A stretch of 64,000 nt of DNA, from positions 997,001-1,061,000 of the forward strand of contig NC_010718.1 in NCBI RefSeq assembly GCF_000020005.1, written 5' to 3'. The stretch is from Natranaerobius thermophilus JW/NM-WN-LF (lineage in GTDB: Bacteria > Bacillota > Natranaerobiia > Natranaerobiales > Natranaerobiaceae). Below are positions 1 to 64,000 of the stretch, piece by piece; the stretch's first letter is position 1, and each line of letters opens with the position of its first letter. The position numbers and the translations under genes are program-made. The notes below the pieces were generated by a model that did not search any database, was not told where the DNA came from, and saw only the letters and a list, made by a program, of their open reading frames with translations.

Positions 1-1
1 A

Positions 2-622
2 TGTCCTTTATCACATGGTGATTTAATCAAAGCCAGGGAAGAATTGTCGAAAATCGTTGGTAGGGACGTGGACTATCTGGAGGAAGCTGAAATTGCCAGG
101 GGTGGTATAGAAACTAGTGCAGAAAGTTTATGTGACGGAATTATAGCACCTTTATTTTTTGCTTTTATTGGTGGGGCCCCCCTGGTAATGTCCTATAAAG
201 CAGTCAACACTTTGGATTCAATGATCGGTTACAACTTTTATCCCTACAAAGATCTTGGCTTTGCCTCGGCCAAGTTGGATGATGTATTAAATCTGATACC
301 GGCTCGTCTAACTGCCGTTTTTATCTTAATTACATCATTACTAACAAAGAAAAACTTTGTTAAAGGCCTGCAAGTTATGAGACATGATGCATCAAAACAT
401 CCTAGTCCCAATGCCGGTTTTTCCGAATCAGTCATGGCCGGAATTTTGAATATCAAATTGGGTGGTGTCAACTATTACTCCGGAAATAAATCCTTCCGAC
501 ATTATATGAATGAAACCGGGCATAGTCCTGACCATTTAGTATTAAGACAAGCAATTAATATAGTTCATCTTACAGCATGGATTGGACTAGCTATCATGGC
601 TAGCTTGAAGTATTTACTGTGA
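2..622 (+). CDS. cbiB: Adenosylcobinamide-phosphate synthase CbiB/CobD, C-terminal part (5' end outside window)
   Basis: This membrane enzyme attaches the aminopropanol (phosphate) arm to adenosylcobyric acid in late cobalamin synthesis. The open frame runs in from the window edge, so only about 206 C-terminal residues are visible. They contain family-typical stretches: AREELSKIVGRD, then ETSAESLCDGIIAPL, then GGAPL followed by KAVNTLDSMIGY, and a FASAKLDDVLNLIPARLTA-like segment. Hydrophobic membrane segments flank these, and the chain ends in a hydrophobic helix. cobS follows after about 20 bases, which fits one late-cobalamin operon. The first visible Met/Leu codon near position 44 is internal and should not be taken as the start. 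The family call is firm; the N-terminus is unknown. Confidence 0.93.
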   Translation, partial: CPLSHGDLIKAREELSKIVGRDVDYLEEAEIARGGIETSAESLCDGIIAPLFFAFIGGAPLVMSYKAVNTLDSMIGYNFYPYKDLGFASAKLDDVLNLIPARLTAVFILITSLLTKKNFVKGLQVMRHDASKHPSPNAGFSESVMAGILNIKLGGVNYYSGNKSFRHYMNETGHSPDHLVLRQAINIVHLTAWIGLAIMASLKYLL

Positions 623-641
623 TATGGGAGAGGTGATAACA

Positions 642-1460
642 GTGGATAAGATCAAAGAGATAATCGGGAAGTTTTTAGGTGCTACTTCGTTGCTAACGAG
701 AATTCCCGTTCCTGTTTGGGGATTTAGCTATCCTAATCCTTCTTGGACGCCTTATTTTCCTTTTGTAGGTCTTACTCTGGGAACAATTTATGTGATTGTA
801 GATATGTTGATAAGTCCTCTACTGGTACCGGAAATTATGGCTTTTTTTATGGTATTACTTGATATATTTTTGTCCGGTGGCTTACATTTGGACGGTTTGG
901 CTGATAGTTTTGATGGATATTTTAGCGGCAAGACTGGTACTGAATTGCTTGAAATTATGAGGGATAGCAATGTTGGAGCATATGGTGTAATAGCTCTATG
1001 GATCTTATTATCTGGCAAATGGCTATTATTAAGTTTTATTATTTCAATGGGTGAACCCATCTGGTTGTTGTTATTTCCTTGGGCAGGAAGATTGATTATG
1101 TGGCAGGTGTTAATATCTTATCCATATCCTGAAGGTGTTCGCGGGATGGGAGAAATTATAAAAGACTCAAAAGGTTTTAAAACAAGACAGGCCCTTATGG
1201 TACCGGTATTTAGTATAGTAATTGTTCTGTCTCTTTCTCTTTTGCTGACTGGTTTACAATATGATGAGCAATTAAACTTAAGCAATTATTTCTTAGTCAT
1301 TCTGACCATTGTTGCAACTATTTTAGTTGTCGGGATTGTGACTAATATTTTTGTTAAAAATTTTAATGATAAACTAGGTGGAGTTACTGGGGATATATAC
1401 GGAGCCAGTTGTGAAATTGGACAATTACTGGTTTTATCTTTTGGCGCAATATTAATGTGA
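642..1460 (+). CDS. cobS: Adenosylcobinamide-GDP ribazoletransferase (cobalamin synthase) CobS
   Basis: This integral membrane enzyme joins adenosylcobinamide-GDP to alpha-ribazole, the last assembly step of cobalamin. The protein of about 272 residues shows the CobS signature GGLHLDGLADSFDG followed by RDSNVGAYG, an early TRIPVP motif, and a C-terminal KLGGVTGDIYGA segment, separated by several hydrophobic helices. I place the start at the GTG at 642 because GAGGTGAT at 630-637 sits at ideal spacing before it. An in-frame ATG at 624 lies inside that Shine-Dalgarno region and has no good site of its own. It follows cbiB directly and precedes a threonine kinase gene, consistent with an operon. 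Confidence 0.93.
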   Translation: MDKIKEIIGKFLGATSLLTRIPVPVWGFSYPNPSWTPYFPFVGLTLGTIYVIVDMLISPLLVPEIMAFFMVLLDIFLSGGLHLDGLADSFDGYFSGKTGTELLEIMRDSNVGAYGVIALWILLSGKWLLLSFIISMGEPIWLLLFPWAGRLIMWQVLISYPYPEGVRGMGEIIKDSKGFKTRQALMVPVFSIVIVLSLSLLLTGLQYDEQLNLSNYFLVILTIVATILVVGIVTNIFVKNFNDKLGGVTGDIYGASCEIGQLLVLSFGAILM

Positions 1461-1556
1461 ATTGTTGATATAACTTCCGGAATATAAATTGTGGGAAATA
1501 TAAGTTGGATGTAATATAATTCAGAATATATAAGTTGCAGAATAGGTGGGATTGCC

Positions 1557-2516
1557 ATGAAAAGTCAGGTAAAAGTTCCTTTGACCTGTGGAGAATGGGT
1601 TCAAGGCACAATTGATGGTCAAGATTTTTTGGTGTCATGTCCAATCAATGCATTTAGCATAGTTACTTTAGAATTATTTGCAGTTGATGAAAGAACCGAA
1701 GTAAAACCAATTAGTGGTGTAAGATATGGCCCCCATGGGTTTCCCCAAATACCTGGGAAAGCAATACAAGCCCTGCAAAGATTTGTTTCTGAACCTAACA
1801 ATGACTTAAATATACCTAGTAAAATTAAAATTGCAGATAAATATGGGATGAATCTAACTATTAAATCTGACCTTCCTTCAGCACAAGGTTTTGGAACCAG
1901 CAGTGCAGATATCTACGGAACATTATACAACTTATATAACTTGATAGGAGCTTCTTTTCATGATCAATATATCTTATCAAGTTCCTTGGCCAGGCAAGCA
2001 ACTAAAATAGAACCTAGTGATACTAATTGTTTTCGTCAGCTGACTGCTATGAATCACAGAACAGGGAAAGGGGCCACCTATTTAGGAACTGTACCCAAGG
2101 GTCAAGTGGCTATTTTAAATTTTTATGGTTCAGTTGATACGGAGAAGTTTAATCAACAAAAAAATCTTAGGGAATTAAATAAAATAAAAGAACCACAGGT
2201 AGAAGCGGCTTACCGCTATTTGCTCCATGGAATACGCATCAAAGATTTAAAACTTATGGCAAAAGGCAGTACTTTAGGTGCTCGTAGTCATCAAGAGGTT
2301 TTGCACCGAGAAGAAGTAGAAAAAATATTGGAGCTATATCCAAAGGCTGGAGCCCTGGGAGTTATTAGAGCGCACAGTGGCACTGCTCTGGGCCTTATCT
2401 ACCCAGAGGGCGATTTATATAAAAAATACTTTCGAGAATGGTATCTCAAATATCAAATTGAGGATACGGCCGAATTTTTAGGGTTTTATAATTTGGTTAA
2501 TGGCGGGATAGATTAA
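1557..2516 (+). CDS. pduX: GHMP kinase, PduX-type L-threonine kinase
   Basis: The protein has 319 residues. The N-terminal CGEWVQG segment and the GHMP ATP-binding loop PSAQGFGTSSAD at residues 107-118 place it in the GHMP kinase family. PduX enzymes phosphorylate L-threonine, and threonine phosphate is then decarboxylated to aminopropanol phosphate for the nucleotide loop of cobalamin. The next gene is a threonine-phosphate decarboxylase-like aminotransferase, so two consecutive steps would be encoded side by side. ATG 1557 follows AGGTGG at good spacing. A different small-molecule GHMP substrate cannot be excluded from sequence alone, but the neighbourhood makes threonine the best choice. 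Confidence 0.85.
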   Translation: MKSQVKVPLTCGEWVQGTIDGQDFLVSCPINAFSIVTLELFAVDERTEVKPISGVRYGPHGFPQIPGKAIQALQRFVSEPNNDLNIPSKIKIADKYGMNLTIKSDLPSAQGFGTSSADIYGTLYNLYNLIGASFHDQYILSSSLARQATKIEPSDTNCFRQLTAMNHRTGKGATYLGTVPKGQVAILNFYGSVDTEKFNQQKNLRELNKIKEPQVEAAYRYLLHGIRIKDLKLMAKGSTLGARSHQEVLHREEVEKILELYPKAGALGVIRAHSGTALGLIYPEGDLYKKYFREWYLKYQIEDTAEFLGFYNLVNGGID

Positions 2517-2531
2517 TGGAGGTGATTAATC

Positions 2532-3623
2532 ATTAACTCTCATGGTGGACAAGTATGGCGTTGGCAACGAGAATTTAATTTAAATCCCAAAGAGATTATT
2601 GACTTTAGTGCTAATATTAACCCACTGGGGCCCCCTAAGGAAATTATTAATCAGCTAAGTTCACAGTTGGATGCATTGCAGCATTATCCAGAGCCTTATG
2701 GAATCAGTCTTAAACAAATTATAGCTGAACATCACGGAGTTTTGCCTGAACAGGTGATTGTAGGAAATGGAGCCAGTGAATTGATTGACTTAATTATCCT
2801 TCATAGGCTAGTGAAAAGTGATAATATTAATGAACATTTAACTGCTTTAATTCCCGAGCCTAATTTTAGTGAGTACAAGCGGGGAGTCCAGGCTTTGAGA
2901 GGGAAAGTTAATAGCTTTACTACTTTGTCATTAAATAATGATTTAAGCTATATGAAAACAAAAATGATGGAGATGCGACCACAGCTGCTATTTTTGTCGT
3001 CTCCCAACAATCCTACCGGTGAACTTATCAATAATTATACTTTGAAAAATATTGTCCAATCCATGGAGCAATGGGATGGAGAGCTTATTTTAGATTATTC
3101 TTTTCTTCCCTTTGTCAAGTCTTCTTGGCCAAAAGCCAGTTTAGAGGAGATAAACTTTGATCAAACATTTTTATTATTTTCTCTAACTAAGATGTTTGCC
3201 CTTCCGGGACTTAGATTAGGTTATGGAATTACGAGTCAAGAGAAGATATGGCAATTGGAAAAGTTAAGAAATCAATGGGCGGTTAATTCACTGGCACAGA
3301 CAGCCTTTAAAGAGTGCTTTAGTTTACAAAACTATGAAAACAAAACTAGAAAGTTAATTCATAGCGAACGGGAAAGATTACGAGCAGAGCTGGAGTTTCT
3401 AGGATTTAGCACCTTTAAGTCTTCAGCTAATTTTTTACTAATTAAAAACAATAATTTTCCAGGTACTGTCAAGAACCTCTGGCATCATCTTGCCTGTAAG
3501 GGAATATTCATTCGGCTTTGTGAGAATTTCCAAGGACTTGATGAATCATATTTTAGGATAGCCATTAGATTACCTGAAGAAAATGACCGCTTTCTTGAGG
3601 AACTTAGCAGTTTTACACCTTAG
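2532..3623 (+). CDS. cobD: Threonine-phosphate decarboxylase (CobD/CobC type), probable ATT start
   Basis: This PLP enzyme of the class I/II aminotransferase fold is predicted to decarboxylate L-threonine phosphate to aminopropanol phosphate. Family features are NSHGGQVW near the N-terminus, DFSANINPLGPP, SSPNNPTGE and the PLP-binding lysine in FSLTKMFALPGLRLGYG (about residue 220). The conserved N-terminal HGG and DFSANINPLGPP stretches lie upstream of every ATG, GTG or TTG in the frame. After the in-frame TGA at 2523 the only initiator-like codons are ATC 2529 and ATT 2532. A strong GGAGGTGAT (2518-2526) points to ATT 2532, giving about 363 residues. A start at TTG 2667 would remove 45 conserved residues. 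It overlaps the end of the kinase unit closely. Confidence 0.85.
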   Translation: MNSHGGQVWRWQREFNLNPKEIIDFSANINPLGPPKEIINQLSSQLDALQHYPEPYGISLKQIIAEHHGVLPEQVIVGNGASELIDLIILHRLVKSDNINEHLTALIPEPNFSEYKRGVQALRGKVNSFTTLSLNNDLSYMKTKMMEMRPQLLFLSSPNNPTGELINNYTLKNIVQSMEQWDGELILDYSFLPFVKSSWPKASLEEINFDQTFLLFSLTKMFALPGLRLGYGITSQEKIWQLEKLRNQWAVNSLAQTAFKECFSLQNYENKTRKLIHSERERLRAELEFLGFSTFKSSANFLLIKNNNFPGTVKNLWHHLACKGIFIRLCENFQGLDESYFRIAIRLPEENDRFLEELSSFTP

Positions 3624-3628
3624 TTTTA

Positions 3629-3763
3629 GGCTCTTTTATACTCCGTTGTTGATAGATTAACTCTTCGATTGAACGAATTTTGTGTAGAGTTAGTTGTAAC
3701 AACCCGAAACATTGGATGTGAAATTGAAGAGTTCAACTATCAACATTCAACTTTAACATAGCC
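3629..3763 (+). repeat. Palindromic element copy A (short 135-bp form)
   Basis: The arms GGCTCTTTTATACTCCGTTG and its counterpart ending ...AACTTTAACATAGCC match the outer arms of the 253-255-bp copies at 14545, 26636 and 57517. The inner palindrome is absent. The two arms are imperfect inverted repeats of each other, so the copy can fold into a single stem-loop. It lies between cobD and cbiP inside the cobalamin operon. AT-rich flanks TAGTTTTA and TAGTTTAA may be a target duplication (inference). Confidence 0.8.
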
Positions 3764-3804
3764 TAGTTTAAAGTAAATTTCTACGAGAGAAGGAGTGAGC
3801 TATT

Positions 3805-5487
3805 TTGACTAAAAATTTTATAGATAATAACTCGGCAGCAAGAAATCTGAGAGACAGAAACGTGACAGATAGAAACGTGGACGCGGCAGATAGTGACCTG
3901 GCACCATGTTTAATGCTTCAGGGGACCTCATCCCATGTAGGTAAAAGTGTCTTGGTTACTGCTTTTTGCAGAATTTTTTCTCGCCTAGGATATCGGATTG
4001 CACCATTTAAGGCTCAAAATATGGCAAATAATTCTTACGTAACCCCACAGGGTTATGAAATAGGTCGGGCTCAAGGTATACAAGCGGAAGCTGCTCAGAG
4101 ACAAGCAAATACCAATATGAACCCGGTATTGTTGAAGCCATCTAGTGATGGAACCTCTCAAGTTGTATTGCACGGAAAACCCCGGGGTGAAGTAAAGGCC
4201 AGGGAATATAGAGAGGATTGGATAGCTTTTTTGTGGCCCCAAATCAAAACAGCCTTGTATGAACTGAGACGGGATTCGGATATGGTAATAATTGAAGGTG
4301 CTGGTAGCCCCAGTGAAATTAACTTGAGAGATGGAGATATGGCTAATATGAGTGTAGCCAAGGAAGCCTCAGCCAGGGTTCTTCTAGTAAGTGATATTGA
4401 ACGAGGAGGAATGCTGGCGTCAGTTGTTGGCACCTTAGAGCTTTTACCAGAAGATGAAAGAGATTTAGTAAAAGGGATACTGGTTAATAAATTTCGTGGA
4501 GATCTATCTCTACTGCAACCCGGGTTAAAATTTTTGGAAGAAAAGACAAATAAACCTGTACTAGGAACTTTGCCATATATTAAGGAAAAATTAGTCGATG
4601 AAGAAGATTCTGTAGCACTGGAAGAAAATAAAAATACTCAGACTAACAGGACTCAAGGAAAAAACAGCCGCCCCCTTATAAAAATTGGCGTAGTAAAACT
4701 GCCACGGATTTCTAATTTTACTGATTTTGAACCATTAAAAGAACATCCTGCAGTAGAATTGCGATACCTTCCATTAGAATCGAAAGCACCTAAACTAGAT
4801 TGCTTGATCATTCCAGGTACTAAAGCTACATTGGCGGATTTACAGGAATTTGTGAATTCCACCTTATATGTTTCCTTATCAGAACAAAAACAACTAGAAA
4901 ATCTCCCTATTTTTGGAATTTGTGGTGGTTATCAAATGTTAGGATTGTCACTAAATGATGAACAAGGTATAGAAGGAAAGGCTGGAGAACTTTTAGGATT
5001 AGGGCTGTTACCTGTGGTGACTAATTTTTCCCCGGGAAAGCACACTTATAGAACAGCTCTTACGGTGAATCAAAGTGAATCTTCTAGTTCTAAAAACAGC
5101 TATACATTTGATCGTTTATTCAGTGATTTAAAGGGAACTCGACTAATAGGATACGAAATCCACATGGGGGAAACTGAACCGGTTGAACCCGGATATAGCT
5201 GGCTTATCGACGAGAATAATCAACCGAAAGGCACATTTTCTCAAAACGGGCGTGTAATGGGAACTTTTTTACATGGTATTTTTAATAATAATTCATTCAC
5301 TAATTGGTTTCTTTCCTGGGTTGTTTTATGGAATGAATGTGGATCTTCCCAGGATTTTTTGCAGAAAAATGAAGGGTATTTGAGTGATATGGAGAAATTT
5401 AATATATTGGCAGACCATGTAGAATCTGCTCTGGATATGGGATATATATCTAAAATGTTAAATTGCAATTTGCAATGTAAAAATTAA
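3805..5487 (+). CDS. cbiP: Cobyric acid synthase CbiP/CobQ
   Basis: This glutamine-dependent enzyme amidates four side chains of adenosylcobyrinic acid diamide to form cobyric acid. The 560-residue protein starts at TTG 3805 after AAGGAGTGAG. Residues 1-33 are a charged, repetitive extension (RNLRDRNVTDRNV). The dethiobiotin-synthetase-like ATPase part begins with LQGTSSHVGKS at 39-48, followed by PFKAQNMANNSYV and EGAGSPSEINLRDGD. The C-terminal class I glutamine amidotransferase has its nucleophile in FGICGGYQMLG (Cys about 373) and the catalytic His in FLHGIF (about 490). It closes the visible cobalamin operon, although repeat copy A separates it from cobD. Confidence 0.95.
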   Translation: MTKNFIDNNSAARNLRDRNVTDRNVDAADSDLAPCLMLQGTSSHVGKSVLVTAFCRIFSRLGYRIAPFKAQNMANNSYVTPQGYEIGRAQGIQAEAAQRQANTNMNPVLLKPSSDGTSQVVLHGKPRGEVKAREYREDWIAFLWPQIKTALYELRRDSDMVIIEGAGSPSEINLRDGDMANMSVAKEASARVLLVSDIERGGMLASVVGTLELLPEDERDLVKGILVNKFRGDLSLLQPGLKFLEEKTNKPVLGTLPYIKEKLVDEEDSVALEENKNTQTNRTQGKNSRPLIKIGVVKLPRISNFTDFEPLKEHPAVELRYLPLESKAPKLDCLIIPGTKATLADLQEFVNSTLYVSLSEQKQLENLPIFGICGGYQMLGLSLNDEQGIEGKAGELLGLGLLPVVTNFSPGKHTYRTALTVNQSESSSSKNSYTFDRLFSDLKGTRLIGYEIHMGETEPVEPGYSWLIDENNQPKGTFSQNGRVMGTFLHGIFNNNSFTNWFLSWVVLWNECGSSQDFLQKNEGYLSDMEKFNILADHVESALDMGYISKMLNCNLQCKN

Positions 5488-5515
5488 CTACAAATTGATG
5501 AAAAGGTGACTTTAA

Positions 5516-6217
5516 ATGGGTATTATCTGGGATTTGGATGGTACTTTATACAATTTCTACTTACCGGCCAAAATATCTTTACATGTAACCTGGGAATATG
5601 GATGGTATAATGACTATGTAAAGAAACAGGAGTGTTACCACTTTTTTGAACAATCTCATGGTGAATATGTTTGGGAATTGAGGTTCTGGGAACAATTATA
5701 TAAATCAACTCAGAAAAACTATGGCCAGGAGACCACAATCAATGCCATGGCCGATATCATTAACAAGGCCTGGTATATAAATAATAATCCTAACTCAAAA
5801 TCCAATGCATATGAACTGGGAAAACTGTGGTGGAAAACTTTTTTTGAGAACTTATCTCCAGAACCCTGGGTGTTACCACTTCTAAGAAAATTATTCAAGC
5901 ATGGGATTCCCATGGGATTGTTGTCAAATAGCCCACGGGAAATGGGAAAGTTAAAATTAAAGCATTTAGGATTAGAAGATTTCTTTAATGAAGAAAATAC
6001 GATTTGGACAGTGGATACTGGGTATTTTAAACCAGATAAATATCCATTTCTACTTATGAGTGAGATACTAAATTGTCAAACTAACCAGGTTTTAGTGGTA
6101 GGGGACAATTATAAAACTGATGCCTTGGGAGCTCAAAATGCCGGAATGACTTATTTTTTGTACAAGGGAGATAACTTTGGAGAATTACTGAAAAGACTTA
6201 AAGCTTTTTGGAGGTGA
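5516..6217 (+). CDS. HAD-superfamily hydrolase
   Basis: This 233-residue protein has all four HAD motifs: IWDLDGTLYNF (residues 4-14, nucleophile and acid/base aspartates), LLSNSPRE (motif II), the lysine in GYFKPDKYPF (motif III) and VVGDNYKTDALGAQNAG (motif IV). A helical cap domain lies between motifs I and II. It most likely acts on a phosphorylated small molecule, but the substrate cannot be read from sequence. The start ATG 5516 follows AAAAGGTGA. Its end overlaps the Shine-Dalgarno region of apt, suggesting translational coupling. Confidence 0.85.
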   Translation: MGIIWDLDGTLYNFYLPAKISLHVTWEYGWYNDYVKKQECYHFFEQSHGEYVWELRFWEQLYKSTQKNYGQETTINAMADIINKAWYINNNPNSKSNAYELGKLWWKTFFENLSPEPWVLPLLRKLFKHGIPMGLLSNSPREMGKLKLKHLGLEDFFNEENTIWTVDTGYFKPDKYPFLLMSEILNCQTNQVLVVGDNYKTDALGAQNAGMTYFLYKGDNFGELLKRLKAFWR

Positions 6218-6222
6218 AGTTT

Positions 6223-6738
6223 GTGTTGAAACTGAGAGACTATATTAGAGATATTCCGGATTTTCCTAAAAAAGGAGTTGTGTTTAAAGATATTACCACA
6301 GCTTTGAAAGATCCCGAATTATTAGCGGAAATTATAATTAACTTATCCAGTCATTACGAAAAGGAAGTACCAGACAAAATTGTAGGCATAGAGTCTAGGG
6401 GCTTTATACTGGGGCCAGCTATAGCCAAAGAACTAGGTGCTGGGTTTGTTCCTGCCCGAAAAGGCGGAAAACTGCCATCTAAGACAGCGTCTCAAGAGTA
6501 TAATACCGAATATTCCACAGATGTTTTAGAAATTCATGAAGATGCTATAGAAAAGAATGAAAGAGTTTTAATAGTTGACGATTTATTGGCCACAGGTGGA
6601 ACTGCTCAAGCCACAGCAAAAATTGTAGAACAGCTGGAAGGACAAGTGGTGGGTTTTGCTTTTATGTTAGAGTTATCTTTTCTTAAGGGCCGTGAAAAGA
6701 TAGGCGATTATCCAATAAAAGTGTTAGAGCAATTTTAG
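6223..6738 (+). CDS. apt: Adenine phosphoribosyltransferase
   Basis: This purine salvage enzyme makes AMP from adenine and PRPP. The 171-residue protein begins LKLRDYIRDIPDFPKKGV, typical of Apt, and continues with GIESRGFILG and the PRPP-binding loop VLIVDDLLATGGTA. I chose GTG 6223 because GGAGGTG (6210-6216) is correctly spaced before it. The in-frame TTG at 6208 lies inside that site and would add five atypical residues. A terminator follows at 6785. Confidence 0.95.
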   Translation: MLKLRDYIRDIPDFPKKGVVFKDITTALKDPELLAEIIINLSSHYEKEVPDKIVGIESRGFILGPAIAKELGAGFVPARKGGKLPSKTASQEYNTEYSTDVLEIHEDAIEKNERVLIVDDLLATGGTAQATAKIVEQLEGQVVGFAFMLELSFLKGREKIGDYPIKVLEQF

Positions 6739-6784
6739 AGCTTATTAGGCAAGCAAATCAAAGGTGATGTATTACAAAGCCAAT

Positions 6785-6822
6785 AAAAAAGTAGCAGATT
6801 AAAATACTGCTGCTTTTTTATT
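6785..6822 (+). terminator. Rho-independent terminator after apt
   Basis: AGTAGCAG and CTGCTGCT form a stem around a 9-nt loop, followed directly by TTTTTT. Confidence 0.8.
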
Positions 6823-6870
6823 AGCTTGTTTTATTAAATACAGCTTTTTACTAAAAGGATGATGATATTA

Positions 6871-7443
6871 ATGAAACATAAAAACATGGAATATTTAAAA
6901 GAAATATATAGTCAAAATGAGAATGGTGATTTTATTTTAGAAGTGTTTCTAGATAGATATACTGACGCTTTTAATGAATGGGATAGTGCATTCTTAGATG
7001 TTAGGGATTTACATCCTGGACTTGTTTATTTTTTAGAAAGATGTTCAAAAGATATCCCATATAATAAAAACATTGAACTAAATTTTATGGTATCGGAAAA
7101 CAAAGATAGTTACAATGAGCAAGTACTAATAAAAGCACTTAGGGCTAACTTTAAGTATCAATTATTATCCCTTCAGGAAGATTTGAGAAAATTAAATATA
7201 AGTATATTTAAATACTTTTTAATATCTGTAACCTTGTTATTACTATCTTTTGCTTTAAAGCCAGACTTGGAATTTAATATGTTAAGCACTACTTTGCTTG
7301 AAGGTGTAATCATAGGTGGTTGGGTTTTTTTATGGCAAGCAATTTCTTTATTTTCATTCAATAGACCAGAGTTAATTGAAAAATTGAAAGAATATAATAG
7401 ATTACTTAATTCAAAAATCACCTTTAGTTACAAGAGTGATTAA
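6871..7443 (+). CDS. Hypothetical protein with a two-helix membrane hairpin
   Basis: I do not recognise a named family. The protein of about 190 residues has a soluble N-terminal part that includes a YTDAFNEWDSAFLDVRDL motif, then PGLVYFLERCSKDIPY. A transmembrane helix lies around residues 115-130 (YFLISVTLLLLSFAL) and a second around 145-165 (LEGVIIGGWVFLWQAISLF), with a charged tail. The aromatic and acidic N-terminal motif recurs in uncharacterised bacterial two-helix proteins that I remember, so it is probably a conserved family. ATG 6871 is preferred because AAAGGATGATG (6855-6865) precedes it. The ATG at 6859 lies within that site. Confidence 0.65.
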   Translation: MKHKNMEYLKEIYSQNENGDFILEVFLDRYTDAFNEWDSAFLDVRDLHPGLVYFLERCSKDIPYNKNIELNFMVSENKDSYNEQVLIKALRANFKYQLLSLQEDLRKLNISIFKYFLISVTLLLLSFALKPDLEFNMLSTTLLEGVIIGGWVFLWQAISLFSFNRPELIEKLKEYNRLLNSKITFSYKSD

Positions 7444-7446
7444 ATT

Positions 7447-7500
7447 AAAAAAGGGCTGTATCTTTCCATGTGTAAGTTAAAACATGGAAAGATACAGCCC
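7447..7500 (-). terminator. Strong terminator between convergent genes
   Basis: A perfect 19-bp stem (7453-7471 with 7482-7500, GGGCTGTATC...) has a 10-nt loop. On the minus strand it is followed by six T residues, so it mainly terminates the CBS-protein gene. The long stem probably also blocks plus-strand readthrough. Confidence 0.85.
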
Positions 7501-7511
7501 TATTACTAGTG

Positions 7512-7934
7512 TTATACTTTAAATAATTTATTGTAACAGTAGTTTATGATATCTCCTCTTTTAACTATTCCGATAAAGTACTGTTGATCATCAATTACTG
7601 GAACGAAATTCTGTCTGGCAGCTAACAAGACAAGCTCTTCTATTGAAGCGTTTATTGATACGGTTTTATTCATCATATTTTTTGGAACTTCTCTTAATTT
7701 GATATTGTTAGTATCTTGAAAGCTTAACTGGTCATTTTTTATTTTCCATAGTAAATCTCCTTCAGTAATTGTTGATACGTAATGACCACTATCATCTAAA
7801 ATAGGTATTGCAGTATAGCGGTGGTATTCCATTCGTTCAAGAGCCTGGCGCATAGTTGAGTTTTCATTTTCATAAATAACTTCACTTTTTGGAACCAGGA
7901 AAAAAGCAACTAGAGGTTGTTCCAATTTAACCAT
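7512..7934 (-). CDS. CBS-domain pair protein
   Basis: This 140-residue protein consists of little more than two CBS motifs (about residues 18-65 and 85-138). They are visible as TAIPILDDSGHYVSTITEGDL and NFVPVIDDQQYFIGIVKRGDI. CBS pairs bind adenosyl nucleotides and usually act as sensors, but the partner is unknown here. The start follows GCAGGTGATG on the minus strand. The gene stands alone with its own terminator. Confidence 0.85.
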   Translation of the reverse strand: MVKLEQPLVAFFLVPKSEVIYENENSTMRQALERMEYHRYTAIPILDDSGHYVSTITEGDLLWKIKNDQLSFQDTNNIKLREVPKNMMNKTVSINASIEELVLLAARQNFVPVIDDQQYFIGIVKRGDIINYCYNKLFKV

Positions 7935-8161
7935 ATAAGCATCACCTGCTTTTTAGTAATGAGTGAACCCATATTATTATACTACAGTTGCGACAAATGT
8001 GAAAATAATTTGTTCTTTCTGATTCCTTCTGTGGTCTTTTCTATTATAATTGTTTCCAAACAGATAGTTCTAACTTGATTTTTGAATATTATATTCCAAT
8101 ATTTTTACTTTTATTGAATGTTATAATTAAATTAAAAGTGGAGACAGGGGTGAACTGGTAA

Positions 8162-8917
8162 ATGAAATTGATTTCATGGAACGTAAATGGTTTAAGAGCA
8201 TGTCTCAAGAAAGGATTTTTAGAGTACTTTAATGAGGTTTCCGGAGACATTTTTTGTGTTCAGGAAACAAAGTTACAAGAAGGTCAGATAGACTTAGAGT
8301 TACCTGGGTATTTTCAGTACTGGAATTATGCTGAGAAAAAAGGGTATTCAGGAACAGCTATTTTCACAAAAATCCAACCATTAACTGTCCAGTATGGAAT
8401 AGGTGAAGCTAAGCATGATAAAGAAGGAAGAGTTATTACTTTAGAATTTTGTGATTACTATTTGGTGAATGTGTATACTCCTAACTCTCAAAGAGAACTA
8501 GCCAGGTTGGATTATAGATTACAGTGGGAAGATGCTTTTAAGAATTACTTAGTCAATTTAGATTCTGAAAAACCTGTGATTGTATGTGGTGATCTAAATG
8601 TAGCACATAAAGAAATTGATTTGAAAAATCCCAAAAATAATAAAAGAAATGCTGGGTTCACAGAAGAAGAACGGAATAAGTTGACTGAACTTTTAAATGC
8701 GGGCTTTATTGATACATTTAGATACTTCTATCCCGATACAGAAGGTGCATATACCTGGTGGTCGTACATTACAAAAGCAAGAGAAAGAAATGCTGGCTGG
8801 AGAATTGATTACTTTTTAGCCTCTCAGAAGTTAGATAACTGGTTAACTGATGCAGAAATCCATGCAGATATAATGGGAAGTGACCATTGCCCTGTGGCAT
8901 TAAAATTGGCGTCTTAA
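8162..8917 (+). CDS. exoA: Exodeoxyribonuclease III / AP endonuclease
   Basis: This base-excision repair enzyme cleaves 5' of abasic sites and trims 3' ends. The 251-residue protein shows all family blocks: SWNVNGLRACL at the start, CVQETKLQ (metal-binding Glu), LVNVYTPNS, CGDLNVAHKEIDL, TWWSY, GWRIDYFLAS and the terminal SDHCPV with catalytic Asp-His. The length is that of ExoA/XthA. ATG 8162 follows GGGGTGAACTGGTA. It appears to be a single-gene unit. Confidence 0.95.
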   Translation: MKLISWNVNGLRACLKKGFLEYFNEVSGDIFCVQETKLQEGQIDLELPGYFQYWNYAEKKGYSGTAIFTKIQPLTVQYGIGEAKHDKEGRVITLEFCDYYLVNVYTPNSQRELARLDYRLQWEDAFKNYLVNLDSEKPVIVCGDLNVAHKEIDLKNPKNNKRNAGFTEEERNKLTELLNAGFIDTFRYFYPDTEGAYTWWSYITKARERNAGWRIDYFLASQKLDNWLTDAEIHADIMGSDHCPVALKLAS

Positions 8918-9041
8918 ATTTAAAATAACAGTAAGCTTTAAAATGGCTGTATTTACCACGTAAAATTAAAATACTTTTTGTATCCCCCTTCGTCTATTAT
9001 AAAAGCAAAGAGAAAAGTTTTGAATTTGGAGGGGGACATAT

Positions 9042-10037
9042 ATGAACAAAAAAATCTGGTACAGTTTTGGAGTAGTAATGTTTCTTGTAGCTACGGTCAT
9101 CGGAATTACAGTATTCATACCAACTATTTTTGATGATTATTCTGAAGATACTCTAGCCCAGGAAGAATTGGCCCAAAGATACGAAAAACTACAAGAAGAA
9201 AACCAAGCATTGTCCCAAGAACTAGCGGAACTTATTGAGACCATGGAAGATAGTGATAAAATTGTTGATCACTATGAGGAAGAAATAGACAAGCTAGAAG
9301 AGGAACATAAACGGTTACAATTGGAGATAGACAGGCTTCAAACAGAAAAAGATCATTTAAAAAAAGGTACTGATAATAATCGTGAAAATTATTCACCTTC
9401 AGGGGATAAAATTGCTTATCTTACATTTGATGATGGGCCTAGTCATAATACGGAACAGATCTTGGATATCCTCAAAGAGCATGATATACCAGCTACCTTT
9501 TTTGTAAATGGGAATGATACCTCTTTTGGTCATAAGATGTATCAGCGGATGGTTAACGAAGGACATGCTATAGGTAATCATACTTATACTCACAACTACG
9601 ATAAAATATATAGTTCACCGGAAGATTTTATGGAAGATTTTTACGAATTAGAAGAACTTTTGGATAGAGTTATAGGAGTTAAACCGGAAATAATGCGTTT
9701 TCCTGGTGGTTCTAAAAGTGCAAGTGCCCTGGATGTGGCAGGCTACGACATAATTGAAGATATCATTGAGAAGTTAGAAGAAGAGAATTATGCTTATGTT
9801 GATTGGAATGTGACTTCAGGTGATGCTAGCACTCCTCCATTGAGTAAAGAAAAAATCACTGAAAATGTTATTTCAGGAGCAAAAAATCAAGAAGAGGCAG
9901 TTATATTGTTTCATGATAGTGCTGCTCGAGAAACCACAGTAGAAGCTTTACCTCAAGTGATTTCGAAGCTACAAGAAATGGGATTTGCTTTTGATATTCT
10001 ATCTAAAAGTGAAAACATGGTACAGTTTAGTAGATGA
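9042..10037 (+). CDS. Membrane-anchored polysaccharide deacetylase with coiled-coil stalk
   Basis: The 331-residue protein has an N-terminal membrane anchor (residues 6-27) and an acidic coiled coil of about 70 residues rich in Glu, Gln and Leu (about 38-108). A NodB-type carbohydrate esterase 4 domain starts near 122. Motif 1 is YLTFDDGPSHN (127-137), motif 2 is GNHTYTHNY, and later blocks are RFPGGS and VILFHDSA. Such enzymes deacetylate N-acetylglucosamine in peptidoglycan or other extracytoplasmic polysaccharide. The coiled coil probably sets the catalytic domain away from the membrane. The start ATG follows GGAGGGGG, and a terminator follows at 10116. Confidence 0.9.
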   Translation: MNKKIWYSFGVVMFLVATVIGITVFIPTIFDDYSEDTLAQEELAQRYEKLQEENQALSQELAELIETMEDSDKIVDHYEEEIDKLEEEHKRLQLEIDRLQTEKDHLKKGTDNNRENYSPSGDKIAYLTFDDGPSHNTEQILDILKEHDIPATFFVNGNDTSFGHKMYQRMVNEGHAIGNHTYTHNYDKIYSSPEDFMEDFYELEELLDRVIGVKPEIMRFPGGSKSASALDVAGYDIIEDIIEKLEEENYAYVDWNVTSGDASTPPLSKEKITENVISGAKNQEEAVILFHDSAARETTVEALPQVISKLQEMGFAFDILSKSENMVQFSR

Positions 10038-10115
10038 CAGTTTCCTTTTAACAAATCAGGTAAATCAATAGATATTAAAAAATAGATATTTAGAAATCAT
10101 CTGAGTTAATGATAT

Positions 10116-10150
10116 AGACCTGCTTGAAATAAGCAGGTCTTTGTTTATTT
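10116..10150 (+). terminator. Rho-independent terminator
   Basis: AGACCTGCTT and AAGCAGGTCT form a perfect 10-bp stem with a 5-nt loop, followed by a T-rich tail. Confidence 0.85.
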
Positions 10151-10185
10151 TAATTTAATTAGGAAAACCTATGATGTAAGAGACA

Positions 10186-10222
10186 CAAAAACTAGAACAG
10201 TAGTAAAAACTAGAACAGTAGT
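10186..10222. repeat. Short tandem duplication upstream of the M20 peptidase
   Basis: An 18-bp unit (AAAAACTAGAACAGTAGT) occurs twice in tandem just before the peptidase start. It is probably a simple duplication with no evident function. Confidence 0.6.
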
Positions 10223-10247
10223 AATCAGTAGTATGGTAGGTGATAAA

Positions 10248-11361
10248 ATGGGCAGTTTAATCAGTGAATTTGATACTCAAGAAATTTTAAGCTTTTTAAG
10301 AACTTTGGTTGAGCATGAGTCCCCCAGTAACAATAAAGAAATAACAAACAAACTGGGGAATTATTTGGGTCAACACTTTCAACAGCTGGGGTTTGACATA
10401 GAAATAATAGAGAACAAGGATTATGCAAATCATATATTAGCCAGTTGGGGCAAAGGAGATACCAATATTCTAGTCTTGGGTCATATAGATACGGTTTGGG
10501 AGGCCGGAGAAATTGAAGAAAGACCCTTCAAAATAGAAGGTGATAAAGCTTACGGGCCAGGGGTATGTGATATGAAAGGAGGTATAGCCCAGGGTTATTT
10601 CGCTGCAAAAAAAGCCCTGGATCGTGGTTTGTCAGCTCAAGAAAAAAGTATCAATTTTTTATTTACAAGTGATGAAGAAGCAGGAAGCTTGTCATCTCAA
10701 TCCATCATAGAAAAGAAGGCACAAAATGCCGATGTAGTTCTGGTATTAGAACCACCTGTGTCACCTCATGGAGCTCTAAGGTATCGGTATGTTTGACCTG
10801 TTAGTAAAAGGAAAAAGCTCTCATGCTGGCTCACAACCCAAAGAAGGAGTGAGTGCCATTGAAGAATTAGCTCAACAAATATTGAAGCTACATGGTATGA
10901 CAAACTATCAAAAAGGTAATACGGTTAATGTAGGTGTTGTAAATGGTGGGACCCAGTCCAATGTAATTGCAGGTGAAGCTTATGCTGAAGTTGACGTACG
11001 AATAACAAAAGCCTCTGAAGTGGATAATATTATTAATTCAATACAAAAATTGCAACCTATAATGTCTGAAACTGAATTGGAAATTCAAGGGGGATTAAAT
11101 AGACCACCAATGGAACGTACTTTCGCCATAAAAAAACTATTTCACCATGCTAAACATTTAGCAGATGAATTAGGAATTGAGCTGGCTGAAGAATCATCAG
11201 GTGGAGGCAGTGACGGGAACTTCACAGCAGCTTTAGAAATACCAACTTTAGATGGACTTGGTTCTGTAGGACAAGGAGAACATTCCAAAAATGAGTTAAT
11301 TTATATAAATTATTTGCCAGAAAGAACAGCTTTATTAACTAGATTGTTTGAAACCTTATAA
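10248..11361 (+). pseudogene. M20 metallopeptidase (carboxypeptidase G2-like), broken by a small deletion and frameshift
   Basis: Two overlapping frames together make one M20 peptidase. The first (to 10796) carries LGHIDTVW, GPGVCDMKGG and TSDEEAGSLSS, and ends in the unrelated tail YRYV. The second (from 10789) continues with FDLLVKGKSSHAGSQPKEGV and the C-terminal metal ligand in GQGEHSKNE. At the joint the first frame reads EPPVSPHGAL and the other frame reads GIGMFDLL from 10780. Relatives have about five extra residues there (of the type KTARK), so roughly 14 bases appear to be lost near 10778-10780. ATG 10248 follows TAGGTGAT. Either the gene is dead or a sequencing error lies at this point; two independently functional proteins are unlikely. 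Confidence 0.8.
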
Positions 11362-11376
11362 TATTTTTACCTTAAC

Positions 11377-11404
11377 TTGACATTATTTTAGCTTATGATA
11401 AAAT
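11377..11404 (+). promoter_or_regulatory. Promoter of the first glutamine synthetase gene
   Basis: TTGACA (11377-11382), a 16-bp spacer and TAAAAT (11399-11404) lie about 45 bp before the glnA start. No ANTAR-type double hairpin is visible here, unlike before the second glutamine synthetase. Confidence 0.5.
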
Positions 11405-11448
11405 TTTACATTAGATTTACAAATTTTGTAGGAGGCGATATTTAATTC

Positions 11449-12786
11449 ATGAGTGACCTTACAAGAGAAGAATTGAAAGAAAAAATTTCTGATTTGGACA
11501 TCGAATTTATTCGTCTACAGTTTACTGATGTTTTTGGTATTATGAAAAGTATGTCTGTCACTGTTGACGAGTTAGATGCGGCTATGGATGGTGAACTGAT
11601 GTTTGATGGGTCTTCAATTGATGGTTTTGCTAGGATTGAAGAATCTGATCAGGTATTAATCCCGGATACTTCAACTTTTAATGTTATGCCCTGGAGACCA
11701 TCGGAAAAAGGTGTTGCTAGCATGATTTGTGATGTTTACAACACTGATGGTACACCATTTGAAGGATGTCCAAGAAATATCTTAAAAAAAGCCGTACAAG
11801 AAGCAGAAGAGATGGGATATGAATTTAATGTAGGACCTGAAGGAGAATTTTTTCTATTTCACACTGATGAAAAAGGACGCCCGGTATTTGATGTACATGA
11901 TACAGCAGGATACTTTGATCTAGCTCCCTATGATATGGGGGAAGATGCCAGAAGAAGTATTATATTGACGATGAAAAAAATGGGCTTTAGGATTGAAGCC
12001 TCTCACCACGAAGTAGCGAAAGGCCAACATGAAATAGATTTCAAGTATGATGAAGCAGTAACTACAGCTGATAATTGGATGACTTTTAAAGATATTGTCA
12101 AAAATATTGCAAAAAATCACGGATTGTATGCAACTTTCTTGCCCAAGCCATTTTCTAACGACAATGGCAATGCAATGCACTGTAACCAATCTTTATTTAA
12201 AAATGGAGAAAATGCTTTTTATGACTGTAATGATCAAGAAAATGGGCAATTAAGCGATATTGCTTATTACTATATTGGTGGATTGTTAAAACATGCTAAA
12301 GGTATGACTTTAGTTGCCAACCCAATCGTTAACAGTTATAAACGCTTATTACCAGGATATGAAGCACCTACTAACATTGCTTGGTCAACTAAAAATCGCA
12401 GTACACTTGTAAGAGTGCCTGCTTCTAGGGGATGTAGTACCAGAATTGAACTTAGAAATCCAGATCCAACTGCTAATCCATATCTAATTTTTGCTGTTAT
12501 GCTGAAGGCAGGTTTAGAAGGGATTAAAAATAAGATTACTCCACCACCAGATATAGAAGAGAATATATTTGAACTTTCCCTTGAAGAACAACAAAAGCTA
12601 AATGTAGATTTATTACCCAGAGATATGTACGAAGCCATTAATGAAATGAAAAAAGATTCTTTAGTAAGAGAAGCTCTTGGTGAACATGTTTACAATTTAT
12701 ATTTAAAGGCTAAATTTGACGAATGGGTTTCATATAACAAACAAGTGCATGATTGGGAAATTGATAATTATCTATCCAAGTATTAA
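11449..12786 (+). CDS. glnA: Glutamine synthetase type I
   Basis: This enzyme condenses ammonia and glutamate with ATP to form glutamine. The 445-residue protein matches the shorter GSI-alpha form of Firmicutes. It shows RLQFTDVFGIMKS, FDGSSIDGFARIEESD, the metal-site segment GPEGEFFLF, ASHHEVAKGQHEIDF, the NPIVNSYKRLLPGYEAP block and RIELRNPDPTANPYL. The adenylylation-site region typical of GSI-beta is absent. The start follows AGGAGGCGAT. It is a single-gene unit bounded by the promoter at 11377 and the hairpin at 12823. A second copy is encoded at 24321. Confidence 0.95.
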   Translation: MSDLTREELKEKISDLDIEFIRLQFTDVFGIMKSMSVTVDELDAAMDGELMFDGSSIDGFARIEESDQVLIPDTSTFNVMPWRPSEKGVASMICDVYNTDGTPFEGCPRNILKKAVQEAEEMGYEFNVGPEGEFFLFHTDEKGRPVFDVHDTAGYFDLAPYDMGEDARRSIILTMKKMGFRIEASHHEVAKGQHEIDFKYDEAVTTADNWMTFKDIVKNIAKNHGLYATFLPKPFSNDNGNAMHCNQSLFKNGENAFYDCNDQENGQLSDIAYYYIGGLLKHAKGMTLVANPIVNSYKRLLPGYEAPTNIAWSTKNRSTLVRVPASRGCSTRIELRNPDPTANPYLIFAVMLKAGLEGIKNKITPPPDIEENIFELSLEEQQKLNVDLLPRDMYEAINEMKKDSLVREALGEHVYNLYLKAKFDEWVSYNKQVHDWEIDNYLSKY

Positions 12787-12822
12787 AAATAAATAAGCTA
12801 GCCAGATTTTTTCATCTACCTT

Positions 12823-12847
12823 AGGGGTTGTCCAAGCGACAACCCCT
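12823..12847. terminator. Hairpin between convergent glnA and rhomboid genes
   Basis: AGGGGTTGTC and GACAACCCCT form a perfect 10-bp stem with a 5-nt loop. The T-tracts are weak on both sides, so it may serve both genes. Confidence 0.65.
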
Positions 12848-12891
12848 ATCTTAATTTCGCATGTCCCAGTATTAATTATGAGCTGGGTAAA

Positions 12892-13548
12892 TTATTTTTT
12901 GAATAATGAATAAATTACACCCATTATGAAACCACTTATATGTGCCCACCAGGCTACAGAGACAGCTTCTCCAGGGGCAGGCAATGCGGCATTGGCACCT
13001 TGGATTAATATCCAAATGCCCAGAAAAATAACAGCCGGAAGATGAATAAACGTAATAAAAATACCGATGGGGACTAGTGTAAAAACTTTAGCGTAAGGGA
13101 AAAAAATAAAATAAGCTCCTAGTACTCCGGCAACGGCACCACTAGCACCTATGGCAGGTTGAACTGATAAAGGATCACTCAATAGATGGCCCAGGCTACC
13201 AAAGATTGCAGCTACTAGGTAAAATAACAAAAATCTAAAACTACCCAGTTTATCTTCTACATTATCACCAAAAACCCAAAGATATAACATATTGCCGGCT
13301 AAATGTATTAAATTTCCGTGAAAAAAGGCAGAAGTTACAGGTGTGGCTAGAGGTAGTAAAGAAAGTTCGCCTTGGTTATAAGCTAGTACTATTCTTTTTG
13401 GAATGAATCCAAACTCTGCTATTAGGAGCTGGAGCTGATCAGGTGGTAGTTGAGTTTGCTGAAAAAATATCCAAATATTAAGAATGATTAATCCTACCGT
13501 CATTACAGGTAACTTTCTTGACCTAATATTGTCTTTTAATGGTATCAT
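12892..13548 (-). CDS. Rhomboid-family intramembrane serine protease
   Basis: The 218-residue protein has about six or seven transmembrane helices. It carries the rhomboid elements in order: GNLIHLAGNMLYLWVFGDNV, the catalytic serine motif GASGAVAGVLGAY (Ser about residue 136) and the catalytic His in WWAHISGFIMG near the C-terminus. Rhomboids cleave single-pass membrane proteins within the bilayer; the substrate is unknown. The start follows GAGGTG on the minus strand. It faces glnA across a shared hairpin. Confidence 0.9.
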   Translation of the reverse strand: MIPLKDNIRSRKLPVMTVGLIILNIWIFFQQTQLPPDQLQLLIAEFGFIPKRIVLAYNQGELSLLPLATPVTSAFFHGNLIHLAGNMLYLWVFGDNVEDKLGSFRFLLFYLVAAIFGSLGHLLSDPLSVQPAIGASGAVAGVLGAYFIFFPYAKVFTLVPIGIFITFIHLPAVIFLGIWILIQGANAALPAPGEAVSVAWWAHISGFIMGVIYSLFKK

Positions 13549-13662
13549 AATAAAACATACACCTCGTTTTTGTTTAAGAGATATATCATATATATAAAAC
13601 TATTATAACTGTTATTATTAACTAAACCAAATTTTGTCATTAGACTTAGTGATAATACCGAT

Positions 13663-14148
13663 TTAAGACCAAATTGTTATAAAAAACCACAGGATCATTA
13701 TTACTTCAATAAAGAGCTTAACAGCTATACCACCGGCAAATCCAACAAAAGTTCCTAAGCTGGTTTTAAAGGCACTGTCTATCTCGGTGCCTTTTATTAA
13801 TTCAGCTAAGAAAGCTCCTAAGAAAGGCCCTAAAATTAAACCTGGAAGTCCTAATGTTACCGTACCTAAAAACAATCCTATTATTGTGCCCAGAAGGGCT
13901 TGATTGGAAGCTCCAAATTTTTTAGCTCCTAAGGCTGCCGCTAAGTAGTCGATTAACAGGACCAACCCTGTGGCAGCTCCTTGAATAAGGAAAAATGTTG
14001 TCGATAAGTTACTGAAACCTGTTAAAATTCCGTAACTCAACATTCCCAAATAAATCAAAATAACTCCGGGGAGCACTGGCAGTATACTACCGATGATTCC
14101 GGTAATGAAGAAAACTATGGCTATAATTATTGCTATAAATGAATCCAA
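13663..14148 (-). CDS. DUF456 family membrane protein
   Basis: This 161-residue, very hydrophobic protein has Gly/Pro-rich helices: GIIGSILPVLPGVILIYLG near the N-terminus, then ALGAKKFGAS, then GLPGLILGPFLGAFLAEL. That pattern is the DUF456 family, whose function is unknown. Translation probably starts at a TTG codon preceded by GGAGGACC on the minus strand. It lies upstream of the rhomboid gene on the same strand with a 114-bp gap. Confidence 0.8.
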   Translation of the reverse strand: MDSFIAIIIAIVFFITGIIGSILPVLPGVILIYLGMLSYGILTGFSNLSTTFFLIQGAATGLVLLIDYLAAALGAKKFGASNQALLGTIIGLFLGTVTLGLPGLILGPFLGAFLAELIKGTEIDSAFKTSLGTFVGFAGGIAVKLFIEVIMILWFFITIWS

Positions 14149-14317
14149 TTAGAAGGTCCTCCTTTTGGTATTTACACTAATATTATTATATTATATAATT
14201 CCAAAATTGGCATGGGGATGAAATTTGTTAAAAAAATTTAAGAGTCAACTTTTGTATAGGTATTGCATAGGATTAAAAAGTGTGGAGTTAACACAACAAT
14301 AGGAGGAGGTGTAAACT

Positions 14318-14491
14318 ATGAAATTATCTTTCCATGTACCTTTTATTGAAGCAGATGTAGATATTGATGTTAAGAAAAATCAACAAAGTGCAGTGACTCA
14401 CAGTCACTTAAAGCATAAGGCAAGAGAAAAAAGTGAACATATAAGAAATGAACATGAAAAAAAGTTTTATATGTATGTTATTGAATCATAA
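14318..14491 (+). CDS. Small hypothetical protein, 57 residues
   Basis: The ATG at 14318 is preceded by an excellent AGGAGGAGGTG, and the frame is closed by TAA and a strong terminator, so I believe it is translated. The protein starts MKLSFHVPFIEADVDIDV, then becomes His- and Lys-rich (THSHLKHKAREKSEHIRNEH) and ends FYMYVIES. There is no signal peptide or membrane helix and I recognise no family. Because of its size it may be missed by automated gene calling. Confidence 0.6.
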   Translation: MKLSFHVPFIEADVDIDVKKNQQSAVTHSHLKHKAREKSEHIRNEHEKKFYMYVIES

Positions 14492-14512
14492 GGTAGTTGT
14501 TAAAAATTGAAT

Positions 14513-14540
14513 CAGGCCCTGTTTTGGGCCTGTTTTTTTT
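14513..14540 (+). terminator. Rho-independent terminator
   Basis: CAGGCCC and GGGCCTG form a stem followed by eight T residues. Repeat copy B begins four bases after the T-tract. Confidence 0.9.
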
Positions 14541-14544
14541 AAAA

Positions 14545-14799
14545 GTTGTGTTAAAGTTGAATGTTGATAGTTGAGCTCTTCAATTTCACATCAAATGTTT
14601 TGGGTTGGTACATCTAAAACTCCCCAACAGTAGAATTAAAGATTCCTGATCAGCTGCTCATCTTAGAGCATAATCAGCAAATAACATCCTGTTATTTGAC
14701 TTTAATTCTACTGTTGGATCGTTAAGATATAATATCAACCTTACACAAAATTCGTTCAATCGAAAAGTTCAACTATCAACAACGGAGTATAAAAGAGCC
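14545..14799 (-). repeat. Palindromic element copy B (full-length 255-bp form)
   Basis: It is almost identical to copies C (26636) and D (57517), and inverted relative to C. The outer arms run GTTGTGTTAAAGTTGAATG... to ...CGGAGTATAAAAGAGCC. The inner arms CAACAGTAGAATTAAAG and CTTTAATTCTACTGTTG frame two small hairpins. The flanks TTTTTTAAAA and TTTTTAAAA could be a target duplication or a terminator coincidence. Confidence 0.85.
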
Positions 14800-14955
14800 T
14801 TTTTAAAAAATAAAATATTAAAGTTGGTGATTCCGAGTCATGGAATTAGAACTCCCGGTCTGTTCCGGGAAGGGGTAAAGTTTGTTTTTGTTGAACTTAA
14901 TCATTAATAGTCTTTTAATAGCTTAATTTACTCTTTAAAAAGGAAGGTGTTAAAA
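14800..14955 (+). other. AT-rich leader of the cyclase gene with two small GC hairpins
   Basis: ATTCC/GGAAT (14830-14846) and TCCCGG/CCGGGA (14853-14870) form two adjacent stems in an otherwise AT-rich leader about 85 bases before the start. I recognise no riboswitch class, and significance is uncertain. Confidence 0.3.
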
Positions 14956-15627
14956 GTGAATGTTAAGGGATTTATTGATGTCACCATGACAGCTTATCAT
15001 GGATTAAAAGGGTTCCCGACCCCCTGGATTTTAGATTATCAGATGGAAGCTACTGCAACTCATGAAACTCATAATCGATCTGTCACTAAGTTATCGACCT
15101 CAACTCATACAGGGACCCATATAGATGTACCAGCACATTTTTTGAGAAATGGAGCCACTTTAGATAAGTTCTCTATAGAAGATTTTTTAGGAACTGGTTA
15201 TTTACTGGACTTTTCTTATAAAAACAGCTTAGATGGTATAGATATACAAGATATTAAAGAAACAGGTTATCAAATAGGTGCAGGAGATATTGTGATTTTT
15301 AGAACTGATTGGTCTGATCACTTTCCGTCAAAAAAGTATTTTAGCCAAGCTCCTTTTATTACACAAGCAGCTGCAGATTTTTTATGTGAACGAAATGTGA
15401 AAGCAATAGGTGTAGATACTGCCAGTGTAGAAGATCCCAGAGAATTGAGCCCTCAAAAGGCTTCAGCCATTCATCAGAAATTGCTAGGATCAGGAATGTA
15501 TATTATCGAAGGTTTGACAGAATTAAAACAAATTCCTGAAGGACAAATTGAGATTATTTGCTTTCCTTTAAAACTTAAATCAGCAGATGGAGCTCCTGCC
15601 AGAGTCGCATTAAAACCTGTTAAATAA
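14956..15627 (+). CDS. Cyclase family protein (kynurenine formamidase-like metal hydrolase)
   Basis: The 223-residue protein carries the family metal-binding motif STHTGTHIDVPAHFL (about residues 50-64) and a second block KAIGVDTASVEDPR. Members include arylformamidase and isatin hydrolase, which use a divalent metal to open amides or rings. The substrate here is unknown and no tryptophan-degradation neighbours are visible. I prefer GTG 14956 because AGGAAGGTG (14941-14949) is correctly spaced. The in-frame GTG at 14947 is part of that site. Confidence 0.85.
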   Translation: MNVKGFIDVTMTAYHGLKGFPTPWILDYQMEATATHETHNRSVTKLSTSTHTGTHIDVPAHFLRNGATLDKFSIEDFLGTGYLLDFSYKNSLDGIDIQDIKETGYQIGAGDIVIFRTDWSDHFPSKKYFSQAPFITQAAADFLCERNVKAIGVDTASVEDPRELSPQKASAIHQKLLGSGMYIIEGLTELKQIPEGQIEIICFPLKLKSADGAPARVALKPVK

Positions 15628-15730
15628 TTTTTTTAAAAAAATTGATAAAAAGTTTACTTTTTATGGTATTGTCTCTCATTTTTTTACATGATATATTTCG
15701 GGACAGGAAAAAATAAAGGAGGGAGTTGTA

Positions 15731-16333
15731 TTGTCTTTAAAAATTCTAGGTATTTTATTGTCACTGCTACTAGTATTACCAGTAATTGGATGTGAAGACC
15801 AGGTCGAAACAGATGAAACAGCTCAGGAAGAAGAAGTTAAGGACAAGGAAGAAAAATCCGAAGAAAAAAACGAAGACGAAGAAGAAGAGAAGGACCAGGA
15901 ATTTGAAGAAAAGTATCAGTTAGGAGAGACAATAGAAAAAGGTGATGTGGAATTTACAGTTCACAGTGTCAGATGGGATGATGGTTCTTATTTAGAAGAC
16001 TTGGGTGAAGAAGAAAAAGAAATGCTTCAGTTACCGGAGGGATACGATTACTTAATTGCCGAAATTGAAATAGTTAATAATGCAGATGAACAGGCAACTT
16101 TAGGTATAGCCCAAGTTTTTGAAGCTAGTGATGATGATGGACAAATTTACGATTATTCTAATGTTCCTGAAACTAAAGATGTGGTAGGACCTTTTGCTCC
16201 CGGTGAAGCAATGGAGGGCGAAGTAGCTGTGGAAGTACCTGATGATTTATCCCAGTACTATCTTCACTTTACTCCAGATGTCTTAGGCTTTGAAGAGGCA
16301 GTTGTCGAAATAGAAGCTGATGAAATTCAATAA
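15731..16333 (+). CDS. Lipoprotein with DUF4352 domain
   Basis: The 200-residue protein begins with a lipoprotein signal peptide whose lipobox is LPVIGC (Cys about 21), so it should be anchored on the outer face of the membrane. Residues 22-60 are an extremely acidic Glu/Asp/Lys linker. A DUF4352 domain follows (ETIEKGDVEFTVHSVRW ... DYLIAEIEIVNNADEQ), an immunoglobulin-like fold of unknown ligand often fused to exported proteins. TTG 15731 is preceded by AAGGAGGGAG. The acidic linker resembles those of other exported proteins in this window. Confidence 0.85.
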   Translation: MSLKILGILLSLLLVLPVIGCEDQVETDETAQEEEVKDKEEKSEEKNEDEEEEKDQEFEEKYQLGETIEKGDVEFTVHSVRWDDGSYLEDLGEEEKEMLQLPEGYDYLIAEIEIVNNADEQATLGIAQVFEASDDDGQIYDYSNVPETKDVVGPFAPGEAMEGEVAVEVPDDLSQYYLHFTPDVLGFEEAVVEIEADEIQ

Positions 16334-16423
16334 TATAATTTTTATGATTAATAAGTTAATAAAATGCTGAGTATTATAGCTCATTTTAGTCGTTTTGATT
16401 ATAATGTTTCATTATCTATAAAA

Positions 16424-16465
16424 ATAACCTCCTTAACCTATAACAGGAAAAGGAGGTTATTATAT
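16424..16465. terminator. Bidirectional terminator hairpin
   Basis: ATAACCTCCTT and AAGGAGGTTAT form an 11-bp perfect stem with a 15-nt loop between the convergent lipoprotein and CAP-protein genes. Confidence 0.75.
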
Positions 16466-16508
16466 TTATTCATTTTAGCTAGTTATAGTTAAGTTAGCTA
16501 GACAAAGA

Positions 16509-17780
16509 TTAATACTGATGGGGGCTAGGGTCTGTGCTATCGGTTGATTCAACTTCTTGGTACCACTGGAATTTTTGGGTGAAATATAAAGTTGCACCTC
16601 CGTATTGACCAGCTTGTCCTCCTCTATCGTAAGCACCAGTGCCCAATTGAATGGCATTTTCAGATAGAATATTGTCACGATGTCCTTCGGAATCCATCCA
16701 CATGTCTAAAATATTTTCCGCCATTGACAGGTAAGTTTCGTCATAAAAACTACTCATGGCAATGTTTTCGGCTATACTGGGATTAAGTATTCCTGCCAGC
16801 TCTCCCCGGTCGGAAGGACTATATCGGTCACTGTTATAACTGTTGTTATGGCTAAAAAACTCCTGTTCCGCCATGCTTTTTGAATGGTTCCAGGCAGCAA
16901 TCTCTAGTTCGACGGTATGTTTTAATTCACTCAAATTATGTTCGGCACGGATTTCATTGGTAACGTAGAAAATAGCTGCATTTAGTCTGGGATAATCCAA
17001 ATTATCGAAGTCTACACTTTGGTGGAAAAGTTCATTTTCCCTAAAGTTTGAGGTGTTATAATTATTGTAATCTTCAAGGGTCCAATTATCAGCTATTTGT
17101 TCATCGTCTTCAGGGACATCTTGTTCTGGATCGTCTTTCTCATTGTCCTCTTTATTGTCTTTTTCGTTCTCACGGTCTTTTTCATCATAATCATTTCTAT
17201 CGTTTTCGTCTTCAGTATCTGTGTCTCTATCTTGTCCACTATCTTCTCCCTTATCTTGTTCTGGGCTTTCTAAGTCTTCTTGAGTATCATCTTCTTTTTT
17301 ATCATCTTCTGTATCATCTTCTGTTTTGTCTTCTTCCTGGTTAAAGTCTGTAAAAACTCGGACGGTATTTGTGTCGCCATCCCACTGTATGTATGAGCCT
17401 AAAGCTTCACTAGCAGCCCTTATTGGTACTAGAGTTCTTGAATTTACGATATTTGGAGAAACGTCCGTTGAGATGATTTCACCATTTACTATTAGACTAA
17501 TTTCATCTCTAGACTGGTTTAGAGGGTTAGAGATTGTGCCACCTTCACGGGCTATTAGTACACTTTTAGTGTCACCATCCCAGTCCACATAAGCACCTAA
17601 ATTTTCACTAATAACTCTGATAGGGACCATTGTTCTACTATCTTCTATCTTAGGTGGTACCTCTGTTGGGATTTGTTCACCATCTACCTCAATTTTGGCT
17701 GTCTCTGCTCCTGAAGTAGTGCTAGGAATAGCAATCAGGCATGCTACTGCAGCAGACAAGAAGACTTTTTTGTAATTCAA
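16509..17780 (-). CDS. Secreted protein: two copper-amine-oxidase-N repeats, acidic linker, CAP/SCP domain
   Basis: The 423-residue protein has a signal peptide (residues 1-25). Two copies of the stalk-type copper amine oxidase N-terminal repeat follow (TMVPIRVISENLGAYVDWDG at about 50-69 and TLVPIRAASEALGSYIQWDG at about 118-137). Next comes a 90-residue Asp/Glu-rich, low-complexity linker and then a CAP (SCP/PR1, YkwD-like) domain from about 265. The CAP domain shows NEIRAEHNLSEL, AWNHSKSMAEQEFFSHNN and a late histidine in WMDSEGHRDNIL. The stalk repeats are a common cell-envelope module in Clostridia. A TTG start follows AAAGGAGTG on the minus strand. The role is extracellular but unknown. 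Confidence 0.88.
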   Translation of the reverse strand: MNYKKVFLSAAVACLIAIPSTTSGAETAKIEVDGEQIPTEVPPKIEDSRTMVPIRVISENLGAYVDWDGDTKSVLIAREGGTISNPLNQSRDEISLIVNGEIISTDVSPNIVNSRTLVPIRAASEALGSYIQWDGDTNTVRVFTDFNQEEDKTEDDTEDDKKEDDTQEDLESPEQDKGEDSGQDRDTDTEDENDRNDYDEKDRENEKDNKEDNEKDDPEQDVPEDDEQIADNWTLEDYNNYNTSNFRENELFHQSVDFDNLDYPRLNAAIFYVTNEIRAEHNLSELKHTVELEIAAWNHSKSMAEQEFFSHNNSYNSDRYSPSDRGELAGILNPSIAENIAMSSFYDETYLSMAENILDMWMDSEGHRDNILSENAIQLGTGAYDRGGQAGQYGGATLYFTQKFQWYQEVESTDSTDPSPHQY

Positions 17781-17977
17781 ATAGAAACACTCCTTTCAAA
17801 TTTTTTGTTCAATTGTTTTCTATATTTCTTACTCTGATTTTACATCATTAGATGCGAGAACTTAATAACCCATAGTTATGTAATTGCTGGGGACATTACC
17901 TCAAGATTGAAACAAATACATTTTTTTCTATTGAAAACATTGTGATTGACTCTCATTAGGCAATTTTGAGACTCAAA

Positions 17978-20038
17978 TTAAAATTTAGATTCAATTTTAA
18001 GTTGTTGTGAAATTTCTTCTAAACTATGAACAGGAGTTAGACATGTGAAATCTTTACAAACATAAATTGTTGGTTTGTTGTCTTTTTGGTTCCTGTTGTT
18101 GACTATAGGGGCGAGTTCTTCTAATTGCCTTCCTTTTCTATCTTCAGTTTTTACTAGTAAAAATCTATTAGGATGAAACCCCTTAATTAAAGCTTCTACT
18201 AGCACAGATGTTGCTTCATCAGGTTCAGGATCTGAAACTACGGTGATTTCTTCCGTTGTTGTCAAAACCAAATATACAGCAGTTAAAAAATGAGTATAAT
18301 ATATGGGTGATTTATTTACACTTCCGCCAAAGGAATTGATTTGCCTTTCAGCTAGTTCTTCCAGGGAAGTTTTTCCTGTTAAATGAAATAGTTCTAATAG
18401 ATTCCTCGTTGCCACAGAATTCCCTGAGGGAAGAGCGCTATCATCTATCTCTTTTGGTCTAGATACTAAAGTTTCACTGTCGTGTCCGTACAGATAAAGG
18501 CCCCCTTGGTCTTGATCCCAGAATAATTTGATCATTTCATCATTAAAAATTAGTGCTTTTTCCAAATAGTAGGGTTCAAAGGAAGCATTATATAATTCAA
18601 TTAGCCCCCAAACAAGATAAGCGTAATCATCCAAAAATCCTGGGATTGAAGCTTCTCCGTCTCTGTAACGTGTTAATAACCTTTGATTATTGGTGATTAA
18701 ATTTTTTTCAATAAATCTGTAGGATGATTGAGCCATGTTCAGATATCTCTCATCATTTAAAACCCTACTTCCCTTGGCTAAGGCCGCAATCATGAGACCG
18801 TTCCATGATGTTAATATTTTATCATCTTTAAAGGGATGTTCCCTCTGTTCTCGGTATTCAAATAATTTTTTTAAGTCTTTTTGGAATTCGTCTTTTTCTG
18901 GATTTTTCCCAATTAAATTCGGAATACTGTTTCCGTGTTCAAAATTGCCGTTTGCAGTGATATTGTATTGCTTGCAAAATTCCTGTCCTCGAACTTCACC
19001 CAGGACTTCAATAACTTCTTGTGGAGTAAAGACGTAAAACTTCCCTTCTTCGCCTTCACTATCAGCATCTTCAGCTGAATAAAAACCACCTTCAGGTGAT
19101 GTCAGTTCCCGGGATACATATGTGAATATTTCTTGAGCTATTTCTTTAAAAAAGTTATTTCTAGTGATTTCATAAACTTCTAGATAGGCAATTGCTAACA
19201 AGGCATTATCATATAACATTTTTTCAAAATGAGGTACTAACCATTTTTTATCAGTGGAGTACCTGCAGAACCCATATCCAATATGGTCATAAATACCACC
19301 GCGGTACATTGATGTTAATGTTTTTTTAACCATATGTAAAGCAGATTCGTTACCAGTCAAGTGATAATATCTGAGTAAAAAGTATAAATTATGAGGACTG
19401 GGGAATTTTGGAGCACTTCCAAAGCCACCGTATTCTTCATCAAAGTTTTCTTCAAGCTGTGAAAATGCAATGTGAAGACTTTCTTCAGTTACATTACCGG
19501 GAGCATGAGTAAAGAAGTGGTGTTCTACTGCTTGAGTAATTTCATTTCCAATATTAATTAGTTCATAACGGTCATTTTGCCATTTGCTAGATACCTTTTC
19601 AAGTATATCTTTTAATCCGGGCATTCCTAATCGGTTTTCTTTTGGGAAGTAGGTACCAGCGTAAAAGGGATTTTTATCGTGATTCAGAAAAACTGTTAGG
19701 GGCCAACCTCCTCGGCCAGTTAAAGCTTGACAGGCTGACATGTAAATTGCATCAATATCCGGGCGTTCTTCCCGATCTACCTTAATGGAAATAAAGTTTT
19801 TATTTAGAATTCCAGCTATTTCATGATCTTCAAAAGATTCCTGTTCCATGACATGACACCAGTGGCAGGTCGAGTAGCCAATACTCAAGAAAATAGGCTT
19901 ATCCTCTTTTTTGGCTTTTTCAAAAGCTTCTTCACTCCAGGGAAACCAATCTACAGGGTTATGTGCATGTTGTAACAGATATGGTGATTTTTCATTTGCC
20001 AATCTATTTACCGTGCCATGCATATTTTCCTTTGGCAT
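17978..20038 (-). CDS. yyaL: YyaL-type protein: DUF255 thioredoxin-like domain plus six-hairpin glycosidase-like domain
   Basis: This 686-residue cytosolic protein starts with [20 protein letters not shown], the hallmark of this family. Its thioredoxin-like active site is [15 protein letters not shown] (Cys-His-Trp-Cys at about residues 59-62). The rest forms an alpha/alpha toroid resembling N-acylglucosamine 2-epimerase and glycosidase folds ([38 protein letters not shown]). The family (SSP411/Spata20-like) is widespread, but its biochemical role is unclear. The start follows GGAGCGTGATA on the minus strand. Confidence 0.9.
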
Positions 20039-20120
20039 CTTATCACGCTCCTATCTAAACTAGTTATTTATTTCTAGTATTTGAATACGTAAAGGAATTA
20101 TTATTCTAATATTGCTCTAA

Positions 20121-20155
20121 TAAAAGCAGCTCCGGGTAAAATTTCTCGGAGCTGC
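20121..20155 (-). terminator. Terminator of the first asparagine synthetase gene
   Basis: GCAGCTCCG and CGGAGCTGC form a 9-bp stem with a 12-nt loop, followed on the minus strand by TTTTA. Confidence 0.75.
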
Positions 20156-20195
20156 AATAACTTAAAGTCAAATAATTAAACTTAAATTATATAAG

Positions 20196-22049
20196 TTAAT
20201 ATTTAATCTTGACATCGTATTTTTTTAACCAAGTATTAACTTGCCCTAAGTGTGCTAGTAATTGTGGACCAGACATTAATTGCCCAAAAAAAGGAGTTTT
20301 AATAGAGGTTCCTTTGCTTTTAACAAGATCTTCAAGGGTATCTTTTTGGATAAATTCAAGCAATGGGGCATTCGGATCATCTAAAATTTCAGTTTGCACC
20401 CATGTAGCAACTGCTTGACTGTATTTTGGGTGATAGGTTTTGGGGTAAGGATTCTTTTTTCGATTTAATATAGCGTCTGGCAACACATCTTCAAGAGCTT
20501 TTCTTAAAATCCACTTTTCTTGTTGATTATGCCATTTCATGTAGGCTGGGATATTCCAAACATATTCGACTAAATTATGATCAGCAAAAGGTACACGAAC
20601 CTCTAAACTAGCCCCCATACTCATCCGGTCTTTTCTATCCAAAAGAGTAGTCATAAACCAGATCATATTCAAATAGGAAATTTCACGTCTTTGTTTGTTT
20701 ACACTCTTTTCTCCTTCTAAATAAGGAGTCTCTTGTATAGATTCTTGATATCTAAAACGAACATAATCTTCCAATTGTAATTTGCTTTTCCAAGGTTCTC
20801 TTAATAATCTTTCCCGCAAATTTATTGAATCCATCCATGGGAAATAAGGACGATTCATTAGTTCTTCACGATAAAACCAGGGGTATCCACCAAAAATTTC
20901 GTCAGCACATTCACCTGATTGAGCTACTGTTGCATTCTTTTTTATTTGTTTACAAAACCATAATAGTGAAGAATCAATATCTGCCATACCGGGTAGATCT
21001 CTAACATAAACCGCTTCTTTTAAATAGTTTACCAGAGTCTCTATTGAAATGACATTTTGATGATGAGTTGTGCCAAATTGGTTGGAAACTACATCAATCC
21101 ACTGTTTATCACCAGTGGGCTGAAAATTATTCGATGAGAAATAACGCTCATTTTCTTCATATGAGATTGAATAGGTGTTTAGTGGATTATAACCCTCTTT
21201 TCGTGTCAATTTTTTAGAAGCAAAAGCTGTTAAAGCGGAAGAATCTATTCCTCCTGATAAAAAAGTACAAATTGGAACATCCGATACCAACTGTCTTTGA
21301 ACCGCATCCTTCAATAGATCGTGTACTTTTAAAGCAGTTACTTTTTTACTATCTTTGTGCACTGAACTTTTAACTTGCCAGTATCTCCAAATCTTGAAGT
21401 TGTCTTTATCAAAAACCATTGCATGAGCTGGCCGAAGCTCTGAAATGTCGGAAAAAACACCATGACCTGGAGTCCTAGATGGAGAAAGGGCAAAAATTTC
21501 TTTCAGACCTTCCAAATCAATATGACTGTCAATATATCTATTAGATAGTAATGCTTTAAGTTCAGAACCGAATATTAAACCTTCCTGTTTGATAGCGTAA
21601 AATAAAGGTTTAACACCTAATCTGTCTCTTGCCATAAACAATCTTTCTTTATTTTTGTCCCAAATAGCAAAGGCAAAAATTCCGTTTAACTTTTCCAAGC
21701 ATTTCTCTTTCCATTCAATAAATGAAGTAAGTAGAACTTCAGTATCAGAATTAGTGGTGAAGTGATGTCCTAGAGACTTAAGTTCTAATCGCAGTTGTTC
21801 TGTATTATATAATTCTCCATTATAAACAATAGTGAATTGAGACCTTCTACATTCTTTACTCATAGGCTGTTTACCAAAAGCAGGATCGATTACAGCCAAT
21901 CGAGTATGACCAAATGCTACGTGTCTATCAAGCCAAATTTGTTTATCATCAGGACCACGGTGTTCCAAAGTGTTCGTCATTTGTTTAATTTGTTTTTCCT
22001 CTTCCTCCAAATTTTTTTTAAAATTAACCCAACCTGTTATTCCACACAT
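20196..22049 (-). CDS. asnB: Asparagine synthase (glutamine-hydrolysing), first copy
   Basis: This enzyme amidates aspartate using glutamine and ATP. The 617-residue protein starts MCGITGWVNF, so Cys2 is the N-terminal glutaminase nucleophile. The glutaminase half contains LEHRGPDDKQ, GHTRLAVID and YNGELYN, with SDTEVLL further on. The synthetase half has the pyrophosphate-binding loop FLSGGIDSSALTAFA and the SGECADEIFGGYPWF block. Length and motifs fit full-length AsnB. It is divergent from a second asparagine synthetase with only 167 bp between starts, so both promoters must lie there. Confidence 0.93.
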   Translation of the reverse strand: MCGITGWVNFKKNLEEEEKQIKQMTNTLEHRGPDDKQIWLDRHVAFGHTRLAVIDPAFGKQPMSKECRRSQFTIVYNGELYNTEQLRLELKSLGHHFTTNSDTEVLLTSFIEWKEKCLEKLNGIFAFAIWDKNKERLFMARDRLGVKPLFYAIKQEGLIFGSELKALLSNRYIDSHIDLEGLKEIFALSPSRTPGHGVFSDISELRPAHAMVFDKDNFKIWRYWQVKSSVHKDSKKVTALKVHDLLKDAVQRQLVSDVPICTFLSGGIDSSALTAFASKKLTRKEGYNPLNTYSISYEENERYFSSNNFQPTGDKQWIDVVSNQFGTTHHQNVISIETLVNYLKEAVYVRDLPGMADIDSSLLWFCKQIKKNATVAQSGECADEIFGGYPWFYREELMNRPYFPWMDSINLRERLLREPWKSKLQLEDYVRFRYQESIQETPYLEGEKSVNKQRREISYLNMIWFMTTLLDRKDRMSMGASLEVRVPFADHNLVEYVWNIPAYMKWHNQQEKWILRKALEDVLPDAILNRKKNPYPKTYHPKYSQAVATWVQTEILDDPNAPLLEFIQKDTLEDLVKSKGTSIKTPFFGQLMSGPQLLAHLGQVNTWLKKYDVKIKY

Positions 22050-22216
22050 TATTAGCCACCCTTTTGAAAATGATTTTCATTATCATGGTTTCTATTATAC
22101 TATTAGCTGAGATTAAGTTTCGTGCATTTTATCATGAGTTAACAAAGAATATCATACACGAGTACACTATTAATGTGATTTATCCTGGCAAAACAAGTAA
22201 CAGAAAGGATGGTAAA
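22050..22216. promoter_or_regulatory. Divergent intergenic region between two asparagine synthetase genes
   Basis: This is 167 bp of AT-rich sequence between divergent starts. An open frame of the second gene extends back through it to 22064, but a start there would place 51 residues before the essential Cys. The region is therefore better read as the shared promoter region. No riboswitch or T-box motif was recognised. Confidence 0.5.
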
Positions 22217-24109
22217 ATGTGTGGGTTTGTTTGTTATATACCTAAAAAAGAAAAAGGTAATTTGTATAGTAAAAACATGAAAATAAAAATTCAGAATAAG
22301 GTGAAAGATGCCGCAGAAGTTATAAGTCATAGAGGCCCAGATGATAGTGGTTATTATAGCGATAAAAATATTTCTTTAGGGTTTAAACGACTAAGTATTA
22401 TTGACTTGGAAGGCGGGAAGCAACCACTATCTTATTTTAATAACCGTTACCAAATAGTTTTTAATGGGGAAATTTACAATTACCTAGAATTAAGAAATGA
22501 ATTAATCAATACTGGAGTTAATTTAAACACAGAATCAGATACTGAAATTATTGTTGCTTTATATCATCAGCATGGTTCTGAAATAGCTCATAAATTAAGG
22601 GGTATGTTTTCTTTTATTATTTGGGATTCAAAGCTAAAGAAACTGTTTGGTGCTAGAGACTATTTTGGTATAAAGCCGTTGTATTATTCAGACCATGATG
22701 AGTTTATAGTATTTTGTTCAGAGAAAAAAGCGTTGTTACAATTTATAGAAACTGACCTGGATTACGAGACTTTACAACATTATCTTACTTATCAGTATCC
22801 CCCGGAACCTAATACAATGGATAAAAACATTAAAAAAATACCGCCAGGTACTTGCTTTTACTATGATACCAAAAGTCAATCTGAGTGTTTATCTTTAAAT
22901 AAATATTTCAGTCTAAAACTCAATCCTAATAAAAACTACATCAATCAAGAAGAAAAGTTGGTTAGTCAAGTTAAAGTTGCTTTAGAAAAATCTGTTAAAT
23001 TGCATATGAGAAGTGATGTTCCAGTAGGTGCCTTTTTATCAAGTGGTATAGATTCTACTGGTATAGTAGCTTTAGCTAAAAAGATTCATCCAGATATCAA
23101 AACTTTTACGAGTGGATTTTCAAGAGAAGGTTATAATGAAGCTGATATAGCTAAAGATACGGCAGAAAAAATAGGTGTGGATCATTACACTAAAACTGTA
23201 ACTGCGGAAGATATTATGAGAGACTTGCCAACAATAATTTGGCATATGGATGACCCGGTTGCTGACCCCGCAGCCATTCCTTTGTATTACGTTAGTCAAG
23301 AAGCTTCAAAACAGGTTAAAGTTGTCTTATCAGGTGAAGGTGCTGATGAATTGTTTGGAGGATACAATATTTATAGAGAACCAGGGGATTTGAAAAAGTT
23401 CACTTCTTTACCAATTACCTTAAAAAAATCATTATTTTATTTAAGTCGGATTCTACCTGATGGTGTAAAAGGAAAAGAGTTTATTAGTAGAGGTATTCTT
23501 CCTATTGAAAAAAGGTATTATGGTAATGCTAGGATTTTTAAAGAGTTAGAAAAAGCTAAGTTTTATCAAAAGTTTGATTCTGGAAAAAAATTTTATGATA
23601 TTACTCAATCCTATTATAAAGAAGCTAAAAACATGGAAAGCATAGAAAAAATGCAGTATATTGACTTGAACACCTGGCTTTCCGGAGACATACTTATTAA
23701 GGCAGATAGAATGACTATGGCACATTCTTTAGAATTGCGGGTTCCCTTTTTAGATAAAAGTGTTTTTAATATTGCGAAGCAAATACCATCTGAATTTAAG
23801 GTAACTCCAGAAACTACTAAATATATTTTGAGAAAAGCTCTGGAAACCGAGATACCCGATTCTATCATAAACAGAAAAAAATTAGGATTCCCGGTTCCCA
23901 TAAGATTGTGGTTAAAAGAAGAAATGTTTTCTTGGGCAAGAACCATTATCAAAAATAGTGACACAGATTATTTATTCAACAAGCAAGCGGTATTAAAGCT
24001 ACTAGAAGATCACCGAAAAAACAAGGGAGACTATAGCCGCAAAATTTGGACTGTACTAACTTTTATGATTTGGCATAAAAATATGGTGGTAGAAAGAAAG
24101 GCTTATTAA
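22217..24109 (+). CDS. asnB: Asparagine synthase (glutamine-hydrolysing), second copy
   Basis: The 630-residue protein starts MCGFVCYIP at ATG 22217 after AAAGGATGG. Only this start exposes the nucleophile Cys2 after Met removal. Glutaminase motifs are SHRGPDDSGYY, GFKRLSIID and FNGEIYNYLELR. The synthetase loop reads FLSSGIDSTGIVALA rather than the more common SGGIDSS of the neighbouring copy. LSGEGADELFGGYNIYREP and LELRVPFLDKSVF follow. It diverges strongly in sequence from the first copy, so it is not a recent duplication. It may serve a different amide transfer or a different nitrogen condition. Genes for glutamine synthetase and an ANTAR regulator follow on the same strand. Confidence 0.92.
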   Translation: MCGFVCYIPKKEKGNLYSKNMKIKIQNKVKDAAEVISHRGPDDSGYYSDKNISLGFKRLSIIDLEGGKQPLSYFNNRYQIVFNGEIYNYLELRNELINTGVNLNTESDTEIIVALYHQHGSEIAHKLRGMFSFIIWDSKLKKLFGARDYFGIKPLYYSDHDEFIVFCSEKKALLQFIETDLDYETLQHYLTYQYPPEPNTMDKNIKKIPPGTCFYYDTKSQSECLSLNKYFSLKLNPNKNYINQEEKLVSQVKVALEKSVKLHMRSDVPVGAFLSSGIDSTGIVALAKKIHPDIKTFTSGFSREGYNEADIAKDTAEKIGVDHYTKTVTAEDIMRDLPTIIWHMDDPVADPAAIPLYYVSQEASKQVKVVLSGEGADELFGGYNIYREPGDLKKFTSLPITLKKSLFYLSRILPDGVKGKEFISRGILPIEKRYYGNARIFKELEKAKFYQKFDSGKKFYDITQSYYKEAKNMESIEKMQYIDLNTWLSGDILIKADRMTMAHSLELRVPFLDKSVFNIAKQIPSEFKVTPETTKYILRKALETEIPDSIINRKKLGFPVPIRLWLKEEMFSWARTIIKNSDTDYLFNKQAVLKLLEDHRKNKGDYSRKIWTVLTFMIWHKNMVVERKAY

Positions 24110-24200
24110 TTGGTTAAGCAGATTTAATAAATTACTTTATTAATAATCACATCTTATAGTAAATAATTATAATATATAGCAACTAAAATTTATAAACTTT

Positions 24201-24238
24201 GAGTGCAAAGGTGTACTCTAGTGAGCAAAGGCGTTCAC
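24201..24238 (+). promoter_or_regulatory. Tandem hexaloop RNA hairpins: ANTAR-protein target
   Basis: Hairpin P1 (24201-24218) is GAGTGC-AAAGGT-GTACTC. Hairpin P2 (24221-24238) is GTGAGC-AAAGGC-GTTCAC. Each has six paired positions (including one G-U) and a six-base loop with A at position 1 and G at position 4. That is the established signature of RNAs bound by dimeric ANTAR antiterminators. A two-base linker separates the hairpins. The ANTAR gene lies downstream at 25709. Confidence 0.85.
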
Positions 24239-24294
24239 TTGTACAGTTGTATTATATTAATACGACTGTACTAGGGACGCCTTAAATTATTTTA
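24228..24294 (+). terminator. Attenuator hairpin competing with ANTAR hairpin P2
   Basis: AAGGCGT (24228-24234, the loop and 3' arm of P2) can pair with ACGCCTT (24277-24283). Inside that, GTACAGTTGTATT pairs with AATACGACTGTAC. The tail AAATTATTTTA is moderately T-rich. P2 and this hairpin cannot form together, the standard layout for ANTAR antitermination. Confidence 0.75.
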
Positions 24295-24320
24295 TAGAAA
24301 TTATCAGGAGGTATATGAAC

Positions 24321-25658
24321 ATGTGTAAATTTACTAAAGAAGATGTTTTGAAAATGGCAAAAGAGCAAAACGTGAAATTTATTAGGTTGCAATTTACTGA
24401 CATTTTTGGAATTATGAAAAATGTTGCAATTCCAGTAAGTCAGCTAGAAAAAGCTTTGGATGGGGAAATGATGTTTGATGGATCCTCAGTTGAAGGTTTT
24501 GTTAGAATCGAAGAAAGCGATATGTATTTACAACCAGATCCGAATACATTTATAACTTTCCCTTGGAGATCAGGAATTGATGGGGATGTAGGAAGGTTGA
24601 TTTGTGATGTTTATGATTCTACAGAAGGGAAGCCATTTGCAGGTTGCCCTAGAAGTGTGCTTAGAAGTTTGGTTGATAAGGCAGTCCAAAAGGGGTATAC
24701 TTTGAACGCAGGTCCAGAAGCTGAATTTTTCTTATTTTTAACTGATAGTGAAGGTCGACCAACTACCATCACTCATGATAAAGCCGGATATTTTGATTTA
24801 TCACCTGTAGACCTGGGTGAAGGTGCAAGAAGAGACATGGTTACTACTCTTCAAAAAATGGGATATGAGATTGAAGCATCTCATCACGAAGTGGCACCAG
24901 GACAGCACGAAATTGACTTTCAGTATTCAGATGCTCTGGATATTGCTGATAAAATAGTCACATTTAAATTGGTTGTAAGAAGTATAGCACAACGACATGG
25001 CCTTCATGCTACTTTTATGCCGAAACCAATTCAGGGTATAAATGGTTCAGGTATGCATATTAATTTATCATTGTTTAAAAATGGAGGGAACACTTTTTAT
25101 GATCCACAAAAAGAAAATGGTTTAAGTGACGTAGCCGTTAATTTTGTTGGTGGTCTGCTAAAGCACGGAAAGGCCATTACTGCAATTACAAATCCAACTG
25201 TCAATTCCTATAAAAGATTAGTGCCTGGCTATGAAGCACCGGTTAATATGGCATGGTCATTTAGAAACAGAAGTCCGCTAATTAGAATTCCTGGTAAGAG
25301 GGGTTCGTCAACAAGAACTGAGTTACGAAGCCCTGATCCTTCTTTTAATCCTTACTTATCTTTAGCAGCGATTTTAGCAGCTGGTTTAGACGGTGTTGAA
25401 AATCAAATCGATCCCCCTGCACCTGTTGATAGAAATATTTATGATATGACTGAAGAAAGCTTAGAAGAACTACAAATTGATCAATTACCAGAAACTTTAG
25501 AAAAAGCAATTAATCATTTAGAGGAAGATGAATTGATTAAAAATGCTTTAGGTGAACATGTTTGCGAGAAATTCATTGAAGCCAAAAAAATTGAATGGAA
25601 AAATTACATGTCAGCAGTTCACCAGTGGGAGCTAGACGAATATTTAACAAAATTTTAG
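24321..25658 (+). CDS. glnA: Glutamine synthetase type I, second copy (ANTAR-attenuated)
   Basis: The 445-residue protein has GSI-alpha motifs: [70 protein letters not shown] and [15 protein letters not shown]. It is clearly related to, but distinct from, the copy at 11449. AGGAGGT (24306-24312) is only two bases from the ATG at 24315 but eight from the ATG at 24321, so the latter (MCKFTKEDV) is the likely start. The leader holds an ANTAR-type double hairpin and attenuator, and the ANTAR gene follows 50 bp after the stop. Expression is therefore probably induced by a nitrogen-related signal through antitermination. Confidence 0.94.
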
Positions 25659-25708
25659 TATATAAATTAGAGTCTATTTCATGAAATCTTAGGGATGGAG
25701 TGGTTACA

Positions 25709-26284
25709 GTGCCTGAGGCGAATGTAGTAGTTGCCTCCGGAGAAACTGAGTATAGGAAACACTTAAAAAGTACGCTAATGCAGTGTGGGTATAAGTTGGT
25801 TGGTGAGAGTGATAATATGGATGCCACTTTACGCCTATATCATAGGCTGATTCCTCGATTAATTATAGCCGATATTGATAATATAGATTTTGATGTGATT
25901 GGTCTACTGAATGTGATAGAGCCTGTTGGTGAAACAGCTATAGTTATCCTAACAAGTAATATTCAACAACAACTATTGTCTATGGCTAAAGAATCATGGA
26001 TTCTTACTCCGATTATGAAACCTGTCAATAAGCAGGCATTGATTGCTTATTTAGAAATTGCCATGGCTAATTTCGAGCGATATCAAAAACTACAATCTGA
26101 ACTAAACAATTTAAAAGATGATTTAGAGACTAGAAAGTTAGTTGATCGAGCTAAAAATATACTGATGAAGAAGAAAAAGATGACTGAAGCGGAAGCCTTT
26201 AGAAGTATTCAAAAAAAGAGTATGGATAATTCAATCCCTATGAAAAAAGTAGCTGAATCTATTATTATTACGAATGATTTTTAA
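25709..26284 (+). CDS. ANTAR-domain response regulator (transcription antiterminator)
   Basis: The 191-residue protein has an N-terminal receiver-like domain (about 1-118), a coiled coil (about 122-145) and a C-terminal ANTAR RNA-binding domain (about 137-187). The last shows LVDRAKNILMKKKKMTEAEAF and the aromatic-poor tail MKKVAESIII. The receiver keeps Asp55 (LIIADID), Thr82 and Lys104, but the N-terminal acidic pair is replaced by ASGE. Mg-dependent phosphorylation may therefore be altered. GTG 25709 is preceded by GGAG. It lies directly behind the second glutamine synthetase, whose leader has the cognate type of RNA target. No sensor kinase is adjacent. Confidence 0.9.
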   Translation: MPEANVVVASGETEYRKHLKSTLMQCGYKLVGESDNMDATLRLYHRLIPRLIIADIDNIDFDVIGLLNVIEPVGETAIVILTSNIQQQLLSMAKESWILTPIMKPVNKQALIAYLEIAMANFERYQKLQSELNNLKDDLETRKLVDRAKNILMKKKKMTEAEAFRSIQKKSMDNSIPMKKVAESIIITNDF

Positions 26285-26478
26285 ATAATAATGAATTTAA
26301 TTAAAACTAATCAGAGTACTCTTTAGAAAGGAATATGTGGTTTGTCGTCTTTCTTAGAAGCTGTCAAAAAGATTACCGCTGATTAAAAATGTGTAAGATT
26401 GAACAATATAGTAAAAGTTGTTTATATAGTGCCGGCAAAATTCTTTGCTAAGTAGGTAGTTGAAATAAATTATTAATA
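26285..26478. other. Intergenic stretch without recognised content
   Basis: About 190 bp lie between the ANTAR gene and its terminator. I see no start with a ribosome binding site and no known RNA motif. It may be a long 3' untranslated region. Confidence 0.4.
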
Positions 26479-26527
26479 TAAGCGGCCCCAGCTCGATTTT
26501 TAGAGCTAAGGCCGCTTAATCTTTTTT
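26479..26527 (+). terminator. Rho-independent terminator after the glnA-ANTAR unit
   Basis: TAAGCGGCC and GGCCGCTTA form the outer stem, AGCTC and GAGCT an inner stem, followed by CTTTTTT. Confidence 0.88.
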
Positions 26528-26635
26528 GCACCGTTAATTATTATAGGTTTGAGTCAATAACACGAAAAAGTTAAATAGTAAGAAGATTGCTCTTTTAAAT
26601 TGACATGTCATATCTGATCTGATACTTTAAATTTT

Positions 26636-26890
26636 GGCTCTTTTATACTCCGTTGTTGATAGTTGAACTCTTCGATTGAACGAATTTTGTGTAAGGTTGA
26701 TATTACATCTTAACGATCCAACAGTAGAATTAAAGTCAAATAACAGGATGTTATTTGCTGATCATGCTCTAGGATGAGCAGCTGATCAGGAAGCTTTAAT
26801 TCTACTGTTGGGGAGTTTTAGATGTACCAACCCGAAACATTTGATGTGAAATTGAAGAGTTCAACTATCAACATTCAACTTTAACACAGC
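26636..26890 (+). repeat. Palindromic element copy C (full-length 255-bp form, reference orientation)
   Basis: The left arm starts GGCTCTTTTATACTCCGTTG and the right arm ends CAACTTTAACACAGC. The arms are imperfect inverted repeats over about 64 bp, including GTTGATAGTTGAACTCTTC. They continue through a middle segment into perfect 18-bp inner arms CCAACAGTAGAATTAAAG and CTTTAATTCTACTGTTGG. The apex holds two separate hairpins: CAAATAACA/TGTTATTTG and CTGATCA..GCTC/GAGC..TGATCAG. It lies just upstream of the padR gene. Confidence 0.9.
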
Positions 26891-26928
26891 TTAGATTTTA
26901 ACAACTACGGGTTAGATGGAGGAATTTT

Positions 26929-27294
26929 ATGAAATTAATTAATAAAGATTATTGGAAATCCCTAATTAACATGGCAGTTATTAAATTTTTGGTTTTGCGA
27001 ACTTTAAAAACAAACCCATCCCATGGTTATGGGATATTAAACCAAGTTAAAGAGTTTACTCAAGGTTGTTGTACACCTACATACGGATCCGTTTATCCTA
27101 TTTTAAAGGAATTATGTGAAGAAGGGTATGCTGAAGTTAAATTTGAGACGGTTAATAATAGAGAGAGAAAAGTTTATTATCTCACTGAACAAGGTGAGCA
27201 GGCTTATTTACAAGCTAAAGAAGCCTGGCAGGATATACTTCCCTTTTTAAATAAAGTTATGTCTGAAGAAGTGGATGGTGATGGGGATAATTAA
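26929..27294 (+). CDS. PadR-family transcriptional regulator
   Basis: The 121-residue winged-helix protein has the PadR pattern LRTLKTNPSHGYGI, TYGSVYPILKELCEEGYAEV and RKVYYLTEQGEQ, ending in an acidic tail. A GCCTPTYG segment puts two adjacent cysteines just before the recognition helix, which could allow thiol or metal sensing (inference). ATG 26929 follows GGAGG. It precedes a tiny CC-motif protein and a permease, although a terminator at 27335 separates them. Regulation of these neighbours is plausible. Confidence 0.88.
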   Translation: MKLINKDYWKSLINMAVIKFLVLRTLKTNPSHGYGILNQVKEFTQGCCTPTYGSVYPILKELCEEGYAEVKFETVNNRERKVYYLTEQGEQAYLQAKEAWQDILPFLNKVMSEEVDGDGDN

Positions 27295-27334
27295 TAATTT
27301 AATAATTTAAAACCTACCCAGGTGGTTTTAGGCG

Positions 27335-27362
27335 GAAGGGGTTTTAGACCCCTTCTTTTTTA
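27335..27362 (+). terminator. Rho-independent terminator after padR
   Basis: GAAGGGGT and ACCCCTTC form a stem with a 5-nt loop, followed by TTTTTT. Confidence 0.85.
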
Positions 27363-27461
27363 TATATTGACATAAATTAGAATTTTTCATAGTATATATA
27401 GAGGGGCAACATATAGACCCTATATATAAAACCTTTAAAATTTTGCAGAGGAGGTTGCCAA

Positions 27462-27641
27462 ATGAGTGAAAAAGAACAAAAGAAACGAGGTTTGCTAAGT
27501 AAATTGTTTGGTAAAGGACAGGATAAGAAAGGTAGCTGCTGTGGAGTGAGAATCGAATCTGAGGAAGACGACGGTAACGAAGATAATAAGGAGCAAACGA
27601 GGGATGGACAGGATAAAGAAAATAGTGATAGTGAGAAGTAA
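27462..27641 (+). CDS. Small CC-motif protein, 59 residues
   Basis: ATG 27462 is preceded by GAGGAGG. The protein starts with a basic amphipathic stretch (KRGLLSKLFGKGQDKKG), then GSCCGVRIE with two adjacent cysteines, and ends in an acidic, Asn/Gln/Ser-rich tail. From memory, similar short proteins with a CC motif after a basic helix often sit beside permeases or metal and arsenic genes. The function is unknown, and metal or thiol chemistry is only a suggestion. It is followed after 59 bp by a permease gene and is too short for many gene callers. A shorter relative with the same layout may be encoded at 37648. Confidence 0.7.
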   Translation: MSEKEQKKRGLLSKLFGKGQDKKGSCCGVRIESEEDDGNEDNKEQTRDGQDKENSDSEK

Positions 27642-27700
27642 TAAAATTAATTGTAATGAATATATCAGGAAATAGTGTATAAGGGAAGGCAGGGGATAGC

Positions 27701-28636
27701 ATGTTAGATACTGAACATTTAATAGAAGTAGCAGGGTTTTTTGGATATTTAGTTGGGGAACTAGTCCTGTTATTTATAGTAATTAGTTTTTTAGTAGGTT
27801 TATTACAAGAATATGTAAATCCCGACCGTATTAAAAATTATTTAGAGGAAAAAAATTTAGGAGTATTTGGTAATATTATAGGAGCTTTTTTTGGTTCCTT
27901 AACACCATTTTGTACCTGTTCAACAATACCAATAACCCTTGGTCTTTTAAAAAGTGGAGTCCCTTTTGGAATAACAATGAGTTTTTTCTTTGCCTCACCT
28001 CTTTTAAATCCCGTTGTGATCATCTTAATGCTAGCTCTGTTTGGCATTGAAATTACAGTGATTTACTGGCTGATTTTATTTCCCGTATCAGTTGTAACTG
28101 GCATTTTTCTCGAAAAATTTGGCTATGAACAAGAGATAAAACAAGTTAAAGTTGTCAGAGATGAACAAGAATCAGAAGAAGTACAAAACGATGCTGGTTT
28201 TATAGAACGGGTGAAACCTAAATTAAAAAGGGCAAGTGGATTTGCCGTTAATTTATTCCGCCAGGTCATTGTATTCTTGATAATTGGAGCTGGAGTTGGA
28301 GCTTTTATCTACGGCTTTGTGCCAGAAGAATTTATAGTTAGAGTTGCAGGCCCCGACCGAATCTTGTCTATTCCCATTGCTTCGGTAATTGGAATCCCAA
28401 TGTATGTAAGAGAGGCTACTATTCTTCCTATAAGTTCAGTTTTGATAGATCAGGGTATGAATGTTGGTGCAGTCATGGCTCTAGTAATAGGCGGCACTGG
28501 AGCAAGTTTACCGGAACTAACTATGTTGAGCTCCATATATAAGAGAAAATTACTTATTACTTATATAATCACGGTAATAGTTGTAGCAATTTTTGCTGGA
28601 TTTTTATTTAACTTATTGCTTTCTTTAGGTGTTTAA
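27701..28636 (+). CDS. Permease of the COG0701 (former DUF318) family
   Basis: The 311-residue protein has about eight transmembrane helices in two halves joined by a charged cytoplasmic loop (about residues 143-175). The family motif GSLTPFCTCSTIPITLGLLK (about 63-82) contains two cysteines separated by one residue, and a second-half motif is IGIPMYVREATILPI. Members of this family are predicted or shown to export metals or organoarsenicals. The preceding CC-motif protein and PadR regulator make thiophilic-metal export a reasonable hypothesis. The substrate cannot be assigned from sequence. The start is ATG 27701 after GGCAGGGG. Confidence 0.85.
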   Translation: MLDTEHLIEVAGFFGYLVGELVLLFIVISFLVGLLQEYVNPDRIKNYLEEKNLGVFGNIIGAFFGSLTPFCTCSTIPITLGLLKSGVPFGITMSFFFASPLLNPVVIILMLALFGIEITVIYWLILFPVSVVTGIFLEKFGYEQEIKQVKVVRDEQESEEVQNDAGFIERVKPKLKRASGFAVNLFRQVIVFLIIGAGVGAFIYGFVPEEFIVRVAGPDRILSIPIASVIGIPMYVREATILPISSVLIDQGMNVGAVMALVIGGTGASLPELTMLSSIYKRKLLITYIITVIVVAIFAGFLFNLLLSLGV

Positions 28637-28657
28637 TAATGTAAAAAGTTCTAGTTT

Positions 28658-31537
28658 CTAAAAGTTTTCGTCGACTCTTAACTGAATTTCTTCTAAGACT
28701 CCTTCTAACTCTTCAATAGTGGCCCCGTATTCTGTCCAATTACCCTGGCGAAGAGCTTCATCAGCTTGACGGTAAAGATCCAAAGCTTCTTGAGATAATT
28801 GATCAAGCCCAGCGATATCAGTATCAGGTAAATCTTCAATCTCCTCAATATCTTCAATATCATCAGGATCTTCCAAATCTAATTCTTCAGGGTCTACTCC
28901 ATGCATAGCCAAAGCTTCATCCAGGGTATCGGCCATAACTAGATCTCCTTGCCAAAAGCTTAAGACTCTTCTCATTTCAGGAAAACTACTGGCTTCAGCT
29001 TGGAGGTATAAAGGTTCAATATACAGGATGCCGTTTTCTAAAGGAATTACTAGTAAATTTCCACGGATTACCCTTGATCCTCGGGTATCCCATAAACTGA
29101 TCTGTTGGGATATCTGGGGATCTTGATCTATTCGGAATTCAATTTGTTGAGGGCCATAGATATGTTCGCCTGAAGGGAATCTGAACAGAACCAATTCACC
29201 GTAATTTTCTCCATCATTTCTAGCACCTAACCAAGAAATCATATTATTCCGCTCTACAGGAGTATAGGGAATCATTAGGACAAACTCGGGCCGTTCTTCT
29301 TCACCTAAATTTAAAGTGGCATAATACGGTTCCATGGTAATAGTTTCATTTTGGTAGTTTTCAGTAGGAATATCCCAGGCATCTTCCCTGTTGTAGAAAA
29401 TCACGGGATTTTCCATATGATAATTTTGTAGTATATGGGCCTGGGCACTAAATAAATCTTCTGGATAGCGGAATTGGGCTCTCAATTCCTTAGATAACTC
29501 ATCCAGGTTGGAAAATAGGTCAGGGAATGCTCTATCCAGTGCTTGAGTGAAGGGTTCATCGTCTTCAATTAAATAAAAATCCACAGTACCACTGTAAGCG
29601 TCTATGACTACCTTAACTGGATTTCGAATATAATTAGTACTATCTTCAAAGGGTTGGCTGTAAGGGAACTGATTGGTTTCCACATAGGCATCCATAATCC
29701 AGTAAAGTCTATCGTCAGCTACAGCAAGATAGGGATCTTGATCGTATCTTAAGAAAGGTGCTATTCGCTCTACACGTTCTTTGATATTACGGTTGAATAA
29801 GATTTGGCTTTCCGATGAAAACTCCCCTGAAAAGAGTATGAAACTATTGAATTTTCTCAGGGCAAATAACAATCGGTTCATAAAATGCATGTTAATGCCT
29901 GATTCACCTTCATAGATTAACTCTACATCTTCTTGACCAGGATAATGAAATTCTGTTTCTTCACTGTTAACAATCACAAAATCATTGGTTAGTTCGCCAA
30001 AATAAAGTTCCGGCCGCTCTAATCCCATATCGAGATGATCTTGTACGGGCATATCTTGGAAGAAATAACGAGGAAGCCCATCTGGAGTCAAATCTCCGAC
30101 TGGGCTCATGGCTAGCCCGTAACCGTGTGTATATTTTAAATGCCTGTTAACTGCCGTTTGAGCACCTGTTGGAAGACGATCCACATCCATCTCTCTCGCT
30201 GCCAACATAACTTGGTGATATTGATCATCAATAGTATATCTAGCTATATCTACATCATTGAAATGATAATAGCGTCGATATTCTTGAGCTTCCCGATAGA
30301 CGTCTCTCAGAGGACGATAATCCAGTAACCTGACATTGTTAATAACTTCTGGAATGATTTCGGGAGCTGCTACTCCTTCTTCCTGAGGAGAACCCTCTTC
30401 TTGGGGAGCATCATCTTCTTCTTGAGGAACACCCTCTTCTTGATCCAGATCCTCTTCAATTTGATTAGCTTCATCTTCATTAACGTTATTCTCAATAGTA
30501 TTTTCAGTGCCATTTTCGTTATCTTCAATTTCCCAGGTTCTTTCAGTAATATCATCAATACCGTAAGCTTTTTGTGTCATTTCTAAATGATTATTGATAA
30601 ATGGTCCCTCTCGAGTAAGTTCATTAGGGGCTACAACGATTGATTGAACAGCAGTAGCTACTATACCGCCGAGAATAGAAACTGCAATTATACCTCCGAA
30701 ACAATAAAGAGATAGTCGGTATTTTTTCCATTTAAAATTACCTAATGTCAATACCAAACTGGCTATAGACAATAATGCAAGAATAATATATACGGGAGCT
30801 GATATGTATAGATCAGTAAATCCAATACCGTAAACTGCACCTCGAGGAGAGAACATAAGATTAAATAAGGACAATATAAACCGGAATGTCAGTATTAAAA
30901 ATATTCCACTTAGAAGGTAATTGAGATGCTTTAAAGCAGGAGCCTGTAATGGCGAATATTTACGAAATATCGTCCATGATAACAGGCCTTTTGAAAAATA
31001 AATTATTGAAACAGCTATAATTGTTAAAATCAGTAAAGCCAAAATTGGACTTACTAGTCTCTGTAAAAAGGGTAAATGGAATAAATAAAAAACCGCATCT
31101 ATATTAAAAATAGGGTCAACAATACCGGTACTTTGACTTCCTATCACATAGACGATGTTTTCCCAAATATTAGCAAAACTTCCAATCCAGATAAAACTGA
31201 TTATTATGGAAATGATTAATCTTCCAATTTTACCCATGGATGTTATGACATCAGCGTATTCAGCTAAACCCGTCTCATAAAACTTAGTCTCATATTCAGG
31301 AGTTATTAAATTATTTATTAAAAGACCTAAATTAAGATATATGAAAACTGCTCCTAAAATGAAGGCGATTATCGAAAAAAGGTATTGGATAGCAATAGGT
31401 TTCCAAAACAGTTCAAAAAAATCTAGAGCTTGAAACCATTGAATATCAGTCACGATAACGGCGAATCTTCGGCTAAATAAGAGAATTAAGGCTATAATTG
31501 CCAAAATAATATAATTACGATATTTTTTCCAAAACAT
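28658..31537 (-). CDS. UPF0182 family large membrane protein
   Basis: The 959-residue protein has seven or so N-terminal transmembrane helices (to about residue 300), then a large extracytoplasmic domain. Family-typical segments include NNHLEMTQKAYGIDDI, NNVRLLDYRPLRDVYREAQ and YDQDPYLAVADDRLYWI. Residues about 335-385 hold an acidic, repeat-like insertion in which PQEEG/PQEED units recur. The C-terminus is also acidic. UPF0182 (COG1615) is found in Actinobacteria, Cyanobacteria and some Firmicutes; its function is unknown. It converges with the permease gene without a clear terminator. Confidence 0.88.
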   Translation of the reverse strand: MFWKKYRNYIILAIIALILLFSRRFAVIVTDIQWFQALDFFELFWKPIAIQYLFSIIAFILGAVFIYLNLGLLINNLITPEYETKFYETGLAEYADVITSMGKIGRLIISIIISFIWIGSFANIWENIVYVIGSQSTGIVDPIFNIDAVFYLFHLPFLQRLVSPILALLILTIIAVSIIYFSKGLLSWTIFRKYSPLQAPALKHLNYLLSGIFLILTFRFILSLFNLMFSPRGAVYGIGFTDLYISAPVYIILALLSIASLVLTLGNFKWKKYRLSLYCFGGIIAVSILGGIVATAVQSIVVAPNELTREGPFINNHLEMTQKAYGIDDITERTWEIEDNENGTENTIENNVNEDEANQIEEDLDQEEGVPQEEDDAPQEEGSPQEEGVAAPEIIPEVINNVRLLDYRPLRDVYREAQEYRRYYHFNDVDIARYTIDDQYHQVMLAAREMDVDRLPTGAQTAVNRHLKYTHGYGLAMSPVGDLTPDGLPRYFFQDMPVQDHLDMGLERPELYFGELTNDFVIVNSEETEFHYPGQEDVELIYEGESGINMHFMNRLLFALRKFNSFILFSGEFSSESQILFNRNIKERVERIAPFLRYDQDPYLAVADDRLYWIMDAYVETNQFPYSQPFEDSTNYIRNPVKVVIDAYSGTVDFYLIEDDEPFTQALDRAFPDLFSNLDELSKELRAQFRYPEDLFSAQAHILQNYHMENPVIFYNREDAWDIPTENYQNETITMEPYYATLNLGEEERPEFVLMIPYTPVERNNMISWLGARNDGENYGELVLFRFPSGEHIYGPQQIEFRIDQDPQISQQISLWDTRGSRVIRGNLLVIPLENGILYIEPLYLQAEASSFPEMRRVLSFWQGDLVMADTLDEALAMHGVDPEELDLEDPDDIEDIEEIEDLPDTDIAGLDQLSQEALDLYRQADEALRQGNWTEYGATIEELEGVLEEIQLRVDENF

Positions 31538-31563
31538 AGTTATGCCTCCTGAAATCTAAGGGT

Positions 31564-31591
31564 AACAGGGCCAATTTAAGTTTGACCCTGT
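31564..31591 (-). terminator. Hairpin after the oxidoreductase gene
   Basis: AACAGGG and CCCTGTT pair around a 14-nt loop. The T-tract is weak on both strands, so termination is uncertain. Confidence 0.45.
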
Positions 31592-31618
31592 TTATTAACT
31601 AGAAGTCTATTTTCTTAA

Positions 31619-33553
31619 TTAAATATTCAAAGCTACTCTGGCCCCTTCTTCTATTGCATCAATGGCTTTTCTAGGATCACTAGCATCCCCTATGACATGA
31701 ATGTTGTTGACTTTGTTTGAGAGCTCAGGACCTAGCTGATTATTAGAAACAGTTCCCGCGGCTAGAACTATCGTTTCATGTCCAGATAACTCATGGCGTT
31801 CACCATTGATACTTGCAATAACTTTATCTTTTTGGATTTCGATTATTTTTGTGCCAGTTTTAATATCTACCTGATTTTCGTGGAGTCTCTGAATCAAAAA
31901 GTATTTAACGGCTTCATGAATATCCGTTGCAATTTCTGCTTCCTGTTCACAAAGAGTTACTTTATGTCCTTTCATTGCTAGAAAATCTGCAGTTTCAGAT
32001 CCAATCAAGCCACCACCTATTATCAAAACTCGGCTTTCAGGAGTGATTTTTCCCATGAGTATATCTAAAGCAGTTACTACATGTTCTTGATTAATTCCAG
32101 ATATATTTTCTGGAATTAGAGGTTTACCGCCTGTAGCCAGAATTATGCTATCGGGATTTTCATCAACTATATCTTGAACAGTGGCTTCTGTGTTAAATCT
32201 GAAGGTAACTCCATTTTTCAATGCCATATGCCAGTAATAATTGATAAATTTCGTTATTTCCTGTCTTCCTGGTGGAAAAGCTCCTAACTCCATTTGACCT
32301 CCTGGTTTTGAACGGCTTTCAAAGACAGTTACTTGATGGCCTCTTTCCGCTAATATCCACGCAGCTTTCAGACCGCCTGGACCTGCTCCTATGATTACCA
32401 CATGCTTTTGTTCTGGAGCATTATTTATTTCCATTTCTCTTTCGCTTCCACAGAAAGGATTGACTAGACAACTGATTTGTAATTTATCTGGGTCAAAAAT
32501 GTAGCCAATACAACCTTGATTGCAAGCTATACAAGGTGCTACTTCGTCGGTTTTCCCTGAAGCTAATTTATTAGGTAGCTCAGGATCTGTCAGGGATTGC
32601 CTGCCCCAGCTGAGTAGATCAGCCTGATTTCTTGTGATCGCATCGTCTGCCATATAGGGTGTATTAATTCTACCTACTCCAATTACAGGAAGATTTGTTG
32701 ATTTTTTTATTTCACCGGCATCAGGTAGAATGTAACCTGGACCTACATCAGAAGGAGCAACTATATACTGCATAGTTTCGTAGACCCCTTTAGAAACATG
32801 AATGGCATCTACACCCGCTTGTTCCATTATTTTTGCTGCTGCCCTGGACTCTTGTACTGTCAAGCCGTCAGCTACTCTTTCATCGGCACTAAGTCTAAAA
32901 ATGACAGGGAAACCGGATCCAACTTTACGGCGAATATTTTTAGCAATTTCTTTGGGAAATCTCATGCGATTTTCAAAAGTACCGCCAAATTCGTCGACTC
33001 GTTTATTGGAATGGGGAGACATGAACTGGGCAATCAGATATCCGTGAGCACCGTGGATTTCTACGGCGTCAATTCCCGCCATTTTTGCCCTATAAGCGGC
33101 TGTGGCATAAGAGTCGATTAAAGCATAAATTTCTTCTCGGCTTAGTTCTCTTGGGATTTCATTGCAAATAGGACATTTTAAAGGTGATGGAGCTACAGGC
33201 TGATCGCCAATTGTAGTCGATGTGGTTTGCCTTCCTGCGTGATGCAATTGCACGGCTATTTTTGCATCGTGCTTTTTCACTGCTTTTGCTAAATTGCTAA
33301 ATCCTTCTATGAATTGGTCATCCCAAAGTCCTGGTTGATTTGGGATAGCTTTACCTAGGGAATCAACTGCTGTAACTTCCACAGTTAAAAGTCCCCAGCC
33401 ACCCTTAGCTCTGGTTTCCCAGTAGGCGATCAAATCTTCAGAAATGGTTCCATCTGGATTAGCTAAATTAGTACCCATGGCAGGGACTACAAATCGATTG
33501 GGAACTTCCATTGTCCCTAATTTTATTGGCTGAAATAATTTTGGAAAATTCAA
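31619..33553 (-). CDS. NADH:flavin oxidoreductase / 2,4-dienoyl-CoA reductase-like protein
   Basis: The 644-residue protein has an N-terminal old-yellow-enzyme TIM barrel (about 1-360; LFQPIKLGTMEVPNRFV, IAVQLHHAGRQ, IHGAHGYLIAQFMSP). Next is a cysteine cluster CIACNQGCIG followed by a fourth cysteine in SCLVNPF, expected to bind a 4Fe-4S cluster. The C-terminal FAD/NAD domains contain VVIIGAGPGGLKAAWILAERG and LIIGGGLIGSETADFLA. This is the FadH/enoate-reductase architecture, which reduces activated double bonds. The natural substrate is unknown. The gene stands alone on the minus strand. Confidence 0.92.
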   Translation of the reverse strand: MNFPKLFQPIKLGTMEVPNRFVVPAMGTNLANPDGTISEDLIAYWETRAKGGWGLLTVEVTAVDSLGKAIPNQPGLWDDQFIEGFSNLAKAVKKHDAKIAVQLHHAGRQTTSTTIGDQPVAPSPLKCPICNEIPRELSREEIYALIDSYATAAYRAKMAGIDAVEIHGAHGYLIAQFMSPHSNKRVDEFGGTFENRMRFPKEIAKNIRRKVGSGFPVIFRLSADERVADGLTVQESRAAAKIMEQAGVDAIHVSKGVYETMQYIVAPSDVGPGYILPDAGEIKKSTNLPVIGVGRINTPYMADDAITRNQADLLSWGRQSLTDPELPNKLASGKTDEVAPCIACNQGCIGYIFDPDKLQISCLVNPFCGSEREMEINNAPEQKHVVIIGAGPGGLKAAWILAERGHQVTVFESRSKPGGQMELGAFPPGRQEITKFINYYWHMALKNGVTFRFNTEATVQDIVDENPDSIILATGGKPLIPENISGINQEHVVTALDILMGKITPESRVLIIGGGLIGSETADFLAMKGHKVTLCEQEAEIATDIHEAVKYFLIQRLHENQVDIKTGTKIIEIQKDKVIASINGERHELSGHETIVLAAGTVSNNQLGPELSNKVNNIHVIGDASDPRKAIDAIEEGARVALNI

Positions 33554-33598
33554 TTTATCAACTCCTTAATTTGTTATGGCAAACTTGTAATTTTTTTA

Positions 33599-33669
33599 GG
33601 CTGTATTAATTGAATGTTGATAACTGTAAAATTTCAATTTCAGCATCAACAACTAACTATAACAGCGCC
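33599..33669 (-). repeat. Palindromic element copy E (71-bp mini or degenerate form)
   Basis: GGCTGTATTAATTGAATGTTGATAAC... matches the outer end of copies B and D. The other end, ...AACTAACTATAACAGCGCC, is the inverted complement of the GGCTCTTTTATACTCCGTTG end with several changes. Only the outermost arms remain, giving a simple hairpin. Divergence is higher than among the other copies, so I am less certain of the relationship. Confidence 0.55.
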
Positions 33670-33859
33670 TATATTTTAAAATTAGTGTTTGCATATTAAC
33701 ATTATCAAATTCCTAATCTCTATAATTTGTTATATAATTTGACATAAGATTAAAATCCAGGTAATCTAAATTAAAATCATTTAATAATTATCAGTTATTG
33801 TCAACAGAAAGTGCGGTATCAAAAATAAAATTAGAGTTCCTTTAACGAGAGGTGTTTTT
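33670..33859. other. AT-rich intergenic region before the arsC-like gene
   Basis: Together with copy E it fills about 300 bp between divergent genes. Promoters for both are expected here, but I could not settle on a convincing -35/-10 pair. Confidence 0.35.
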
Positions 33860-34273
33860 ATGAAGCCAAAAGTAGCTTTTATCTGTGTTCATAATTCATG
33901 TCGTTCACAAATGGCTGAAGCTTTGGGTAAGTTGTATGCATCCGATGTGTTTGATTCTTATTCGGCGGGGACGGAAACCAAGCCTGAAATTAATCAAGAT
34001 GCTGTCAAAGTAGTCAAAGATTTATATGGTGTAGATATGAATCAAGATCAGTATTCAAAGTTGATATCTGAATTGCCGGATATAGATGTAGTTATTAAGA
34101 TGGGTTGTAATGTTGCTTGCCCATATTTACCTGCAAAACATGAAGAAGACTGGGGACTAGATGATCCTTCTGGTAAATCCCAAGAGGAATTTGTGAGGAC
34201 AGCAAGAGAAATTGAAAGAAAAGTTAAAGATCTTGCTCAAAGAATTGAACAGGGGGAGATTGAGCTCAATTAG
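33860..34273 (+). CDS. arsC: Low-molecular-weight phosphatase-fold protein, arsenate reductase ArsC-like
   Basis: The 137-residue protein has the P-loop CVHNSCRSQMAEAL at residues 8-21 (CX5R; catalytic Cys8) and DDPSG with the general acid aspartate. A redox-type pair lies in MGCNVACPYLP (about residues 82-90). This layout fits thioredoxin-linked ArsC or related Clostridia proteins with a shortened Cys-Cys spacing. Arsenate reduction is the best guess, but no arsenite transporter or arsR gene is adjacent. Tyrosine phosphatase activity is possible. The start follows GAGAGGTG. Confidence 0.8.
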   Translation: MKPKVAFICVHNSCRSQMAEALGKLYASDVFDSYSAGTETKPEINQDAVKVVKDLYGVDMNQDQYSKLISELPDIDVVIKMGCNVACPYLPAKHEEDWGLDDPSGKSQEEFVRTAREIERKVKDLAQRIEQGEIELN

Positions 34274-34362
34274 CTGACAATTTTAGTAGGAATGTAAAAT
34301 CTTAAAGTAAGTCAAATTCCTCAAAAACTGGCAAAAGGGAAATAAATGTTATATTGAAGGAG

Positions 34363-34431
34363 ATGGCTCCCTAAATGTAGAATGTAATTTTATGAAAAAT
34401 TTTACAAATCATTCTACAAAAAGGGGGCCAT
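34363..34431 (+). terminator. Long imperfect hairpin after the arsC-like gene
   Basis: ATGGCTCCCT (34363-34372) pairs with AGGGGGCCAT (34422-34431), and TGTAGAATG pairs with CATTCTACA inside. A loose T-containing tail follows. It may be a terminator or another palindromic repeat type; no second copy is present in the window. Confidence 0.5.
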
Positions 34432-34510
34432 TTTAGCAAATTTTTGTTATAATTACATATGAATAGGTAAGGGTGTTTGAGTACTTGTATCTCAAAGGGG
34501 GGAGAGGATT

Positions 34511-35869
34511 ATGGTCATCAGTGGAACGGAACTAGGTAAGAGGTTTTTGGGAGAAAAGATTTTTCGACAGGTGATTTCTTACTTAGAAAAAGATCCACTT
34601 AATAATATGAACCGAGGAATTGACTTAATCCTAAAGGCTCCCATCGCCGAACATCATCGTCAGATAATTCACAATATTAAGGACTACTTGGAAAATGATC
34701 CAGTAACTCAAAAATATATTCAAAGAATATTTAATAATACAAACGAGACCTTTCGAAAAAAAGGAATCGTGAATTTTTTCCTTAATGCTACCTTAATGGG
34801 TGTTCCCAAACAATTGAAAGAGTCTGAAAAACTTGGAGTAAGTGTACCTTTTGCAATATTAATAGATCCTACTAGTAAATGTAATTTAAGGTGTAAAGGT
34901 TGTTGGGCTGGTACCTACGATCATCATGACGAGCTGGATTTTGAAACAGTTGATAGATTAATTACGGAAGGTAAAGAACTGGGAATATATTTTATACCAC
35001 TTTCAGGTGGAGAACCTTTTGCATGGGATCCCCTGTTAGAATTGTGTGAAAAACATGATGATGTTGTTTTTATGCCATATACAAATGGGACATTAATAGA
35101 TGAACAGAAAGTCGAAAAAATGGCTGAACTAGGTAATATTAGCCCTGCTATCAGTATTGAAGGCGACAGACAGTTAACTGATGAACGTCGTGGTAAAGGG
35201 GTATTTGATAAAGTTTCCAGTGTCATGGAAAATTTAAGAGAAGCAGGAGTTCCCTTTGGTTTTAGTGTGACTTTAACTAGAGAGAATTGCGAACAAGTGA
35301 TTTCTGAAGAATTTATTGACATGATGATAGATAAAGGTGCATTATACGGATGGTCGTTCCATTATATCCCAATTGGTAGGGAACCTGATTTTTCTTTAAT
35401 GTTAACTGCTGAGCAAAGGGCACAACTTGTGGAACGGGTTAATAGTCTTCGTAGTAGCAAACCTTTGAAGTTTGCAGATTTTTGGAATGATGGTCATTTG
35501 AGCGGCGGATGTATTGCTGGTGGTAGGCGTTATTTCCACATCACAGCTAAAGGTGACATTGAGCCTTGTGCTTTTATCCATTTTGCCGTCGAAAATATTC
35601 AAGACAAATCTTTAAAAGAAATACTTCAAACACCAATTTTCAAATCTTATCAAAAACGCCAACCCTTTGATGAAAATTATCTTAGACCATGCCCATTAAT
35701 TGATGTTCCAGATGCATTAAGGGAAATAGTTGATGAAACTGGAGCTACTTCTACAGACAGTGGTTCAGATACTATCTTGACAGGAAAAGAAGCAGAAGAA
35801 ATGGATAAGGTGGCAACTTCCTGGAAGAAAGCCGCCGATGAGATAGCCTCGGGTAGAGTGTCCGAGTAA
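34511..35869 (+). CDS. Radical SAM protein with SPASM-like C-terminal cysteines
   Basis: The 452-residue protein has a helical N-terminal region (about 1-110) not typical of the core fold. The radical SAM cluster motif is CNLRCKGCW (about 124-132), followed by PLSGGEPF and AISIEGDRQLTDERRG. The C-terminal part holds cysteines in GGCIAGGRR, IEPCAFIHF and RPCPLID, compatible with an auxiliary iron-sulfur site of SPASM type. No precursor peptide or known partner is adjacent, so the modified substrate is unknown. The gene is monocistronic with a terminator at 35974. ATG 34511 follows GGGGGGAGAGG. Confidence 0.88.
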   Translation: MVISGTELGKRFLGEKIFRQVISYLEKDPLNNMNRGIDLILKAPIAEHHRQIIHNIKDYLENDPVTQKYIQRIFNNTNETFRKKGIVNFFLNATLMGVPKQLKESEKLGVSVPFAILIDPTSKCNLRCKGCWAGTYDHHDELDFETVDRLITEGKELGIYFIPLSGGEPFAWDPLLELCEKHDDVVFMPYTNGTLIDEQKVEKMAELGNISPAISIEGDRQLTDERRGKGVFDKVSSVMENLREAGVPFGFSVTLTRENCEQVISEEFIDMMIDKGALYGWSFHYIPIGREPDFSLMLTAEQRAQLVERVNSLRSSKPLKFADFWNDGHLSGGCIAGGRRYFHITAKGDIEPCAFIHFAVENIQDKSLKEILQTPIFKSYQKRQPFDENYLRPCPLIDVPDALREIVDETGATSTDSGSDTILTGKEAEEMDKVATSWKKAADEIASGRVSE

Positions 35870-35973
35870 TATAGTAAAGAGAGAACGGATGTACCTGCAT
35901 GCCTTTTTTGATTACCAGCGTCCACAGGTAATTGTAATTATTGGTGAGATGTGCAAAGCTTGAGTGTAATTTA

Positions 35974-36002
35974 CAGAGAGTTTTAAAACTCTCTGTTTTT
36001 TT
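35974..36002 (+). terminator. Rho-independent terminator after the radical SAM gene
   Basis: AGAGAGTTTT and AAAACTCTCT form a self-complementary stem, followed by GTTTTTTT. Confidence 0.85.
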
Positions 36003-36133
36003 GTGCTTAAAATTATAACTAGATTCTGATTTAAATTTACGGTTGTGTGACAAAATAAAATTACAAGATAGCGAAAAAATCTGAATAGCTAAAAATCTGG
36101 TCCGATTTATTTATACAAGTGGAGGTAACTAGA

Positions 36134-37027
36134 TTGAATCAAATGGGTACTGGTACTTATTCTATTGCTGCATATGATCCGCAATTTCAAGAATGGGGCG
36201 TTGGTGTACAATCGAGGTTTTTATCAGTTGGTGCCTTGGTTCCTTGGGTTAGCTCTAATACAGGAGCCATTGCCACTCAGGCCAAGACAAATTCAATGTA
36301 TGGTACTCGGGCCTTTGAATTAATCAATAACGGCAAGGACGCTAAGCAGGTTGTAGAAACTTTAATTTCGGAAGATCCTCAATCGGATTATCGACAAGTG
36401 GGAGTGGTAGATGCCCAGGGTAATGTGTCTGCCCATACAGGCAACAAATGTATTGGGTTTGCAGGACATAAATTAGATACAAACTTTGTATGCCAGGGCA
36501 ATTTATTGGTGGGGGAGGGTGTATTAGATGAAATGGTGAGAGGCTTTAAAACAGCTGAAGGGGATTTAGCCGATAAATTGGTGGCTTCACTTCAGGGAGC
36601 CCAAAATGCGGGAGGAGAAAGACGGGGAGTTCAGTCAGCAGCATTATTAATTAAAAAAAATGCAAAAAATATGTTTGGCCAATGCAATAGCTACATTGAT
36701 TTGCGCGTCGATGATAGTCAGTCACCTCTATTGGAGTTAAACAGGTTGAAAAATTTACACAGAATACTGTTCGCCCAAAATCACAGTGACAAATATTTTG
36801 AATTTGATACTGAAATCAAAAAAAAGCTAGTTATTATCTTACAAGAAATTAAGGAAATTGATCAAACATTAGCACCTCATGAGAACATGGAAAGTGTTAT
36901 TGAGAATTTTAGTGTCAAAAAGGGGTATAAAAAAGATGAAGTTTTTAAAGGAAATTTCATTAATGGGAAAATTATCAATGAAATTGTAAATACTTATTAC
37001 TCATATGAGCCTGAGCATTACACTTAA
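36134..37027 (+). CDS. DUF1028 family protein (putative Ntn-type hydrolase fold)
   Basis: The protein of about 297 residues shows the DUF1028 pattern: GTYSIAAYDPQFQEWGVGVQ at the start, then GAIATQAKTNSMYGT, and SAHTGNKCIGFAGH with GENLLVGE-like QGNLLVGEGVL. The family resembles Ntn hydrolases and is linked to amide or peptide catabolism, but no activity is established. GGAGGT (36121-36126) is correctly spaced for TTG 36134. The GTG at 36119 overlaps that site. The C-terminal 80 residues are an extension beyond the core domain. A cupin gene starts 22 bp after the stop. Confidence 0.85.
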   Translation: MNQMGTGTYSIAAYDPQFQEWGVGVQSRFLSVGALVPWVSSNTGAIATQAKTNSMYGTRAFELINNGKDAKQVVETLISEDPQSDYRQVGVVDAQGNVSAHTGNKCIGFAGHKLDTNFVCQGNLLVGEGVLDEMVRGFKTAEGDLADKLVASLQGAQNAGGERRGVQSAALLIKKNAKNMFGQCNSYIDLRVDDSQSPLLELNRLKNLHRILFAQNHSDKYFEFDTEIKKKLVIILQEIKEIDQTLAPHENMESVIENFSVKKGYKKDEVFKGNFINGKIINEIVNTYYSYEPEHYT

Positions 37028-37049
37028 AAACCTAAAGGAGGTAGAAGTA

Positions 37050-37400
37050 ATGAAAAAATTTGAACTTAATGATTATATACAAGAACCTAAAGGGAAAGTT
37101 GCCAAAAGAGTGATTTTTAAAGATGATAATGTAATCACTTTTATATTAAACATTGCTAAGCGGCAATCTCTTCCTAGGCATACTCATTTTGGCTCAACTG
37201 TCTTAATCAAAGTTATTCAAGGAAGTGCTAATTTAAATTATGATGATAAGTCAATTGGAATTAGCCAGGATAATTTGGTTCAATTAGATGGTCCGGAAGA
37301 GATGTCAGTGGATAATTTGGGAGAAAAGACTTTAGTTTTATACGTGACAATTTCTCCAGCACCATCTGATGACAAATTTACAACTGATGTTGACTTGTGA
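37050..37400 (+). CDS. Cupin-domain protein
   Basis: The 116-residue protein is a small single-domain cupin with a LPRHTHFGSTVLIKVIQGSA core (about residues 38-57). It has the His-x-His of motif 1, but the later metal ligands are weak. ATG 37050 follows AAAGGAGG, while the frame upstream belongs to the overlap with the preceding gene. It is probably co-transcribed with the DUF1028 gene. The ligand or reaction is unknown. Confidence 0.82.
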   Translation: MKKFELNDYIQEPKGKVAKRVIFKDDNVITFILNIAKRQSLPRHTHFGSTVLIKVIQGSANLNYDDKSIGISQDNLVQLDGPEEMSVDNLGEKTLVLYVTISPAPSDDKFTTDVDL

Positions 37401-37405
37401 TAACA

Positions 37406-37431
37406 GATGTAGCGCTATATAGCGCTACATC
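37406..37431. repeat. Perfect 26-bp palindrome
   Basis: GATGTAGCGCTAT is followed immediately by its exact reverse complement. There is no T-tract after it. It could be a hairpin ending the cupin transcript or a dimeric protein site ahead of the promoter at 37452. Confidence 0.7.
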
Positions 37432-37451
37432 CTGAATCCCTAAAAATTTAT

Positions 37452-37508
37452 TTGACTTATAGGGGTATACCTGTTACACTATAAATACAATTTAATACCC
37501 CGGGGCAT
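37452..37508 (+). promoter_or_regulatory. Promoter with G/C-tract operator candidates (CsoR/CstR-like)
   Basis: TTGACT (37452-37457), a 17-bp spacer and TACACT (37475-37480) form a good promoter. The spacer holds AGGGGTATACCT. About 15-28 bp after the -10 lies ATACCCC-GGGGCAT (37495-37508), a near-perfect inverted repeat. Such C/G-tract palindromes resemble CsoR-family operators (copper or persulfide sensing), but no such regulator is encoded nearby. Confidence 0.5.
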
Positions 37509-37647
37509 AGGGGGTGGGAATAGAAAAGAGTGGAAATTTAATTTGGAACTTGATTATCTTATATTATTGGAGTGATTAAAAGTTGCCACAATTTATGATG
37601 GATGATAATTTCATTTAATTATTGTCAAAAGATAGGGGTGATATTTT

Positions 37648-37788
37648 ATTAGTATTTTAAGAAGGTTTTTAAAAAAATTAGAAGAGACTAATAAGAAACA
37701 ATTTGGTGATAAAAAGAAGCTTGACTGTTGTGATTTGAATAAGCAGAAAAAAGATCAATTGCCAGACAAAAAGTCAGAAAAAGAATGA
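37648..37788 (+). CDS. Small CC-motif protein, about 46 residues, apparent ATT start
   Basis: An open frame follows AGGGGTGAT (37634-37642) and encodes ISILRRFLKKLEETNKK, then KKLDCCDLNKQKK and a Lys/Glu/Asp tail, ending at TGA 37786. No ATG, GTG or TTG occurs at the front of the frame; ATT 37648 is well spaced from the Shine-Dalgarno. The layout (basic amphipathic start, CC pair, charged tail) parallels the 59-residue protein at 27462. The start and even translation are inferred. It precedes another small protein gene under the promoter at 37452. Confidence 0.5.
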   Translation: MSILRRFLKKLEETNKKQFGDKKKLDCCDLNKQKKDQLPDKKSEKE

Positions 37789-37828
37789 AAAAGCAAGATA
37801 ATTAAATTTTACAGGGAGGGTCTAACTA

Positions 37829-38029
37829 ATGGATAAAAAAATTATAGGAGTTGTGTTAGCTGTTGTGATAGTTTTTACTACCGGAACGGTAGTGATGGGT
37901 CAAGGTGTAAATAGTAATGATATAAGTCAAGGTTTTAGAAGAATGATGCCATTCATGCAAGAACATCATCCAGAGTTGTCGGAATCAGAATTAAAAGAGA
38001 TGTATGAATACTGCCATGGTACGAACTAG
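37829..38029 (+). CDS. Small exported or membrane-anchored protein, 66 residues
   Basis: ATG 37829 follows ACAGGGAGG. The first 25 residues form a signal peptide or membrane helix (KKIIGVVLAVVIVFTTGTVV). The remainder contains MMPFMQEHHPELSESELKEM and ends YEYCHGTN. From memory, short proteins with a His/Met-rich PFMQ..HP stretch and a CHGT ending occur in Firmicutes, sometimes near copper genes. The Met/His/Cys content would suit metal binding on the outer face. The function is unproven. A terminator follows at 38073. Confidence 0.7.
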   Translation: MDKKIIGVVLAVVIVFTTGTVVMGQGVNSNDISQGFRRMMPFMQEHHPELSESELKEMYEYCHGTN

Positions 38030-38072
38030 AGCTTTTAAACATTGATGAAAATATAAATGATTTTCATATTTA

Positions 38073-38101
38073 AGAGTTGTCTCTGACAACTCTCTTTTTT
38101 T
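38073..38101 (+). terminator. Rho-independent terminator
   Basis: AGAGTTGTC and GACAACTCT form a 9-bp stem with a 3-nt loop, followed by CTTTTTTT. Confidence 0.9.
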
Positions 38102-38234
38102 GGATGACTACATCAAAGTTGAGTATGCTAACGTAAAACCTTAATTTTCACTAAAAATATTTTAAAAAAATGTTTAATTAAAAATTTCTTGATTTGGACA
38201 TTTAGAAATTATGCTGAATAGAAAGGAGTATTAG

Positions 38235-39080
38235 ATGAAAGTATTATTTTGGATTTTTGATATTCCAGTGCACTTTTTTGGGGTTACAATAGCTGCAGGG
38301 GTCCTAGCAGGAATTTGGTTGATTTACAGAGAGGCTTCAAATAGTAACGAATTTAATCAAAACACAATTTTAGATATGGCAATTTATATGTTTTTATTTG
38401 TAATAGTTGGTGCAAGAGTGGGATATATTTTATTTTATAATCCGGCTCATTATTTACAGGACCCACTGCAGATATTTATGATTCATCAGGGTGGTTTATC
38501 AGTTCACGGTGGTATTGTAGGTGGCTTGTTATTTGGTATATGGTATGTTAAAAAGTATAAACTGGATTTTTGGAAATTAGCTGACTTATTTGCACCAGCT
38601 TTAATACTTGGACAAGCAATAGGTAGAATAGGTTGTGACGTTTTCGGAAAACCAATGGAAACTCACAGATTTTGGGGTGTAGTTTATGAAGGGGTTCTTG
38701 TTCATCCAGCCCAAATTTACGAAGTGATTTTGAATTTTGTAGTATTTTTTATTTTATGGGAGAAAAGAAAAGTAAAGAATTACCATGGACAAATTTTTCT
38801 CTGGTATATAATTCTTTTTTCTGTTAATAGAGGGATAGTTGAAATCTTTCGAGTCAATCCAACCATAGTTGGTGAGTTATCTGTTTCTCATTTATTGAGC
38901 TTAATTTTCATCATAGCTGCTTTGATAATCAGCTATTTCAGAAAGCAGGAAGGAGCTTTATTAGATGTTAGCAATAATCAGTTTGGAATTAAAAAGATAT
39001 TAAATCTGATTATAGTAGTAATACTAAGTTTAATTTCCGTTTTTATCTACTATTCAGTGTGGGGAGGATGGGTAGCTTAA
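38235..39080 (+). CDS. lgt: Prolipoprotein diacylglyceryl transferase
   Basis: This membrane enzyme transfers diacylglycerol from phosphatidylglycerol to the lipobox cysteine of prolipoproteins. The 281-residue protein has seven or so membrane helices and the Lgt blocks HQGGLSVHGGIVGGLLFG and GQAIGRIGCDVFGKP, plus HPAQIYE and a late NRGIVEIFR. ATG 38235 follows GAAAGGAG. Substrates in this window include the DUF4352 lipoprotein and PstS. Its terminator is the landing site of group II intron 1. Confidence 0.93.
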   Translation: MKVLFWIFDIPVHFFGVTIAAGVLAGIWLIYREASNSNEFNQNTILDMAIYMFLFVIVGARVGYILFYNPAHYLQDPLQIFMIHQGGLSVHGGIVGGLLFGIWYVKKYKLDFWKLADLFAPALILGQAIGRIGCDVFGKPMETHRFWGVVYEGVLVHPAQIYEVILNFVVFFILWEKRKVKNYHGQIFLWYIILFSVNRGIVEIFRVNPTIVGELSVSHLLSLIFIIAALIISYFRKQEGALLDVSNNQFGIKKILNLIIVVILSLISVFIYYSVWGGWVA

Positions 39081-39090
39081 ATACTGAATC

Positions 39091-39119
39091 AAGACAGGAG
39101 TTTTGCTCCTGTCTTTTTT
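39091..39119 (+). terminator. lgt terminator, also the 5' exon of group II intron 1
   Basis: AAGACAGGAG and CTCCTGTCTT pair around TTTTG, followed by TTTT. The intron starts at the very next base, as in introns that target terminator hairpins. Confidence 0.88.
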
Positions 39120-41221
39120 GTTTGCCCGGCATGCCTGCCGCGCCGATGGGTTGAAAGAAACCCTGTCACCTAACCAGCAGGAAGACAACCATAAGGCAAG
39201 GGCGTCACCGGTGACGGTGGAGTCTGAAGGAAGCTGAAGGGGGAATTTGGAACATAGTGAGAACAAACCGAGGATGGCCTTTTAGGTGGGTAACCTTGCA
39301 AATTATGGGAAAGCCCGAAAGCTGGATAACCTAAAAGGTTAGGACGGATGCGTTCAAATTCAGGCAAGCAGACTTAACCGGGGAGATACCTGTATTGTCT
39401 TGTGACGACAAGTAAAGTTAAGACAAGTGGAAACATGAGTTTTAACTAAAGCAGTGCAGGAGGCAGATGAACCCGTAGTAGTGAAGAACTTTCGGCCAAA
39501 GAAAGCTGGTAACAGTCTGGAGGATAAAACCGAAAGGACACTACACCTGGTTGTAGTGGTGCATAATGACCGAAAGGGGAATTATGTAGTGTGAAGGGGT
39601 GAAAGTAGACCAAAGAGTGTAGCAAGAACTCGAGTAGACACTTTAGGTAGGAAGAAAACTGAAGCTGAAATGCTAAAGGGAACGGAAAGTCAGGTGGTGA
39701 CGAGCTTACTTGCTTTACCGTCCGCCTAGTGGAAGTAGAGCGTACCCTGATAGGTAAGATTGCCAAAGAGCTAGAGACACCGTTAAGCACGTTCAAAGAA
39801 ACCACAACTAAAAGTGTAGAAAGAGGGAAGGCACACAGCGAAAGAAGGTGCAATTGATGAAGAAATGGTACAGTTTAATAGACAAGATTTATTCCAAAAA
39901 GAATCTAGAAGACGCCTACCGCAGGGTCAGAGCTAACAAAGGTAAACCCGGCATAGACCAGGTAACCGTGGAGGCTTATGGCTCCAACCTAGAAGAAAAT
40001 CTGGAAACCCTTCATCATGACCTTAAAATTGGCGCATACAAACCACAACCTGTGAGGCGAGTTAAGATACCCAAACCAGATGGAAGTACTCGCCCATTAG
40101 GGATTCCAACCGTAAAAGACAGGGTAGTCCAACAAGCAACCTTAAATATACTTCAACCGATTTTTGATCCAGACTTCCACCCGTCAAGCTACGGATACAG
40201 GCCTAATCGCTCATGTCACAAAGCAATAGCTAAATCAGAACAGTTCATTAATAAATACAATCTAAGACATGTAGTAGATATGGACCTATCTAAATGCTTT
40301 GATAAATTAAACCATGAGTTGATTATCGAAGAAGTAGCCAAGAAAGTTAGTGATGGAAGTGTTCTCAAATTAATAAAGAAGTTTTTGAAGTCCGGAGTAA
40401 TGGAAGATGGAGCCATAGAAGACACAGAAATAGGGAGCCCTCAAGGTGGAGTGATATCACCACTACTAACCAACATTTACCTAGACAGATTTGATAAAGA
40501 AATGAAGAGTCGCAATATCCGAATAGTAAGATATGCCGATGATATTTTAATATTCGCCTACACACCAAGACAAGCGAAAAGATATAAAGATATAGCTACT
40601 GAAATATTAGAAGACGAATTAAAACTAACAGTTAATAAAGAGAAAACTCACATAACAAATGACCGCAAAGGTGTTCCCTACCTAGGAGTTATCATAAGGA
40701 GTCAAAACATATCCATCCAGCCTGAAAAGATACAGAAATTCAAAGAAAAAGTCAGAACTCTTACACCAAGAAATCATGGTAGAAATCTATCCGAAATCAT
40801 AAAAGAGCTAAATCCAGTATTAAGAGGATGGGCAAATTACTTCCGAATAGCCAATTGTAAGAAACAATTTGAGAACTTAATGAAATGGATTAGAAGAAGA
40901 CTTAGGATGAAGAAAATGCGAGAATGGAAAAGTTGGAAACAACTACACAAAACTCTTCGCAGAAAAGGCTACAAAGGGGAATTTGAGAAAATCTCCATGA
41001 ATAAATGGAGAAACTCATCAAGTCCTCTCATAAGTTTAGCACTACCCAATAAGTGGTTTGACGAGATAGGTCTAATTAATATTAGTACCTATCAAGTTGG
41101 TATTTTGCATCACTTTAGAAAGTGATCGAGGTCTACTAGGAGCCGTGTACGTGGCCCGTAAGCACGGTTCTGTGAGAGGAACGAAGCCACAGCTAATTAC
41201 TGTGGCTTCTACCTACTCGAT
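39120..41221 (+). mobile_element. Group II intron 1 (about 2.1 kb) with its maturase/reverse transcriptase
   Basis: The 5' end reads GTTTGCCCGGCATG and is followed by typical domain I text such as GGAGTCTGAAGGAAGC at 39220-39235. The reverse-transcriptase frame occupies domain IV. Domain V is 41140-41170 (GAGCCGTG...CACGGTTC). Domain VI is the hairpin GAAGCCACAG/CTGTGGCTTC (41183-41209), and the intron ends ...CTACTCGAT at about 41221. The 5' exon is the lgt terminator T-tract. Boundaries are accurate to a few bases. The orientation is the same as lgt. Insertion behind a terminator is characteristic of bacterial class C (IIC) introns, but the maturase differs clearly from that of intron 2. 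Confidence 0.85.
39857..41125 (+). CDS. ltrA: Group II intron 1 reverse transcriptase/maturase
   Basis: The 422-residue protein supports splicing and reverse splicing of its host intron. RT blocks visible are RANKGKPGIDQVTVE (RT0/1), RPLGIPTVKDRVVQQA, SYGYRPNRSCHKAI, VVDMDLSKCFDKLNHELI, GSPQGGVISPLLTNIYLD and the catalytic VRYADDILIF. Then comes the maturase X domain with LRGWANYFRIAN and a basic C-terminus. There is no HNH endonuclease domain, as in IIC and some other lineages. ATG 39857 follows AAGGTG. The catalytic YADD is intact, so it may be active. Confidence 0.92.
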   Translation: MKKWYSLIDKIYSKKNLEDAYRRVRANKGKPGIDQVTVEAYGSNLEENLETLHHDLKIGAYKPQPVRRVKIPKPDGSTRPLGIPTVKDRVVQQATLNILQPIFDPDFHPSSYGYRPNRSCHKAIAKSEQFINKYNLRHVVDMDLSKCFDKLNHELIIEEVAKKVSDGSVLKLIKKFLKSGVMEDGAIEDTEIGSPQGGVISPLLTNIYLDRFDKEMKSRNIRIVRYADDILIFAYTPRQAKRYKDIATEILEDELKLTVNKEKTHITNDRKGVPYLGVIIRSQNISIQPEKIQKFKEKVRTLTPRNHGRNLSEIIKELNPVLRGWANYFRIANCKKQFENLMKWIRRRLRMKKMREWKSWKQLHKTLRRKGYKGEFEKISMNKWRNSSSPLISLALPNKWFDEIGLINISTYQVGILHHFRK

Positions 41222-41225
41222 TATT

Positions 41226-43140
41226 GTGCGCCATGCATGACGATTAGCTAGGTGGTGTAAGTCCACTATGGGGGTTTGTAGTTACCAACCATTAGCCAAG
41301 AGCAAGGGTGCCCATCGTGAGGTGGGATCTGAAGGAAGCTTAAGGCAAAATTCCGACCCAAGGCACACGAACATCATCAGGCATAAGGTATGGGATGAGT
41401 TTGCAATACAAAACGAAGTCCAATCAACTACACGGACATACCAGTGTAAATGATGTGGGTACATGGAATGAAAGTTAATCGTCTTACCGTGGGAGGTCTC
41501 ATGGACGTGGCAAGATGAACTTCGAACCACGGTTGAAATAAGATTTGTCATGAGAAGTCAGCAGACTCCATAGTACTTGATGAGGTCGACATCATTAAGG
41601 AAGGGATGAACCTAGGAGGAGATCAGTAAATGACTGTTACCAATAAAGGAATGAAGTGCCGCCAACTTCTGACAGGCGAAAGCTGCAAAGAAGGCTCACC
41701 GCAGAAGAATAGTGCGGAACACGAAGGATATGCGGGAGTGCACAGTTCTTTAAGGATAACTGAAAACAACATCTCCAATGCAAACTTGTCGAAGGGGAAT
41801 TTGCTAGAGGAAATTTTGGATAGAGACAACATGAATAAAGCATTCAAGAAAATAAAATCCAACAAAGGCTCTCACGGGATTGATGGGATGGGAGTAGATG
41901 AACTTCTACAATATCTCAAAGAAAACGGGGACCACCTCAGGCAAAGAGTCCTGGACGGTAAATACCGCCCTAATCCCGTCAGAAGGGTAGAGATACCTAA
42001 AGAAGATGGGAAGAAAAGAAAATTAGGCATACCTACAGTGGTAGACAGGGTAATCCAACAAGCAATAGCCCAAGTACTATCTCCAATATATGAGGAGCAA
42101 TTCTCAGATAACAGCTATGGTTTTCGCCCTGGACGCAGTACTCATGATGCAATTAAGAAAAGTCAACAAAACATAAATGAAGGATACAAATATGTAGTAG
42201 ATATGGACTTGGAGAAATACTTTGACACAGTAAACCAGAGCAAATTGATAGAAGTGCTATCTAAGACAATAAAAGACGGTCGAGTAATATCTCTTATCAA
42301 CAAATATCTAAGAGCAGGAGTAATGATCAAACACACCTATAAGGATACAGAAGTTGGCGTGCCCCAGGGCGGGCCTCTTAGCCCTATCCTCAGTAACATA
42401 ATGCTCCACGAATTGGATAAAGAACTTGAGAAAAGGGGGCACGAATTCGTCCGCTATGCGGACGACCTGCTAATCTTTTGTAAAAGCAGAAGAAGTGCCG
42501 GACGCACCTTGAAGAACATACTACCCTTCATCGAAAATAAACTATTTCTCAAAGTAAATAAAGATAAAACTGTAGTTGCCTATGTAGGAAAGGTAAGATT
42601 TCTTGGGTTTGGCTTTTACAGACATAAAGGAAAAGCCAGATTAAGAGTTCATCTTAAATCAGTTACAAAGATGAGAACGAGAATAAAAGAACTCACATCT
42701 AGAAGTTATGGAATAAGCAACGAAGCCAGAGCAAAGAAACTTAGCCGATACATTATGGGTTGGGTTAACTACTTTAAACCAGCTGATATGAAGAATCTGT
42801 TAATAAATACTGACAGTTGGATGAGAAGGCGTATTCGCATGATTTACTGGAAACAATGGAAGAAAGTGAGAACAAAATTTAAAATGCTCAAGTTCTTTGG
42901 AGCCAATAAATACAAAGCATGGGAATATGCAAACACAAGAAAGGGCTACTGGAGAATTTCCAATAGCCCCGTCTTATCCAAATCCCTTGGAAATGATGTA
43001 ATCAAAGGATTTGGTTTCCTATTCTTTTCGGAATATTATCGACAAGTTAAAGCGTAAACTAGGAACCGCCGTGTACCGAACGGTTTGCTCGGTGGTGTGA
43101 GAGGTCGGTAGATAAAATAATTATCTACCTCCTACTCGAT
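41226..43140 (+). mobile_element. Group II intron 2, IIC type (about 1.9 kb), four bases behind intron 1
   Basis: The 5' end is GTGCGCCATGCATGACG, preceded only by TATT after the end of intron 1. Domain I carries GGGATCTGAAGGAAGC and GGCACACGAACATC. Domain V (about 43063-43096) reads GAACCGCCGTGTACCGAACG..., as I remember from the Oceanobacillus iheyensis IIC intron. Domain VI is GGTAGATAA/TTATCTACC, and the intron ends CCTACTCGAT at 43140. The DV and ORF are intact. Ends are approximate to a few bases. Confidence 0.85.
41630..43057 (+). CDS. ltrA: Group II intron 2 reverse transcriptase/maturase (IIC type)
   Basis: The 475-residue protein has a charged N-terminal leader of about 60 residues. 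RT blocks follow: KSNKGSHGIDGMGVDEL, RKLGIPTVVDRVIQQAI, SYGFRPGRSTHDAI, VVDMDLEKYFDTVNQSKL, GVPQGGPLSPILSNIMLHEL and FVRYADDLLIF. The maturase segment is IMGWVNYFKPADM, with a basic DNA-binding-like tail (RMIYWKQWKKVRTKFKML) and no endonuclease. ATG 41630 follows AGGAGGAGATC. It is clearly divergent from the maturase of intron 1, so the two introns arrived independently. Confidence 0.92.
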   Translation: MTVTNKGMKCRQLLTGESCKEGSPQKNSAEHEGYAGVHSSLRITENNISNANLSKGNLLEEILDRDNMNKAFKKIKSNKGSHGIDGMGVDELLQYLKENGDHLRQRVLDGKYRPNPVRRVEIPKEDGKKRKLGIPTVVDRVIQQAIAQVLSPIYEEQFSDNSYGFRPGRSTHDAIKKSQQNINEGYKYVVDMDLEKYFDTVNQSKLIEVLSKTIKDGRVISLINKYLRAGVMIKHTYKDTEVGVPQGGPLSPILSNIMLHELDKELEKRGHEFVRYADDLLIFCKSRRSAGRTLKNILPFIENKLFLKVNKDKTVVAYVGKVRFLGFGFYRHKGKARLRVHLKSVTKMRTRIKELTSRSYGISNEARAKKLSRYIMGWVNYFKPADMKNLLINTDSWMRRRIRMIYWKQWKKVRTKFKMLKFFGANKYKAWEYANTRKGYWRISNSPVLSKSLGNDVIKGFGFLFFSEYYRQVKA

Positions 43141-43202
43141 TTTGTTAAAATCTTTTAAAATTGTTTTCTATATAATTAAAAATTAAATGAAAAAATTATA
43201 GA

Positions 43203-43230
43203 ACTGTGATATAGATTACAGTCTTATAAT
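43203..43230 (+). promoter_or_regulatory. hcp promoter with CRP/FNR-type inverted repeat
   Basis: CTGTGAT-ATAG-ATTACAG (43204-43221) is a near-perfect inverted repeat ending four bases before TATAAT (43225-43230). This half-site pattern suits the CRP/FNR family; the HcpR branch commonly controls hcp genes. The position over the -35/-10 spacer suggests repression or control of polymerase access. Regulator identity is inferred. Confidence 0.45.
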
Positions 43231-43373
43231 CCACAGCGTAGTAAAATGAAATTGAAGTTAACAGGAGACAGGGAATCTAAAAACAGTTTTATCCAAAAAC
43301 CAGGAAATTAGCAATTTATTGTGGAAAGGCCAAGAATGAAAATGATAATAATTACTTATAAGGAGTGATTTAT

Positions 43374-45041
43374 GTGAGCATGAAATGTTTTCAATGCCAA
43401 GAAACAGTAAAGAATCAGGGATGTACAGTTAAGGGTGTTTGTGGTAAGCCTGATAATGTGGCGAATCTTCAAGATGTATTGATTTACACTTTAAAGGGGA
43501 TTTCGTTCTATGCCCATGAAGGAAGAAACTTGGGTGTGAAAGATGAAGAAGTGGATAGGTTTGTCATGGATAATTTATTTGCTACAGTAACTAATGTAAA
43601 CTTCAGTGAACAAGATTTTATTGATAGAATCAAGCAGTCTTTTAAAATAAGAGATCAAATAAAAGAACAAGTTATGCTAAAATACCGAGAAAAATACGGT
43701 GAGAATTTAGATAATAAGGTGCCCTCAAATGCGACTTGGTACACAGAAGATGAGCTTAATTTCAAAACCAAAGGTGAAGAAGTAGGAGTTCACTCATCGG
43801 ATAATGAGGATATTAATTCCTTAAGAGAACTGTTAACCTATGGTATCAAAGGTATAGCAGCTTATGCCCATCACGCATATACTTTAAACCAAAAAGATGA
43901 TGAAATATTTGCCTTTATGCACAAAGGTTTAGCAGCAACTACAGATGATAGCTTGAGTGTAGATGATTTGGTATCTCTAGTCATGGAGTGTGGAAAGTTT
44001 GGAGTAAATACCATGGCACTACTAGATAAAGCCAACACAGAAGCCTACGGTCATCCTGAACCAACTCAAATAAATATTGGTGTACGCAATAATCCAGGAA
44101 TTTTGATCAGTGGTCACGACCTGAAGGATATGCAAGAACTACTAGAACAGACAGAAGGCACTGGTGTTGATGTATATACGCATGGAGAAATGCTTCCGGC
44201 TAATGCGTATCCAGCCTTTAAGAAATACGATCATTTCGTAGGTAATTACGGAAATGCTTGGTGGCAGCAAAATGAAGAATTTGAGAAATTTAATGGTCCA
44301 ATTTTGATGACTACAAACTGTCTTGTACCACCTAAAGATTCTTACAAAGATAGAGTGTACACAACTGGTGTAGTAGGTTTTGATGGTGTAACTCATATTC
44401 CCGAGAGAGAAGCAGGTGAAAGCAAGGACTTCTCCCAAATTATCGAGCATGCCAAAAAATGTGCTGCTCCAGAAGAATTAGAACAGGGAGAAATACCGGG
44501 TGGATTTGCCCACAATGCAGTATTAAGTGTAGCAGATAAAGTAGTAGAAGCAGTTAAGAACGGTGATATCAAGAGATTTGTTGTTATGGGCGGTTGCGAC
44601 GGACGCCATAAGAGTAGAGAGTACTACACAGAATTTGCCAAAGCTCTTCCCCAGGATACAATTATACTGACTGCCGGCTGTGCCAAGTATAGATATAATA
44701 AGCTGGATTTAGGAGATATCGGAGGAATTCCAAGAGTATTAGATGCAGGTCAGTGTAATGACTCTTATTCCTTGGTTGTTATCGCGCAAAAACTAGCTGA
44801 AGCCTTTGAGTTAGAAGATATTAACGATCTACCAGTTTCATATAACATTGCTTGGTACGAACAGAAGGCGGTTACAGTGCTACTATCGTTACTGTATCTA
44901 GGTGTGAAGAAAATTTATCTAGGTCCCACCCTTCCTGCCTTCGTATCTGAAAATGTATTGAATGTGCTAGTTGATAAGTTTGATATGAGGCCAAATTCTA
45001 ATGTAGATGAAGATTTGGAAAAAATTATGGCAGGAGAATAA
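43374..45041 (+). CDS. hcp: Hybrid-cluster protein / hydroxylamine reductase
   Basis: This anaerobic iron-sulfur enzyme is associated with NO and hydroxylamine detoxification. The 555-residue protein starts [17 protein letters not shown], followed by TVKGVCGK; these four cysteines bind the N-terminal cubane. Hybrid-cluster ligands lie in segments such as [40 protein letters not shown] and [13 protein letters not shown] 43374 follows AAGGAGTG, while the GTG at 43365 lies in that site. It carries its own promoter with a CRP/FNR-like palindrome and a terminator at 45060. Confidence 0.95.
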
Positions 45042-45059
45042 AATAAATATGCTACAACA

Positions 45060-45090
45060 ACCCGCCTCAAGCCTGGGGCGGGTCTTTTTT
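45060..45090 (+). terminator. hcp terminator
   Basis: ACCCGCC and GGCGGGT form the stem, followed by CTTTTTT. Sequence resembling a group II intron 5' end begins right after it. Confidence 0.9.
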
Positions 45091-45165
45091 ATGCCCGGTA
45101 TGGGTGTTAACTAGCTAGTTCATGACATCTGCCAAGCTGCAGGAACATGAACAGGGCTGAAGTCA
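45091..45165 (+). mobile_element. Probable remnant of a group II intron behind the hcp terminator
   Basis: TGCCCGGTATGGGTG directly after the T-tract resembles the intron start seen at 39120 (TTGCCCGGCATG) and the IIC consensus I remember. Further on, CTGCAGGAACATGAAC resembles the domain I segment GGCACACGAAC of intron 2. No maturase or domain V remains. This is a resemblance judged by eye. Confidence 0.4.
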
Positions 45166-45319
45166 AAAAACTGGTAAATAAAAGTAGTCTGTAGATGTAG
45201 CTATTAATTAAACTAGCCTTGTAGTATAATATAAATAACATTAAATAATTTTACGACCTTAAACACGAGACCCTAAACAAGGATTTTTCAAATTTCCTAA
45301 TAGAAGGGTGTGAAAATTT

Positions 45320-45877
45320 GTGAAAAAGAGTACACGTTGCACTAAATTGCCCATTCTTTTAATGGTAATTGCTGTAGTATCTGCACTATTATTAGGGGTT
45401 TCCAACAGTTATACAGCACCAATAATAGAAGAGAACCGATTAAGAACTCTAGAAAGTAAAATGTTCAGTTATTTTCCGGAAGTTGACGAATTTTTAATCG
45501 AAACAGTAGATGATGAAGAATTTTTTGTCGTTAAAGATGATGATAATATCCAAGGTGTTGCCACAGTCGTTAAAAGTAGTGGTTATGGTGGGAGAATCGA
45601 ACTCATGTTAGCTGTTAATAATCATGGTTACATTGAAGGGGTGGAGATTTTATCTCATTCGGAAACTCCTGGTCTAGGGAGCGAAATTACTGAACCTGAA
45701 TGGTTAGCCCAATTTAATGGACTGACCGCCTTTGATGAAATTGAAATCAGTGAAGATATTGATGTGATTGCAGGAGCGACAAGAAGTTGTGAAGGTGTAG
45801 CAGAGGGTACGAAAATCGCTTTAGATAATATTTCTCAAGCTTATTATGATACTGATGACAATACTTTTAATGATTAG
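45320..45877 (+). CDS. FMN-binding-domain protein (RnfG-like, exported)
   Basis: The 185-residue protein has an N-terminal membrane helix (about 10-30, PILLMVIAVVSALLLGV), then the FMN_bind domain with GYGGRIELMLAVNNHG, HSETPGLGSEI and the covalent flavinylation-type motif AGATRSCEG near residue 155. Such proteins carry FMN outside the membrane in electron-transfer chains such as Rnf/Nqr, or as stand-alone partners. No other Rnf subunits are nearby, so its partner is unknown. GTG 45320 is preceded by AGAAGGGTG. Confidence 0.85.
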   Translation: MKKSTRCTKLPILLMVIAVVSALLLGVSNSYTAPIIEENRLRTLESKMFSYFPEVDEFLIETVDDEEFFVVKDDDNIQGVATVVKSSGYGGRIELMLAVNNHGYIEGVEILSHSETPGLGSEITEPEWLAQFNGLTAFDEIEISEDIDVIAGATRSCEGVAEGTKIALDNISQAYYDTDDNTFND

Positions 45878-45934
45878 TAAGAAATTCTTATTAAATTTTT
45901 AAATATAGACGGATAAAATACAGTTTTCCTATTG

Positions 45935-45970
45935 CCGTTGTGATGTTGTTTATCACAACGGATTTTTTTG
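45935..45970 (+). terminator. Rho-independent terminator
   Basis: CCGTTGTGA and TCACAACGG form a perfect 9-bp stem, followed by ATTTTTTT. Confidence 0.92.
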
Positions 45971-45991
45971 TTTAATTGAAAATGTTTAATC

Positions 45992-46045
45992 TTAATACTA
46001 TCTTAATAATTCGTTAATTTGTCTTTAATATAGCTCATTTATAGT
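45992..46045 (+). promoter_or_regulatory. PhoP box array and promoter of pstS
   Basis: Four direct hexamers TTAATA, TTAATA, TTAATT and TTAATA start at 45992, 46003, 46014 and 46025, exactly 11 bp apart. A 9-bp gap leads to TATAGT at 46040-46045. This matches the direct-repeat PhoP/PhoB binding architecture of Gram-positive phosphate regulons. Confidence 0.85.
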
Positions 46046-46093
46046 ATAAGTAGAAACTAACTTGATTTAAATTATTGGGAGGAGGAATTTAAC

Positions 46094-47002
46094 TTGAGGA
46101 CTAAACTTATTTCTTTATCATTAGTTTTGATTTTAGGACTTTCAGTATTGAGTGGTTGTGGTAATGGGGATGAGGGCAGGGATCGTGCCCTAGAGATTCA
46201 AGGTTCGGATACTATGGTTAATTTAAACCAAACTTGGGCAGAAGAATATATGGATAAAAATCAGGATAAACAAGTTTCAGTTACTGGTGGGGGGTCAGGA
46301 ACTGGTATTTCTGCATTAATCAACGATAATGTTGATATTGCGGGTTCGTCCAGATATATGAAAGAAGAAGAGATTGAAGAAGCTCAAAATAATGATGTTA
46401 ATGTCTATGAATTTAAAGTTGGTCAGGATGGACTGGCAGTTGGAGTGCATAAGAATAATCCTATCGATAAGATGACAGTGGATGAACTTAAAAAAGTTTT
46501 TACCGGTGAAGTGACAGAATGGTCCGAGCTAGGATGGGAAGATGGAGGTACAATTGAAGTGTACAGCCGCCAGAGTAATTCTGGAACTTATGTATATTTT
46601 AATGAGAATATTATGGATGGAGAAGACTGGGCTTCAGATACTCAATTTATGAGTGGTTCTTCTGCCATTAATGATGCTTTGCAAAATGATGAAAATGGAA
46701 TAGGTTATTACGGAGTCGGATATGTGGATGGTGTTACAGCATTAGATGTGGCTGAAGATGAAGGATCTGAGTTTTATACTCCATTGGAGCAGGAGAACAT
46801 TGATGATGGAGACTATCCAATAGCAAGACCATTGTATTTTTACACTAATGGCGTTCCAGAAGAAGAAGTATTAGAGTTCCTCGAATTTGTGTTAAATGAT
46901 GGACAAGATATAATCGGTGATGCTGGTTTCTATGCGCTTACTCCAGAATATGAAACTAAAAACGAAGAAATATTTCAGGAATTAGATATTGAATTCGAGT
47001 AG
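46094..47002 (+). CDS. pstS: Phosphate ABC transporter substrate-binding lipoprotein PstS
   Basis: The 302-residue protein has a lipoprotein signal with lipobox SVLSGCG (Cys about 22). The phosphate-binding protein fold shows IQGSDTMVNL, SVTGGGSGTGI, DIAGSSR, SRQSNSGTYVYF and GIGYYGVGY. It delivers phosphate to PstCA. TTG 46094 follows GGAGGAGG. It is separated from pstC by a terminator and a second PhoP array, so pstS can be transcribed alone at high level. The protein is unusually acidic. Confidence 0.95.
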   Translation: MRTKLISLSLVLILGLSVLSGCGNGDEGRDRALEIQGSDTMVNLNQTWAEEYMDKNQDKQVSVTGGGSGTGISALINDNVDIAGSSRYMKEEEIEEAQNNDVNVYEFKVGQDGLAVGVHKNNPIDKMTVDELKKVFTGEVTEWSELGWEDGGTIEVYSRQSNSGTYVYFNENIMDGEDWASDTQFMSGSSAINDALQNDENGIGYYGVGYVDGVTALDVAEDEGSEFYTPLEQENIDDGDYPIARPLYFYTNGVPEEEVLEFLEFVLNDGQDIIGDAGFYALTPEYETKNEEIFQELDIEFE

Positions 47003-47033
47003 ATTTTAAAGAGCTACAAATTAAAACTACCAT

Positions 47034-47085
47034 AACCGCCCTGCAGTCTTTGTATTCACTTTTAAGACTAGGGCGGTTTATAATT
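47034..47085 (+). terminator. Terminator or attenuator between pstS and pstC
   Basis: AACCGCCCT and AGGGCGGTT pair with an inner AGTCTT/AAGACT, followed by TATAATTTTAA. It would limit readthrough from pstS into pstCAB. Confidence 0.75.
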
Positions 47086-47139
47086 TTAACATTTTCTTAA
47101 CAAACAATTAATTTGCAATTAACTAAGTTCAGTTATAGT
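47086..47139 (+). promoter_or_regulatory. Second PhoP box array and promoter before pstC
   Basis: Hexamers TTAACA, TTAACA, TTAATT and TTAACT start at 47086, 47097, 47108 and 47119, again exactly 11 bp apart. TATAGT at 47134-47139 lies the same 9 bp behind the last repeat as in the pstS promoter. Confidence 0.85.
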
Positions 47140-47176
47140 TAAACTAGCTAAAATTAAAAAGGTTGGTGAGGGCGGT

Positions 47177-48088
47177 ATGAAAGCAGGGAAATGGTTTGAT
47201 GTAAAACAAAAACTTATAAAGGGATATTTCACATTAACTGGTGGTATAGCTATTTTGGTTTTATTTTTAATATTTGCCTTTTTAATTGTCGAAGCATATC
47301 CTGCTGTCAAAGAATTGGGGATATTAGAGTTTTTAACTGGTTATCGTTGGATGCCTTCTTCTGGTGATCCAGGATACGGAACTTTAGCTTTGATATTGAG
47401 TACCTTGATTATAGCTATAGGTTCCATAGTAATTGCAGTACCCTGGGGTGTAATTACAGCAGGATATATTTCCGATGTGGCCTCTCCTAAAATTAAGGAA
47501 ATTATGAAGATAACAGTAGAAACTTTGGCTATATTCCCTTCAGTGGTATTAGGGTTTATAGGATTAACAATCTTGGCTCCGTTAGTGGCAAATATATTTC
47601 AATTATCAAATGGTTTAACAGCTTTGACTGGTGTTTTGATGTTAAGTATTATGGCTTTACCTACTATCATAAGTATTTCAGAAGATGCGCTAAATTCAGT
47701 GCCGAATGAATATAAAGAAGCTTCATACGCTCTGGGTGCTACAAAGTGGGAAACATTAAGACGTATAACCTATCCCTCGGCATCTTCTGGAATTATTGCA
47801 GCAGTTATGTTGGGATTTGGTCGTGCAATTGGTGAAACGATGACAGTATTAATGGTAACCGGTAATTCTCTAGCTGTTCCACTAACAGAAATTTGGGGTT
47901 TTCCCATACCGGACTTTCTAACTTCCGTAAGAACACTGACAGCCACTATTGCCATTGAAGCTTCAGATGTACCATGGGGAAGCTTACATTATCATTCCCT
48001 TTTTGTAGTAGGGGCCATTTTATTCTTGATGACTTTTATAGTTAATTTGATTGCAGATTTTGCCCTAGGCCGTTCAGGAGAGGAGTGA
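47177..48088 (+). CDS. pstC: Phosphate ABC transporter permease PstC
   Basis: The 303-residue membrane protein has about six helices and the permease coupling segment EYKEASYALGATKWETLRRI at about residues 177-196. A preceding LSIMALPTIISISEDAL block is typical of PstC. With PstA it forms the phosphate channel. ATG 47177 follows GGTGAGGG. It heads the pstCAB-phoU operon behind its own PhoP array. Confidence 0.95.
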   Translation: MKAGKWFDVKQKLIKGYFTLTGGIAILVLFLIFAFLIVEAYPAVKELGILEFLTGYRWMPSSGDPGYGTLALILSTLIIAIGSIVIAVPWGVITAGYISDVASPKIKEIMKITVETLAIFPSVVLGFIGLTILAPLVANIFQLSNGLTALTGVLMLSIMALPTIISISEDALNSVPNEYKEASYALGATKWETLRRITYPSASSGIIAAVMLGFGRAIGETMTVLMVTGNSLAVPLTEIWGFPIPDFLTSVRTLTATIAIEASDVPWGSLHYHSLFVVGAILFLMTFIVNLIADFALGRSGEE

Positions 48089-48092
48089 AAAA

Positions 48093-49010
48093 ATGGTTAC
48101 TAAAATATCGAAAAAACTTGCTAGCCTAACTTATTCGCGGGAAAGTTTCAGAGAAAGTGCACTAAAGAAATTTAAAGAGAAAGTATGGTTCGCTTTATTC
48201 GGAGCAGTTGGAGCTTCTGCAGTTTTAATTGTGTTATTTTTGTTAACAATTATATTTATTAATGGTTTCGAAGTCATATCTTTGGAATTTTTGATCGAAA
48301 GGCCGTTACAACAAATGACAGAAGGGGGAATTTTTCCTGCCATCCTAGGGACCTTTTATTTATCTGTGTTAACACTATTATTTTCCCTACCTATTGGAAT
48401 TAGTGCAGCTATTTATCTACACGAATGGGCAGGAAAAGGCTGGTTTGTGAGATTGATACGTTTAAGTATAAGGAATTTAGCCGGTATACCATCAATAGTC
48501 TATGGATTATTTGGACTTGCTTTGTTTGCTTCGGGCATGGGTTTTGGAAGTTCTCTACTATCGGCATCACTAACTTTATCACTGATGACCTTGCCTATCG
48601 TGATCACTTCAAGTGAAGAAGCTCTGAAAGGTGTGCCAAATAATTTTAGACAAGCTGCTTTATCTCTAGGAGCTACAAGATGGGAAACTATAAAATTACA
48701 AGTTCTACCTTATGCATTACCAGGCATGGCGACCGGTAGTATTTTAGGCTTAGCTAGGGCTGCAGGAGAAACTGCCCCTATTATATTAACTGGTGCAGCT
48801 TACTATTTACCTTATTTACCTGAAAGTGTTTTTGATAGGTTTATGGCCTTACCTTATCATTTGTATATATTAGCCACGCAACACTCTGACATTTCTACCG
48901 TCAGGCCAATAGCTTTTGGAACAGCATTAGTATTGATTCTAATTGTTTTAACTGTAAATAGTGTAGCGATATTAATTAGGGTGAAAATCAGAAAAAACAA
49001 AATATGGTAA
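48093..49010 (+). CDS. pstA: Phosphate ABC transporter permease PstA
   Basis: The 305-residue membrane protein has the PstA pattern: GGIFPAILGTFYLSVLTLLF, YGLFGLALF and the coupling segment FRQAALSLGATRWETIKLQ. The ATG at 48093 lies four bases after the pstC stop with GAGGAGTG before it, indicating tight coupling with PstC. Confidence 0.95.
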   Translation: MVTKISKKLASLTYSRESFRESALKKFKEKVWFALFGAVGASAVLIVLFLLTIIFINGFEVISLEFLIERPLQQMTEGGIFPAILGTFYLSVLTLLFSLPIGISAAIYLHEWAGKGWFVRLIRLSIRNLAGIPSIVYGLFGLALFASGMGFGSSLLSASLTLSLMTLPIVITSSEEALKGVPNNFRQAALSLGATRWETIKLQVLPYALPGMATGSILGLARAAGETAPIILTGAAYYLPYLPESVFDRFMALPYHLYILATQHSDISTVRPIAFGTALVLILIVLTVNSVAILIRVKIRKNKIW

Positions 49011-49070
49011 TATAAAGCACTTGGGAATTTAGAATTATTTTGAAACTATACAGACGAGGAGGTTGAACAA

Positions 49071-49832
49071 ATGAATGATAATCCTGTTTTCGAAATAAAA
49101 GATCTCAAACTATGGTATGGCTCCAATCAAGCATTACAAGATATAAATATGAGTATTAAGGAAAAAGAAGTTCTGGCCATCATTGGACCTTCAGGTTGTG
49201 GGAAGTCAAGTTTCTTAAAAACTTTAAATCGTATGGTAGATTTAGTTGGAAGTGCAAAATTAAGTGGAGAAATTTATTATCTAGGGAAAAACATCTACAG
49301 TCAGGAAACAAATGTAATTGAGTTGAGAAAACAAGTTGGAATGGTATTTCAAAAACCTAATCCCTTTCCCCAATCAATTTACGAGAATGTAGCCTTCGCC
49401 CCTAAATTGCACGAGACAAAGAATAAAAGTAACTTAGATCAAATTGTAAAAACATCTTTACAACAAGCATTTTTATGGGATGAGGTTAATGATAGGTTAA
49501 AAAATCAAGCTTTATCCCTTTCCGGGGGGCAACAGCAAAGATTATGTATTGCTAGAGCACTGGCTTCAAAGCCAGAAGTTATATTAATGGATGAACCTTG
49601 TTCTGCTTTAGACCCTGTTTCCACCTCAAAAATAGAAAGCTTAATTACTACTTTAAAAGAGAAATATACCGTTGTAATAGTAACTCATAATATGCAACAA
49701 GCTGCACGAATTTCCGATAGAACGGCATTTTTCTTAAATGGGGAACTTGTTGAGTTAGATAAAACGGATAAAGTATTTACTAATCCTAAAGACTCAAGAA
49801 CTGAAGATTATATAACTGGCCGTTTTGGCTAA
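49071..49832 (+). CDS. pstB: Phosphate ABC transporter ATPase PstB
   Basis: The 253-residue ATPase has Walker [10 protein letters not shown] (about 39-47), Q-loop [17 protein letters not shown] (the PNPFP stretch is characteristic of PstB), signature [15 protein letters not shown] and Walker [14 protein letters not shown]. The switch His lies in VTHNMQQA. It energises PstCA. ATG 49071 follows GAGGAGG. Confidence 0.96.
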
Positions 49833-49846
49833 AAGGGGGATTTTAA

Positions 49847-50497
49847 ATGGTTAGGGATACATTTGATCAGGAATTGACTGAGTTAAAAAACCAGGTCCTA
49901 GTCATGGGGGGAGCGGTGGAAAAAGCTATTTCAAAATCAATCGAAGGTTTAAAAAAGCAAGATGGAAAAATAGCGAGACAAGTAATTCAAGAAGACGATA
50001 GCATTGATGATTTGGAATTAGAGATTGAAGATAAATGCTTAACTTTGATTGCCAGACATCAACCAATGGCTAAAGATTTGAGAAGAATAGGTATAATTTT
50101 AAAATTAATCACAGATTTAGAGAGAATGGGCGATAAAGCGGCTTCAATATCTCATAAAACACTTAATCTTTTGGATGAACCTTTTATTAAACCTTTAGTT
50201 GATATTCCTAGAATGGCTGATTTGACGGAAGAAATGGTGGAAAACTCATTGAATGCTTTTGTAAAAGAAAATGTAGATTTAGCATATCAAGTTATAGATG
50301 ATGATAATAAAATTGATTATCTATATGATCAAATTTTTCGTGAATTAGTTACTTACATGATAACTGATCCTAAGAAAATTTCTCAAGCTACGCAGCTAAT
50401 GTTTGTGAGCAGTGATCTTGAAAGAATTAGTGATCATGCTACTAATTTAGGTGAATGGGTGATTTTTATGGTGACTGGTGATAGAATAGATGTATAG
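49847..50497 (+). CDS. phoU: Phosphate signalling protein PhoU
   Basis: The 216-residue all-helical protein has two PhoU repeats (about 8-100 and 115-210) with the metal-binding ExxxD motifs, for example DLERMGDKAASI and DLERISDHATNL. PhoU links the Pst transporter to the PhoR kinase and represses the regulon when phosphate is sufficient. The start follows AAAGGGGGA. Confidence 0.95.
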   Translation: MVRDTFDQELTELKNQVLVMGGAVEKAISKSIEGLKKQDGKIARQVIQEDDSIDDLELEIEDKCLTLIARHQPMAKDLRRIGIILKLITDLERMGDKAASISHKTLNLLDEPFIKPLVDIPRMADLTEEMVENSLNAFVKENVDLAYQVIDDDNKIDYLYDQIFRELVTYMITDPKKISQATQLMFVSSDLERISDHATNLGEWVIFMVTGDRIDV

Positions 50498-50556
50498 AAT
50501 TAAACTCAGACTATTTAATTCAAGATATTTTAAGGTTTAAGGGAGGATCATCCAAG

Positions 50557-51297
50557 ATGCATAGAATATTATTAGTCGAGGATGAACACCATATTGCTAA
50601 ACTAGTTAATCACAACTTAATAAAAGAAGGGTATGAAGTTGAACATGTAACCCATGGAGATGAAGCTTTTAACAAATATTTTGAAAATGACTATGATTTA
50701 ATTATTTTAGATCTAATGCTTCCTGGTTTAGATGGGCTAGAAGTTTGTAGAAAAATACGTGGTAATTCCTCCCTGCATATTCCAGTTATTATGTTAACAG
50801 CAAAAAGTGATGAGATTGAAAAAATAGTAGGTTTAGAAATGGGTGCCGATGATTATGTAACTAAACCTTTTAGTCCTAGAGAGCTGTTAGCTAGAGTAAA
50901 AGCTCAATTGCGTGGAAGAACTAAAGAGTTAACAGATGAAAAAAGCCAAGATAATTCTAACAAGATTTTTGATCAAAGGGATAAAAGTGAAGATGTTAAA
51001 AAGAATGGTCCTTTATCAATTAAACCTGAAAAATATCGAGCATATATTGAAAATCAAGAATTACAGTTAACTCCAAAAGAATTTGAGCTTTTAAATATTA
51101 TGGTTACAAACTCTGGACAAGTTTTGACGAGAGAAAAATTACTTGAAAAAATTTGGGGCTACGATTTTCTTGGAGATACCAGAACTGTAGATGTTCATAT
51201 TAGACATCTACGCCAGAAAATTAGTGAAGCGGGTGGTCCTCCTGACTTAGTAGAGACAGTCAGGGGCATAGGATATCGTTTAAAAGAAATGGAGTAA
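50557..51297 (+). CDS. phoP: Response regulator, PhoP/PhoB-type (OmpR family)
   Basis: The 246-residue protein has a receiver domain (acidic pair in LLVEDEHHI, phospho-acceptor in LIILDLMLPG, Lys in VTKPFSPRELLARV). A charged linker of about 35 residues (about 122-160; DEKSQDNSNKIFDQRDKSED) is longer than usual for PhoP proteins. A winged-helix DNA-binding domain ends in TRTVDVHIRHLRQKI and RGIGYRLKEME. The two TTAACA-type arrays upstream of pstS and pstC are its probable targets. It is followed after five bases by the kinase gene. Confidence 0.92.
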   Translation: MHRILLVEDEHHIAKLVNHNLIKEGYEVEHVTHGDEAFNKYFENDYDLIILDLMLPGLDGLEVCRKIRGNSSLHIPVIMLTAKSDEIEKIVGLEMGADDYVTKPFSPRELLARVKAQLRGRTKELTDEKSQDNSNKIFDQRDKSEDVKKNGPLSIKPEKYRAYIENQELQLTPKEFELLNIMVTNSGQVLTREKLLEKIWGYDFLGDTRTVDVHIRHLRQKISEAGGPPDLVETVRGIGYRLKEME

Positions 51298-51302
51298 TTG
51301 TT

Positions 51303-53096
51303 ATGAGAACAATTAAAAGTAAAATTAATACAGCTTTTTCCATATTAATTGCCCTTGCTTTCATAAGCATGGGATTATATTTATTTAATTATTTTTCAAA
51401 TTTTTATTTAGAAAATTTGGAAGATCAGCTAGTTAATAAAGCAAAAATGATATCACACAGCATTAAAGATAGTGAACTCGCAGGCGATGCATTGCAAGAA
51501 TACGTTGTCACTTTAGGCACAGATACTGGTTTTAGATTTACAGTAGTCAATAATGATGGAACTGTCCTTGCCGAGTCTGAAAAGAATCCGGAAGTAATGG
51601 ATAATCATCTAGATCGTCCGGAAATAAAAAAAGCTTATGAAGAAGGAACAGGTCTTCATACCAGATATTCAAATACAATTGACGAAGATTTGCTATACGC
51701 TGCAGTCCCTATTTACAATGAGGAAATAGGAAATCAAGACAATAAAAATAGGGATGATTTAATTGTCAATGGTTTTGCCCGAGTTGCTTTTCCCTTAACG
51801 GAAATTCAAAGTGTCAGGAATCATTTAGGAGTAATTATTGGGTCTGGTACCTTATTGGCATTATTATTTACCTGGTTATTCGGCTCATTGATTGCCCAGT
51901 CTATTACTTATCCTTTGGAAGTTTTAAGTAAATGGACTGGGCAAGTTTCAAAAGGTGATTTTAGTGAAGATAAGCCAATAAACTCAAAAGATGAAATCGG
52001 GGAATTATCTCATAGATTTCATCAAATGAAAAATAATTTATCAACAATTATGAGCCAATTGACGGAAGAAAAAAATAGATTATCAACACTATTAAATAAT
52101 ATGCCCGATGGTGTTATCGAAATCAACCATAAAAGTGAAGTGACTCTTATAAATCCAGCTGCCAGGAGTTTTTTAAACATTAATGCTTACGATTCCGTTG
52201 ATCAACAAGAATTAGTATCATTAACTAGAAATTTTGATTTGAATAATGCTGTAACTCAGGTTCTTAAATCAGGGGAACAGGTTTCTAGAGAAACTGATTT
52301 TAACAATCAGATTGTTAGAATGTATGTTACTCCTCTACCTCTTTTTGAAGAAGGATCTAGAGGAGCTGTTGTGATACTTCAGGATATTACTGATTTAACT
52401 AAACTGGAACAGATGAGAAAAGAATTTATTTCGAATATTAGTCACGAATTGAAAACACCTTTAACATCGATAAAAGGCTTTGTAGAAACTCTAAAGGAAG
52501 AAACTTTAGGTGAAAATAACACTCAACGGGAGTTTTTAAATATTATTGAAGAAGAGACGGATAGAGTTAGTAGACTGATTAATGATTTAACTATACTTTC
52601 TAGGCTGGAAACTAATAAAGTTGAATTTAACCAAGATGAAGTTAATGTGCTAAACTTTTTAGATAAAACCGTATCTATATCACAAAAAAGATGGCAGCAA
52701 GATGGATATCGGATATATAGAGGCGGAGTTCCTTTTGATTTAAAAGCTTTAATGGATGAGGATAAAATTCAGCAAGTTATTTTAAATTTGGTTGACAATG
52801 CGTGTCGTCATAATCCTCCGGGAACAAAAATCAAGCTAAAAGCAGTTTCTGAGAAGGATTATATAAGATTTTCTGTAACAGATAATGGTAAAGGGATCCC
52901 GGAAGAAGATAAAGAGAGAATTTTTGAAAGGTTTTATCGAGTTGATAAATCCAGGTATAGAGATTATGGAGGTACTGGTCTCGGGTTATCGATAGCAAAA
53001 CATGCAGTTATTGGTCATAATTCAAGTTTAAATGTAATAAGTAGGGTCGGCCGTGGGACAACATTTTATTTTTATGTTAAAAGAATCCTTGATTAA
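51303..53096 (+). CDS. phoR: Sensor histidine kinase, PhoR-type
   Basis: The 597-residue kinase has an N-terminal helix (about 12-31), an extracytoplasmic sensor of about 145 residues and a second helix (about 178-198). HAMP (about 200-255) and PAS (about 260-365; LLNNMPDGVIEIN) follow, then the HisKA phospho-acceptor ISNISHELKTPLTSIKGF. The catalytic domain has N-box LVDNACRHN, DNGKGIPEEDKERIFERFYR and GGTGLGLSIAKHAV. This matches full-length PhoR. The stop codon lies inside the 5' arm of the terminator stem. Confidence 0.92.
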   Translation: MRTIKSKINTAFSILIALAFISMGLYLFNYFSNFYLENLEDQLVNKAKMISHSIKDSELAGDALQEYVVTLGTDTGFRFTVVNNDGTVLAESEKNPEVMDNHLDRPEIKKAYEEGTGLHTRYSNTIDEDLLYAAVPIYNEEIGNQDNKNRDDLIVNGFARVAFPLTEIQSVRNHLGVIIGSGTLLALLFTWLFGSLIAQSITYPLEVLSKWTGQVSKGDFSEDKPINSKDEIGELSHRFHQMKNNLSTIMSQLTEEKNRLSTLLNNMPDGVIEINHKSEVTLINPAARSFLNINAYDSVDQQELVSLTRNFDLNNAVTQVLKSGEQVSRETDFNNQIVRMYVTPLPLFEEGSRGAVVILQDITDLTKLEQMRKEFISNISHELKTPLTSIKGFVETLKEETLGENNTQREFLNIIEEETDRVSRLINDLTILSRLETNKVEFNQDEVNVLNFLDKTVSISQKRWQQDGYRIYRGGVPFDLKALMDEDKIQQVILNLVDNACRHNPPGTKIKLKAVSEKDYIRFSVTDNGKGIPEEDKERIFERFYRVDKSRYRDYGGTGLGLSIAKHAVIGHNSSLNVISRVGRGTTFYFYVKRILD

Positions 53097-53153
53097 AAGA
53101 AATCCCCTTCTTAGGTGTTAATTAAACCCAGAAGGGGATTTCTTTTAATCAAG
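53088..53153 (+). terminator. Terminator with perfect 24-bp stem overlapping the phoR stop
   Basis: 53088-53111 is exactly complementary to 53130-53153, with an 18-nt loop. The stem includes the last codons of phoR. It probably blocks transcription in both directions. Confidence 0.88.
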
Positions 53154-53165
53154 CCCAAAAACTAT

Positions 53166-53297
53166 TTATTCGTCGTCATGTTCGCATTCATGTTCTTTAG
53201 CGTCACCATGACATTCTCTGATTTGCTCAGGACTACATTTACTAGGTTTGTCAGTTAGTTTGTGTGGATATTTGCAATTGCTGTTCTTTTTACACAT
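53166..53297 (-). CDS. Small Cys/His-rich protein, 43 residues
   Basis: A minus-strand ATG at 53297 follows GGGGGAGATACC and opens a 43-residue frame: MCKKNSNCKYPHKLTDKPSK, then CSPEQIRECHGD and an ending with HECEHDDE. Five cysteines and four histidines in this length suggest metal binding. I remember closely similar short proteins containing CSPEQI..CHGD in other Clostridia, so it is probably conserved, but no function is known to me. It lies upstream of a convergent terminator and downstream of the ABC permease gene. Confidence 0.72.
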   Translation of the reverse strand: MCKKNSNCKYPHKLTDKPSKCSPEQIRECHGDAKEHECEHDDE

Positions 53298-53321
53298 GGT
53301 ATCTCCCCCTTTCATTTAAAG

Positions 53322-54065
53322 TTAATCAATCCATTTGTATTTGACATTTTTAATACTATAAAGAAAAAGTGCTATACAGAATAATAATAAGACAATGAAG
53401 TTTATCCAGATAGGTAAATGTCCAGTTTGGTTAATAGCTTCTCTTAAGATATCGACTCCATATGTCAATGGTAATATATAGGATAAAGGTCTTATAATTA
53501 ATGGTAGTTCAAAAACTGGTACGAAAAGACCACATAAAAACATCATAGGAAATCTGAAAAAATTTGAATATGTTTGGGCTTGGAAAACCTCTTTAACAGA
53601 TACAGCAATAAATAGACCAAGAAAAGTGCAGCTGACAGCTGATAACAAAACACTACCCAAAATCAAGGCCAGATTAGTTGCTGAAACTTCTATAAAATAG
53701 GAAATTATTAAAATTGGGAGAATGGCATTTATCATGCCGAATAATATAGCTCCCATTGTTTTCGATAACATCAATAAATTCAGATCAATAGGTGCTAATA
53801 ATAATCGTTCGAAAGATCGACTGCGTTTTTCAAATGTTATAGTTACAGCTAACATAGAGGTGGTTCCAAATAAGATTGAAATGGCAATAACTCCAGGGAA
53901 TACATCTATGATTTCTAAATGTCCTTCGGATCGGATTAAAAACATGAGCATCCAGGCAAAAGGAAAAATCAATCCCCAGCTTATATTAGGTGGTTTAAGA
54001 TAATAACTTTTAATATCTTTTTTTAATATGTTAATAAAAGCTGTTAATTCTGAAGCGGTTATCAT
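53322..54065 (-). CDS. ABC-2 type transporter permease
   Basis: The 247-residue membrane protein has about six helices. The N-terminal segment reads DIKSYYLKPPNISWGLIFPF and the ABC-2 block reads MFLCGLFVPVFELPLIIRPL (about 175-194). It overlaps the ATPase gene by four bases, so the two are translationally coupled. It probably works as a dimer with the ATPase to export a drug, lipid or peptide; the substrate is unknown. Confidence 0.88.
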   Translation of the reverse strand: MITASELTAFINILKKDIKSYYLKPPNISWGLIFPFAWMLMFLIRSEGHLEIIDVFPGVIAISILFGTTSMLAVTITFEKRSRSFERLLLAPIDLNLLMLSKTMGAILFGMINAILPILIISYFIEVSATNLALILGSVLLSAVSCTFLGLFIAVSVKEVFQAQTYSNFFRFPMMFLCGLFVPVFELPLIIRPLSYILPLTYGVDILREAINQTGHLPIWINFIVLLLFCIALFLYSIKNVKYKWID

Positions 54066-55045
54066 GCTGGTTCCTCTCCTTTCTTATTGGCCGTCCAAGC
54101 GTCTGATTCGATTCCTGTAATTCTTACAAACACTTCTTCTAGAGAGAGTTTCTTTTCTTTGGCTTCTATTACATTGATACCTAGTTGATAAAGGAAATGA
54201 ATATAAGGGTATAGAGTGATAGATCCGGATTTATGAGATTCTATAATAATAGATGTTTCAGATTTTACTTTAAAATCAAGGTTTGGAAATTGTGTAATCA
54301 ATTTTTCCTGCAGTTCGGGAACAGTTTTATCTACAGTTAGCTCTAATGTTTTCCCTTGTTTTTCTCCGGACAGTAGATTATTAGTATGATCTGATTTTAC
54401 GATTTGGCCATTTACAATAAAGGCAATACGGTGGCAAAGCCGCTCAGCTTCCTCAATATAGTGGGTAGTCAAAAAGATGGTTTTTCCGTCGTTATTCAAA
54501 TCTTTTATTAAACTTCTAATTTCTCTAGCACTTTGAACATCAATACCAGTAGTTGGTTCATCTAAAAATAATATTTTAGGTTCATGAATTAAAGCGGCAG
54601 CTATAGTTAGTTTTCTTTTCATACCTTTGGAGTAATATCTAAATAATTTATCACCAGAATTCTCTAATTTGAATTTTTTTAACAAGTTATGTGCTCGTTT
54701 AGTTCGTGTATCTCGATCTACTCCATAGAGTGACCCTGAAAAGCACAGGTTTTCAAAGCCTGTCAATTCGTCATACATATTACTTTCATCTGGGACAACT
54801 CCCATGACTTTTTTGAACTGTTTGTGATAGTTGTCAAAACTATAGCCCAACACATTATATTCTCCTGAAGTAATATGAGCGAGACCTGTGAGCATGTTAA
54901 TTGTAGAGCTTTTGCCTGCACCGTTAGGTCCTAGAAAACCAAAAATTTCGCCTGCATGAACTTGGAATGATATATTATTTACTGCTGTGAACTCTTTGTA
55001 TTTTTTTGTTAAGTTTTTAACGTTTATAATGGGGCTTTTAATCAT
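54062..55045 (-). CDS. ABC transporter ATP-binding protein (DrrA/CcmA type)
   Basis: The 327-residue ATPase has Walker A GFLGPNGAGKSSTINML (about 34-50). The signature FRYYSKGMKRKLTIAAALI is a variant of LSGGQ, reading YSKGMKRK. Walker B is ILFLDEPTTGIDVQSARE and the switch His is in FLTTHYIEEAERL. A C-terminal extension (about 225-327) is common in drug-export ATPases. It is transcribed divergently from an arsR-type gene, with operator-like palindromes between them. Confidence 0.9.
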   Translation of the reverse strand: MIKSPIINVKNLTKKYKEFTAVNNISFQVHAGEIFGFLGPNGAGKSSTINMLTGLAHITSGEYNVLGYSFDNYHKQFKKVMGVVPDESNMYDELTGFENLCFSGSLYGVDRDTRTKRAHNLLKKFKLENSGDKLFRYYSKGMKRKLTIAAALIHEPKILFLDEPTTGIDVQSAREIRSLIKDLNNDGKTIFLTTHYIEEAERLCHRIAFIVNGQIVKSDHTNNLLSGEKQGKTLELTVDKTVPELQEKLITQFPNLDFKVKSETSIIIESHKSGSITLYPYIHFLYQLGINVIEAKEKKLSLEEVFVRITGIESDAWTANKKGEEPA

Positions 55046-55094
55046 TATATTACCTCCGTAATAATACTAATAAATAATTGTTTTTAAAAAACTA

Positions 55095-55110
55095 TTAAGT
55101 AAGTACTTAA
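55095..55110. promoter_or_regulatory. Operator candidate upstream of the ABC exporter
   Basis: TTAAGTA-AG-TACTTAA is a perfect inverted repeat about 50 bp before the exporter start. It shares the TTAAG/CTTAA core with the repeat at 55216, suggesting a common regulator. Confidence 0.5.
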
Positions 55111-55183
55111 CTAAATAATAAAAAACTTAATAAGAATTGTCAAGGATAAGTTTTCTACTTTTTCTTTTTTTGTACAATTTTGA

Positions 55184-55233
55184 TTGTTTATTTCACTCAA
55201 TTGTATTATAATTCAATTAAGAAAAGACTTAAT
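55184..55233 (+). promoter_or_regulatory. arsR promoter and operator candidate
   Basis: TTGTTT (55184-55189), a 17-bp spacer and TATAAT (55207-55212) form the promoter. ATTAAG-AAAAGA-CTTAAT (55216-55233) is a perfect inverted repeat over the expected transcription start, suited to autorepression. Confidence 0.55.
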
Positions 55234-55260
55234 TTTAAAAGAGTAAAGTGGGTGATTACT

Positions 55261-55569
55261 ATGAACCATATTGAGACAATAAAGGCCTTAGGAGATAATA
55301 CCAGGTTTAAAATTATAGAGTTGTTAATTTCCCATGATTACTGTGTAGGAGCACTAGCTAATAATTTAGGACTGACTAAAGCGGCAGTTAGCCAACATTT
55401 AAAAGTATTGAGGCAAGCAGGTATCGTTTGGGGTGAAAAAAGAGGATATTTTACTCATTATACTGTAAACAAAGAAGTATTAAAGGAATTATCGGAATTA
55501 TTTTTTGAACTACATAAACAAAGCCGAGTTGAAAATACAACTTGTAATAAAGGTTGTCATAACAAATAG
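55261..55569 (+). CDS. ArsR-family transcriptional regulator
   Basis: The 102-residue winged-helix protein begins MNHIETIKALGDNTRFKIIE. Its recognition region LGLTKAAVSQHLKVLRQAGI is followed by a wing with GEKRGYFTHY. It ends with CNKGCHNK, and Cys26 lies in SHDYCVGAL, so metal or thiol sensing is possible. ATG 55261 follows GTGGGTGAT; the longer frame back to 55180 runs through the promoter. It probably controls itself and the divergent ABC exporter. Confidence 0.88.
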   Translation: MNHIETIKALGDNTRFKIIELLISHDYCVGALANNLGLTKAAVSQHLKVLRQAGIVWGEKRGYFTHYTVNKEVLKELSELFFELHKQSRVENTTCNKGCHNK

Positions 55570-55785
55570 TTAGATCTATATATCCTCTTAAATCCCACAA
55601 ATACAATTCATTAAAATCGTAAACATAATCAAAAATAAAAATTCAAAATATTACAAAAAATAACATCAAAACTAATAACAACTTGCTTAATATAAATATC
55701 AATAAAAATGAAATGGAAATTGAAATGAAAGCGAGGTGGTACTAGAAGTAGTAAGACCATTCCATTTAAAAAGGGAGGTTTATCC

Positions 55786-57399
55786 ATGGGTATTTTTGGC
55801 TATTTGATTGGTTCTTGGGCCGTGTTGTTAGTTGCACACAAGGCTTTAAAAAAGCCTGTAGAAGGAATCGCCAAGGTTGACCCCACAGCAGAAACAATAG
55901 CTCACACTATGTATGATGGAGTAGATTATACTCCTCAGAACAAGTATGTGTTATTTGGACACCACTGGATGTCTATAGCTGGTACTACTGCGATTTTTGC
56001 TTCGATTACAGGCTTGATTTGGGGTTGGCTGCCCTCATTAATTTGGATGCTAGTGGGTGTACACTTTGCTGGGGCAACTACTGATTATTTTGCGGGCATG
56101 TATGCGGTTAAGAACCAGGGAAAGTCTATGGGCGAGCTAGCTTCTGAAAAAATTCACGAGAGAACTGGGACTTTATTAACAGTACTGTACTTTTTAGCTG
56201 GATTAATGGTAACCAGTATGTTTATTGAAGTTATGGCAGATACTGTGGTAGGTGTTCCCGAAGCAGGTTTACCAATATTACTACTAATTCCCGTGGCCAT
56301 GTTATTCGGAGTAACAATTAAAAAAGGGTTTCCTCTTGGACCGACTACAGCCGTTTTTGTAATACTGCTATTGATAGTTGTAGGTATAGGGGCTAATTTC
56401 CCTCTTAACCTGTCTGTGAATGCTTGGATGGCTGTTTTTATATTTTATACACTTGGCGCTATTACCATACCCGTTTGGGTTTTGCTATCTCCCAGAGACT
56501 ATCTAAATACTGTGCTTGTTATCGGAGGATTAATTTTAGGAGCTTCAGCCATGTTAATCTTTAGACCAGAAGTACAGTTACCTATGTACACATCTTTTTT
56601 TACAGAACGTGGTCCCCTTTGGCCCATGATAATGGCAACAATCACGTGTGGAGCAGCTAGTGGAGTGCATCAACTAATTGCATTCGGCACAACAGCCAGA
56701 CAATTAGAAAAAGAAAAAGATGGCTATTTTGTTATGTTTGGTGGTATGCAAGGAGAAACTTTTATGGCAGTTGTTTCGGCAGCTATGATCATGACTTTTT
56801 TCTCATATGATGGGTTCATGGAAAGTGCTTATCCCGATCCCGGAGGCGCGTTTTCTAACGCTTTAGCTAATGCTTTAGAATTATATGGTCTAGATCCCGT
56901 TTGGGGAGGAACCATTGGCGCTTTAACATTTGGAGCATTATTATTAACAACATTGGATTCATGGGCGAGAAATGGTCGATACTTACTTCAAGAGCTCACC
57001 TGGAACTATTTTGGTAAAAGCAGAATAATTACAAGTATTGTGTTTATGATTATTGCAGTAATAGTACTTTTTTATACGCCGGTCATGGACCTTTGGTCAG
57101 GAATAGCGTTAGGTTCTATTACCTTACTTACAGTTCCTTTGAGTCTTTTGATAATTGATCGACTTGAAAGTGGAGAGGTTTTTGACAGAAACTTCAAGAT
57201 TTTTGTAGTAGCTCCGTTAATAGTTATATATCCATCGGCTTTAGCTGCAGTCATTTACGAATTATATCGTTTTGTAGTTGAACAAAATTGGCTCAGTTTT
57301 GTTTTAATGGTCTTTATGGCATATGTAATTGTTAGTATGGCATATTACAGTATCTCTAAAATTTTAAGATTGCTTAAAGAGAGAAAAGCAGAAATTTAA
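55786..57399 (+). CDS. cstA: Carbon starvation protein CstA family transporter
   Basis: The 537-residue membrane protein has about 15 helices. Family motifs are DGVDYTPQNKYVLFGHHWMS (about 45-64), then AGTTAIFASITGLIWGW, HFAGATTDYFAGMYAVKNQG, CGAASGVHQLIAFGTTARQL and LLTTLDSWARNGRYLLQE. CstA proteins are peptide or pyruvate transporters induced on carbon limitation. This one is nearer the shorter clostridial form than the 700-residue E. coli protein. ATG 55786 follows AAGGGAGG. The preceding 216-bp region shows no recognised element. Confidence 0.93.
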   Translation: MGIFGYLIGSWAVLLVAHKALKKPVEGIAKVDPTAETIAHTMYDGVDYTPQNKYVLFGHHWMSIAGTTAIFASITGLIWGWLPSLIWMLVGVHFAGATTDYFAGMYAVKNQGKSMGELASEKIHERTGTLLTVLYFLAGLMVTSMFIEVMADTVVGVPEAGLPILLLIPVAMLFGVTIKKGFPLGPTTAVFVILLLIVVGIGANFPLNLSVNAWMAVFIFYTLGAITIPVWVLLSPRDYLNTVLVIGGLILGASAMLIFRPEVQLPMYTSFFTERGPLWPMIMATITCGAASGVHQLIAFGTTARQLEKEKDGYFVMFGGMQGETFMAVVSAAMIMTFFSYDGFMESAYPDPGGAFSNALANALELYGLDPVWGGTIGALTFGALLLTTLDSWARNGRYLLQELTWNYFGKSRIITSIVFMIIAVIVLFYTPVMDLWSGIALGSITLLTVPLSLLIIDRLESGEVFDRNFKIFVVAPLIVIYPSALAAVIYELYRFVVEQNWLSFVLMVFMAYVIVSMAYYSISKILRLLKERKAEI

Positions 57400-57459
57400 A
57401 AAATTTAAAAGAGAAATTAGCCCAAAAAGCAGTAAGAATTATTCTAAATTTAGCAAAAT

Positions 57460-57497
57460 TATAGAAAAGGGTCCCTTACATAGGACCCTTTCTATAA
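57460..57497 (+). terminator. cstA terminator
   Basis: AAAGGGTCC and GGACCCTTT form the stem around CTTACATA, extended by TATAGA/TCTATA. Repeat copy D starts 20 bases later. Confidence 0.75.
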
Positions 57498-57516
57498 TTA
57501 TATCTTTCAATATTAA

Positions 57517-57769
57517 GCTGTGTTAAAGTTGAATGTTGATAGTTGAACTCTTCGATTTCACATCAAATGTTTCGGGTTGGTACATCTAAAACTCCCCAAT
57601 AGTAGAATTAAAGCTTCCTGAACAGCTGCTCATCCTAGAGCATGATCAGAAATAACATCTTGTTATTTGACTTTAATTCTACTGTTGATCGTTAAGATGT
57701 AATATCAACCTTACACAAAATTCGTTCAATCGAAGAGATCAACTATCAACAACGGAGTATAAAAGAGCC
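57517..57769 (-). repeat. Palindromic element copy D (full-length 253-bp form)
   Basis: Same organisation and orientation as copy B: GCTGTGTTAAAGTTGAATG... to ...CGGAGTATAAAAGAGCC. The inner arms read CAATAGTAGAATTAAAG and CTTTAATTCTACTGTTG, and the small apical hairpins are present. Compared with copy C it has two short deletions and scattered substitutions. Confidence 0.88.
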
Positions 57770-57804
57770 AAATTTTAAAATGTAATAGAAATACAGTCTT
57801 ATAA

Positions 57805-57842
57805 AGACTAGTCTTATTTGTACATTAAACTAGTCTTTTTTG
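57805..57842 (+). terminator. Orphan terminator-like hairpin behind copy D
   Basis: AGACTAGT and ACTAGTCT form a perfect stem with a 16-nt loop, followed by TTTTT. No gene ends nearby, so it may terminate transcription running through the palindromic element. Confidence 0.7.
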
Positions 57843-57986
57843 TTTTGGAATGATAAAATATTGAAAGTTAATAGCTAAGAAGATAGCAAAGAAGAAAAAA
57901 CACCATAAAATTATATTGACACTTAAATATAAATCGTAATAAACTAATATTTAGTGAGGCGAAATATTGAAAAAGGGGAAAATTTT
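57843..57986. other. AT-rich region before the MATE gene
   Basis: With copy D and the orphan hairpin it forms a 587-bp gap after cstA. I see no open frame with a ribosome binding site; it presumably holds the MATE promoter. Confidence 0.35.
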
Positions 57987-59414
57987 ATGAGTAGTGAGCA
58001 AAATTCAAATCAACAATCCAATTCAATACTATTAGAAGGAGAAAATCTTACTAATAGTGAAATCCGCAAAAAAGTAATTTTCCTGGCATGGCCAGCCATT
58101 ATTGAAATGTTTTTGATGACATTTAAGCAAATCGTTGATAATGCCATGGTAGGAAGGCTAGGAGAAGCGTCAATTGCTGCCGTTGGCTTATCAATGTCTC
58201 CCATGATGTTTTTTATGGGATTGTTCGCAGCATTAGGTGTAGGCACTACAGCAGTAGTTGCTAGACATATAGGGGCAAAGGAACATAATCAAGCGAACCT
58301 GGCGGGACGACAGGCTATTATTATGAGCGTGGCAACAGCCTTGTTAGTAACTTCAATAGTTTTTCCTCTTGCTCCAACTATAATTAACTTGATGGGTGCC
58401 GAACCGGAAGTGGTCCCCTTAGGTACAGATTATTTGAGAATTATCAGTGCAGGTATTTTATTTATTTCATCTTCTTTTATATTAAGCGGTGTCTTAAGAG
58501 GTGCAGGCGACACTAGGACCCCTATGCGGGTTAATGCTGTTGCCAATGTTGTTAATATCATATTGAACTTTTTATTGATTTTTGAAACTCGAGAGATGTC
58601 ATTCTTAGGAATAGAATTCCTGATGCCAGGCGCTGGAATAGGAGTACAAGGGGCAGCATTAGGGACTAGTATTTCCCGGGCAATAGCCTCTTTATTAGTT
58701 GTTAAAACCTTATTAAAGGGAAAATCCGTGATAAAGATTAATTTGTCAGATTCCTTTCGGCCTGATTTTACTATGATAAAAAGGATAGTTAAAGTAGGGA
58801 TTCCGACAGCAATTGAGCGGATGGCCATGAGTTCAGGCCAGGTGTTATTTACTAGGATAGTTGCAAGTTTGGGAACCACAGCTACTGCCGCTCATCATAT
58901 GGCCATTAACGCAGAATCCTTGTCTTTTATGCCCGGTTTTGGGTTTTCCATGGCTGCTACAACTTTGGTTGGTCAAGGCCTTGGAGCCAAAGATCCTAAA
59001 CTTTCAGAGCGTTGTGGACTAGAAACCTGGCGTTTGGGTGCCGGTGTAATGAGTTTCATGGGATTAATATTCTTTTTCTTTCCCCATGTACTGATGAACT
59101 TCCTAACTAATGAGCCTGAGGTTATAGATCTTGGTGTGATGTGTCTTAGAATAGTAGCCCTGGCACAGCCTCCCTTTGCGACTGCTATTATACTGTCAGG
59201 AGGTCTTAGAGGGGCAGGAGATACTACTTTCCCAGCTGTAACAACGGCAATCGGAATGTTGGGAGTAAGATTGATTTTAGCTGTTTTATTTGCCTTTGTG
59301 TTTAACTGGGGATTATTTGGAGCATGGTTGGCAATGGCTAGTGATCTGTATGTTCGAGGAATTTTAGTATTTTTAAGATTTAAATCCGGTAAATGGAAGG
59401 AAATAAAAGTTTAA
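57987..59414 (+). CDS. MATE-family multidrug/Na+ efflux protein
   Basis: The 475-residue protein has 12 membrane helices in two homologous halves. The repeated motifs are MVGRLGEASIAAVGLS with FAALGVGTTAVVARHIGAKE in the first half, and SLGTTATAAHHMAINAES with MAATTLVGQGLGAKDP in the second. LRGAGDTRTP and LRGAGDTTFP end the two halves. MATE pumps exchange cationic compounds for Na+ or H+. ATG 57987 follows AAAGGGGAA; the frame back to 57954 has no ribosome binding site. Confidence 0.92.
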   Translation: MSSEQNSNQQSNSILLEGENLTNSEIRKKVIFLAWPAIIEMFLMTFKQIVDNAMVGRLGEASIAAVGLSMSPMMFFMGLFAALGVGTTAVVARHIGAKEHNQANLAGRQAIIMSVATALLVTSIVFPLAPTIINLMGAEPEVVPLGTDYLRIISAGILFISSSFILSGVLRGAGDTRTPMRVNAVANVVNIILNFLLIFETREMSFLGIEFLMPGAGIGVQGAALGTSISRAIASLLVVKTLLKGKSVIKINLSDSFRPDFTMIKRIVKVGIPTAIERMAMSSGQVLFTRIVASLGTTATAAHHMAINAESLSFMPGFGFSMAATTLVGQGLGAKDPKLSERCGLETWRLGAGVMSFMGLIFFFFPHVLMNFLTNEPEVIDLGVMCLRIVALAQPPFATAIILSGGLRGAGDTTFPAVTTAIGMLGVRLILAVLFAFVFNWGLFGAWLAMASDLYVRGILVFLRFKSGKWKEIKV

Positions 59415-59562
59415 TGAAGAACTCATGTTTCGACTACAATAATGTGATAGGGTAAATAGAATAAATAATTTGTTGCAATAAAAAAGATCGTAGTGTACTA
59501 TGTTGAATATGCTGATATGGAAGGAAAGTATTTTAACTATTGATTACAGAGGTGATTCGCTC

Positions 59563-60465
59563 ATGAACACTCAAGCCATATACGATGAGCTATTGAACCA
59601 TCTACCTAAAGATAATATTAAACTTCAACACGAATTGGCACCGTATACAACTTTTAAGATAGGTGGACCAGCTGAGCTTTTTGTGACACCATCCAATATT
59701 GAAGAAGTTCAAGCTGTTTTAAACTTGGTAAATCAAGAAGAACTCCCTTATTTTGTGCTTGGCAATGCCTCTAATGTTTTAATTGACGACAATGGTTTAT
59801 CGGGAATAGTAATTTATCTTGGAGAAACCTTTAAAGACATACAAGTAGAGGGGACAGAAATAACAGCTCAGAGTGGAGTTTCTCTTAACAAGCTTAGTCG
59901 TATGGCTCTTAAACATGGTTTGACTGGTCTAGAGTTCGCAGAAGGCATTCCTGGAACCTTAGGTGGTGGTTTATACATGAATGCCGGAGCCTTTGGCGGG
60001 CAACTCAGTAATGTGGTTAAACAAGTGACTGCTATAGTGGACCACCAAATTCAAAACTATACACGAGAGTCTATGGACTTTGGATATCGCAGTAGTACTT
60101 TTCAAAATCAGAATGCAATAATACTTCAGGCAACACTTGCCTTACAAAAGGGTGACTTTGACCAAATTAAGTCTTATATGGAAGACCTGAAATCCAGGCG
60201 AACTGAAAAGCAGCCTTTAAATTATCCATCAGCAGGTTCCGTTTTTAAAAGGCCTGAAGGATACTATGCAGGTAAACTGATTGAAGATAGTGGCTTGAAA
60301 GGTGTTGAAATAGGAGGAGCCAAGGTTTCTGAAAAACATTGTGGTTTTATAATAAACACCGGTACGGCAACGAGTCGTGATGTTAAAGAACTTGTATCAT
60401 ATATCCAAAAAACAGTTAAAGAAAAGTTTGGTGTCACTCTAGAAAGAGAATTAAAATATCTTTAA
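59563..60465 (+). CDS. murB: UDP-N-acetylenolpyruvoylglucosamine reductase MurB
   Basis: This FAD enzyme makes UDP-N-acetylmuramate for peptidoglycan. The 300-residue protein of type II MurB shows APYTTFKIGGPAELFV, the FAD segment LGNASNVLIDDNGLSG and EFAEGIPGTLGGGLYMNAGA. RSSTFQ, PSAGSVFKRP and a terminal FGVTLERELKYL follow. ATG 59563 follows AGAGGTGATTCGC; the longer frame from 59500 lacks a ribosome binding site. It stands apart from other murein genes. Confidence 0.95.
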   Translation: MNTQAIYDELLNHLPKDNIKLQHELAPYTTFKIGGPAELFVTPSNIEEVQAVLNLVNQEELPYFVLGNASNVLIDDNGLSGIVIYLGETFKDIQVEGTEITAQSGVSLNKLSRMALKHGLTGLEFAEGIPGTLGGGLYMNAGAFGGQLSNVVKQVTAIVDHQIQNYTRESMDFGYRSSTFQNQNAIILQATLALQKGDFDQIKSYMEDLKSRRTEKQPLNYPSAGSVFKRPEGYYAGKLIEDSGLKGVEIGGAKVSEKHCGFIINTGTATSRDVKELVSYIQKTVKEKFGVTLERELKYL

Positions 60466-60556
60466 ATCTTTAGTATTAGTATCTTTAAGACTATGGTTTT
60501 TGATTCATCGTTGAGTTTGGTTTATCGTTGAGAATGATTATTATAGGCTTTAATTA

Positions 60557-61915
60557 TCAGTGATTTTTGAGCAGAGATAAATTATCAAGGACCTGGCAAG
60601 ATGTTTTTATTCCTTTATAGAACAAATCTAGCTTCAAATTTTCATTAGGAGCATGATTGGCTTCGTCTGAATTGGCATAGGGAACAGTGACAGCTGGTAA
60701 ATTTAAAATTTTCGTCCAAACATAGGTGGGTAAACTGCCACCTGTGGAAGGATAGACTAATGGTTTTGTATTATGAACTTGTTCAACAGATTTTGTTATA
60801 TGTTGAATAGCTGAAAGTTTAGGACTTGTTCTGGACGGATACATGTAACGTCCCTGCATCTCAACTTGGGTGCGGGGATTTATTTTTTTGACCCATTCTG
60901 AAAGTCTATGGAAAATATGTTCTGGATCCTGGTCTGGTACTAATCTCATATCAAGTTTAGCACTAGCTTGACAGGGGATAATGGTTTTAGTTCCTTCACC
61001 GGTATAACCGCTTACGATACCATTGATATTTAATACTGGTTCTAGTGTTAGTTTTTTATAAAAATTTTCTTTCTCTAAATCGCTTTCATCTACATAAAAA
61101 GCTTCGGCTGTTTTTTGCGAGTCAAATGGCAATCGTTGAATCAAGTCGAGTTCTGCTGATCCAGGTTTTATGACATCTTTATAGAATTCAGGGATCAATA
61201 CTTTATTTTTTTCATTTTTAAGGGAGTTTAGCACGGTTACTAGTTCCCAAGCGGCATTTGGAATAACCCCACCACGATTACCAGAATGATTATCTCTATT
61301 TGCAGTTTTGATACTTAATTGGACTGATAATATCCCCCGATTTCCAAGAGAAACCACTGGCGCGTCTCCAGGTGCCAGTGGCCCGTCTGAAATATAAACT
61401 AAGTCACCCTTAAGCAAATTTTTATTTTCTTTTACAAATTGAGCTATATGTGGACTGCCTATTTCTTCTTCTCCTTCGAAAACGAACTTTACATTAACTG
61501 GAAGTTGACCTTTTGTTTCCAAATAAGACCGAACTGCTAAAATATGGGTTAATAACTGTCCCTTGTTGTCTCCTACTCCTCGTCCATAAAGACGTTGGTT
61601 TTTCACCTCTGGTTCAAAAGGTTCGGTATGCCATAATTCATATGGTTCAGGGGGTTGTACGTCGTAATGACCGTAAAAGATTATTGTGGGTGCTGATTCT
61701 GAAGTGATTAACTCGCCATAGATTATGGGATGACCTGAAGTAGGGATTAGTTTAGTTGTGATTCCAGTTTCTTTCATCAATTTTTGTATCATTTTTGCGC
61801 ATTCAGTTATTCCTTGGTTTTTAGTACTGATACTTGGTTGTTTTACCAACTTTTTTAACTCATCTAAATACTTCTCTTTATTATCCTCTATATGGGAAAA
61901 AACTTGAGAAATCAT
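60557..61915 (-). CDS. M20-family dipeptidase/metallopeptidase
   Basis: The 452-residue zinc peptidase has the M20 blocks FYGHYDVQPP with the metal His and Asp (about 78-87), YGRGVGDNKGQLL, the catalytic pair in FEGEEEIGSP, and DGPLAPGDAPVVSLGNRG. The C-terminal block is STGGSLPTYVW followed by NHAPNE. It belongs to the CNDP/ArgE-like dipeptidase branch and is distinct from the broken M20 gene at 10248. Dipeptide hydrolysis is likely. It is followed on the minus strand by little non-coding sequence. Confidence 0.9.
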   Translation of the reverse strand: MISQVFSHIEDNKEKYLDELKKLVKQPSISTKNQGITECAKMIQKLMKETGITTKLIPTSGHPIIYGELITSESAPTIIFYGHYDVQPPEPYELWHTEPFEPEVKNQRLYGRGVGDNKGQLLTHILAVRSYLETKGQLPVNVKFVFEGEEEIGSPHIAQFVKENKNLLKGDLVYISDGPLAPGDAPVVSLGNRGILSVQLSIKTANRDNHSGNRGGVIPNAAWELVTVLNSLKNEKNKVLIPEFYKDVIKPGSAELDLIQRLPFDSQKTAEAFYVDESDLEKENFYKKLTLEPVLNINGIVSGYTGEGTKTIIPCQASAKLDMRLVPDQDPEHIFHRLSEWVKKINPRTQVEMQGRYMYPSRTSPKLSAIQHITKSVEQVHNTKPLVYPSTGGSLPTYVWTKILNLPAVTVPYANSDEANHAPNENLKLDLFYKGIKTSCQVLDNLSLLKNH

Positions 61916-61971
61916 TTTGACACTCCCTTTTTAGTTTGGATGTAACCAAAAAGTACACTAGTTAAAGCACA

Positions 61972-62787
61972 CTAGTTAACTCCTTTTTCAATTCCCTGAC
62001 AAAAGGCCAAGGCACTTTCTCCCAAAGATTCGGGATTATAACCACCTTCCAGTACGGAAAAAATCTTACCTTGACATTGCTCTTTGGCAAATTTTCCCAA
62101 CTCTTCACCTATTTCCTGGTACTCTTTAGTATCCAAGCTGCCACCCCAATCATGTATGTGTCGATCAAAGCCTGCAGACACAGCAAGGATATCAGGTGTA
62201 TCTTCTGGTATATTATAGAATTTCTTTAAGTATTCTCTTAATTGAGTTACCGGGTGATTTCTAAAGTCCTTATTTCCATTGTTGAGACCAATTAAATCAA
62301 TTCCGTTTTCAAGATGATAATAATGAACTTCGGGAGTATCAGCAAAGGAATCAATAGTGCCATCACCTAGATGAAGGTCAAAATCTACGATTACAGCGGA
62401 ATTGATTTTTTCTTCTAATATCAACTGTTTTACTGCGATGGCTATATTATTAAAATAACAAAAACCCCAATATGTAGACGGACCTGCATGATGGCCTGGA
62501 GGCCTGGCCAGGGAGAAAGCTGCTGTACCAGAATAGGCGAGATCAGCAGCTTTGATGGCTGAACCTGCTGCCAGGCGTGCCATGTGATATATCTGACTTG
62601 AGTTTTGAATCTCTTGGACGTGAGAATCAGTATGAATTATTTTGATTTGTTTTTCTGAGGCTAGATAAGGAGTGACTACGGGGTAGTGGTTTGTTAACAA
62701 TGCTGCAGCATGATCTAATCTTCCTTTGGATGCCGCTGGATCAAAACTATAGGTTTTGAAAAAATCTTCATGAAATACAATTTTCAT
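61972..62787 (-). CDS. Histone deacetylase-family protein (acetoin utilisation / acetylpolyamine deacetylase-like)
   Basis: The 271-residue protein has the zinc-dependent deacetylase motifs LARPPGHHAGPS (about 94-105), VDFDLHLGDGT (zinc-binding Asp and His) and LAVSAGFDRH. It ends with VLEGGYNPESLG. Bacterial members deacetylate polyamines or protein lysines, or belong to the AcuC type. I start it at ATG 62787 (MKIVFHEDFF) because AGGGGTG precedes it on the minus strand. The frame extends nine bases upstream to a codon without a site. Confidence 0.9.
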   Translation of the reverse strand: MKIVFHEDFFKTYSFDPAASKGRLDHAAALLTNHYPVVTPYLASEKQIKIIHTDSHVQEIQNSSQIYHMARLAAGSAIKAADLAYSGTAAFSLARPPGHHAGPSTYWGFCYFNNIAIAVKQLILEEKINSAVIVDFDLHLGDGTIDSFADTPEVHYYHLENGIDLIGLNNGNKDFRNHPVTQLREYLKKFYNIPEDTPDILAVSAGFDRHIHDWGGSLDTKEYQEIGEELGKFAKEQCQGKIFSVLEGGYNPESLGESALAFCQGIEKGVN

Positions 62788-62818
62788 GAATAACACCCCT
62801 GTAATTAATTCTTTAAAG

Positions 62819-64000
62819 CTATTTTCTAAACTGTTTTTTTAATGTTTTCTTTCTTAATCGAATGTTATTTGGAGTTATTTCAACAAGTTCATCCTGATTG
62901 ATAAATTCTAGAGCTTCTTCAAGTGATAATAATTTAGGAGGCGCAATTTTTTCAGTATTGTCGGAACCTGCTGCCCTTACATTGGTCAATTGTTTTTGCT
63001 TGCATACATTGATATCTAGATCACCTTCACGATTCCTTTGGCCTACAATCATTCCTTCATAAACTTTAACTCCTGGGGATATGAAAAATTCGCCTCGATC
63101 TTCCATTGCTTGAATACTATAGAAAGTAGCTTCACCGGCTTGATGTGCCACAAGGGCTCCATTCACTCTCGTTGAGAAATCTCCTTTATATGGCTCGTAG
63201 TTAAGGAAATTGTGATAAAATAATCCAGTCCCTCTAGTTAATGTTAAAAATTCTGATCTGAAACCAATTAATCCTCTAGATGGTACTTTGAATTTTAATC
63301 GGGTATTTCCACTGGATAAATTTTTGTATTCTAATAGTTCGCCTTTTCGCTGATTTATTTCTTCAATTACTGTTCCTGAATATTCATCAGGTAAAGTCAC
63401 TACAACTTCTTCAATAGGTTCACATTTCTTTCCATCAATTTCCTTATAAATCACCTGAGGTTTTGATACCTGAAATTCATATCCTTCTCTTCTCAGTTTT
63501 TCAATTACCGTAGAAAGATGGAGTTCACCACGACCTGAAACCTGGAAAAGCTCTGGGTTATCAGTTTCTTCTACTTTTAAACTGATATTAGATTCTTGCT
63601 CTGTAAATAAACGTTCTTTTAACTTTCTTGATGTTAGATATTTACCTTCTTGTCCTGCGAAGGGACTATTATTAATTGAAAAGGTCATGCTAATTGTTGG
63701 TGCTTCAATAGTAGGGCTTGGTAAAGGTTCTGGATAGTTGGGATCAGTAATAGTGGCACCAATATTAATATCATTAAGCCCAGAAATTGCGGCAATGTCT
63801 CCAGCCTCTGCCTTTGGGACTTCAATTTTTTCAAGGTTTTGATATGTGAAAATTTGTCCCGCAGTTTGCTTATCTTTTTTAGGCTCTTGGTCTTCCGTTT
63901 CCTGTTTTTCTAAAATTAAAACTTGATCGTGCTTTGAAATAGTTCCTTGCATGATTTTGCCCACTGCGTATTTTCCAAGATAACTGTCATAATCCGTGCT
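62819..64000 (-). CDS. typA: Translational GTPase TypA/BipA, C-terminal part (5' end outside window)
   Basis: About 393 C-terminal residues of this ribosome-associated GTPase are visible; the frame runs off the window edge without a start. They cover the beta-barrel domain II, an EF-G-like domain (VSGRGELHLSTVIEKLRREG), and the TypA-specific C-terminal domain. That domain shows VPSRGLIGFRSEFLTLTRGT, NGALVAHQAGEAT and EGMIVGQRNREGDLDINVC. The GTPase domain lies beyond position 64000. The first visible Met at 63964 is internal. Confidence 0.95.
   Translation of the reverse strand, partial: STDYDSYLGKYAVGKIMQGTISKHDQVLILEKQETEDQEPKKDKQTAGQIFTYQNLEKIEVPKAEAGDIAAISGLNDINIGATITDPNYPEPLPSPTIEAPTISMTFSINNSPFAGQEGKYLTSRKLKERLFTEQESNISLKVEETDNPELFQVSGRGELHLSTVIEKLRREGYEFQVSKPQVIYKEIDGKKCEPIEEVVVTLPDEYSGTVIEEINQRKGELLEYKNLSSGNTRLKFKVPSRGLIGFRSEFLTLTRGTGLFYHNFLNYEPYKGDFSTRVNGALVAHQAGEATFYSIQAMEDRGEFFISPGVKVYEGMIVGQRNREGDLDINVCKQKQLTNVRAAGSDNTEKIAPPKLLSLEEALEFINQDELVEITPNNIRLRKKTLKKQFRK

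Follow-up and report, generated by a model that had tools for sequence, protein, structure and literature searches.

Predicted ANTAR-controlled antitermination in the leader of a glutamine synthetase gene of Natranaerobius thermophilus

The glnA-ANTAR locus

The window analysed here comprises 64,000 nucleotides of the 3,165,557-bp chromosome of Natranaerobius thermophilus JW/NM-WN-LF (genome size 3.19 Mb). It encodes a type I glutamine synthetase (GlnA) and, 41 nt downstream, a receiver-ANTAR protein, while a leader with two tandem hairpins (P1 and P2) lies between glnA and the end of an asparagine synthetase gene at position 24109 (Table 1). This placement of the ANTAR gene corresponds to the adjacency expected of NitR-type systems. 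The original prediction, which was made from the sequence of the window, had placed an ANTAR regulator directly behind the "second" glutamine synthetase. The regulator is borne out by its PF03861 domain, while the numbering is correct only within the window, as this GlnA is one of three glutamine synthetases encoded in the genome, sharing 65 % and 54 % amino acid identity with the other two. No dual-hexaloop element was found when the leaders of the other two glutamine synthetase genes were read. The real start codons may lie slightly downstream of those of the predicted open reading frames, at ATG 24321 for glnA, which is preceded by a Shine-Dalgarno sequence (AGGAGG) at 24306-24311, and at GTG 25709 for the ANTAR gene.

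Mobile or repetitive sequences also occur in the window. These include a palindromic, MITE-like repeat of ~240-270 bp with no obvious gene (26626-26893, 57514-57779, 14543-14799 and 3617-3769), which recurs across the chromosome and on a second contig in several nearly complete copies (94-100 %) and in dozens of incomplete copies or ends, as well as matches to group II intron families at two places (window positions 39205-41606).

Table 1. Features of the glnA-ANTAR locus, in window coordinates
Feature	Position	Strand	Details
Predicted leader promoter	24146..24173	+	ATCACA-16-TATAAT; 10/12 consensus positions
P1 hairpin	24201..24218	+	GAGTGC[AAAGGT]GTACTC; 6 bp; hexaloop AAAGGT (A1, G4)
P2 hairpin	24220..24239	+	AGTGAGC[AAAGGC]GTTCACT; 7 bp; hexaloop AAAGGC (A1, G4)
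Terminator-like hairpin	24228..24283	+	Basal GC-rich stem AAGGCGTTC/GGACGCCTT and 14-bp upper stem
Interrupted T-tail of the terminator	24282..24296	+	TTAAATTATTTTATA; score 2.30 (relatives mostly 3-5)
glnA, type I glutamine synthetase (GS2 of three)	24315..25658	+	TIGR00653, E 5.7e-175; PF00120
Receiver-ANTAR protein	25700..26284	+	PF03861, E 1.3e-19, 70 bits (cut-off 27.3)
Likely terminator of the glnA-ANTAR operon	26480..26527	+	Hairpin of -25.3 kcal/mol, then AATCTTTTTT

The leader RNA and its relatives

The stems of P1 and P2 are perfect at every pair and both hexaloops carry A at position 1 and G at position 4, which confirms the tandem hairpins of the original prediction. The leader thus presents the tandem arrangement, A1/G4 hexaloops and stems of at least 3 bp by which ANTAR-target RNAs are recognised. 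A single nucleotide links the two full stems, and the A1-A1 distance of 20 nt falls within the working range (mostly 19-27 nt in relatives). Hairpin pairs with stems of at least 6 bp and at least 7 bp are expected 0.0067 times per shuffled 64-kb window, against one observed. The element is covered by no family in an Rfam scan.

Positions 24228-24239 are common to P2 and to the 5' arm of the terminator-like hairpin, and the two structures are thus mutually exclusive. Folding of 24227-24300 yields the latter hairpin at -33.7 kcal/mol (z = -9.0), and the minimum-energy fold of the leader combines it with P1. When P1 and P2 are enforced together, the energy is -35.5 vs -43.3 kcal/mol, a cost of 7.8 kcal/mol, which leaves the upper 14-bp stem in place. 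Folding therefore supports the exclusion that had been proposed for P2 and a hairpin at 24228-24294. The hairpin itself ends at 24283, and the proposed end point takes in the tail as well. The T-tail comprises eight T in twelve bases, with a longest run of four, and its score does not reach the cut applied and ranks with the lowest in the related-leader set. The hairpin was likewise not listed in a simple terminator scan. Given this interrupted, low-scoring and uncalled tail, the efficiency of termination is uncertain, and termination at the leader hairpin may be partial.

A covariance model (R2) was built from fifteen related elements, with the window left out. Its search of the 3.19-Mb genome returned a single match, namely this leader (33.5 bits; E 0.003; span 24201-24237), on which covariance model R1 agrees. 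Neither model provided a further match at E-values up to 10 that would indicate a wider regulon in this genome, and a loose loop pattern occurred there at background level (4+3 vs 3+3 in the reversed control). The pairs of the R2 alignment covary: 98.5 % of cells are paired and seven of the nine pairs show changes on both sides, with 31 both-sides-changed cells observed against 7.8 in shuffles, figures that have to be read in the light of many R2 seeds having been found by looking for pairing. Matches to R2 (E up to 0.01) occur in 31/299 genomes of the phylum, all of which are among the 148/299 genomes that encode an ANTAR domain (p ~6e-11). When the seed genomes are left out, ANTAR proteins are encoded in 22/22 matched genomes (p ~3e-8). 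At many of the matched loci, glnA and/or an ANTAR gene lies no more than ~1.5 kb away.

Dual hexaloops, mostly with an overlapping terminator, are present upstream of glnA in a number of relatives, and in many families of the phylum a similar ANTAR gene adjoins glnA. In 19/28 related leaders P2 is followed by a complementary terminator arm with a good T-tail, compared with 12/560 when the downstream sequence was shuffled. The order leader-glnA-ANTAR gene is retained in an order-level relative (G002, locus L053). The hexaloop hairpins of this locus (3380-3560) are 73 nt apart and separated by a stable hairpin, which may bring the two together; as EutV antitermination is lost when the linker is lengthened by 20 nt, the arrangement would represent a spacing variant. 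The nearest family member (G001) contains neither this glnA nor the ANTAR gene, which leaves no counterpart of the leader for comparison at family level. In the same genome, the orthologue of the third glutamine synthetase (L182; G001:C1, 4018-6682) carries a frame change and is split by an insertion that encodes a TnpB/transposase-like protein (4273-5322). Several relatives additionally have a dual-hexaloop leader in front of their ANTAR gene (L049 1942, L044 5949, L054 4385 and L041 5030), which points to direct autoregulation. Furthermore, a palindrome-like GTATAC/TGTATACA motif, possibly the site of a DNA-binding regulator, precedes the hexaloops of several related glnA leaders (L042, L044, L036, L038 and L050) and was not seen in the window.

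The ANTAR protein and its receiver domain

The protein encoded behind glnA is the sole ANTAR protein of the genome and resembles Rv1626 (1s8n, 1.8e-25) and EutV (6wsh, 3.6e-17). A scan of the genome collection with the ANTAR alignment returned mostly actinobacterial and Chloroflexi ANTAR proteins. Residues R145, K146, K152, E163 and M175 are identical to R142, K143, K149, E160 and M172 of EutV, while F167 replaces Y164. In EutV these residues hold the flipped G4 and contact the loop (PMC8934654). The EutV backbone contacts R168, N173, R175 and R177 correspond to Q, D, S and P, changes that are mostly common to the family. Judged by its domain and predicted RNA-contact residues, the protein belongs to the ANTAR family.

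The receiver domain, whose match falls below the Pfam cut-off, retains the Asp, Thr and Lys, but its acidic pair is replaced by S13 and G14. It consequently lacks the full set of acidic pair, phospho-Asp, Thr/Ser and Lys that is found in EutV-type response regulators. The pair is similarly missing in nearly all the relatives compared, and none of the 28 proteins aligned has Asp at the second acidic position (Glu once), a set which includes the protein of the window and a few that are not adjacent to glnA (e.g. L051). Loss of this pair makes normal phosphorylation doubtful, and the signal to the ANTAR protein is probably not relayed by a kinase. By analogy with the control of AmiR by AmiC, it can reasonably be inferred that a partner protein governs its activity. 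A more speculative and rather unlikely extension is that the glnA-linked ANTAR proteins constitute a class of antiterminators whose receiver senses the nitrogen state through protein contact instead of phosphorylation, perhaps with glutamine synthetase or PII as partner. If true, the operon would hold enzyme, sensor-regulator and RNA switch together.

Predicted mechanism and comparison with known systems

The leader is very likely a NitR/EutV-type ANTAR antitermination attenuator, because it is the only R2 match in the genome, the single ANTAR protein is encoded next door, and leader and ANTAR proteins co-occur in the phylum. The ANTAR-controlled attenuator of the original prediction is thus upheld by a model built from relatives only, by the lone neighbouring regulator and by the co-occurrence, with further support from dual hexaloops, mostly accompanied by overlapping terminators, before glnA in relatives and from the G4-contact residues shared with EutV. 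Against it stand the weak U-tract, which the original prediction does not mention, and the altered backbone-contact residues. In the proposed mechanism, RNA polymerase would start near 24180, from the predicted promoter (single promoter-like sites being weak evidence), and produce P1. Without active ANTAR protein, positions 24228-24239 of P2 would instead pair at the base of the terminator-like hairpin and transcription would stop in the U-rich stretch near 24290. Active ANTAR protein, probably as a dimer, would bind P1 and P2 at their A1/G4 hexaloops, and the bound P2 would withhold the GC-rich base of the terminator, so that the upper 14-bp hairpin could still form but would no longer abut the U-tract. 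Transcription would then continue across glnA and the ANTAR gene as a single operon, and the ANTAR protein would boost its own supply by positive autoregulation. Activation of this circuit is presumed to take place under nitrogen limitation.

Since the terminator may be too weak, the ANTAR protein could alternatively bind the dual hexaloop but act mainly on translation or RNA stability, with the long hairpin serving as a structural element or RNase barrier. The interrupted U-tract fits such a role, as does the full-leader fold, in which the Shine-Dalgarno region pairs weakly with a segment upstream of P1. Ramesh et al. (PMC3369931) likewise describe some ANTAR RNAs that lie near ribosome sites and have no terminator. 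However, clear terminators occupy the same place in most relatives of the leader, the hairpin ends ~22 nt upstream of the Shine-Dalgarno sequence, and the helix covering the latter is weak and AU-rich, which renders this explanation improbable. Relic hairpins in a leader that is constitutive or otherwise controlled, with the ANTAR protein acting on other targets, could account for the weak T-tail and for the absence of the module from G001. Yet both stems are perfect and the loops conserved, neither R1 nor R2 reveals another candidate ANTAR target in the genome, and the order-level relative retains the complete arrangement, so that this reading appears very unlikely. Least credible of all are chance hairpins before glnA with no link to ANTAR. 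The motif is short and has few fixed bases, but its rarity in shuffled sequence, the sole R2 match and the co-occurrence of RNA and ANTAR protein, taken together, make coincidence untenable, and the relatives-only model and the co-occurrence refute it in practice.

The preferred reading, antitermination by the neighbouring ANTAR protein, places the locus among several described systems. Ramesh et al. (2012; PMC3369931) defined the dual-hexaloop ANTAR RNA and its mechanism, including the EutV-eut leaders of Enterococcus faecalis, and reported RNAs of this type upstream of genes for glutamate, glutamine and ammonium, among them glutamine synthase enzymes; the accompanying perspective (PMC3369936) names glutamine synthetase. 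The present leader shares with the EutV-eut leaders two A1/G4 hexaloop hairpins and a P2 that overlaps the putative terminator, with an A1-A1 distance of 20 nt compared with 24 nt in eutP (published A29 and A53). It differs in that a single glnA operon is controlled, and the regulator, unlike EutV, lacks a phosphorylation-competent acidic pair. An ANTAR gene is similarly tied to glnA in Clostridium saccharobutylicum, where NitR is known (PMC6316151; originally Stutz et al. 2007). NitR has been proposed to antiterminate glutamine synthetase genes when nitrogen is limiting, and an antisense RNA has been reported at the glnA-nitR system (both PMC6316151, PMC4676874), while a NitR-like protein has been noted in C. 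thermocellum (PMC4676874). C. saccharobutylicum belongs to a different order of Clostridia, and no glutamate synthase genes follow in N. thermophilus. AmiR of Pseudomonas aeruginosa is likewise an ANTAR antiterminator with a receiver devoid of phosphorylation residues (PMC8934654), but AmiR is controlled by the amide sensor AmiC, and no gene for a partner of this kind was seen next to the glnA-ANTAR operon.

The glnA-ANTAR locus thus represents a new and well-supported instance of an already described nitrogen-control circuit and no new kind of system. Particular to it are the presence of a single ANTAR protein and a single leader in the genome, the 1-nt linker, the weak U-tract and the receiver without the acidic pair; what it adds to the known systems is an element serving one of three glutamine synthetases, with a weak U-tract and a regulator lacking the acidic pair. 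As a clean single-target circuit of one ANTAR protein, one leader and one operon, it offers a simple system in which to ask what signal is sensed by the glnA-linked ANTAR proteins that, unlike EutV, have no acidic pair.
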